The notes under the pieces: generated by a model
Databases searched by the model: none
Told to the model about the DNA's origin: nothing
Seen by the model: the letters and a program-made list of their open reading frames with translations, nothing else
Shown here: positions 1-33,069 of the stretch, one piece after another
How positions within the stretch are numbered: the first letter of the stretch is position 1
Layout: each line of letters begins with the position of its first letter
DNA from: Desulfobacteraceae bacterium
Lineage (GTDB): Bacteria; Desulfobacterota; Desulfobacteria; Desulfobacterales; SURF-15
DNA length: 33,069 nt
Reading direction: 5' to 3'
NCBI GenBank assembly: GCA_003599475.1
Contig: QZKK01000021.1
Span: 1-33,069, forward strand
Program-made: the position numbers and the translations under genes

Positions 1-28
1 ATTTGTGTCCTTTTAGGACCTGCAGCGA

Positions 29-937
29 CTATCGGGCGGAGACCGGATTGGCGAGCACCCCCACCCCCTCGACTTCCATCCGGATATCGTCCCCGGGGCT
101 GAGGAACCGGCCCTGCGGGCCCCCCACTCCTCCGCAGGTCCCCGTTGCGATGATCTCGCCGGGTTTCAGCGTGATCTGTCTCGAGATATACGCAATCTGT
201 TCGGGAATGGTGAAGACCATCTGGCTGCTGGAGGAGTTCTGCATCAACTCTCCGCTGATCCATGTTTTCATGGACAGGTTGTCGACATCGGAGATATCCT
301 CGGGCATGGTGATCCACGGGCCCATCGGGGCGGAGGTCTCCCAGGATTTGTGTTCGAACCAGTCGCTTACAAACGGCCAGTCCTGGCGGCGGTTGTGATC
401 GCGCGCCGACAGGTCGTTCATGATCGTATACCCGGCAACGTGGGACATGGCCTCTTTTTCCGAGACGTTGGCGGCGGCTTTTCCGATGACCACAGCGATT
501 TCGATTTCCCAGTCGAACTTTTTGGAATGGTCGAGGGGCAGTCTCACCGGTTCGCCCGTACCGATGACGGCCGAACTCGATTTGATGAAGAAATAGGGCC
601 TGAGCTTTTCCTTGACGAGCTCTTGACCGTATTCCCTCGCGTGATCGTAGTAGTTGGCGGCTGCACAATAGATGGCTGCCGGGCGGGGCAAGGGGGCCAG
701 AAGCTTCAGCCCTTCCAGAGACCGGGGCCGGGTCCGGGGCCTGTCCGCGATCCGGTGAAAGAGCGGCTTTGCCCGCTCCCAGTCGTTCAGTGCGGCTTCG
801 AGGTCCGGGTAAGGAAGCCGGGATGCCTCATGGATCGCCATTTCGTCTCCGATATCGAAGACGGATGAGTCGACGAAGATCCCCGGGCGCGCGGTCCCCG
901 CTTCGTTTGCATAGGTCAAGAGCCTGAATGAAGTCAC
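29..937 (-). CDS. Fumarylacetoacetate (FAA) hydrolase family protein
   Basis: About 302 residues. The C-terminal two thirds are a typical FAA-hydrolase fold: the metal-binding acidic pair lies in DWEIEIAVVIGK, followed by GYTIMNDLSARD and the glycine-rich GEIIATGTCGGVG near the end. Members hydrolyse or isomerise acylpyruvates, oxaloacetate or aromatic ring-cleavage products in the cytoplasm with Mg2+ or Mn2+. The N-terminal part, about 80 residues, is the usual less conserved cap. I chose the GTG at 937 because AAAGGA lies about 8 bases upstream; the frame stays open to 973 but the extra residues look untranslated. No partner gene is adjacent, so the substrate is unknown. Family assignment is secure; the exact reaction is not. 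Confidence 0.9.
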   Translation of the reverse strand: MTSFRLLTYANEAGTARPGIFVDSSVFDIGDEMAIHEASRLPYPDLEAALNDWERAKPLFHRIADRPRTRPRSLEGLKLLAPLPRPAAIYCAAANYYDHAREYGQELVKEKLRPYFFIKSSSAVIGTGEPVRLPLDHSKKFDWEIEIAVVIGKAAANVSEKEAMSHVAGYTIMNDLSARDHNRRQDWPFVSDWFEHKSWETSAPMGPWITMPEDISDVDNLSMKTWISGELMQNSSSSQMVFTIPEQIAYISRQITLKPGEIIATGTCGGVGGPQGRFLSPGDDIRMEVEGVGVLANPVSAR

Positions 938-1217
938 GATACGATTCCTTTCTGCGGTCATGAATGCCCGCAAGAGCCTTAGCCGATCGGTGTTTGCTTG
1001 TCAAGTACATCGTTTTCCCGGTTGATAAAACTCTTGTCATGTCAGTGACTGTAAGTAAGTCGATATGCCTGCTTGACAGAAAATACCGGGGATTTACATT
1101 TGATTCATGAGGTTGACATAAAACAAAGTATGCATTCTTTAATTGCCGGTTATGTACAATCGGCATTTTCAGGTCATACATACGTTATCCTTATCCCTTC
1201 GCGACGGAGCTGTCGAA

Positions 1218-2120
1218 ATGAAATCCAAACTCTTTGCTCTCACAGCACTGTTGATGGTTATGGCGGAACCCGCACCGGCAGCCGATATCGTTGACATGGC
1301 GCTTGTCGGCACTTGGAAGCTGGAATGGCAGCACGCGGGCCTTTTCTGGGCAATACGTTCCGATGGCGTCTACCGGATGCACGGACCGGGCGCTGCCGCC
1401 CGCCAGCTCGGCAAGATAGAAGCGAAACAGGGGCGATTTTCGATGAAGGCACCTTTTTGGATGGATTCCGGGCCGTACAAGCTCAGCAATGCCGACACGT
1501 TGGTGATCACCGGGCAACTTGGGCCTGGCACCTGGAAGCGTGTTTGGACACCCACGAAGACCGGATCTAAAGAGCCTGCAGGTCCGGGCGCCTGCGGTCT
1601 GCTGGCCGCGGATGAAGTGGCGCAGGTTCTCCGCGCTCCGGTTACCGGCGGGCAGGACCCCCGGGCGGGTGAGGGCGGGTGCATGTTCCGCTCGCAGCTT
1701 GGGTCTCTCGACCGGGTCTCGATCGGCATCCGGCAGAACACCCCCGGTTTTTTTCAGAATAATCGGAGGTCTAAGGGGGAGAGCATAGTCGATGTTTCGG
1801 GCGTGGGCGACCAGGCGTATGCGGAGCTCGTCGCCGGAGACAATTTGGGCAGGCTCCAGTTCCTCAGGCGTGACTTGTGGGTCACTATCGAGGCGGGGCT
1901 GAATCCACAGGCGACCATGGATGACCTGCCCTACCTCGTCGAGCTTTCACGCGCGGCTGATCGGCGGCTGGGCGGTTTTTCACTGCCGGGTCCTAGCGAC
2001 TCGGCGCGAAAGAGAATGGAGGCGTTTGAGAAAGCGAAAGCGGGTGGATGGAAAGGGAGATTACCAGCCGGTAAAAGCATTCCTCCCCAGAAGGGTCCGA
2101 AACCCTTCAAAGGGTGGTAA
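1218..2120 (+). CDS. Secreted protein of unknown function
   Basis: 300 residues. The ATG at 1218 follows GGAG by about 8 bases and starts a clear signal peptide (MKSKLFALTALLMVMAEPAPA, presumably cut after APA), so the product is probably periplasmic. The N-terminal half has GTWKLEW and a run of short beta-strand-like segments, resembling small lipocalin-like sensor domains. The second half starts at about residue 125 with ACGLLAADEVAQVL and has GGCMFRS about 30 residues later. This cysteine pair and spacing resemble DUF3558-type secreted domains. The C-terminus is rich in K, G and P. It converges with the next gene, 31 bases away. No function can be assigned; the domain resemblance is from memory and weak. 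Confidence 0.75.
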   Translation: MKSKLFALTALLMVMAEPAPAADIVDMALVGTWKLEWQHAGLFWAIRSDGVYRMHGPGAAARQLGKIEAKQGRFSMKAPFWMDSGPYKLSNADTLVITGQLGPGTWKRVWTPTKTGSKEPAGPGACGLLAADEVAQVLRAPVTGGQDPRAGEGGCMFRSQLGSLDRVSIGIRQNTPGFFQNNRRSKGESIVDVSGVGDQAYAELVAGDNLGRLQFLRRDLWVTIEAGLNPQATMDDLPYLVELSRAADRRLGGFSLPGPSDSARKRMEAFEKAKAGGWKGRLPAGKSIPPQKGPKPFKGW

Positions 2121-2151
2121 AGGATTCCCATGTGCTTCCACCGGAGCCGCT

Positions 2152-2745
2152 TTATCTTCCAACCATCAGCGCTTTCTTGATCCTTCCCGGGGTCATGGGG
2201 AGCTGAAACATTCTCGCACCGCTGGCATCGAAGACGGCATTGGCCAAAACCGCGCCCATGGTGACGATGGCCGGTTCTCCGCCGCCCTGGGGCGGGGAAT
2301 CCGGATTTTCGAGGATGACGGTTTCGATTTTGGGAAGCCAGGAAAATCGCGGGATCTCGTAGGTGTCGAAATTGAGATCCAGGATATCGCCGCCTTGAAA
2401 GCGGATTTCTTCCGTAAAGGCGTATCCCATGCCCATGGTGATGCAGCACTGAAGTGCATCATGCGTGATAAAAGCCTCTTGCAGGGGGTGGAGCTTCCCG
2501 CCCGCTGCCAGCCCTTCGATGGTCACCACCTGTTTTCCGTGGGCTTTCCGGACGGGCGTATTACAGGAACGGACGGCCTCGCCCTCGATCAGCACGGTGC
2601 AGGCGCCGCACAGCCCTTCGCCGCAGCCGTATTTGGTGCCGGTCAAACCCAGATCGGTCCGCAGGACCCACAAAAGCGCCCGGTCCCCGTCGACCATCAT
2701 CTTGCGGGGGGTGCCGTTGATCGTAAATTGTATTTCTTCCTTCAT
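2152..2745 (-). CDS. Chimera: [2Fe-2S] subunit N-terminus fused in frame to molybdopterin-subunit C-terminus
   Basis: 197 residues from the ATG at 2745, which has AAAGGAG upstream. Residues 1-100 are the ferredoxin-like N-terminus of an IorA/CoxS/XdhC-type small subunit: cysteines in CGEGLCGAC plus C61 bind the first [2Fe-2S] cluster, and HPLQEAFITHDALQC is where the second-cluster domain should start. There, at about 2443-2448, the sequence jumps to CITMGMGYAFTEEI and runs through QGGGEPAIVTMGAVLANAVFD to a normal end; this is the extreme C-terminus of the roughly 700-residue molybdopterin-binding subunit. The second cluster ligands and nearly all of the molybdenum subunit are missing. I infer a deletion inside a small-subunit/large-subunit operon. 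The product cannot be a working hydroxylase, although the reading frame and ribosome site are intact. Confidence 0.8.
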   Translation of the reverse strand: MKEEIQFTINGTPRKMMVDGDRALLWVLRTDLGLTGTKYGCGEGLCGACTVLIEGEAVRSCNTPVRKAHGKQVVTIEGLAAGGKLHPLQEAFITHDALQCCITMGMGYAFTEEIRFQGGDILDLNFDTYEIPRFSWLPKIETVILENPDSPPQGGGEPAIVTMGAVLANAVFDASGARMFQLPMTPGRIKKALMVGR

Positions 2746-2916
2746 CGCGGGCTCCTTTGAAATCATACCGGAAAAGTCGAAGTTAAAAAGGAAATTTCAC
2801 CTGAATCGAATCTGAATCGTGCCGAGGACGGCCTGCTCAGAGTACCAGAGGTTCCGGATCAAGTAAACCATGAGCCTGCCCCATCGAACGGCGCTAACAG
2901 GGGCGAGTGCCTCCAG

Positions 2917-2951
2917 GGGGAGGTCATGATAAAAAACCGAATGGCCTCCCC
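2917..2951. other. Hairpin in the gap before the ada remnant
   Basis: GGGGAGGTCAT at 2917-2927 can pair with ATGGCCTCCCC at 2941-2951 (11 pairs with one G-T), leaving a 13-base A-rich loop. No T-run follows, so it is not an obvious terminator. The rest of the gap from 2746 to about 2997 shows no convincing gene. Confidence 0.4.
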
Positions 2952-2997
2952 GAGATGCCGCTGTTACACCCTTTGCGCCCGCTTCAAGGGTTGAGAG

Positions 2998-3294
2998 GCG
3001 GTCGAGATGCAAGATTGCGCGTGCAACCGAGGAGGCCAAGCAAGTTCTTTGGTAGCAAATTCCGACCGGACGGGTCAAGTGGATTTATCGGTGACGGGAC
3101 AGCGATTCAGGCGTATATTTAAAAGCCGGATTCGGGCCATCCGGCTCGCGAAGATCCACCGGCTGGTTCTGGCATCCAGCGCATCTGATCATACGGATTT
3201 TCAGGCCATACGGATTTTTAAGGCCGTCGAAGCCGCCGAAGCGAGCGGTTTTTCAAGTCTCAGGAGGTTCAATGAATCGGTTCGAGGAACATGA
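2998..3294 (+). pseudogene. Eroded Ada/AraC-type HTH half of an ada-alkA fusion
   Basis: Read in the frame ending at the TGA 3292-3294, this stretch gives GQRFRRIFKSRI, LAKIHRLVLA, then AAEASGFSSLRRFNESVR. This matches the AraC-type helix-turn-helix of Ada and of Ada-AlkA fusions, where GFSS(I/L)R(R/Q)FN is characteristic. A 17-18 base tandem duplication (3190-3206 and 3207-3224) inserts six residues in the turn region; removing it restores the family spacing. The frame then ends, and the continuation TPSDLKR is found in the neighbouring frame, as if two bases were lost near 3290. Upstream there is an in-frame TGA at 2992-2994 and no convincing zinc-binding Ada N-domain. The HTH part is therefore almost certainly non-functional. 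Confidence 0.7.
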
Positions 3295-4213
3295 CCCCTT
3301 CACCCCTTCCGATCTCAAAAGGGGCGGAAGGCATCGGGAGGGAGCAGGGGATTTTATTTTTCAGCTCGGATACGACGGCCCCATGCAATGGGAAATCCTG
3401 GTCGGATTTCTCGGAAAGCGGAGCATCGAAGGGGTGGAGTCGGTGGCGGAACTGGTTTACCGGCGAAGTGTCCGGCTGCATCATCGGGATCGGGAGCATC
3501 TCGGATGGATAGAAGTCTTACCGGCGGCCCGATGCGAGAAGTTGGAGGTCCGGGCCTCATCCACGCTCACGGAGGTGATCCCTCAGGTTATGGAAGGCGT
3601 CAAGCGACTTTTCGATCTTGGCTGCCGGCCGGCGGAAATCGCGGCCGTATTAGGGCCTCTCGGAAGCAAGAGACCCGGGATTCGGGTTCCGGGAGCATTC
3701 GACGGTTTCGAGATGGCCGTCCGGGCCATCCTGGGCCAGCAGATCACCGTCAAGGCGGCAAGGACGCTGGCGGGCCGTTTCGCAGCGGCCTTCGGGGAGC
3801 CCGTGGCTTCGCCTTTTCCGGAAATCCGGCTTTCTTTTCCCGAGCCGAAGCGGATCGCTCGGGCGAGCATTTCCGAAATCGCCTCCCTTGGAATCGTATC
3901 CCAGCGGGCCCGGTCGATTCTTTCCCTGGCCGGCGCCGTTTCGGATGGAGCCTTATACCTTGCTCCCGGCGTCGATGTGGAGGAGACGGTGTCGGCCTTG
4001 AAGGCCATTCCGGGAATCGGCCCCTGGACGGCCCAATACATCGCCATGCGGGCCTTGTCCTGGCCGGATGCGTTTCCCCATACCGATTACGGAGTCATGA
4101 AGGCTCTGGGGGAGAAAAATCCGGCCAGAGTCATTCAGGCGGCTGAAAAATGGCGGCCCTGGCGGGCCTATGCGGTGATGCACTTATGGCACGGCGAAGG
4201 GGAAGAAAAATGA
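3272..4213 (+). CDS. alkA: DNA-3-methyladenine glycosylase II, AlkA type
   Basis: 313 residues. AlkA N-domain (about residues 25-115, with YRRSVRL), then the HhH-GPD glycosylase domain: VRAILGQQITVKAA, the hairpin LKAIPGIGPWTAQYIAMR at about 243-260, and catalytic aspartate D272 in FPHTDYG, followed by WRPWRAYAVMHLW. It excises alkylated bases from DNA. The first 20 residues, including TPSDLKRG, are the end of an AraC-type HTH, so the gene is the C-terminal half of an ada-alkA fusion whose front is eroded. AGGAGG at 3262-3267, which in the old frame encoded Arg-Arg of LRRFN, now sits 4 bases before this ATG as a good Shine-Dalgarno sequence. The glycosylase domain itself looks intact. Confidence 0.88.
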   Translation: MNRFEEHDPFTPSDLKRGGRHREGAGDFIFQLGYDGPMQWEILVGFLGKRSIEGVESVAELVYRRSVRLHHRDREHLGWIEVLPAARCEKLEVRASSTLTEVIPQVMEGVKRLFDLGCRPAEIAAVLGPLGSKRPGIRVPGAFDGFEMAVRAILGQQITVKAARTLAGRFAAAFGEPVASPFPEIRLSFPEPKRIARASISEIASLGIVSQRARSILSLAGAVSDGALYLAPGVDVEETVSALKAIPGIGPWTAQYIAMRALSWPDAFPHTDYGVMKALGEKNPARVIQAAEKWRPWRAYAVMHLWHGEGEEK

Positions 4214-4332
4214 GGATTCGACGCCGGAAATCCCATCTTAGGGGCGGGTAAGCAAATACATCGAAAAGGCAGCGGCAGGTGGCACCTGACCCGGATCGGA
4301 TCCGGACGAGTGATCCGGTCAAATGTGGTATG

Positions 4333-4542
4333 TCATTTTGATATGCGTCGAGAAGCTAACCAGCGATCAAGCGATCGAGGACTCTCACCACTATGACGCC
4401 CTGCCAATAATCCCTCTATGCCGATATGCTCATCGATATCGGCCCACTCTATCGCATATCCACTTCATAGATTTTCTGATCGCCCCACATGTGATATAGA
4501 AGGCGGTGACCAGGCTTTTTGCGTCGAAAACTCTAAAGCCAT
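4333..4542 (-). pseudogene. Decayed DUF2442-domain protein
   Basis: On the minus strand the frame ending at 4333 gives IEWADIDEHIGIEGLLAGR, then HSGESPRSLDRWL and a short basic tail. This is the typical end of DUF2442 proteins (IHWPDLDEDISVEGLLAGR followed by a SGES...RWL tail). The same frame upstream reads AWSPPSISHVGRSENL, recalling the family's AWYPRL segment, but a TGA at 4465-4467 interrupts it and the N-terminal half is missing. DUF2442 genes often sit beside DUF4160 genes in small toxin-antitoxin-like pairs; no partner is visible. The remainder of the gap (4214-4332) holds only a bulged GGATC/GATCC hairpin near 4290-4322. Confidence 0.6.
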
Positions 4543-4562
4543 GAATAGAATAGGACCTGTCC

Positions 4563-5429
4563 ATGAAAACCTCTATCATTAAGATTTTTCTAATCGTCTT
4601 GCTGGCGCTCGCTCTGCAGGCCTGCGCAACCAACAAGAAAATGACGATCGGCGCTGCAGCCCTCCTGCTAGAGGAGGTTGCAAGATCTTCCTATCGCCAA
4701 TCCGATTTGAAGATGGTGCGGGAAGGGACACCGGCATATCTGATGCTGATAGACGGAATGGTGGGAGCATTCCCGGAGAACGCGCAACTGCTGCTTGCAG
4801 CCGCTCAAGGTCATGCGTCCTTTGCTTCCATTGTTGACGAAGATCCGGATTATGCAAGAATGCTCTACGGGAAAGCCAAATCCTATGCTTTGAAATCACT
4901 GGAGAAGAGAGGAGTTGGAAATCCGTATCAAGGATCTTTCGAGGATTTCGAGAAAGCGTTAAAGAAGTTTGGGAAAGCCGATGTTTCCTATCTGTTCTGG
5001 TCGGCTTCGTGCTGGGGAAACTGGATCGGGCTGAATTTAGGTTCCATGGAGGCCGTGGCAGAGCTTCCCCGGGTGGAGCTGATGATGAGAAGGGTTCTTG
5101 AACTGGATGAAGCATATTATTACGGCGGACCGCATTTGTTTCTGGGAATATGGTATGCAGTGCGGCCCCAGATGGCCGGGGGAGACCTGAACAAATCCCA
5201 AACCCACTTCAGGAAAGCCATGGAGCTGGGACAGGGAAAGTTTCTGATGGCCGATGTCTATTTTGCCCAGTATTATGCCCGAAAGGCTTTTAACAGGGCG
5301 CTGTATGAGTCGACGCTGAAAAAAGTGCTGGACACTCCAGCCGATATCCTTCCGGATTCAACCCTCCTCAATACGGTTGCCCATCAAAAAGCCAAAGAGA
5401 TGCTGAGTCGCACCGATGAATACTTTTAG
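4563..5429 (+). CDS. tatT: TRAP transporter T-component lipoprotein (TatT)
   Basis: 288 residues. A lipoprotein signal ends in the lipobox LQAC, with C21 as the lipidated cysteine, so it is anchored in a membrane facing the periplasm. The mature part is alpha-helical and TPR-like; RVLELDEAYYYGGPHLFLG and HFRKAMELGQGKFLMADVYFAQYYA are typical of the TatT family described for Treponema pallidum Tp0956. TatT trimers bind the DctP-like TatP and are thought to handle hydrophobic ligands. It is the first gene of a four-gene operon, 12 bases before dctP. AGGAC precedes the start. Family assignment is strong; the substrate is unknown. Confidence 0.88.
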   Translation: MKTSIIKIFLIVLLALALQACATNKKMTIGAAALLLEEVARSSYRQSDLKMVREGTPAYLMLIDGMVGAFPENAQLLLAAAQGHASFASIVDEDPDYARMLYGKAKSYALKSLEKRGVGNPYQGSFEDFEKALKKFGKADVSYLFWSASCWGNWIGLNLGSMEAVAELPRVELMMRRVLELDEAYYYGGPHLFLGIWYAVRPQMAGGDLNKSQTHFRKAMELGQGKFLMADVYFAQYYARKAFNRALYESTLKKVLDTPADILPDSTLLNTVAHQKAKEMLSRTDEYF

Positions 5430-5441
5430 CGAGGATAGAAA

Positions 5442-6464
5442 ATGAATTTAATTCGGACTGCAAAAAAGAGCATGTTATCGATTTTCATCTTTTCCCTTCT
5501 CCATTCCGCCGCATTGGGCGCCGAGAAAAACATGGTGATCAAGATGGTGACCCTGGCCCCGGAAGGGAGTGCCTGGATGCAGGTCTTTAATGAATTGAAT
5601 GCCGATGTGGCGGCAAAGACAGACAAGAAAGTGGAATTCAAGATGTATCCCGGCGGGGTGATGGGGGATGAAAAAGATATGCTCAGAAAGATGCATATCG
5701 GACAAGTACAGGCGGCCGCCCTTTCCGGAACGAGCCTTTCGACAATATTCAAAGAGATGAACGTATTTCAGGTTCCCTTTCTCTTCGAAACCCATGATGA
5801 GGTGGACCATATCCTCGGCAAGATGGATTCATCCCTTAAAAAAGGCCTAGAAGAACACGGATACATTTTACTGGGCTGGTCAGAGGGGGGATTTATCCGG
5901 CTTCTGTCGACGGTTCCCATCAATACGCTGGATGAATTGAAAAAGGCAAAGGTCTGGACCTGGGAGGATGCGCCCATGGCAAAGGCGATATTCGACGAAG
6001 CGCAGATTTCAGCAGTCCCCCTGTCCATCCCGGATGTTCTGTTGGGCCTTCAAACAGGAATGGTGGAGGTTGTATATGCTCCGCCTGCAGGAGCCATTTC
6101 TCTACAGTGGTTCACCCGGGTCAAATATTTGACCGATGTACCCGTGATTTATCTGGCCGGGGCAATCGTGATGAAAAAAAATGTTTTCAACACCATGCCG
6201 CAGGCCGTTCAGGACGTGATCGTCGAAAGCTTTAAAAGCTTTCAGGGCAGGTTCAAAGAAGTGGTTCGAAGCCAAAATCAAGAGGCGATCAAGGTGATGG
6301 AAAAACACGGGATTCAGGTACTCAAGCCGTCAAAGGAAGAAATCCAGAAGTTCAGGACCCTTTCTTCCAAGGCAATGCAGCACCTGGGAACCAGGTACCT
6401 GTCTAAGGAAGTCCTCGCTGAAGTATACGGCTATCTTGAGGCATATCGAAAGGCAAAGAAATGA
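5442..6464 (+). CDS. dctP: TRAP transporter substrate-binding protein, DctP/TatP type
   Basis: 340 residues with a signal peptide (cleavage near residue 26, before EKNMVIKM). The DctP fold is evident: IKMVTLAPEGSAWMQVF at the mature N-terminus, MYPGGVMGDEKDMLRKMHIGQVQAAA, and FQVPFLFETHDEVDHIL. The usual arginine motif of carboxylate binders (KIRV) is replaced by AKVWTWEDAPMAKAIF, which suggests a ligand bound differently from the simple dicarboxylates; this is inference. It lies between tatT and dctQ and overlaps dctQ by 4 bases (ATGA), so stoichiometric co-translation is likely. Confidence 0.9.
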   Translation: MNLIRTAKKSMLSIFIFSLLHSAALGAEKNMVIKMVTLAPEGSAWMQVFNELNADVAAKTDKKVEFKMYPGGVMGDEKDMLRKMHIGQVQAAALSGTSLSTIFKEMNVFQVPFLFETHDEVDHILGKMDSSLKKGLEEHGYILLGWSEGGFIRLLSTVPINTLDELKKAKVWTWEDAPMAKAIFDEAQISAVPLSIPDVLLGLQTGMVEVVYAPPAGAISLQWFTRVKYLTDVPVIYLAGAIVMKKNVFNTMPQAVQDVIVESFKSFQGRFKEVVRSQNQEAIKVMEKHGIQVLKPSKEEIQKFRTLSSKAMQHLGTRYLSKEVLAEVYGYLEAYRKAKK

Positions 6465-6958
6465 TGGACCGATGGGAGCGGATCGATGAAACGCTCGGTC
6501 GAATCGAGCAATATCTGGTGTCGGTTTTCCTGAGTTCCATGATTATCCTGGCTTTTTTGCAGATCACTCTCAGGAACTTGCTGTCAACGGGTTTTTCCTG
6601 GGGCGATGCCTCCGTCCGTTACCTGGTGCTATGGGTCGGTTTCATCGGGGCCGCAATGGCGGCCCGGGAGGGAAAACACATCACCATCGACGTCGTCGCA
6701 AAATGCATTCACGGAACCGGCAATACAGCCGCTCGGCTGATTGCGAATCTTTTTTCATCCGGGATTTGCTGCCTGCTGACCGCAGCCGCCGTTAAATTCA
6801 TACGGAACGAAGCCCAGCTCGGAGGTGCCGCGTTGTTCGGACTTCCCCCGTGGGTGCTTCAATCCATTATCCCGATCACATTTCTTTTGATGGCGGTGCG
6901 TTTCGGCTTGCATTCACTCAGAGCCTTATCTGATCTGCTCACCCGGAAGGAATCATAG
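6461..6958 (+). CDS. dctQ: TRAP transporter small permease, DctQ type
   Basis: 165 residues with four predicted membrane helices, the standard DctQ size. Recognisable features are the first helix VFLSSMIILAFLQITLRN, then FSWGDASVRYLVLWVGFIGAAMAAREGKHI, where the W...(D/E)...R...W.GF.GA and (R/K)xGxHI pattern is diagnostic. It forms the membrane complex with DctM. Its ATG overlaps the dctP stop; a second ATG at 6464 is a possible start. Confidence 0.9.
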   Translation: MMDRWERIDETLGRIEQYLVSVFLSSMIILAFLQITLRNLLSTGFSWGDASVRYLVLWVGFIGAAMAAREGKHITIDVVAKCIHGTGNTAARLIANLFSSGICCLLTAAAVKFIRNEAQLGGAALFGLPPWVLQSIIPITFLLMAVRFGLHSLRALSDLLTRKES

Positions 6959-6968
6959 AGAAAAGAGA

Positions 6969-8231
6969 ATGGATGTTCTTTTCGCCGGTATCATCTCAGT
7001 TTTTCTCATGCTGTTGGGGACCCCCATCTTTGTCGTCATATCCGGTTTTGCACTCTACCTGTATCATGCGAGCGGAATCGATCTTTCGGCCATTGTCATC
7101 GAAATGCATCGTATGGCCACCACACCGGTTTTGGTCGCTATTCCCCTTTTTACTTTCGCAGGGTACCTTCTTTCGGAAAGCAAGGCTCCTAAGAGGCTGA
7201 TACGGTTTTCTGATGCCACGCTGGGCTGGCTACCCGGAGGGCTTTCACTGATAGGGCTTGTGACATGCGCCATATTTACCGCATTGACCGGAGCCACGGG
7301 GCTTACCATTATCGCCCTCGGAGGGATTCTTCTGCCGGCCATGCTGAAGGGAAAATATCCGGAAAGTTTTTCCCTGGGGCTTTTGACGACGTCGGGCACC
7401 CTGGGGCTTCTATTTCCCCCGAGCCTGCCGCTCATCATCTATGCCATCGTGGCAAAGGTTCGGATCGATCAGCTATTTATCGCCGGCATTCTCCCGGGGG
7501 CACTGCTGCTGCTCCTGTTGTCGGCTTTCAGCATTCATCGTTCGATTTCCGCCGCAGTTCCAAAGACCGCCTTCCGTTTGGAAGAATTCTTCGGGTCATT
7601 GAGAGAAATCCTGTGGGAGCTGCCTCTTCCCTTCATCGTGCTGGGTGGAATATACAGCGGTTATTTCGCCGTCAGCGAAGCGGCTGCCATTACGGCCGTT
7701 TATGTGCTTCTCAGCGAAGTGGTCATCTATCGGGAGATCGCATGGAGGGCCATTCCGGAAATCATGAAAAAAAGCATGCTGCTGGTCGGCACCATTTTGA
7801 TCATCTTCGCTGCCGCCATGGGGCTGACCAACTATTTAATCGATGAACAGCTTCCAATGAAGATGTTGGCCTTCTTCAAAACCCATATCGAAAATCGGTA
7901 TCTATTTATGGTGGTCTTGAATCTGTTTCTTCTTGCAGCGGGTTGTACCATGGGTATTTTCTCTGCATTGGTGGTCGTCGTGCCGCTGCTTGCACCTATC
8001 GCACAGGCCTATGATATTCACCCTGTTCATCTGGGGATCATTTTTCTGACCAACCTCGAAATCGGTGCCTCCATTCCGCCCCTGGGGGTAAATCTGTTTA
8101 TTGCCGCCATTCGTTTCGAAAGACCGGTCATCAGTCTTTATGTGGCATCGCTTCCCTTTATCGCCATTCTTCTTCTGGCATTGGCCCTGGTCACCTATTT
8201 TCCCTGGTTCAGTCTGACGCTTCTCGAATGA
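6969..8231 (+). CDS. dctM: TRAP transporter large permease, DctM type
   Basis: 420 residues, about 11-12 membrane helices, full length for DctM. Typical segments are PLFTFAGYLLSES, GATGLTIIALGGILLPAML, LLFPPSLPLIIYAIVAKVRIDQLFIAGILPG and, near the end, HLGIIFLTNLEIGASIPPLGVNLFIAA. It is the Na+-driven membrane channel subunit that takes substrate from DctP. The subfamily differs from the two other DctM proteins in this window: it has GATG where they have SGAAVAD, in keeping with TatT-linked systems. It follows dctQ by 10 bases with AGAGAAAAGAG upstream. Confidence 0.9.
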   Translation: MDVLFAGIISVFLMLLGTPIFVVISGFALYLYHASGIDLSAIVIEMHRMATTPVLVAIPLFTFAGYLLSESKAPKRLIRFSDATLGWLPGGLSLIGLVTCAIFTALTGATGLTIIALGGILLPAMLKGKYPESFSLGLLTTSGTLGLLFPPSLPLIIYAIVAKVRIDQLFIAGILPGALLLLLLSAFSIHRSISAAVPKTAFRLEEFFGSLREILWELPLPFIVLGGIYSGYFAVSEAAAITAVYVLLSEVVIYREIAWRAIPEIMKKSMLLVGTILIIFAAAMGLTNYLIDEQLPMKMLAFFKTHIENRYLFMVVLNLFLLAAGCTMGIFSALVVVVPLLAPIAQAYDIHPVHLGIIFLTNLEIGASIPPLGVNLFIAAIRFERPVISLYVASLPFIAILLLALALVTYFPWFSLTLLE

Positions 8232-8310
8232 GTCAGGTATTCTCGCCTTCCTTCATCTTCTTGACAACTTCTTTCCCATAAGCATAGTTTTGAATGACAA
8301 AGATTGAAAA

Positions 8311-8340
8311 ATCCGGCATGCTTCCGACAGGGTGCCGGAT
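8311..8340 (+). terminator. Possible terminator after the TRAP operon
   Basis: ATCCGGCA at 8311-8318 pairs perfectly with TGCCGGAT at 8333-8340, with a 14-base loop, followed by GTTTTCG. The T-run is short, so efficiency is doubtful. Its position between dctM and the aldo/keto reductase fits transcript termination. Confidence 0.4.
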
Positions 8341-8403
8341 GTTTTCGCTCGGATCATCGGAACGACTGCCGGCACTGTGATTTGAACCGTTTAACAGGAA
8401 TTC

Positions 8404-9399
8404 ATGGAGAGACAAATGGAGTATCGGGTACTAGGGAATACCGGCGTTCAGGTCTCCGCCCTCTGTCTGGGGACGATGACCTTCGGAAAGGAGGCGGATC
8501 CGCAGGCATCCGCCGCAATCTTCAACCGGGCCAGGGAAGCCGGCATCAATTTCATCGATTGCGCAGACGGATACGGCAAGGGAGCAGCCGAGGAGATCCT
8601 CGGCGGGATCATTTCCGGATGCCGTCATGAATTGGTGATTACGACGAAAGTCTTCAGCCCCATGAGCGGAGATATCAACGACAGGGGGCTTTCCCGTCGC
8701 CATATCCTGGCGGCTGCCGAGGCCAGCCTCAGACGGCTTAAAACCGATCATATCGATTTTTATTTCCTCCACCACTTCGACCCGAAGACTCCGCTCGAAG
8801 AATCCTTGCGGGCACTCGAGGAGCTGGTCTCCCAGGGCAAAGCGCTGTATACGGGTGTGAGCAACTTTGCCGCATGGCAGGTCATGAAGGCTGTAGGGAT
8901 CTGCCGAAAAGAGGGGTGGAATCCCATCCAATGTATCCAACCGATGTACAGCCTGGTAAAGCGGCAGGCGGAAGTGGAACTGCTGCCGATGGCGCTTTCG
9001 GAAAGAATCGGCGTGATCTCCTACAGCCCGTTGGGCGCCGGATTGTTAACCGGTAAATACATCGACGCTCCGTCGAGTAAAGAAGGCCGTCTCAAACAAA
9101 ACCCCATGTATCAAAGCCGGTACAGTCAATCGTGGATGCACGAAACAGCCAAACGCTTCCGTGAATTTGCCGGGGAAAACGGATTCGAGCCGGCAAGTCT
9201 GGCGGTAGCCTGGGTTCTCCGGCATCCGGCCGTCACGGCGCCCATTATCGGGGCACGGAATACCGAGCAGCTAGAAGGATCGCTGAAGGCCCTCGACATC
9301 GACATGACATCCGGACTCTATTCTCAAATATCCGGGCTTTCTCCGCAACCGCCTCCCGCAAACGACAGGACCGAAGACCCCGCCACCATGAATCGATAG
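8404..9399 (+). CDS. Aldo/keto reductase
   Basis: 331 residues, a complete TIM-barrel aldo/keto reductase. The catalytic tetrad is visible: D52 and Y57 in NFIDCADGYGKG, K82 in VITTKVFS and H123 in FYFLHHFDP. NADPH-binding signatures also appear: YSPLGAGLLTGKY and PIIGARNTEQLE near the C-terminus. It belongs to the YghZ/YajO-like branch (NTGVQVSALCLGTMTFG at the N-terminus) and would reduce aldehydes or ketones in the cytosol. The ATG at 8404 follows AGGAA; the ATG at 8416 (MEYRVLG) with GGAGAG upstream is an equally good start. It is monocistronic as far as can be seen. The substrate is unknown. Confidence 0.92.
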   Translation: MERQMEYRVLGNTGVQVSALCLGTMTFGKEADPQASAAIFNRAREAGINFIDCADGYGKGAAEEILGGIISGCRHELVITTKVFSPMSGDINDRGLSRRHILAAAEASLRRLKTDHIDFYFLHHFDPKTPLEESLRALEELVSQGKALYTGVSNFAAWQVMKAVGICRKEGWNPIQCIQPMYSLVKRQAEVELLPMALSERIGVISYSPLGAGLLTGKYIDAPSSKEGRLKQNPMYQSRYSQSWMHETAKRFREFAGENGFEPASLAVAWVLRHPAVTAPIIGARNTEQLEGSLKALDIDMTSGLYSQISGLSPQPPPANDRTEDPATMNR

Positions 9400-9417
9400 G
9401 GGTATGTGGAGCGATAG

Positions 9418-9540
9418 AGAGACCGCCCCGGCTTTAGAGGGCGCATGCGCGTGGTGGCAAACCGTGCAGTTGATATCCCCCAAATGGGAGGGCTTGGAAG
9501 TAGACAGCTCTGAGCTATTTGCAGAGTGAATCCATCTCAG
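9418..9540 (-). pseudogene. Fragment of a multihaem c-type cytochrome
   Basis: The minus strand carries a short open frame reading SKPSHLGDINCTVCHHAHAPSK with a CxxCH haem-c site at 9454-9468. The phrase SHLGDxxCTxCHKxH is characteristic of small tetrahaem cytochrome modules such as the haem domain of flavocytochrome c fumarate reductases. No start codon, signal peptide or further CxxCH motif is present, and the frame runs on into the antisense of the aldo/keto reductase. I read it as a relic. The rest of the 9400-9578 gap has nothing else recognisable. Confidence 0.45.
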
Positions 9541-9579
9541 AGGAAGACTCTGTAACGGGATGAAGGCGATTGGAAAATA

Positions 9580-9610
9580 AAAAAGGGGCGGCCGGCGGCC
9601 GCACCTTTTT
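9580..9610 (-). terminator. Rho-independent terminator of hsp20
   Basis: GCGGCCG (9588-9594) and CGGCCGC (9596-9602) form a GC-rich stem with a single-base apex as written. It is extended across one G-A mismatch by A-rich and T-rich flanks, so the minus-strand transcript ends in a U-run. It lies 21 bases beyond the hsp20 stop. Confidence 0.85.
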
Positions 9611-9630
9611 CGGTTAAATAATGAGCCGGA

Positions 9631-10074
9631 TCAGTGAACCGTGATCTGTTTCGGCTTTTCGTGCTCCGGTTTCTGAACTTCGATTCTCAGAATCCCGTCT
9701 TTGTAATCGGCCTTGACCTGCTCGGGCTTCACATTGGAGGGGAGGGTAAAGGATCTTTCGAATCTCCCGTATGAGAGCTCTTTTCGATAAAACCTTTCTT
9801 CCTTTACCTCTTTTTCCTCTGAGCGCTCCCCCTTCAGGGTCAAGATCCGATCTTTCAAGTCGATGGAGATGCCTTTTTTATCGACCCCCGGAAGCTCCGC
9901 TTTGATGATGATATTGTCTTTGTCATCGTAGACGTCCACCTTGGGTTGCCAGTTGCTCATCGCCATGTCCTCGGTTCCGAATCCGGGCATGAAGAAGGGT
10001 TCTTCAAAGAATCGATTCATCCGATCCTGCAGAGACATCATTTCTCTTCGCGGGCTCCATCTAACAAGTGCCAT
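9631..10074 (-). CDS. hsp20: Small heat shock protein, Hsp20/alpha-crystallin family
   Basis: 147 residues. The N-terminus MALVRWSPRREMMSLQDRMNRFFEE is typical of bacterial class A sHsps. The alpha-crystallin domain spans about residues 40-135, with WQPKVDVYDDKDN, IIIKAELPGVDKKGISI, YGRFERSFTLP and the closing DGILRIEVQKPE. An ATP-independent holdase for unfolding proteins in the cytoplasm. The start at 10074 is set by AAAAGGAGG upstream; the frame continues 21 codons further without a ribosome site. It has its own promoter and terminator, so it is monocistronic. No CIRCE element is visible. Confidence 0.94.
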   Translation of the reverse strand: MALVRWSPRREMMSLQDRMNRFFEEPFFMPGFGTEDMAMSNWQPKVDVYDDKDNIIIKAELPGVDKKGISIDLKDRILTLKGERSEEKEVKEERFYRKELSYGRFERSFTLPSNVKPEQVKADYKDGILRIEVQKPEHEKPKQITVH

Positions 10075-10125
10075 TGCTCGATCCTCCTTTTGGGTTACAG
10101 GTTTCGTTGTTCTTGTTTTACAGAT

Positions 10126-10153
10126 AAAATAATCCAAAAAAGTTTTATGTCAA
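10126..10153 (-). promoter_or_regulatory. Sigma-70-like promoter of hsp20
   Basis: On the minus strand TTGACA (10153-10148) and TATTTT (10131-10126) are separated by 16 bases, in an A+T-rich stretch about 50 bases upstream of the start codon. It looks like a housekeeping rather than a sigma-32 promoter. Confidence 0.55.
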
Positions 10154-10226
10154 CAAATAACATTACTTTTTTCTAACATTGCTTTGAATAATGAGGGTAT
10201 GCATCGAAGGGCGGCTAAAAACTTAT

Positions 10227-10268
10227 GCTGGATCCTGGATGCTGGATCCTGGATGCTGGATCCTGGAT
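10227..10268. repeat. Three tandem copies of a 14-base unit
   Basis: GCTGGATCCTGGAT is repeated three times exactly, and a degenerate continuation (GCGGGGTGCTGGATGCG) follows. It contains no coding frame and lies between the divergent hsp20 and selenoprotein promoters. Confidence 0.9.
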
Positions 10269-10385
10269 GCGGGGTGCTGGATGCGTGTTGCCGAATTCTC
10301 CGTATTCCAATAATTCAATTCAGCTCTCTCATCGAGCTGCCCGCAACCGGGATACCGCTTTTTCCGCGCAGGCGCCTGCATCCGA

Positions 10386-10414
10386 TTGACAAATTCCATT
10401 GCGATGAATAAACT
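10386..10414 (+). promoter_or_regulatory. Sigma-70-like promoter of the selenoprotein gene
   Basis: TTGACA at 10386-10391, a 17-base spacer, and TAAACT at 10409-10414. The start codon is 55 bases downstream of the -10 box. Confidence 0.55.
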
Positions 10415-10468
10415 ACAGGTAAATTTAACGGTCCAGGGGGTTGAGGACAAATATCTTAGGAGGATAAC

Positions 10469-10783
10469 ATGGTAGAAGTTACATCGTCGGCGACGCAGCA
10501 GATTTCCGAATACTTCAAAGGCCGGGAGGTCGCACCGATCCGGATCTTTCTAAACGAGGGTGGGTGAGGCGGCCCCTCCTTGGGAATGGCTCTGGACGAG
10601 CCGAAAGAAAGCGACAGCGTCTTTGATATCGAAGGTTTTCAGTATCTTATTGACAAAGCCCTCCTGGAGAAGGCAAAACCAATCAAGGTCGATTTCCTGA
10701 ATGTCGGATTCAAAATCGATTCAAACCTCAAATTCGGCTCCTCCTCTTCCTCTTCCGGATGCGAGGGATGCTCCTGCTCGTAA
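10469..10783 (+). CDS. HesB/IscA-like selenoprotein (TGA at 10565-10567 read as Sec)
   Basis: 104 residues if the TGA at codon 33 is selenocysteine. The ATG at 10469 has a strong TAGGAGGA site. Before the TGA the frame reads IRIFLNEGG; after it GGPSLGMALDEPKESDSVFDIEG continues without a break to TAA. HesB-like proteins of this branch have a cysteine here in (G)GCGGPSLGMALDE, and Sec versions are known in deltaproteobacteria. The C-terminus FGSSSSSSGCEGCSCS supplies the cysteine-rich tail of the family. A small hairpin lies at the expected distance after the TGA. Standard gene calling would stop at residue 32 or begin at the TTG at 10580. Related IscA proteins bind Fe or Fe-S; the role of this subgroup is not established. 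Own promoter and terminator. Confidence 0.88.
10588..10602 (+). promoter_or_regulatory. Candidate bacterial SECIS hairpin
   Basis: GGCTC (10588-10592) and GAGCC (10598-10602) pair perfectly around the loop TGGAC, which begins 26 bases after the TGA. Bacterial SECIS elements place a short stem with a G-containing loop roughly 16-37 bases downstream of the UGA, where SelB binds. Position and loop fit; no folding calculation was run. Confidence 0.6.
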
Positions 10784-10807
10784 GATGATAAAAAATTATT
10801 GCTCTTG

Positions 10808-10848
10808 AATGAAAAGGCGGTGTTTGAACCCGCCTTTTTCATTTGATT
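10808..10848 (+). terminator. Rho-independent terminator after the selenoprotein gene
   Basis: AATGAAAAGGCGG (10808-10820) pairs with CCGCCTTTTTCATT (10830-10843) with one bulged base and a 9-base loop, followed by TGATTTTC. It lies 25 bases past the TAA. Confidence 0.88.
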
Positions 10849-11125
10849 TTCTTTTTCTCGCGAAGAGACCGGGAGGCGCAGGAAAAAAGTCCGCCCGCCG
10901 TCCTGCATCCCCGGCACCCCGCACCCGCAATCCCGCCGCGGCGGAACAACCCGCAACCCGTAACACATAACCTGCAACTCCTATTTGATTGACATGGCCG
11001 GATGTTCGATTTAACCTACCGGGCGGTTGATTGCCGATTCGAGGCAATCGGCGATCTCTGAAATTCAGTGATCGCACCGAACGATCGAAATAAAGGTGCG
11101 CTTCTTCTGAGGCGAGAAATCTGCG
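10849..11125. other. Gap between selenoprotein and zinc-ribbon genes
   Basis: No gene seen. Around 10905-10980 it contains degenerate 7-base units of the ACCCGCA/ACCCGTA kind. A small perfect hairpin, GATTGCC/GGCAATC, lies at 11029-11049. A TTGACA at 10989-10994 could be a -35 box, but no good -10 follows. Confidence 0.5.
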
Positions 11126-11479
11126 GTGGACATTTGCACATTATGCGGTAAAGAGAGAACCGGCGCCGGATCCTGCATCGTGAGCCGTATCGTGATCGAG
11201 GGCCGGAACTTCCATCCGGTTCCGTTCAGGGCAAAATCCAAAGAAGATTTTGCAAAGGGTGCATCTTGCCGATGTCCCGAATGCCATGTCCAAAACGGCG
11301 GCATGCACCATGTGGGCTGCAGCCTGGAAGTATGTCCTCGGTGCTCGAATCGCTGGATATTCTGCCGGTGCAACGGCACGAAACTCCGCTTGAACCAAGC
11401 ACCGGCAGATATCGATGGAGAAAACGTCGTTCGACTGCCGATTCCCTTGATTTTCAAGAAATCGAATGTGAAAGGGTGA
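11126..11479 (+). CDS. Small cysteine-rich putative zinc-binding protein
   Basis: 117 residues from a GTG start. Cysteines come in pairs: CTLC at residues 4-7, CRCPECH at 48-54, then GCSLEVCPRCSNRWIFCRC at 64-82. This last block resembles the widespread HxGCDxExCPxCxxQLxxCxC motif of small uncharacterised zinc-ribbon proteins. There is no signal peptide, no membrane segment and no catalytic motif. GAGG lies upstream but at a loose distance. The next small gene starts 3 bases after its stop, so the two are probably co-transcribed. Function unknown. Confidence 0.7.
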   Translation: MDICTLCGKERTGAGSCIVSRIVIEGRNFHPVPFRAKSKEDFAKGASCRCPECHVQNGGMHHVGCSLEVCPRCSNRWIFCRCNGTKLRLNQAPADIDGENVVRLPIPLIFKKSNVKG

Positions 11480-11482
11480 CGC

Positions 11483-11647
11483 ATGCCTGAATGGTTTATT
11501 CTGGTTGCCCTCGTCGCAGGAGTTGGACTTCTTTTCCGCCTTTTCTTCCGGCGGAAGAAGGCGGCCGGTAAGAATCGAACGTATATCTGTTTGAATTGCG
11601 GGGAGACGGATTGTATCTGCCACCAAAGCGAAGACCCGAAGAAATGA
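11483..11647 (+). CDS. 54-residue membrane protein with a cysteine motif
   Basis: Residues 4-22 form one membrane helix (WFILVALVAGVGLLFRLFF), followed by a basic RRKKAAGK stop-transfer stretch. The tail, YICLNCGETDCICH, has four cysteines in C-x2-C-x4-C-x-C spacing that could bind zinc or iron. With the positive residues after the helix, the tail should lie in the cytoplasm. AAAGGG precedes the start by about 7 bases, and the gene is 3 bases downstream of another cysteine-rich gene. Not recognised as a named family; easily missed because of its size. Confidence 0.65.
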   Translation: MPEWFILVALVAGVGLLFRLFFRRKKAAGKNRTYICLNCGETDCICHQSEDPKK

Positions 11648-11669
11648 TACCGATGCAGTGGAGGTTGCC

Positions 11670-12212
11670 ATGCCCGAATTTACCAAGGTCCTAACGGAGC
11701 GAAGGAGCGTTCGTCATTACACGGGTGAAGCGGTGCCGGAAGAGATCGTCGACAAGGTGCTTGAGGCCGTGCAGTGGTCCCCTTCGTGGGCCAATACCCA
11801 ATGCTGGGAGATCGTTCGCGTAAAGGATAAAAACATCCGGGTGCGGCTTCAGGAGACGATGTCGAAGGGCAATCCTGCGACCGAGTCGATCGTTTCCGCG
11901 CCGGTGCTTTTAGGAATCTGCGGCAAGCTGAACAGATCCGGATACTATAAGGGTGCGGTGACCACTAAATTTGGTGACTGGTTCATGTACGACCTGGGGA
12001 TCGCCACCCAATCGCTGTGCCTCGCCGCCGAAAATTACGGATTGGGTACCGTGATCGCCGGATTGTTCGACCATCGGAAAGCCGCCGAAGTCTTGAGAGT
12101 ACCCCAGGGATGCGAATTGGTCAGCCTGATACCGATGGGATATCCGGCAAAAAAGACCTCCGCTCCCAAACGGAGGGAGATCAGGGAATTTCTGCACATC
12201 GACGGGTTCTAG
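11670..12212 (+). CDS. Nitroreductase family protein
   Basis: 180 residues, the usual size. FMN-binding signatures are present: TERRSVRHYTGEAVPEEIVDKVLEAVQWSPSWANTQCWE at the N-terminus and LAAENYGLGTVIAGLFDH in the second half, then LVSLIPMGYPA. These homodimeric flavoproteins reduce nitro compounds, quinones or enones with NAD(P)H; the real substrate is unknown. The ATG at 11670 is preceded by GGAGG at 11660-11664. The gene follows the small membrane protein by 22 bases and may share its transcript. Confidence 0.92.
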   Translation: MPEFTKVLTERRSVRHYTGEAVPEEIVDKVLEAVQWSPSWANTQCWEIVRVKDKNIRVRLQETMSKGNPATESIVSAPVLLGICGKLNRSGYYKGAVTTKFGDWFMYDLGIATQSLCLAAENYGLGTVIAGLFDHRKAAEVLRVPQGCELVSLIPMGYPAKKTSAPKRREIREFLHIDGF

Positions 12213-12218
12213 AGAAAG

Positions 12219-12368
12219 TGTTCAGCGTTCAGTGTTCAGCCCAGCCGTGCCGTTTCCGGCACCTGAACGCTTCCAATTGATTTTATACCTTAATTCGATG
12301 TTGAACGTTCGACGTCCGTCCAATCCCTTCCTTACATCTCCGCGTCTCCGCGTCCCCGCGTCTTTCCA
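12219..12368. repeat. Imperfect palindromic repeats after the nitroreductase gene
   Basis: GTTCAG-type units at 12219-12239 face CTGAACGC at 12263-12270. Between them is the hairpin GTGCCG-TTTC-CGGCAC (12247-12262), which could act as a terminator but lacks a T-run. At 12337-12368 lies a run of (T)CCGCGTC units, half of the dyad type found in other gaps of this window. No gene is visible between 12213 and 12673. Confidence 0.6.
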
Positions 12369-12417
12369 CTCCCCGTTTGCCAACCCCTTTTATCATTCCT
12401 ATATTGAATGAATAGCT

Positions 12418-12550
12418 GATGAATTCGTAAAAAGTCAGAAATTGATCCTTTCTGTCGTTCCGGCGAAAGCCGGAATCCAGTGATTTCGACAAGTTCTGGA
12501 TGCCGGATCAAGTCCGGCATGACGATTCTAGGACTTTTTACGAGAACATC
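12418..12550. mobile_element. MITE-like element, about 133 bases
   Basis: Terminal inverted repeats of 19 bases, 16 of them matching, bound the element (12418-12436 and 12532-12550), with CGTAAAAAGTC perfect in both. Inside are two hairpins: TTCCGGCGAAAGCCGGAA and TGCCGGATCAAGTCCGGCA. Elements with CGTAAAAAGTC ends and such hairpins are common in proteobacterial intergenic DNA. It encodes nothing, so any movement would need a transposase in trans. Confidence 0.65.
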
Positions 12551-12673
12551 AATAGTTGAGAAGTTGAGTTGTCGAGAGGAACCTGGAGACCGATCGACGA
12601 CCTCAATTAAAGGGTAACCTATTTGACCACTCAACCGATTGACCACTCAACCAATCCCCAAAGGAGATCGAAG

Positions 12674-14785
12674 ATGCCCTCCAATCGGTTGATCCATGAA
12701 AAAAGCCCGTATCTTCTCCAGCACGCACACAATCCGGTCGATTGGCACCCATGGTCCGATGAGGCCTTTGAACGAGCCCGATCGGAGGATAAGCCCATTT
12801 TCCTTTCCATCGGGTATGCCACCTGCCACTGGTGCCATGTCATGGAGAAGGAGTCCTTCGAAGATCCGGAAGCCGCCCGTTACCTAAACGATACGTTCGT
12901 ATGCATCAAAGTGGATCGGGAAGAGCGGCCCGATATCGATTCGGTCTATATGGCAGCCTGCAATATGCTCACCGGGAGCGGAGGATGGCCTTTGACGATT
13001 TTCATGACTCCGGAGAGGGAACCGTTCTTTGCGGCCACCTACATTCCGAAAGAGACCCGATTCAACCGGATGGGTCTTGTCGATCTATGCCGGAGAGTCA
13101 AGGAGATGTGGACCGGCGAAAGAGAGAAGCTGTCGAGCTCAGCCGCCGGCATATCGAAAAACCTGGCGAATGCCTTCGACTACGTTTCGGATGGAGATCT
13201 CGATGAAACCGTTTTCGAAAAGGCCTACGATCAATTCGAGCGAAGCTTCGATGCCCGGAACGGCGGCTTCGGAACTGCGCCGAAGTTTCCTTCTCCGCAT
13301 CAGCTTCTGTTCCTTTTGCGGTACTTCCATCGCTCCGGAAAGTCCATGGCGCTCGAGATGGTTCAAAAAACGTTGAAGGCGATGCGGCTGGGCGGCATCT
13401 GGGATCATGTCGGATTCGGTTTTCACCGGTACTCGACCGACAGGCAGTGGCTGCTTCCGCATTTTGAAAAGATGCTCTATGACCAGGCACTGATCGCTCA
13501 TGCTTTTCTAGAGACTTATCAGATCACGCGGTCTTCTTTTTTCGAGGAATGCGCCCGCGAGATCTTCACTTACGTGTTGAGGGATATGACTTCGGAATCC
13601 GGAGGATTTTTTACCGCAGAAGATGCCGACAGCGAAGGAGAAGAGGGAAAGTTCTATGTCTGGAGCCTCGACGAATTCCGGAGCGTGCTCGGTGACGAGG
13701 CGCTGCCTTTCGAGAAGATATTCAATTTGAATCCCGAAGGAAACTTTCTCGAAGAGGCGACCGGAAAAAGGACCGGAGCAAACATCCTTCACCTGGACCG
13801 TTCGATCGGGGGATGGGCCGCAGAGGCTGAACCGGAGAATGGAACAGATCGAAAGAAGATCGCAAGACAATGGGAAAAAGCCAGACGAAAACTCTTCGAT
13901 GCACGGGAAAAGAGGATTCATCCGCTCAAGGACGATAAGGTGTTGACCGGTTGGAACGGATTGATGATTGCCGCAATGGCTATGGGTAAAAGGATTCTGA
14001 ACGAAGCCTCCTACGGAGAGGCGGCTGAACGGGCGATGCGCTTTATTTTAGACACGTTGCGGAAACCGGACGGGAGACTGCTTCATCGATTTCGGGACCA
14101 GGAGACGGCAATCGAAGCTCACGCAGACGATTATGCCTATCTGATTCTCGGCCTCCTTGAGCTCTATTCTGCAACATTCAAGCCGGTTTATCTGGAAGAA
14201 GCGGCCGTTCTTCAGCGTCTCATGCTGGACGATTTCTGGGATGAGGCCGGAGCCGGCTTCTTCCTGACGGCAAGAGGACAAAAAGAACTCCCGGTTCGCC
14301 CCAAGGAACTCTACGACGGAGCGACACCTTCGGCAAACTCGGTTGCACTCTGCAACCTGCTTCGCCTGTCGCGCCTTACCGGAGATACTTACTGGGAAGC
14401 CAAAGCCTCCGCCATGACGAATGTTTTTGCCGGCAGCGTTAAAAAGCAACCAACGGCTTTCACCTATTTTCTCATCGGATTCGATTTTGCCGTACTCGGC
14501 GGTCCGGTAGAGGTGGTTATCGCAGGAGATCCGGACTCCGCCCAGACCCAGCGGATGATCACCGCACTGAACAAGGAATTCGCACCGCATCGTGTCGTGA
14601 TGCTGAAGTCCGAAAAAAATGCCGAAGCGCTGTCGCGGGTCGCCGGATTTACCGATGCATTGAGGATCGTCGAAGGAAAGGCCACCGCTCATATGTGCAA
14701 AGGATTTTCCTGCACCGAATCGACCAGCGATTTCGAGAAGATGGCAAGGGAGGTGCTGGAAAGGGTCAATCCGGGGAAACGTTGA
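12674..14785 (+). CDS. DUF255/YyaL thioredoxin-domain protein (SSP411 family)
   Basis: 703 residues, full length for the family that includes Bacillus YyaL and human SPATA20. The N-terminal thioredoxin-like domain begins [18 protein letters not shown] and carries CHWCHVM (C51, C54), followed by [14 protein letters not shown]. The long C-terminal part is an alpha/alpha-barrel resembling six-hairpin glycosidases, with [25 protein letters not shown] and [19 protein letters not shown]. The biochemical role is not known. The ATG at 12674 follows AAGGAG; the frame is open 17 codons further but without a ribosome site. Monocistronic. Confidence 0.92.
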
Positions 14786-14786
14786 T

Positions 14787-14982
14787 ATCGTTCACCTTCC
14801 TTTTTCCTCTCTTCCAGCAAAGCCTTTGTCATGGATGGCTTCCTTTCAGCGCGCCCCCCAAAGGCTTTTATCGGATCCTCAGGCAACGGTTCGATTACCG
14901 TCTTGCCTTCCATCCGGATGAAATTCACCTTCTGGCCGGGTTGGATGCCGAGCTTCCTTCTGATCTCTACGATTGTAACCGT
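14787..14982 (-). pseudogene. Remnant of an AbrB/SpoVT-type antitoxin gene
   Basis: The minus strand reads TVTIVEIRRKLGIQPGQKV, NFIRMEGKTVIEPLPEDPI, then KPSMTKALLEERKKE. This is an AbrB-fold antitoxin, which normally starts with VTVSSKGQVVIPKEIRRKLGI. About ten residues (the SSKGQ loop) are deleted, a TGA lies just upstream (14983-14985), and no start codon precedes the remaining domain. The 3' end runs into the end of the DUF255 gene, so the PIN-type toxin usually found downstream is gone. Only an internal ATG at 14928 could start translation, and it would lack the DNA-binding part. Confidence 0.65.
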
Positions 14983-14989
14983 TCACCGG

Positions 14990-15136
14990 TTCAGCGTTAA
15001 AAGGTTTAAAGGTTGTTGATTTCAATGCCTTAAGGACTTTATTCAAGGAACTCTTGATGTTTTCTGATTATTTAGGTCGAAAACCTGTAAACCAGCACAG
15101 TTCTGAACCTTGAACCTTTGAACCCCCTGAACGCTT
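14990..15136. repeat. Imperfect dyad with heptamer-like arms
   Basis: The left arm (CAGCGTTAAAAGG and TTTAAAGGTT, 14992-15015) is mirrored by the right arm (GAACCTTGAACC and TTTGAACC...GAACGCT, about 15104-15135). The arms are built from degenerate (T)GAACCTT units. From here to 15360 no gene is seen. Confidence 0.55.
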
Positions 15137-15360
15137 ACCTACGATTTGTCCCTTTGAAGATGTCTTAACGACTTCAATTTACCTGAGAAACGCCGGATAA
15201 ATAGGGCGATTTACCCATTGGATTCGATTGTAGAGACCTTATTATCAAAAAAATAACATCTGCAAAGAAGGCTGAAAATGCGGGCTTGATTGTGAAATGT
15301 GAAGCGATCTGGATAAAGGCCATCCTATCTTTCACGAATCGTACGAGGCGATAGAGAAAA

Positions 15361-17268
15361 ATGAAAAATCTCAATAATATGAAATATAGCTGGGGAAAGA
15401 TCCTCGGCTTCTTCTTTCTTTTCTTGGCATTCCTGTTCGTTCTGCGAAGCTGCAACACATATGAGGCCAACTCCATCAGCTACGACGATTTCCGCAATCA
15501 ACTCTCTAGAGACAACATATACAAAATAACCGTCTCCGGAGACAAAATCTCGGGGCAATTCAAGGAACCCATTGTAAGATCAGGTCTTTCAGTTCCGTCT
15601 GAAAACGAAAACATGGGCTTTTATGCCGTGGACAGGCAAGGTGAACAGACTGGAAAACAGCCCGTCGTCATGAACGATTTTATCACCTACCTGCCCTCGT
15701 TCGGCGACCCCAACCTCTTTTCATTGCTCAGCGAAAAGAAAGTGGGAATCATCACCAGACCGAGAAACGTAGGGGGATTTTCGGGATGGACCAGCTATAT
15801 TTGGATTTTCCTGCTTGTCGGCGTCGGGTTGATGGCTTTGCAGGGGAGAAGAATGCAGCGGTCGGATGTGTTTTCCTCCGTAGATCAAAACCGAGCGAAA
15901 CGATACGACAGCACCGGGAAAAGAACGTACTTCAGCGACGTTGCCGGAGCGCACGCGGCCAAGATGGAGCTTCAGGAGATCGTTGAATTCCTGAAAAACC
16001 CGCAGCGCTTTCTCCACCTGGGAGCCAAGATGCCGAAAGGAGCGCTTCTGGTGGGTCCTCCCGGAACCGGAAAGACGATGCTTGCGCGTGCAGTCGCCGG
16101 AGAAGCGGGGGTTCCGTTTTTCAGCATTTCAGGATCGGACTTTACAGAGGTTTTCGTCGGCGTCGGCGCCTCCAGGGTAAGGAGCATGTTTAAAGGCGCC
16201 AAAAAGGCGGGACCGAGCATCATTTTTATCGACGAAATCGACTCCATCGGCCGCCGGCGGAGCATGGGCTATGGGGGAGGCCAGGACGAGAAGGAGCAGA
16301 CATTGAATCAACTGCTCTCCGAGATGGACGGTTTCGAAGCCAATGAAAGCATCATAATCATGGCTGCCACCAACCGGCCCGACATTCTCGATCCTGCGCT
16401 GCTCCGGCCGGGAAGGTTTGACCGTCACATCAATGTCGACCTGCCATCCATGGAGGATCGGCTGGAGATCTTGAAAATTCACGCGAACAACAAGCCGATC
16501 GATGATACCATCGTATTCAGCAACATCGCTCGAAGCACGGCCGGATTCAGCGGAGCCGATCTGGAAAATCTCCTCAACGAAGCGGCCATCCTGGCTGCCC
16601 GCAGGCAGAAGAACGCCATCAGCGAGGAGGAAATCCAGGGCGCCTGGGACAGGATCATCATGGGGCTTGAGCGGAAAAACCTCATCATCACCGATAAGGA
16701 ACGAAAGATCATCGCATATCACGAGGGAGGGCATGCCGCGGTTGCGGCTCTGCTGCCGAATGCAGATCCCATTTACAAGGTGACGATCATCGCACGGGGG
16801 CCTGCCATGGGAGTCACCCAACAGCTCCCCGAGCAGGAGAAGTTCATATACCCCGAGGAATATATTCTGGATCGCCTGGCGGTCATGCTTGGCGGACGCG
16901 CTGCAGAAGCCCTCGTCTTCGATACGGCCACAAGCGGCGCCGAGCAGGACCTGAAACAGGCCACCGAACTTGCACGTAAGATGGTGATGGATTGGGGGAT
17001 GAGCAAGAGGCTCCCGCATGTGGCTTTCGGGGGAAAACAGGATTCGTATCTCGATGGGTTTCAGCGAAATTACAGCGAAGAAACCGCAAGGATCATCGAT
17101 CAGGAAACGCAGTCGATCCTGGACCAGGCGTACAACTGTGCAAGCAAGGTTTTGCAGTCCAACAGGACCGGCCTCGACAGGCTTGCGGAACTGTTGATCG
17201 AGAAAGAGGAGGTTCAGGGCAAGGAGGTCATTGAATTGCTGAACCCCAGACCTCGGTTGGTCGGTTGA
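15361..17268 (+). CDS. ftsH: ATP-dependent zinc metalloprotease FtsH
   Basis: 635 residues. Membrane helices at about 12-28 and 143-160 flank a periplasmic domain. The AAA+ domain has Walker A GPPGTGKT (232-239), pore loop FVG (265-267), Walker B IIFIDEID (287-294) and the second region of homology [22 protein letters not shown]. The protease domain has the zinc site HEGGH (454-458) and third ligand D530 in [11 protein letters not shown]. The usual motif is HEAGH, so the alanine-to-glycine change is mildly unusual. It degrades misfolded membrane and regulatory proteins. GAGG lies about 12 bases before the ATG; the ATG at 15379 is an alternative start. It converges with the synthetase pair, 6 bases from its stop. 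Confidence 0.95.
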
Positions 17269-17274
17269 GGGGAG

Positions 17275-17958
17275 TCAACCGTTCAATACGATCAGCGCAT
17301 CGACTGCAATGGGCGATTTCCCCCTGAGAATCAAAGGATTGATATCGATTTCCCGAATCCTTTCATGCTGGAGGCCGATTTCACCGAGTGCCAGGAGACA
17401 CTCGGCGAGAGCTTTCAGGTCTGCGGCAGGCATGCCTCGAAAATCCGACAGGATTTTTTTCCCTCGAATCTCCTGCATCATTTCGAACGCATCGACTCTT
17501 GAAAGCGGAGCGGCTCTGAAAGAGACATCTCCAAGGGCTTCGGTGAAGATCCCGCCGAGCCCGAACATCACGCAGGGGCCGAACTGGGCATCGCGGGTCA
17601 TTCCCATCACCAGCTCGCGGCTCCCTGCGACCAATTCCTGGACGAGAAAATCGACCGGGTGGTTCTCGATCGATTCCTGCATGCGAGCGAATGCGGCGGC
17701 AAGCTCCTCTTCATCCCGCAGATCGACCGCGATCAACCCGCTTTCGGTTTTGTGTGCGATCTCATCCGAGCAGGCCTTCAAGACAACAGGGTATCCGATC
17801 CGAGCTGCGGCGGATAACGCTTCATCGCGGCTTGAAACGAGCTCTTCCCGGGTTACGGGGATCCCGTAAGCGGAAAGAAGCTGTTTGCTGCGGTATTCTG
17901 AAAGCTGGCGGCGCCCGTCTGCAGCGGCCGCATCGAGGATATCGTTTACTTTTTTCAT
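17275..17958 (-). CDS. acdB: Acyl-CoA synthetase (ADP-forming), beta subunit, ATP-grasp
   Basis: 227 residues, the size of a stand-alone beta subunit. The ATP-grasp fold is seen in LSAYGIPVTREELVSSRDEAL, IGYPVVLKACSDEIAHKTESGL, LVQELVAGSRELVMGMTRDAQFGPCVMFGLGGIFTEAL and the metal-binding end IREIDINPLI. H69 in HKTESG corresponds to the histidine that passes phosphate on to ADP in this family. With the alpha subunit it converts an acyl-CoA, ADP and phosphate to the free acid, CoA and ATP. The ATG at 17958 overlaps the alpha-subunit stop by 4 bases (ATGA). Which acyl-CoA is used cannot be told. Confidence 0.9.
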   Translation of the reverse strand: MKKVNDILDAAAADGRRQLSEYRSKQLLSAYGIPVTREELVSSRDEALSAAARIGYPVVLKACSDEIAHKTESGLIAVDLRDEEELAAAFARMQESIENHPVDFLVQELVAGSRELVMGMTRDAQFGPCVMFGLGGIFTEALGDVSFRAAPLSRVDAFEMMQEIRGKKILSDFRGMPAADLKALAECLLALGEIGLQHERIREIDINPLILRGKSPIAVDALIVLNG

Positions 17959-19370
17959 GATGACTCCGATCCGTTTCGTTCTCGTTCCATGAGCCTTCGA
18001 CAGCGGTTTAGGATCGAAAGCACCTCGAACGGCTCCTCGATCAGTGGAAAGGTCGGGACTCCACGGGGTTCGAGGAATGCCTTTGCCGCATCCATGTGTT
18101 TCTTCTGGGCACTGAAGGTGACGTAAACCGGCTTTTCGGCGTATTTTCGCGCCAGATCGACGATGAACGACAAATCCGGAACCCCGGTCTCGTCCGTAAT
18201 CATCATGACCGGGACCACGGCATCGATATTGGGATCTTTCAATACCGCTTCCATGGCTTCGCCGTAGGCGTACTCGATTCCGTGTACGATCGCGGAAGGC
18301 CAGATATCCACCGGATTTCGCATGCGAATATAGGGAGGGCTGATCTCCTGCAGGCGTTTTCTTGTGGACGGTTCCGGATCGGGAACCTCCAATCCCCATT
18401 TCTGCCGGCAGAGATCCGTCAAAATGACGAGCATGGCACCGGAGGGTGCCATGAAACTAACCCGGTTTCCCTTCGGCATCGGCATGGACGAAATCGCTTT
18501 TGCAGCGAGAACAAGATGGGAATATTGATGAATCCTGACAATGCCGGCCTGTTTGAGCACGCCGTCGATGATCCGATCGTCGGATGCCAGAGCCGCGGTG
18601 TGCGCGACAGCGGCCTTTGCCCCCTCGGAGGTGCTTCCCCCTTTGAGAAGGATCATCGGCTTTTTTCTTGTCATTTCCTTTGCGATTGCAAGGAATCGGC
18701 GTGGGTTTTTCAGGCTCTCCAGATAGGCGAACACGGCCTTGGTTTCAGGGTCCGCTGCATAGTACTCGAGGACGTCGCACTCATCGATGTCGACCTTGTT
18801 ACCCAACCCGACCACCCGGGCGACGCCGAAATGCTCACCCGATGCGATATAGCGCATGGTATGGGTGGCAAAGTTTCCCGTCTGGGCGATATAGGAAACA
18901 TTTCCCCCGGGTATTTTCCCGAGCGGGAAAAAACTGGATGTGAAACTTGCCGGAGTCGAGGTATGCCCCGAGGTGTTCGGCCCGAGCACCCTGACACCGG
19001 TCTCCCGCACGGCTTCAAAAAGCGCCCTTTGAAGCTCTTCCCCTTCCTCATCGACCTCCGAGAAACCGCCGGCAGCCAGAACGATCGCCCGAATCCCTTT
19101 CGAAGCGCAGTCCCTTACGGCCTGGGGGTTGAGCTTTGCCGGAAGGATGACAACGGCAAGATCGATTCCCTGCGGCAGATCCTGAATGGACGGGTAAGCG
19201 TCCATTCCCATGATCTTACCGGCTTTGGGATTGACCAGATAGAGGCGACCCCGGTATCCGTTGGCAAGGATGTTTACAAGAATATGGTTTCCCGGCTTTC
19301 CCTCGACCGCTGATGCGCCGATGACCGCAACACTTTCCGGATTGAAAAACTTTTCGATGGAACGGGACAC
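17955..19370 (-). CDS. acdA: Acyl-CoA synthetase (ADP-forming), alpha subunit
   Basis: 471 residues from the GTG at 19370, which has AAGGAAGG upstream; the longer frame to 19523 lacks a ribosome site. The N-terminal CoA-binding Rossmann domain begins SIEKFFNPESVAVIGAS, followed by two succinyl-CoA-ligase-like domains with GPNTSGHTS, YIAQTGNFATHTM and the phosphohistidine site in AKAAVAHTAALASDD (H257). Usual members have SHTGAL here, so HTAAL is a small deviation. Alpha and beta are fused in many bacteria but separate here, with tight translational coupling. Energy-yielding acid production is the likely role, in either direction of the reaction. Confidence 0.9.
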   Translation of the reverse strand: MSRSIEKFFNPESVAVIGASAVEGKPGNHILVNILANGYRGRLYLVNPKAGKIMGMDAYPSIQDLPQGIDLAVVILPAKLNPQAVRDCASKGIRAIVLAAGGFSEVDEEGEELQRALFEAVRETGVRVLGPNTSGHTSTPASFTSSFFPLGKIPGGNVSYIAQTGNFATHTMRYIASGEHFGVARVVGLGNKVDIDECDVLEYYAADPETKAVFAYLESLKNPRRFLAIAKEMTRKKPMILLKGGSTSEGAKAAVAHTAALASDDRIIDGVLKQAGIVRIHQYSHLVLAAKAISSMPMPKGNRVSFMAPSGAMLVILTDLCRQKWGLEVPDPEPSTRKRLQEISPPYIRMRNPVDIWPSAIVHGIEYAYGEAMEAVLKDPNIDAVVPVMMITDETGVPDLSFIVDLARKYAEKPVYVTFSAQKKHMDAAKAFLEPRGVPTFPLIEEPFEVLSILNRCRRLMERERNGSESS

Positions 19371-19517
19371 AAGATTTCCTTCCTTATTAAAAAAACTGCA
19401 GGTCCGCCGACCGGATCTGCGCCTGAGCTTCAAGCCCGTCTCCGGGGCACTCACCCACCCGCTGGAGCTTGGATTCGGGGTGTGGAAAGCTCCCCTTTTA
19501 TACCGGCGCCGTGCACA

Positions 19518-19536
19518 GATCAATCAAAAATTGATC
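19518..19536. other. Small perfect hairpin upstream of the synthetase pair
   Basis: GATCAAT (19518-19524) and ATTGATC (19530-19536) are perfect inverted repeats around CAAAA. It could be an operator or simply a hairpin; it lies about 150 bases upstream of acdA. Confidence 0.35.
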
Positions 19537-19601
19537 AAGAATGAGAGAATTCGAAAATCCTGATCTGATTCAACCCGGATCGCATGACCTGAAACTCGGG
19601 C

Positions 19602-20084
19602 CTATTCATCGACTGCAACGATGCTTCCCCCGGTCATCTCCTGCAGCTCGGACGACCTCAGCTCGAAAACGGCATGCGGAGTTCCGGCGGCCGCCCAGAT
19701 GATTTCGCTTTCCAGGAGGGCTTGATCCACCCAGGTTTTTATCGGTTTTATGTGGCCCGCGGGCGGAACCCCACCGATACTGAAACCCGTGTGACGCCGT
19801 ACGAATTCCGCATCGGCTTTGACGACCGGCTCTCCGGCCCGACGGCTCAATTTCGCCTCGTCTACCCGGTTGATTCCGCTGGCGATTACCAGATACGGCT
19901 CCCCCGTCTGCTTTCCCATGAACACCAGCGATTTTGCAATCCGGCTGACGTCGCACCCGACCGCGCGGGCGGCTTCCTGAGCCGTACGCGTCGACGCGGG
20001 GAGTTCGACCACCTTGCAGGAAAATCCTCTTCCTTTCAGCGCTTCCTGAACTCTTTGGGCACTCGGGCTCAATTCTGCAGCCAT
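19602..20084 (-). CDS. YbaK/EbsC-type aminoacyl-tRNA deacylase
   Basis: 160 residues. The YbaK/ProX fold is shown by RTAQEAARAVGCDVSRIAKSLVF, the substrate-side IASGINRVDEAKLSR, TGFSIGGVPPAGH and WAAAGTPHAVFELRSSEL near the end. Such proteins hydrolyse mischarged Cys-tRNA(Pro) or Ala-tRNA(Pro) in the cytoplasm. The start at 20084 is set by AAGGAGG on the minus strand; the open frame extends 36 codons upstream through repeat-like DNA. The gene stands alone. Which amino acid it edits is not readable. Confidence 0.9.
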   Translation of the reverse strand: MAAELSPSAQRVQEALKGRGFSCKVVELPASTRTAQEAARAVGCDVSRIAKSLVFMGKQTGEPYLVIASGINRVDEAKLSRRAGEPVVKADAEFVRRHTGFSIGGVPPAGHIKPIKTWVDQALLESEIIWAAAGTPHAVFELRSSELQEMTGGSIVAVDE

Positions 20085-20203
20085 ATGGGGGTCCTCCTTG
20101 TGCGAAACTTCACCCCGCTCAAAGAAAATTCCAAATTCCAAGCACCAAAATCCAAACAATAAGACAAAGTGTTCAAATAAAGAAATAATCAAACGAAGCG
20201 TTT

Positions 20204-20366
20204 GTATGAAACTTCACATGGGAATGGCTCGCCACGAAGACACGAAGGAATAGTAATAAATGCATGCTCTTCTTTGTGCCTTTGAGTCTTTGTGGCAAAC
20301 TTTTCGTAAGTTTCTCCCTTCGATCAAATTGGCTGCTTGCAGCCAGCGGCGGCGCTTATATGAAAC
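20204..20366 (+). repeat. Composite palindromic element, copy 1
   Basis: A central dyad, GCCACGAAGACACGAAGG at 20231-20248 facing CTTTGTG...GTCTTTGTGGC at 20272-20296, lies between outer segments ending in ATGAAAC (20207-20212 and 20360-20366). It aligns over most of its length, including GATCAA, the CAGCGGC patch and TTATATGAAAC, with the reverse complement of 24601-24772. A further hairpin (GCCGCGAGCGGC, about 20373-20384) follows. The whole gap 20085-20628 shows no credible gene. Confidence 0.6.
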
Positions 20367-20628
20367 TTCCAAATGCCGCGAGCGGCACGGCTGGTCTTGT
20401 AAACGATGAATCTAAAAAAAAGGACGCCTGCTGTCAAATGCGAAATGGAAGGCCTAGAGAACACCCGAAACCGCCGGATTCCCCGCTTGACCTGAAAAGA
20501 GCAACGGGTATACAAGTTAAAGCCGAGCCAAATGAAAAAGTATGTTTCGGGATTAAAAATTCCGGTCCAATCCGTTTCCAAGGCTGAACAAGGGAATCGG
20601 TGCGGCCGGATATTTTATGGAGAGTGAA

Positions 20629-21708
20629 ATGCGAAGATACGACATTGCCGCCATTCCCGGCGACGGCATCGGCAAGGAGGTCATCCCAGCGGGGATTACG
20701 GTTTTAAAGAAGCTCGAATCGCTCGGTTTCTTCCAGATGCGTTTCGAGACCTTCCCGTGGGGCTGCGATTACTATCATGAGACCGGACAGATGATGCCGG
20801 AAGAGGGGCTCGACTCCCTGAAGGAATTCGATGCAATCTATTTCGGTGCGGTGGGGCACCCGTCGGTTCCGGATCACGTTTCGCTCTGGGGGTTGAGGCT
20901 CAATATCTGCCAGGGTTTCGATCAGTACGCCAACGTGCGCCCGGCCCGGATCCTGCCGGGGATCACCAGCCCGTTGAGGAACCGAAGCACCGGAGACCTG
21001 GATTGGGTGATCGTAAGAGAAAACTCCGAAGGAGAGTACTCGGGGGTGGGCGGCAGAGCCCATCGGAGTCTTCCGGAGGAAGTCGGCATGGACGTCTCCA
21101 TATTTACCCGATCCGGCGTGCGCCGTATCATGGAATTTGCATTCAAGCTGGCGCGGAAGAGAACCAAAAAACAGCTTACGCTGGTGACGAAATCGAACGC
21201 ACAGCGCCATGGAATGGTCATGTGGGACGAAATCTTTTTCGAAACAGCCCATCTTTTCCCGGAGGTCGCTACGGATCGAATGCTGGTGGATGCAGTAACG
21301 ACCCGGATGGTCCTCCGCCCGGACTCCCTCGATGTCATGGTGGCCACAAACCTTCATGCCGATATCCTCTCGGATCTGGCTGCAGCGCTTTCAGGAAGCC
21401 TGGGAATCGGGCCCACGGCCAATCTCAATCCGGAGAAGAAATTTCCTTCCCTGTTCGAGCCGATTCACGGATCTGCCTTCGATATCATGGGTAAGGGAAT
21501 CGCCAATCCGATCGGAACCTTCTGGAGCGGTGCCATGATGCTGGAGCATCTCGGCGAATCGGAAGCGGCCGGCCGTCTGATGAAGGCGATCGAAACGGTC
21601 ACCGCCGAGGGGAAGGCTTTGCCGAAGGATCTGGGCGGAGAAGCCTCCACCCTCCAGGTCACGGAAGCCGTCTGTAAAGCCCTGGAGCGGCCCGTTCGCC
21701 AAGACTAA
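20629..21708 (+). CDS. ttuC: Tartrate/D-malate dehydrogenase-like enzyme (isopropylmalate dehydrogenase superfamily)
   Basis: 359 residues. A beta-decarboxylating dehydrogenase with PGDGIGKEVIPAG, ANVRPARILPG, WVIVRENSEGEYSG, the active-site lysine in TLVTKSNAQRH, VDAVTTRMV, ATNLHADILSDLAA and FEPIHGSAFDIMGKGIANPIG. The segments NICQGFDQYANVRP and ENSEGEYSGVGGR match the tartrate dehydrogenase/D-malate dehydrogenase branch rather than LeuB or Icd. It would oxidise tartrate or D-malate with NAD+ and Mn2+ in the cytosol. I prefer the ATG at 20629, with GGAG 6 bases upstream, over the ATG at 20617. Substrate within the branch is uncertain; three carboxylate transporters in the window fit an organic-acid substrate. 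Confidence 0.9.
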   Translation: MRRYDIAAIPGDGIGKEVIPAGITVLKKLESLGFFQMRFETFPWGCDYYHETGQMMPEEGLDSLKEFDAIYFGAVGHPSVPDHVSLWGLRLNICQGFDQYANVRPARILPGITSPLRNRSTGDLDWVIVRENSEGEYSGVGGRAHRSLPEEVGMDVSIFTRSGVRRIMEFAFKLARKRTKKQLTLVTKSNAQRHGMVMWDEIFFETAHLFPEVATDRMLVDAVTTRMVLRPDSLDVMVATNLHADILSDLAAALSGSLGIGPTANLNPEKKFPSLFEPIHGSAFDIMGKGIANPIGTFWSGAMMLEHLGESEAAGRLMKAIETVTAEGKALPKDLGGEASTLQVTEAVCKALERPVRQD

Positions 21709-21722
21709 ACCAGGTTCCACTT

Positions 21723-21793
21723 AACCACGAAAGACTCGAAAAAGGATTGAGTTTCTTTGGCATCCTTTCGTGTATTTCGTGTGTTTCGTGGTT
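21723..21793. repeat. Palindromic repeat reaching to the start of the radical SAM gene
   Basis: AACCACGAAA at 21723-21732 mirrors TTTCGTGGTT at 21784-21793. The arms continue with degenerate ACGAAA/CGTGT units. It has the same build as the dyads at 20231, 24668, 27175 and 28574. Confidence 0.75.
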
Positions 21794-21805
21794 GGATTCG
21801 AAATT

Positions 21806-23476
21806 TTGCCCGACATTCTCCTCATTCAACCCCCCATCCGGGATTTCTATCTGACCGCAAAGCGGACGATCCCTTACGGTCTTTCTTCCATTGCGGCTTC
21901 ATTGATTCGGCACGGGTTTTCCGTCGAAATCCTGGACGCGCTGGCCACAAAAAAAAACCGCACCCTCGAGCTTCCCGCGCAGATGGCCCCATTACGGGAA
22001 TTCTATCCGGAACCGGACCTGTCGCCTTTTGCCCTTTTTTACCATTTCCGGCACTACGGACTTTCCTTCCGGCATATCGAAGAGGCGGCAAGATCGTCAG
22101 GAGCCTATCTGGTGGGGATTTCCGCACTCTTTACCCCGTATATCGACGAGGCGCTCGAAACCGCCGTACGGGTCAAGAGAGCCTGCCCGGATTGTAAGAT
22201 CGTGCTGGGCGGCCACCATCCCACTCAGGAGCCGGAAAGTGTCATGCAATGCGGCGCGGTGGATTTCGTACTGCGCGGAGAGGGTGAGTTTTCCATGCCG
22301 ATGCTGGCAAAATCGTTGAAAGGCAATCTTCCGATCGCTTCGGTTCCGGGCATCGTCTATCGAAAGGGAGGAATCGTCCGGGTTTCCGAGCCTGCGATCT
22401 TAGACGATCTGGATTGTACCCCGCCGCCTGCCATGGACCTTGTGCGGCATTCCTTCTATCGGAGGGGGAATCGGGGCAGTGTGGCGGTGGTCGCCAGCAG
22501 GGGGTGCCCTATGACCTGCTCCTACTGCTCGGTGAATGCAGGATCCTGTTACAAGTACCGGCGCAGAAGAGTGAGGGACGTGTTGCAGGAAATCGAGACG
22601 GCGGTCACCCGGTTTCAGGCGGGCTTTATCGATTTTGAAGATGAGAACCTCTCGCTGGACCGGAAGTGGTTTCTTACCCTGCTGGATCGCATTGCCGGGC
22701 GTTTTGCAGGTTGCGATATCGAGCTTCGCGCCATGAACGGACTCTATCCGCCGGCCTTGGACCGGGAGATCGTCTTTGCAATGAAAAAGGCCGGTTTCCG
22801 GACGCTCAACCTTTCGCTGGGCACCACGGCAGGGGATCAGCTCAAGCGGTTTCGGAGGCAGGACGTCACCGTCGCGTTTGAATCTGCGTTGCGCCTGGCA
22901 GAAACAGCCGGGATGGGTGCCGTGGGATACATCATCGTCGGCGCGCCGTTTCAGTCCGCAGGCGATTCCATCGAAGACCTCCTTTTCCTTGCCTGCCGGA
23001 GGGTGTTGCCCGGCGTTTCCATATTCTACCCTTCCCCCGGAAGCGCCGACTATGCGCTCTGCAGGGACCTGGGCCTGCTTCCCGGCAATTTTTCCATGAT
23101 GCGTTCGACGGCATTTCCGATCTCTCACACCACTACCAGAGAAGAGGCGGCGACACTTCTTCGGTTGGGAAGAATCTTGAATTTCATCAAGCATCTCAAG
23201 GACGAGCGAATCGCTCTTCCGGAACCTGAAGGGATCCGCCCGGGCGATGCTTCGGATCCGAAAGATCGGCTGGAAACGGGAAAAAGACTGCTTGCCGGAT
23301 TTCTACATGACGCGAAGATCCGGGGGATGCGGCCGGACGGGTCGATTTTCGAACACCGGGTATCGGAACCGCTGGCCGGCCGATTTCTTGACGGACTCCG
23401 CCGCGTGCCGGTAATGGGATGGAAAGATTGCGGGAGTGCACGAAGTGCCGTAGCGATGCAGAAGGTGTCTGCGTAA
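21806..23476 (+). CDS. B12-binding-domain radical SAM protein
   Basis: 556 residues from the TTG at 21806. The N-terminal cobalamin-binding-like domain begins PDILLIQPPIRDFYLTAKRTIPYGL and contains IVLGGHHPTQEP, but no classical DxHxxG cobalamin loop, so B12 may bind base-off or not at all. The radical SAM core follows with CPMTCSYC (SAM-bound [4Fe-4S] site) and FIDFEDENLSLDRKWF. The C-terminal 150 residues are unassigned. Similar proteins methylate or rearrange unreactive carbons; no biosynthetic neighbours hint at a substrate. The frame is open to an ATG at 21770, but those codons lie in the palindromic repeat and there is no clear ribosome site, so the start is uncertain. Confidence 0.85.
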   Translation: MPDILLIQPPIRDFYLTAKRTIPYGLSSIAASLIRHGFSVEILDALATKKNRTLELPAQMAPLREFYPEPDLSPFALFYHFRHYGLSFRHIEEAARSSGAYLVGISALFTPYIDEALETAVRVKRACPDCKIVLGGHHPTQEPESVMQCGAVDFVLRGEGEFSMPMLAKSLKGNLPIASVPGIVYRKGGIVRVSEPAILDDLDCTPPPAMDLVRHSFYRRGNRGSVAVVASRGCPMTCSYCSVNAGSCYKYRRRRVRDVLQEIETAVTRFQAGFIDFEDENLSLDRKWFLTLLDRIAGRFAGCDIELRAMNGLYPPALDREIVFAMKKAGFRTLNLSLGTTAGDQLKRFRRQDVTVAFESALRLAETAGMGAVGYIIVGAPFQSAGDSIEDLLFLACRRVLPGVSIFYPSPGSADYALCRDLGLLPGNFSMMRSTAFPISHTTTREEAATLLRLGRILNFIKHLKDERIALPEPEGIRPGDASDPKDRLETGKRLLAGFLHDAKIRGMRPDGSIFEHRVSEPLAGRFLDGLRRVPVMGWKDCGSARSAVAMQKVSA

Positions 23477-23645
23477 GAGACAGGGTCGTAAAGTCCCTTA
23501 AAAAATGTGATCAGGAAACATTGACTCTCTCCAGGGTACCTTGTATTTGATTTAAAGAAAGCTGAATTCTTACTCATCCTTATTTCTAACCGAATTATCG
23601 TTGGAGCTCGTTCCCACGCTCCCGCACGGGAAAGGGGCACACTTC

Positions 23646-23688
23646 GAAAATCTAAAAATCCAAAATCCAAAATCCAAAATCTAAAATT
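23646..23688. repeat. Degenerate 7-base tandem repeat (AAAATCC)
   Basis: About five copies of AAAATCC/AAAATCT run up to 6 bases before the next start codon, where a ribosome site would be expected. A related patch lies at 20127-20165. Confidence 0.8.
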
Positions 23689-23694
23689 ATTCCT

Positions 23695-24573
23695 ATGGTT
23701 CCTCAACTCACTTCATCCATTGCTTTGTTTCTCCTGGTCCTCGGTCTGGCAGCCGCTTCGATCATGCTCGAGATTCAAGGAAATCCGAGAAAGAGGGAAA
23801 ATCTCCGATTCCTGACCCGTGTACATAAAATCCTGGGATATCTTTTCGTCATAATCTATCTCGTTCTATCCGGGATCATGATCGGAAAAGCAGCGCACTA
23901 TTGGCAGGAATTCCCGCCGAGAGTCGTTTGGCACGCCGGGCTCGCACTTTTCCTGCTTCCGCTGCTTGCCTTCAAGCTGGCGATCGCCCGGCGGCAGAAG
24001 CGCTTCTATGCCTATCTGCCCGTTATCGGCGGTCTCATCGTCGCCGCCGCATTTGTTTTTATCAGCTTGACGGCCGGCTACTATTTCCTTCACCGGCCAA
24101 AGGTCCGGCACACCCCCGTCACCGATGCCGACCGGAAAATCTACAATGAGCGTTTCGCCGCTGCATTTCTGGGTGAAAAATGCCGGAAATGCCATCCGCT
24201 GGAGCTGATTTTCGGGGCAAACAAATCCCGGGCGGGGTGGGTTGAAACGGTAAATCGGATGGCACAAAAAGATGTGCCGCATATCCGTCCATCCGAGATC
24301 AAACAGATCGTCCTTTATTTGTCCGGGACCCGGGAAGCCGCCGAAAAAAAAACCGGGGAAGCTTCCGGTGAGGCGGCCGGCGAGTCTCTCGTGCAGCAGA
24401 AGTGCACGCTGTGCCATGAGCTGGATCGGGTTTTTGCTGTACGCCAGGAGGCTTCCGCCTGGCGCAAGACCATCGATCAAATGATCGAGAATGCGGAAGA
24501 GATCGGAATCGCCGGCTTTCTCACGGAAACCCAGGCCGAAGAGATCATCCGCTTCCTGGCCGGCAGAAAATGA
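23695..24573 (+). CDS. Membrane cytochrome with two haem-c sites
   Basis: 292 residues. Four membrane helices at about 6-25, 46-64, 79-97 and 108-130 form a small cytochrome-b-like module with histidines H44, H68 and H80 that could be haem-b ligands. The periplasmic part then has two CxxCH haem-c sites: CRKCH (163-167) and CTLCH (237-241), each within about 70 residues of similar layout (KCxxCHxLE/D, W...(V/I)..M, E...I..(Y/F)L). This internal duplication resembles the monohaem domains of quinohaemoprotein-type cytochromes. A quinol-to-periplasm electron conduit is an inference. The start at 23695 lacks a Shine-Dalgarno because the AAAATCC repeat precedes it. The soluble cytochrome gene lies about 280 bases downstream on the same strand. 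Confidence 0.75.
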   Translation: MVPQLTSSIALFLLVLGLAAASIMLEIQGNPRKRENLRFLTRVHKILGYLFVIIYLVLSGIMIGKAAHYWQEFPPRVVWHAGLALFLLPLLAFKLAIARRQKRFYAYLPVIGGLIVAAAFVFISLTAGYYFLHRPKVRHTPVTDADRKIYNERFAAAFLGEKCRKCHPLELIFGANKSRAGWVETVNRMAQKDVPHIRPSEIKQIVLYLSGTREAAEKKTGEASGEAAGESLVQQKCTLCHELDRVFAVRQEASAWRKTIDQMIENAEEIGIAGFLTETQAEEIIRFLAGRK

Positions 24574-24600
24574 ATTGCGGGTTAGGAGTTTTTCGCCGTT

Positions 24601-24772
24601 GTTTCATTTAAGCTCAGCCGCTGGCCGCTTCCGGCACTTGATCGAGCAAGAAACTATGAAGAAAAATTTTGCCACAAAGGCACGAAGGCACAAAGAAAGA
24701 ATATGAATTTTATTGGTGTTCCTTAGTGTCTTGGTGTCTTCGTGGCAAAGCGCTTATCATGTAGTTTCACAC
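24601..24772 (-). repeat. Composite palindromic element, copy 2 (inverted)
   Basis: Reverse-complement copy of the element at 20204-20366. It has GTTTCAT at one end (24601), GTTTCAC at the other (24764-24770), and a central dyad with TTTGCCAC at 24668-24675 facing GTGGCAAA at 24742-24749. The flanking hairpin patch CAGCCGCTGGCCGC is near 24615. Nothing else is visible in the 24574-24855 gap. Confidence 0.6.
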
Positions 24773-24855
24773 AAGCTTTGCTCGAATGGTTCAGTTCTAT
24801 GGGCTTGAGTACAAATCTGTCCGCAAATAACAGCAGAGAAAAAAAGGAGGATGCA

Positions 24856-25335
24856 ATGGTTAAAAAAGGATTCTTATTTGGGATGGCGGCTTTGTTTATT
24901 ATCACAACTTCAGGAATTTCGTATGCTCAGGACGTTTTAAAATCGGATATGAAGGACGGCGTCCAGGTCGTGAAGGCGAGGAAATCCCTCATGCAAGCCG
25001 TCAATGCGAACATACAGGATGCGGATCAAAAATTGAAGGCCGGAAACGTCAAGGAAATCGGTGCAAACGGAATCAACATCGTGGCAATCGCTACGGTGCT
25101 CCCGCCGTTTTTCAAGGAGGCACATGAAAAGGCATACCCGATCGAAGGATCGCAGACCTTCTTTAAGGGGGCGCCCGCGGCAGAGTTCGAAGCCGCAGCC
25201 GATAAGATGAGAGCCGCAGGCATGGAGATCCGGCAAGCTGCCGAAAAGGGGGATAAGGCCGGCGTGGAAGCGGGAATCAAGTCGGTGAAATCATCCTGCG
25301 GCGGCTGTCATTCTGCATTTCGGGGGAAAAAATAG
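24856..25335 (+). CDS. Periplasmic class II cytochrome c (c'/c556 type)
   Basis: 159 residues. A signal peptide ends at SYA (residue 24). The mature protein is four-helix-bundle-like, with the single haem site CGGCH at 148-152 close to the C-terminus, the arrangement that defines class II cytochromes c. VLPPFFKEAHEKAYPIEGSQTFFKG in the middle is typical of c556-like members. It carries electrons or binds gases in the periplasm; which one cannot be said. The ATG at 24856 follows AAGGAGG. It may take electrons from the membrane cytochrome encoded upstream (inference). Confidence 0.88.
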   Translation: MVKKGFLFGMAALFIITTSGISYAQDVLKSDMKDGVQVVKARKSLMQAVNANIQDADQKLKAGNVKEIGANGINIVAIATVLPPFFKEAHEKAYPIEGSQTFFKGAPAAEFEAAADKMRAAGMEIRQAAEKGDKAGVEAGIKSVKSSCGGCHSAFRGKK

Positions 25336-25373
25336 GATTTCGCCGGGAACAGGCAGAGGGCAAAGCATCGAGC

Positions 25374-25417
25374 AGAGGGTAGAATTCGAGCCTGCGCTTG
25401 GATTTTACCCTCTTTTT
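25374..25417 (+). terminator. Rho-independent terminator after cytochrome c
   Basis: AGAGGGTA (25374-25381) pairs with TACCCTCT (25406-25413), extended inward by AAT/ATT across a mismatch, and a T-run follows at once. It lies about 40 bases past the stop. Confidence 0.8.
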
Positions 25418-25490
25418 CCATTCGGCTCCGAACCCCGCCTACAGAGGATTTCTGTCTTTCCCTGACCAGCCAGAGAATCGCCTCCCATAA

Positions 25491-25518
25491 TTGACACAAC
25501 GGTGTGCTTGCGTATAAT
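25491..25518 (+). promoter_or_regulatory. Consensus sigma-70 promoter of the dctPQM operon
   Basis: TTGACA at 25491-25496 and TATAAT at 25513-25518 match both consensus boxes exactly, with a 16-base spacer. It lies about 95 bases upstream of dctP, so a leader of about 85-90 bases is expected. A perfect match suggests strong, possibly constitutive expression. Confidence 0.85.
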
Positions 25519-25612
25519 AAGCGCGATAAGCCGGAAGTTGCGGCATTCGCTTTGGAGAGGTTTTTTTCACCTGAACTTGATTTACAGGAATTCGTTTCAG
25601 AAAGGAGAGTCT

Positions 25613-26608
25613 ATGAAGCTTCCATCGAAAAGTTCCAAGCTTTGCTTTTTCGCTGCGGCAGCCGCTGTTTTATTGGTATCGATCCCCCTTGTCCATGCAG
25701 AGAAACTGAAACTGGCCCACACCATGAGCGTCAATGACACCATGCATGAGGGGACGGTAAAGTTTGCAGAGCTCGTCAAGCAGAAGACAAACGGCGAAAT
25801 CACTGTCGATGTTTTTCCGGCCAGCCAGTTGGGAAACGACAAGGCCATCATACAGGGAGCCCGGATGGGCAGCGTCGATATCTCCATGACCGGAAACCCC
25901 TTCTATACCGGAACCGAAGCCGCCCTGAACGTTTTGGATCTGCCCTACCTGTTCAGGGACTTCGATCACGTATATCAGGTGCTGGACGGTCCGATCGGAG
26001 AGCAAATCGGTGCGCTTCTTGAAAAACACGGCCTCAAAGAGCTCGGATTCATGGAGATCGGCTTCCGGAATGTGACCAACAGCAAGCGCCAGATCAGAAA
26101 ACCTGCAGACTTCCAGGGAATCAAGATCCGTGTAACGCCCAATCCCGCCCACGTTCAGGCATTCCAAATTCTTGGAGCAGTCCCGACACCGATGGCGTTC
26201 GGTGAGGTGTACATGGCGCTGAAAACAGGGACGGTGGACGGGCAGGAAAACCCGATCACCCTGATTCACGGACAGAAGTTTTATGAAGTCCAAAAGTTTC
26301 TCTCCCTGACCTATCACGCATACTCGACCTCCCATGTGACGATGAACCTTAAAAAATTCGAAAGTCTCAAGCCGGAGCATCAAAAAGCGCTGGTCGAATC
26401 CATGAAGGAGGCCTCCGCCTACCACCGGAAACTCAACCGGCGGCTGGAAGATACGCTGCTTAAAGAGATGCAGGCTTCCGGCCTGCAGGTGGAACTGGAG
26501 CCGGACCGGAAGGCCATTGCCGAAGTGGTGCAGCAGAAGACTCAGGAAAAATACGCTGAAAAGTTCGGCTGGGATCTGGTCGAAAAAATCAAATCCGCAG
26601 GAAAATAA
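25613..26608 (+). CDS. dctP: TRAP transporter substrate-binding protein DctP (second system)
   Basis: 331 residues with a signal peptide cut near VHA29. Canonical DctP motifs are LKLAHTMSVNDTMHEGTVKFAELV, VDVFPASQLGNDKAIIQGARMGSVDISM, LDLPYLFRDFDHVYQVLDG, GIKIRVTPNPAHVQAF with the conserved carboxylate-binding arginine, and MALKTGTVDGQENP with the conserved asparagine. It delivers a carboxylate to DctQM from the periplasm. AAGGAG precedes the ATG at 25613; the longer frame from 25502 overlaps the promoter. First gene of dctP-dctQ-dctM; dctQ starts 12 bases after its stop. Confidence 0.94.
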   Translation: MKLPSKSSKLCFFAAAAAVLLVSIPLVHAEKLKLAHTMSVNDTMHEGTVKFAELVKQKTNGEITVDVFPASQLGNDKAIIQGARMGSVDISMTGNPFYTGTEAALNVLDLPYLFRDFDHVYQVLDGPIGEQIGALLEKHGLKELGFMEIGFRNVTNSKRQIRKPADFQGIKIRVTPNPAHVQAFQILGAVPTPMAFGEVYMALKTGTVDGQENPITLIHGQKFYEVQKFLSLTYHAYSTSHVTMNLKKFESLKPEHQKALVESMKEASAYHRKLNRRLEDTLLKEMQASGLQVELEPDRKAIAEVVQQKTQEKYAEKFGWDLVEKIKSAGK

Positions 26609-26620
26609 GGAACAAGGTGC

Positions 26621-27103
26621 ATGCCGGGTGCGTTCAAGCGAGCGGCCGACATGATCCTGGAGACCGTCGGAAGCCTTCTCCTGCTTGGAGTCACGGTCCT
26701 TGCGGTGATCCAGGTCATTTTGCGGTATGTATTCAATTATGCATTTATCTGGAGCGAAGAACTCTCCCGGCTTCTGTTTGTCTGGATCATCCTTCTCGGG
26801 GCCGCCCTCGGTATTTCCTACCGAAAGCACATGGTCATCGAATTCGTCCAGCAACGATTTCCCGGGGCGGCCGCAGCCTGGATCGCCCTGGGGCTTCAAC
26901 TCATGGGGCTGGTATTTTTGGCTGTCCTGGTCGTCAAAGGCATCCCCCTGATCGCACTGACCAGCACCGATTACTACGTAACGCTTCCGTTTTCGGTGAT
27001 GTATGCCTATCTGGCCGCCGTTGTGGGGGGAGGGATGATGATCTTTTATTGGCTGTTTGAAATCGGTGCGACGCTTCGGCGTCTGCTGAAGAAAGATGAT
27101 TAA
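26621..27103 (+). CDS. dctQ: TRAP transporter small permease DctQ (second system)
   Basis: 160 residues and four membrane helices. The DctQ signature is FIWSEELSRLLFVWIILLGAALGISYRKHMVIEF. AAGGAACAAGG lies upstream. It is separated from its dctM partner by 161 bases of palindromic repeat instead of the usual close spacing. Confidence 0.92.
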   Translation: MPGAFKRAADMILETVGSLLLLGVTVLAVIQVILRYVFNYAFIWSEELSRLLFVWIILLGAALGISYRKHMVIEFVQQRFPGAAAAWIALGLQLMGLVFLAVLVVKGIPLIALTSTDYYVTLPFSVMYAYLAAVVGGGMMIFYWLFEIGATLRRLLKKDD

Positions 27104-27139
27104 CGGATTGTACAGGAATTTTTATTTTTACCAATTTCT

Positions 27140-27251
27140 ACCATGAAAAACGCGAAAGACACGAAAATTCATTTACCACGGAAGACGCTGAAAACACGGA
27201 AGGTGAAATCTTTTTGTGCATTCTTCCGTGTAGTCTGCCTGATCCGTGGTT
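27140..27251. repeat. Palindromic repeat inserted between dctQ and dctM
   Basis: ACCACGGAAGACGCTGAAAACACGGAAG at 27175-27202, shown here only as its arm, mirrors CTTCCGTG...GATCCGTGGT at 27223-27250. A half-arm, ACCATGAAAAACGCGAAAG, precedes it at 27140. It fills the gap between two genes that must be expressed together, and could form a long stem in the mRNA. Confidence 0.7.
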
Positions 27252-27264
27252 GGGGTAAAGCGCC

Positions 27265-28551
27265 TTGTTTTTAGATGTCTATGTCATGATCGGCTCCATG
27301 CTCCTGCTGATCCTGCTGGGACTTCCCCTGTTTCTTTCCATCGGATGTTCCGCACTGATTACCATTTATCTTTTCCTGCCGGGCCTTCCTCTCGAACTGA
27401 TCCCTCAGAACCTGATCGTGGGGGTCGACAGTTTTTCGCTCCTTGCCATCCCGTTTTTCTTTCTTGCCGGAGACATCATGAACAGCGGAGGGCAGACCAC
27501 CCGGATCATCCGGTTTGCCGAGGGTGTCGTCGGCCATATTCCCGGCGGCCTGGCCCATGTCAATGTGGTTACCAACGTGATCTATGCGGGCATATCGGGT
27601 GCAGCCGTAGCGGATGCTGCAGCCATCGGATCGATTATGATACCGGCCATGAAGAAGGCCGGCTATTCGGCTCGATTCACGGCCGCCATCAACGCCGCGG
27701 CCGCAACGATCGGCCCCATTTTTCCCCCTTCGATACCGATGATCATCTACGGGGTGATTGCAAATGTTTCGGTGGGAAAGCTCTTTCTGGCGGGGGTGAT
27801 CCCCGGGCTTGCCATGGGGCTTTACTTCATGATCACCAGTTTCTTTCTGGCGGTGCGGCGCGGTTACCCCAAGACTGAAAAAAAGAGAATCATCGACGTG
27901 CTCAAGAGCACTTTCGAGGTGTTCTGGGCATTCATGTCGCCTGCTGTCATCGTCGGGGGTATTCTGCTCGGCGTTTTCACCCCGACGGAAGCAGGTGCGG
28001 TAGCCGTTCTCTACAGCGTCATTATCGGCGGACTCGTCTACCGCGAGCTTACGCTGAAGGATCTTTCCGGCATTTTCAGGCGGACTCTGGTCAACTCCGC
28101 AACCGTGCTGATCCTGGTGGGCACCAGCCAGGTGTTCGGATGGGTGGTGGCCCAGTCGAATATCGGGGTCGAAATCGGAATACTGATCACGGCGGTATCT
28201 GATAACCCTATGGTCATTCTGCTCGAGCTCAACATCCTGTTTCTCATCGTCGGAATGATCATGGATCCACTGGCCGCGCTGGTCATCTTCGTTCCCATCT
28301 TTCTCCCGATCACCCAATCGATCGGGATAGATCCCGTGCATTTCGGTCTGGTCGTCGTTCTCAACCTGATGATCGGATTGAGCACGCCGCCTGTCGGCTA
28401 TCTTTTATATATGACGGCCGCACTGGCCGAAATTCAGGTGGAAGAAGTGATTCGTGAGATTCTGCCTTTTATTTTCGTGATGATCGTGGTTCTCGCGATG
28501 TGTACTTATTGGCCCCGGATGGTGCTTTTTTTGCCCGGCCTGCTCCAATAG
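27265..28551 (+). CDS. dctM: TRAP transporter large permease DctM (second system)
   Basis: 428 residues, about 12 membrane helices. Typical motifs are IPFFFLAGDIMNSGG, GGLAHVNVVTNVIYAGISGAAVADAAAIGSIMIPAM, IGPIFPPSIPMIIYGVIANVSVGKLFLAGVIPG, GVFTPTEAGAVAVLYS and HFGLVVVLNLMIGLSTPPVG. The start is the TTG at 27265 (or the ATG at 27286), just after the palindromic repeat and without a clear Shine-Dalgarno. The upstream repeat may have displaced the original ribosome site. The protein itself is intact. Confidence 0.92.
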   Translation: MFLDVYVMIGSMLLLILLGLPLFLSIGCSALITIYLFLPGLPLELIPQNLIVGVDSFSLLAIPFFFLAGDIMNSGGQTTRIIRFAEGVVGHIPGGLAHVNVVTNVIYAGISGAAVADAAAIGSIMIPAMKKAGYSARFTAAINAAAATIGPIFPPSIPMIIYGVIANVSVGKLFLAGVIPGLAMGLYFMITSFFLAVRRGYPKTEKKRIIDVLKSTFEVFWAFMSPAVIVGGILLGVFTPTEAGAVAVLYSVIIGGLVYRELTLKDLSGIFRRTLVNSATVLILVGTSQVFGWVVAQSNIGVEIGILITAVSDNPMVILLELNILFLIVGMIMDPLAALVIFVPIFLPITQSIGIDPVHFGLVVVLNLMIGLSTPPVGYLLYMTAALAEIQVEEVIREILPFIFVMIVVLAMCTYWPRMVLFLPGLLQ

Positions 28552-28573
28552 CCGAACGAGGAGATACAAGCCC

Positions 28574-28719
28574 AGCCACAAAGACACGAAGGCACAAAGA
28601 GGGAACATTAAAGCTAACCGGCAAGAGCTTTTGTTTTCTAATCAGCTTTATCGTTCCTTTCATAAAAACGGCATCCGGATAATTCTACCTTAATCTTTGT
28701 GGCTTGGTGCCTTCGTGGG
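28574..28719. repeat. Palindromic repeat with a long spacer
   Basis: The left arm starts AGCCACAAAGACACGAAGG (28574-28592, continuing to 28599). The right arm is CTTTGTGGCTTGG then TGCCTTCGTGGG (28695-28719). The central 95 bases carry no gene. It lies between dctM and the cyclase gene. Confidence 0.7.
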
Positions 28720-28768
28720 TGTGATATTAAAATGAGAACTCTCCAATTTTTTCCCAAAGGAACGTATC

Positions 28769-29428
28769 ATGAAAATCATCGACTTGAGCATGTCCATCCA
28801 GCCGCATTGGCGCTGGAACATCCAAACCCGACTCGCCATGGACCACAAGAAAAACGATCCTTTCCAGGTCACGGTATTGACCATTCCCATGCACGCCTTC
28901 ACGCATGTCGATACGCCGCTTCACATCGAACCGGATCGGATCACGATCGACCAGGTCTCACTGGAGCGGTTCTGCGGGACTGCGGCCATACTGGATCTTT
29001 CCGATATAGAGTCCAATATGCCGATTACCGCCGGCGAACTGGAAAAAAAAGGCGGGCATATCTCCCCGGGAGACATCGTCATTTTGAAAACCGCATGGGA
29101 TTTAAAGCGCGACTGGACCCAAAAAGAGTACTGGCTGGAGGCGCCTTTTGTCCGGGAAGATGCCGCCGAGTGGCTCGCCGGCCGCGATATCAAGGCGGTC
29201 GGATTCGATTTTCCCCAGGATTACGCCATCCGGGAAATACCGGCGCGGCATCCGCCTGCCGATGAGATGCCGACTCACCATCTTCTGCTGCGAAAAGGCG
29301 TTTACCTGATCGAATATCTCTGCAACGTGCATCAAATTGCGTCCGACCGTGCGACGGTCTATGCGCTGCCCCTGAAGGTAAAAGAGAGCGAGGGAGCCCC
29401 GGCGCGGGTCATCGCCGTGGTCGACTGA
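28769..29428 (+). CDS. Cyclase-family (kynurenine-formamidase-like) hydrolase
   Basis: 219 residues of the PF04199 cyclase family. The metal-binding motif is HAFTHVDTPLH (H42, H46, D48, H52). Most members have H-x-GTH-x-D-x-P-x-H, so phenylalanine stands where glycine is usual. Later conserved parts are GDIVILKTAWD, KAVGFDFP and HHLLLRKGVYLIEYLCNVHQI. Relatives hydrolyse formylkynurenine, isatin or cyclic amides and esters. It lies between two dctPQM sets on the same strand; such a hydrolase may act on an imported acid or lactone (inference). An AAAGGAA ribosome site precedes the ATG. Confidence 0.88.
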   Translation: MKIIDLSMSIQPHWRWNIQTRLAMDHKKNDPFQVTVLTIPMHAFTHVDTPLHIEPDRITIDQVSLERFCGTAAILDLSDIESNMPITAGELEKKGGHISPGDIVILKTAWDLKRDWTQKEYWLEAPFVREDAAEWLAGRDIKAVGFDFPQDYAIREIPARHPPADEMPTHHLLLRKGVYLIEYLCNVHQIASDRATVYALPLKVKESEGAPARVIAVVD

Positions 29429-29563
29429 TCTTACCGGTGTGCAGGCCTTTTTTTTCGATCTTGACAGCGGTTCGACTCTCTGACATTGATTGAGGACTAC
29501 AAGGATATCTGCAGGCGCACGCGAGTTCAAAGCATAACCCGACTATTTCAAAAGGAGGAAAAA

Positions 29564-30556
29564 ATGAAAAAAGGACTCACAGTTCTTCTGATCCTGCTGG
29601 TGGCCGCTTTTCTATCCGTCGGTGTCTTTCAGAATGAAGCGGAAGCGGCGGCAAAGAAGCTGAAGTGGGCGCATGTCTACGAGACCAGTGAAACATTCCA
29701 CAAGTGGGCGCTGTGGAGCGCGGAGGAGATCGCCAAACGGACAAAGGACGCCTATAAAATCGAAGTCTACCCTGCGTCTTCGCTCGGGAAAGAATCCGAT
29801 ATCGTCCAGGGGCTGAGCCTCGGCACCGTCGACATCGTCTATGCCGGAACCGCCTTTATCGCCTCCACCTATGGTCCGATCGGCATCGGGGAAGCGCCGT
29901 TCATGTTCCGCGACTTCGATCATTGGAAGAAATTCGCACAGAGCCCGCTTTTCGGCGAGCTCGCCGGCGGGTATCTCGAAGCCTCCGGAGGAAACAAGAT
30001 TCCTGCGGTTACCTACTACGGCGTCCGCTGCGTGACCTCGAAAAAGCCGATCAATTCGCCCGCCGATATGAAGGGTCTCAAGATCCGGGTTCCGGATGCG
30101 CCGCTTTATCTGATGTTCACCCAGTCCGTCGGGGCCAACGCCGCCCCGATCGCCTTCGCGGAAGTGTACCTTGCGCTCCAGCAGGGGGTTGTCGATGCGC
30201 AGGAGAACCCGCTTCCGACCATCAAGGCCAAGAAATTCTATGAAGTGCAGAAGTACATCAACCTGACCCAGCACATGACCAACAACCTGGTGACCATCAT
30301 CGGAGCGCCGGCCTGGAAAAAACTCTCCGATGCGGACAAAAAGATCTTCACGGAGGTCATGCAGGAGGCGGCCATGAAAAACTCGGAAGAGGTCAGGAAG
30401 CAGGAAGACGACCTGATCCCCTGGTTCGAACAGCAGGGGGTTACCATCAACAAGGTCGATCGCAAGCCGTTCATGGAAGCGGCAAAGCCGTTCCTGACAG
30501 GCCCGAAAGCCACCTGGACAAAGGAGCAGTTCCAAAAGCTCCAGGACATCAAGTAA
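29564..30556 (+). CDS. dctP: TRAP transporter substrate-binding protein DctP (third system)
   Basis: 330 residues. The signal peptide is cut at AEA near residue 28. DctP motifs: LKWAHVYETSETFHKWALWSAEEIAKRT, YPASSLGKESDIVQGLSLGTVDIVYAG, EAPFMFRDFDHWKKF, GLKIRVPDAPLY with the ligand arginine, and LQQGVVDAQENPLPT. AAAGGAGG precedes the ATG at 29564. Distinct in sequence from the second system's DctP, so it probably binds a different acid. dctQ lies 131 bases downstream. Confidence 0.94.
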   Translation: MKKGLTVLLILLVAAFLSVGVFQNEAEAAAKKLKWAHVYETSETFHKWALWSAEEIAKRTKDAYKIEVYPASSLGKESDIVQGLSLGTVDIVYAGTAFIASTYGPIGIGEAPFMFRDFDHWKKFAQSPLFGELAGGYLEASGGNKIPAVTYYGVRCVTSKKPINSPADMKGLKIRVPDAPLYLMFTQSVGANAAPIAFAEVYLALQQGVVDAQENPLPTIKAKKFYEVQKYINLTQHMTNNLVTIIGAPAWKKLSDADKKIFTEVMQEAAMKNSEEVRKQEDDLIPWFEQQGVTINKVDRKPFMEAAKPFLTGPKATWTKEQFQKLQDIK

Positions 30557-30647
30557 GAAGGCAAAGGGCAGAAGACAGACGACAGAAGACAGGAAAGGCA
30601 GATGGCATCGGTCGAAAAGCAAAAAACGCCTTCTGCGCTTTATATTA

Positions 30648-30677
30648 AATCCATGTAATCTGCGCAATCTGTGGATT
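30648..30677. repeat. Short repeat-like patch upstream of the third dctQ
   Basis: AATCC and GGATT bound degenerate units ATGTAATCTGCGCAATCTGT. Just upstream, about 30570-30597, is a run of AGAAGACAG-like units. No gene lies in the 131-base gap. Confidence 0.5.
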
Positions 30678-30687
30678 AAAAACTAAA

Positions 30688-31254
30688 ATGGAAGATCTCG
30701 CCCGCACAGATGCGACGACCGCCCGGACCGAAAGTGAAACTTTCTTCCGATTCGAGGATTACGCGGTCGAAGACTATGTAGCGCTGATCCTGTTCTGGGG
30801 CCTTGCCGCAGTCGTTTTTGCCCAGTTTTTCTCCCGATACGTACTCAATTCATCCCTCGCCTGGACCGAGGAAATCGCGCGGTATCTGCTGATCTGCGTC
30901 GGTTTCCTCGGTTCGGTGATGGCCGTTCGGAAGGGGACCCACATCTACGTCGAAGCGTTCTATCGTTTTCTGCCCCGCAGTGCCGGGCGCGTCATGTGCA
31001 CGGTCGTGGATATCCTCCAGGTGGTCTTCTACGGCACCGGGGCCTGGCTCACCTGGAAAATTCTTCCCATCATGAACAAACACTGGATGGTCTCCGTCCA
31101 TTTCCCGATGAGCGCCATCTATATCGTCGTGTTCGCCGGGTTTGTCCTCATGTTTTTCAGAAGCATCATTGTCGGCTGCCGGCACTATCGAGAAAGCTTT
31201 GTCCCTTTCGTCGACGCGCAGGGGGAAGAACCGGTGGGGGCCGGAAAAATATGA
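30688..31254 (+). CDS. dctQ: TRAP transporter small permease DctQ (third system)
   Basis: 188 residues with four membrane helices, preceded by a longer hydrophilic N-terminus of about 28 residues. The signature is LAWTEEIARYLLICVGFLGSVMAVRKGTHIYVE. No strong ribosome site is visible before the ATG. It overlaps dctM by 4 bases (ATGA). Confidence 0.92.
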   Translation: MEDLARTDATTARTESETFFRFEDYAVEDYVALILFWGLAAVVFAQFFSRYVLNSSLAWTEEIARYLLICVGFLGSVMAVRKGTHIYVEAFYRFLPRSAGRVMCTVVDILQVVFYGTGAWLTWKILPIMNKHWMVSVHFPMSAIYIVVFAGFVLMFFRSIIVGCRHYRESFVPFVDAQGEEPVGAGKI

Positions 31255-32528
31255 TCGGTGTGCTTTTTCTTTCGCTTTTCGGGTTGATTATTATCGGAGC
31301 CCCCATTGCCATCGCCCTTGGCGGCTCGTCGATGCTCTGGATCTATCTGACCGGCAGCGTCCCTCCGTTTGCCGTCATTCACCGGATGGTAAACGGGTTG
31401 GACAGCTTTCCGCTCCTTGCGGTCCCTTTTTTCATTCTCGCCGGAAACCTGATGAATTCCGCAGGGTTGACAAACCATATCTTCGACTTTGCCAAGGCCG
31501 TGATCGGCTGGCTGCCTGGCGGGCTCGGGCATGTGAACATCGGCGCCAGCATCATCTTTTCAGGAATGTCGGGGGCGGCGGTCGCCGATGCCGGAGGGCT
31601 CGGCACCATCGAGATCAAGGCCATGAACGATGCCGGATACGACCTCGATTTCTCGGTGGCGGTCACCGCTTCGTCTGCGACCATCGGTCCGATCATCCCG
31701 CCCAGTCTTCCGATGGTCATCTACGGGGTGATGGCCTCGGCTTCGATCGGTCAGCTTTTCATCGCAGGCTTCATACCGGGGCTCTTGATGGGCGCATCCC
31801 TGATGATCATGGTGGCCATCTACTCCCACCGGCGGCATTACCCCCGGGATGCAAGCTTTTCGATCCGGAACCTGTTTCGAACCTTCATCCACGGGTTTCC
31901 TTCCCTCATGACGCCCGTCATCATCATCGGAGGGATCGCCTCCGGAATTTTCACGCCGACCGAAGCGGCCATCGGCGCCGTCGTCTATGCCCTTTTCCTC
32001 GGCCTTGTGGTCTATCGCAGCATCAGCCTCCGCAAATTCATGCTCGTCAGCATGGAAACCGTCGAAACCACCGCCATCATCATGCTGATCGTTGCCGGGG
32101 CATCGATTTTCGCCTGGATTCTTACCGAAAACCAGGTCACCGAGAAGTTTGCCGGCCTGATCCTGGGCATGACCCGGAACCGGGTGATGGTGCTGCTTCT
32201 GATCAATATCATTCTTTTCATCGTCGGTTTTTTCATGGAGACCATCGCCGCCATTACGATCCTGGTGCCGGTGCTTGTACCGGTCGCTGCGGAAGTCGGC
32301 GTCGATCCGGTTCACTTCGGCGTCATCATGGTGCTGAACCTGATGATCGGGCTTCTCACCCCGCCGGTCGGAATGGTGCTCTATGTCCTTTCCCGGGTGG
32401 CCAAACTCTCCTTCGAGCGCTGCGCGGCTGCGACATTCCCCTTTCTGATTCCGCTGGTGATCGTTCTTTTCCTCGTCACCTACATCCCACCGCTTTCCAT
32501 GTGGCTTCCAACCTATCTGTTCCGCTGA
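31251..32528 (+). CDS. dctM: TRAP transporter large permease DctM (third system)
   Basis: 425 residues and about 12 membrane helices. Motifs: VPFFILAGNLMNSAG, GGLGHVNIGASIIFSGMSGAAVADAGGLGTIEIKAM, IGPIIPPSLPMVIYGVMASASIGQLFIAGFIPG, GIFTPTEAAIGAVVYA and HFGVIMVLNLMIGLLTPPVGMVLY. The ATG overlaps the dctQ stop. The closest relative in the window is the second system's DctM, which suggests the two dctPQM sets share a branch of the family. Confidence 0.93.
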   Translation: MIGVLFLSLFGLIIIGAPIAIALGGSSMLWIYLTGSVPPFAVIHRMVNGLDSFPLLAVPFFILAGNLMNSAGLTNHIFDFAKAVIGWLPGGLGHVNIGASIIFSGMSGAAVADAGGLGTIEIKAMNDAGYDLDFSVAVTASSATIGPIIPPSLPMVIYGVMASASIGQLFIAGFIPGLLMGASLMIMVAIYSHRRHYPRDASFSIRNLFRTFIHGFPSLMTPVIIIGGIASGIFTPTEAAIGAVVYALFLGLVVYRSISLRKFMLVSMETVETTAIIMLIVAGASIFAWILTENQVTEKFAGLILGMTRNRVMVLLLINIILFIVGFFMETIAAITILVPVLVPVAAEVGVDPVHFGVIMVLNLMIGLLTPPVGMVLYVLSRVAKLSFERCAAATFPFLIPLVIVLFLVTYIPPLSMWLPTYLFR

Positions 32529-32857
32529 GGGGCGGAAGTACGACGCCCGCATTTGCTGGAACCACGGCCGATGGCAGGGAACCGTGGAAGGCGGTGAGCA
32601 GTTCGTCAAACGGTGCCGGTCTCGAGCACGTCACTGTCCGAACCCGCCCCCGGTACATCTTTTCGACCATCCCGGAGGACTATCCTGTTGTCAAATGTGA
32701 CATCGATCCGATACGGGTCAGTCAGAAATGATTGTGATTCGAAAATGATTGATTTCCATCGAACATTTGGTTTAGGCTCTGAGAAAACCTTAAAGCCGTC
32801 AAGACACGAAGATGCGCGCTGCGGCCATAAAGACGCAGAGACGCAGAGGATGACAAA
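32529..32857. other. Gap without a clear gene, 329 bases
   Basis: One short open stretch at about 32640-32730 reads PRYIFSTIPEDYPVV then KCDIDPIRVSQK and a stop, which looks like the tail of a decayed gene I cannot name. From 32803 there is a half-arm of the ACACGAAG/AGACGCAG repeat type, ending at the ribosome site of the next gene. Confidence 0.35.
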
Positions 32858-33069
32858 ATGAGCAAAATTACGGAAACGGAAAATCTGGCCGTGTTCTGCG
32901 ATTTCGAGAACATCGCCCTCGGCGCGCGGGATGCCCACTATGAGCATTTTGAAATTTCAAAGGTGCTCGAGCGGCTGCTTCTCAAGGGGAGCATCGTCGT
33001 CAAGAAGGCTTACTGCGATTGGGATCGATACAAGGAATTCAAGACCGCCATGCACGAGGCTGCCTTCGA
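32858..33069 (+). CDS. NYN-domain protein, 5' end only
   Basis: The first 70 residues are present; the gene continues past the window. LAVFCDFENIALG has the conserved acidic residues of NYN (PIN-like) nucleases (D15, with E17 and N18), followed by VLERLLLKGSIVVKKAYCDWDRY, as in the LabA/DUF88-limkain branch. Such proteins often carry a C-terminal OST-HTH/LOTUS RNA-binding domain, which would lie outside the window. AGAGGA precedes the ATG by 7 bases. RNA cleavage is the family expectation, not shown here. Confidence 0.85.
   Translation, partial: MSKITETENLAVFCDFENIALGARDAHYEHFEISKVLERLLLKGSIVVKKAYCDWDRYKEFKTAMHEAAF

Follow-up and report, generated by a model that had tools for sequence, protein, structure and literature searches.

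A UGA-containing gene and the features around it

We analyzed a 33,069-nucleotide stretch of DNA (the window) that contains a small gene with an internal stop codon. A single frame on the + strand, 10469-10783, is broken by a TGA at codon 33 and nowhere else before its TAA. The earlier note on this DNA had described this frame, its internal TGA and a joined protein of 104 codons, and our own reading of the sequence agrees on each point. Upstream, on the opposite strand, the window contains a gene for Hsp20. Downstream are a Cys-rich open reading frame, a gene for a nitroreductase (PF00881) and a gene for a DUF255 protein (PF03190). The features at the locus are as follows.

10386..10414, + strand: weak candidate for a sigma-70-like promoter, TTGACA-17-TAAACT (1 found, against a mean of 0.9 in shuffled sequence)
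10458..10463, + strand: ribosome binding site AGGAGG, 5 bases ahead of the ATG, read from the sequence
10469..10783, + strand: HesB/IscA-like selenoprotein gene, 104 codons including the internal UGA, then TAA
10565-10567, + strand: in-frame TGA, presumed selenocysteine codon 33, aligned with Cys35 of E. coli IscA; TGA in 76 of 80 loci
10588..10602, + strand: SECIS hairpin, stem 10588-10592/10598-10602 (GGCTC/GAGCC), loop TGGAC at 10593-10597
10736..10780, + strand: C-terminal tail GSSSSSSGCEGCSCS, rich in Ser; its Cys 98, 101 and 103 are presumed further ligands
10805..10846, + strand: intrinsic terminator hairpin (AAAAGGCGG...CCGCCTTTTT), z -4.12

The earlier note held that a promoter, a ribosome binding site and a terminator bracket the whole frame. 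The AGGAGG is present, and the terminator hairpin, which lies 3' of the gene and is joined to a T run, folds strongly (1 of 200 shuffles was equally good). A scan for terminators by consensus found none, probably because it allowed loops of no more than 8 bases and this one exceeds that. The promoter match is weak, at chance level. In the window as a whole, there was no Rfam match at gathering thresholds and no tRNA called by ARAGORN, and a scan for other in-frame TGA candidates, judged by eye, gave no second convincing selenoprotein.

The product belongs to the HesB-like selenoprotein family

Profile tests were run on the joined protein with Cys substituted for Sec at residue 33. The NCBIfam model NF038090 (IscA_HesB_Se) matched with 117.2 bits, against a curated cut-off of 85, and residues 1-95 aligned with positions 1-100 of the 101 in the profile. 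Other models of this superfamily scored below their cut-offs. TIGR01911 (HesB_rel_seleno) matched residues 2-68 with 37.8 bits (cut-off 66.35), and by this test, an HMM score, it would be a sister subfamily. The equivalog models for IscA (30.9 bits, cut-off 150.6), SufA (30 bits, cut-off 136.2) and ErpA (22.9 bits, cut-off 117) did not accept the protein. PF01521, the A-type carrier domain, gave 22.2 bits, under its gathering score of 26.3; the fold matches that of IscA, and the C-terminal Cys residues lie in a tail of low confidence.

An AlphaFold model built from 33 rows had a pLDDT of 82.8 and a pTM of 0.70, with the Cys-rich tail (residues 91-104) under 50. The top PDB matches to the model were IscA (1r94, 1x0g and 1s98) and then SufA (2d2a). 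When the protein is aligned with E. coli IscA (1r94), residue 33 coincides with that chain's Cys35, a ligand residue. The earlier note's assignment to the HesB/IscA-like family is thus upheld by the NF038090 score, by the position of residue 33 on Cys35 and by the match of the model to IscA.

The in-frame TGA is conserved

We scanned for related loci, examining 269 stretches, of which 86 were confirmed and 80 were kept. Codon 33 is matched by TGA in 76 of these loci, by Cys in four (L001, L003, L004 and L005) and by TGG in none. The earlier note had proposed comparing the joined protein with HesB-like proteins and looking for Cys or Sec at residue 33; both Cys and TGA codons occur there. It had also stated that relatives carry cysteine where this gene has TGA. 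That is true of only the four loci; the other 76 have TGA.

Among 291 genomes sampled from the order to which genome G001 belongs, 252 had a match and 39 did not. By hand count, 145 of the 150 matches listed had one TGA, four had no stop, and one had two TGA and a TAA; this count is of stops anywhere within the match, not by codon position. Among the matches listed and the genomes examined, the closest relative was from genome G085. It is 77% identical and contains one TGA, which is at the same place and is followed by the same GGCTCTGGACGAGCC hairpin. The first 32 residues, upstream of the TGA, are kept in frame across 33 aligned sequences. Plasmid records contained only 6 distant matches, none of which covered 80% of the query.

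Codon choice indicates that the hairpin is a SECIS

The stem of the hairpin opens at the 21st base past the TGA. The earlier note had described a perfect stem of five pairs with a G-containing loop after the TGA, and this is what we found. Folded as a single sequence, the hairpin was no better than shuffles (z 0.08). We compared 77 TGA-bearing genes, that is, those of the 76 loci and the one in the window. All five pairs are present in 74 of the 77 (the exceptions are L010, L040 and L044). The apical loop, which contains G, reads TGGAT in 64 genes and TGGAC in the other 13.

The pairs lie mostly on codon positions that are fixed by the protein, so little covariation is expected and codon choice is the test. 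In the hairpin, Ala is encoded by GCT in 76 of the 76 genes that have Ala there (the one other gene has ACT, for Thr), compared to 90 of 444 for the remaining Ala codons of these genes (Fisher p 7e-45). The Leu codon is CTG in 77 of 77, compared to 134 of 413 other Leu codons (p 4e-33), and the Glu codon is GAG in 76 of 77, compared to 209 of 594 other Glu codons (p 4e-30), again within the same genes. These p values ignore kinship among the rows and so overstate independence. A second codon background came from all stop-to-stop open reading frames, on either strand, that reach 250 codons. It includes spurious frames, and the within-gene control is the cleaner of the two. The test against this second background kept 73 of the 77 rows for Ala and 75 for Leu and Glu; rows were dropped if their background was too small or a different amino acid stood at the position. 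In the four Cys copies, by hand reading, the Ala codon is GCC or GCG and the Pro codon position reads CAA, breaking two of the five pairs. Judged by this comparison of relatives, the TGA is followed by a SECIS, conserved far beyond chance.

The same comparison bears on whether the TGA is an accident, that is, whether a Cys or Trp gene acquired the TGA by a point change, either in a pseudogene or through a sequencing error. With the TGA at an identical position in 76 of 80 loci and the hairpin codons nearly frozen, we consider such damage extremely improbable.

Ordinary annotation misreads the gene

In the protein database, 241 relatives passed our search; the figures that follow are for the 120 listed. 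Of these, 83 fit the motif pattern, with W at the Sec codon in 67 and C in 16. Another 21 begin after the UGA, and one of them (P0059, 65 amino acids) is 96% identical to the gene in the window over 64% of it. The other 16 fall outside the patterns and are unclassified, and the 12 of them that were inspected had W in five and C in seven. The earlier note anticipated that normal gene callers would misannotate the gene, and these 21 late starts and 67 W among the 83 bear that out. Ordinary annotation cuts genes of this type short or takes their Sec codon for Trp.

Two other readings of the UGA draw on these entries. If UGA were reassigned to tryptophan, W in 67 of the 83 pattern-fitting rows (among the 120 proteins listed) would be correct, and one relative does have a paralogue with a true Trp (L090). 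However, the contigs that carry the W rows among the proteins listed are all 2125 bases or shorter, so the W at this codon probably comes from code-4 gene calling of TGA on short contigs. In addition, TGG is found at this position in none of the 80 loci, the DUF255 gene in the window (12623-14785) terminates at TGA, and a Trp codon would leave the hairpin without explanation. We give reassignment to Trp almost no credence.

The 21 listed rows that begin after the UGA would be expected if there were two genes, one for a 32-residue peptide and one for an independent product starting from an ATG past the UGA. In contrast, the 32 residues ahead of the UGA keep their frame and are conserved in the 33 aligned sequences, they belong to the predicted IscA-like fold, and the front half alone scored 29.6 bits against NF038090, versus 117.2 for the joined protein. 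The chance that these are two genes appears negligible. We rejected the pseudogene, Trp and two-gene readings, and we treat the frame below as one selenoprotein gene.

Copies with Cys or Trp in place of Sec

We counted copies in 25 genomes of relatives. There were 40 matches, with one TGA in 30 and no stop in 10 (hand count). Three of the ten stop-free copies are Cys copies already among the 80 loci. The other seven are six with Cys and one with Trp; for L086, L089, L090 and L091 the residue at the Sec position comes from inspecting the protein sequence by eye. The Trp copy (L090, G023:C59) is a paralogue in which the Sec/Cys position is a true Trp codon. In nine of the 25 genomes, a stop-free copy accompanies a TGA copy. 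Among these nine, the stop-free copy in G023 is the one with Trp and that in G024 is distant (E 1.3e-7).

We made a tree of 87 sequences of about 100 residues, rooted arbitrarily on L080 and with L091 left out. Nine Cys copies fell in three groups inside the TGA-bearing set, with supports of 0.988, 0.989 and 0.912; the supports of their parent nodes were 0.691, 0.849 and 0.621. The tree is consistent with more than one change between Sec and Cys, the direction of which we infer. Conversion of Sec to Cys with a remnant SECIS has already been described, for a HesB-like gene of Desulfitobacterium (PMC1794560).

Selenocysteine machinery in genomes of relatives

The survey of Sec machinery covered the genomes of relatives only, first the 25 genomes to which 26 of the 80 loci led. 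Of these 25, SelB was over its cut-off in 23, SelA in 23 and tRNA-Sec in 20; all three were over cut-off in 18. Seven genomes were without at least one of the three over cut-off, and G004 was without all of them. Among these 25 genomes, whose completeness is not stated, SelB over cut-off was absent from G002 and G004, SelA from G004 and G018, and tRNA-Sec from G004, G006, G007, G010 and G012. G018 is a draft genome of Desulfosarcina cetonica, the source of L037. Scoring for tRNA-Sec took in only 111 first-look candidates per genome. One tRNA-Sec was weak (G019, 51.9 bits, against a gathering score of 47), and those in the other 19 genomes had at least 68 bits. In 14 control genomes, tRNA-Sec was over cut-off in five, SelB in two and SelA in one, so the cut-off for tRNA-Sec may admit false hits.

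We also searched the DNA of eight genomes with one tRNA-Sec. Only G085 had a match (98% identical); there was none in the other seven, which were the five lacking tRNA-Sec, G028 and G244. G085, the closest relative in the genomes examined, has tRNA-Sec, SelA and SelB, and SelB and SelA were over cut-off in all of G085, G028, G244 and G041.

Three of these genomes merit separate mention. G006 (L009, CP070694.1) contains SelA, SelB and the TGA-bearing gene; no tRNA-Sec over cut-off was found there by the family search, which scored 111 of 591 candidates, or by the DNA search with a single query. G041 has two SelB matches over cut-off. G019 has a second SelB-like gene (L095 1851-3890, G019:C1; 645 amino acids) that matches positions 3-345 of the 581 in the SelB model with 258.1 bits, in addition to a separate full-length SelB match. 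This second gene adjoins a tRNA-Sec called by ARAGORN (3799-3890), and an integrase-like open reading frame, recognized by eye, is close by. It may belong to a Sec system that is dual or mobile, or it may reflect contamination of the bin.

Neighboring genes

In 14 of the 62 loci with enough DNA, a same-strand nitroreductase gene begins downstream, no more than 2.9 kb away; this is a raw count. All 14 are among the 38 loci of L001-L048 that have at least 2.9 kb downstream. A nitroreductase gene is also downstream in L102, from G085. We found no paper that joins a HesB selenoprotein to a nitroreductase in a limited literature collection, and we regard the association as a lead only.

Three other sequences lie near the gene, in the window or in relatives. 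The Cys-rich open reading frame of 117 residues (11126-11479), between the selenoprotein and nitroreductase genes, had no Pfam match; in L012, L026 and L034, tblastn matched it close to the HesB gene. The interval that separates the selenoprotein gene from the Hsp20 gene contains a short tandem array of ATGCTGGATCCTGG (4.3 copies, 10225-10284). Lastly, a macrodomain-like open reading frame, recognized by eye, recurs upstream of the selenoprotein gene in L022, L032, L041 and L044.

Proposed decoding and function

The gene almost certainly encodes a HesB-like selenoprotein of the NF038090 family, with an A-type iron-sulfur carrier fold, in which UGA 33 is decoded as selenocysteine by SelB at the hairpin. 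At the level of sequence, the gene, its family, the position of the codon and the conservation of the SECIS are demonstrated. From established knowledge of the SelB system, SelB with Sec-tRNA-Sec would bind the hairpin that begins 21 bases past UGA 33, and UGA 33 would then be decoded as selenocysteine in the source organism.

The function of the product as a carrier is a much weaker claim than those for the gene, family and SECIS. Sec 33 would replace Cys35 of E. coli IscA. The Sec and the C-terminal Cys cluster would most likely hold a metal ion or an Fe-S cluster, or run thiol-redox chemistry there. A more specific notion is that Sec is a selenolate ligand of the metal or Fe-S cluster, not a plain redox thiol, and that the nearby nitroreductase may be a client or partner; we think this unlikely as it stands. 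The gene is one further case of a widespread selenoprotein family. The conserved UGA and the nearly frozen SECIS codons in relatives make the gene a good marker, and the product would be a good test protein for the job of Sec inside an A-type carrier fold.

Comparison with known systems

Compared to the IscA and SufA carriers (1r94, 1s98, 1x0g and 2d2a), the product is predicted to have the same fold, with TM scores to the query of 0.61-0.71 across six matches with E below 1e-4, one of which is AQ_1857. The first ligand Cys of these carriers sits where the gene has its Sec codon. The product differs from them in sequence (21-26% identity) and is under the equivalog cut-offs. Its C-terminal Cys residues are at 98, 101 and 103, and those of IscA are at 99 and 101.

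The survey of Zhang et al. in 2006 lists the HesB-like proteins, with 11 members, among 25 selenoprotein families of bacteria, and its tables place them in Syntrophobacter, Syntrophus, Desulfovibrio and Geobacter (PMC1794560). By 2016, the count was 90 proteins in 86 organisms (PMC5029168). The family and its recoding have been known for about twenty years. An archaeal protein from Methanococcus maripaludis, found by mutagenesis and 75Se labelling, is likewise a HesB-like selenoprotein, a likeness that we draw by description only. Its function is described as not clear, and a disruption mutant still fixes nitrogen, which is quoted as an unpublished observation (PMC11097638). TIGR01911 is the accession given for HesB-like selenoproteins in two papers (PMC9312934, PMC13188914); the product is related to it in sequence over residues 2-68, yet is below its cut-off. 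The closest likeness is to NF038090, which falls within the HesB-like selenoproteins of Zhang et al. and which the protein matches over its full length; both have the Sec codon where HesB has its ligand. The only difference that we saw was ordinary sequence divergence, and the gene has the Ser-rich tail. Thus, the gene is one more member of the established HesB-like selenoprotein family, and its kind is not new.
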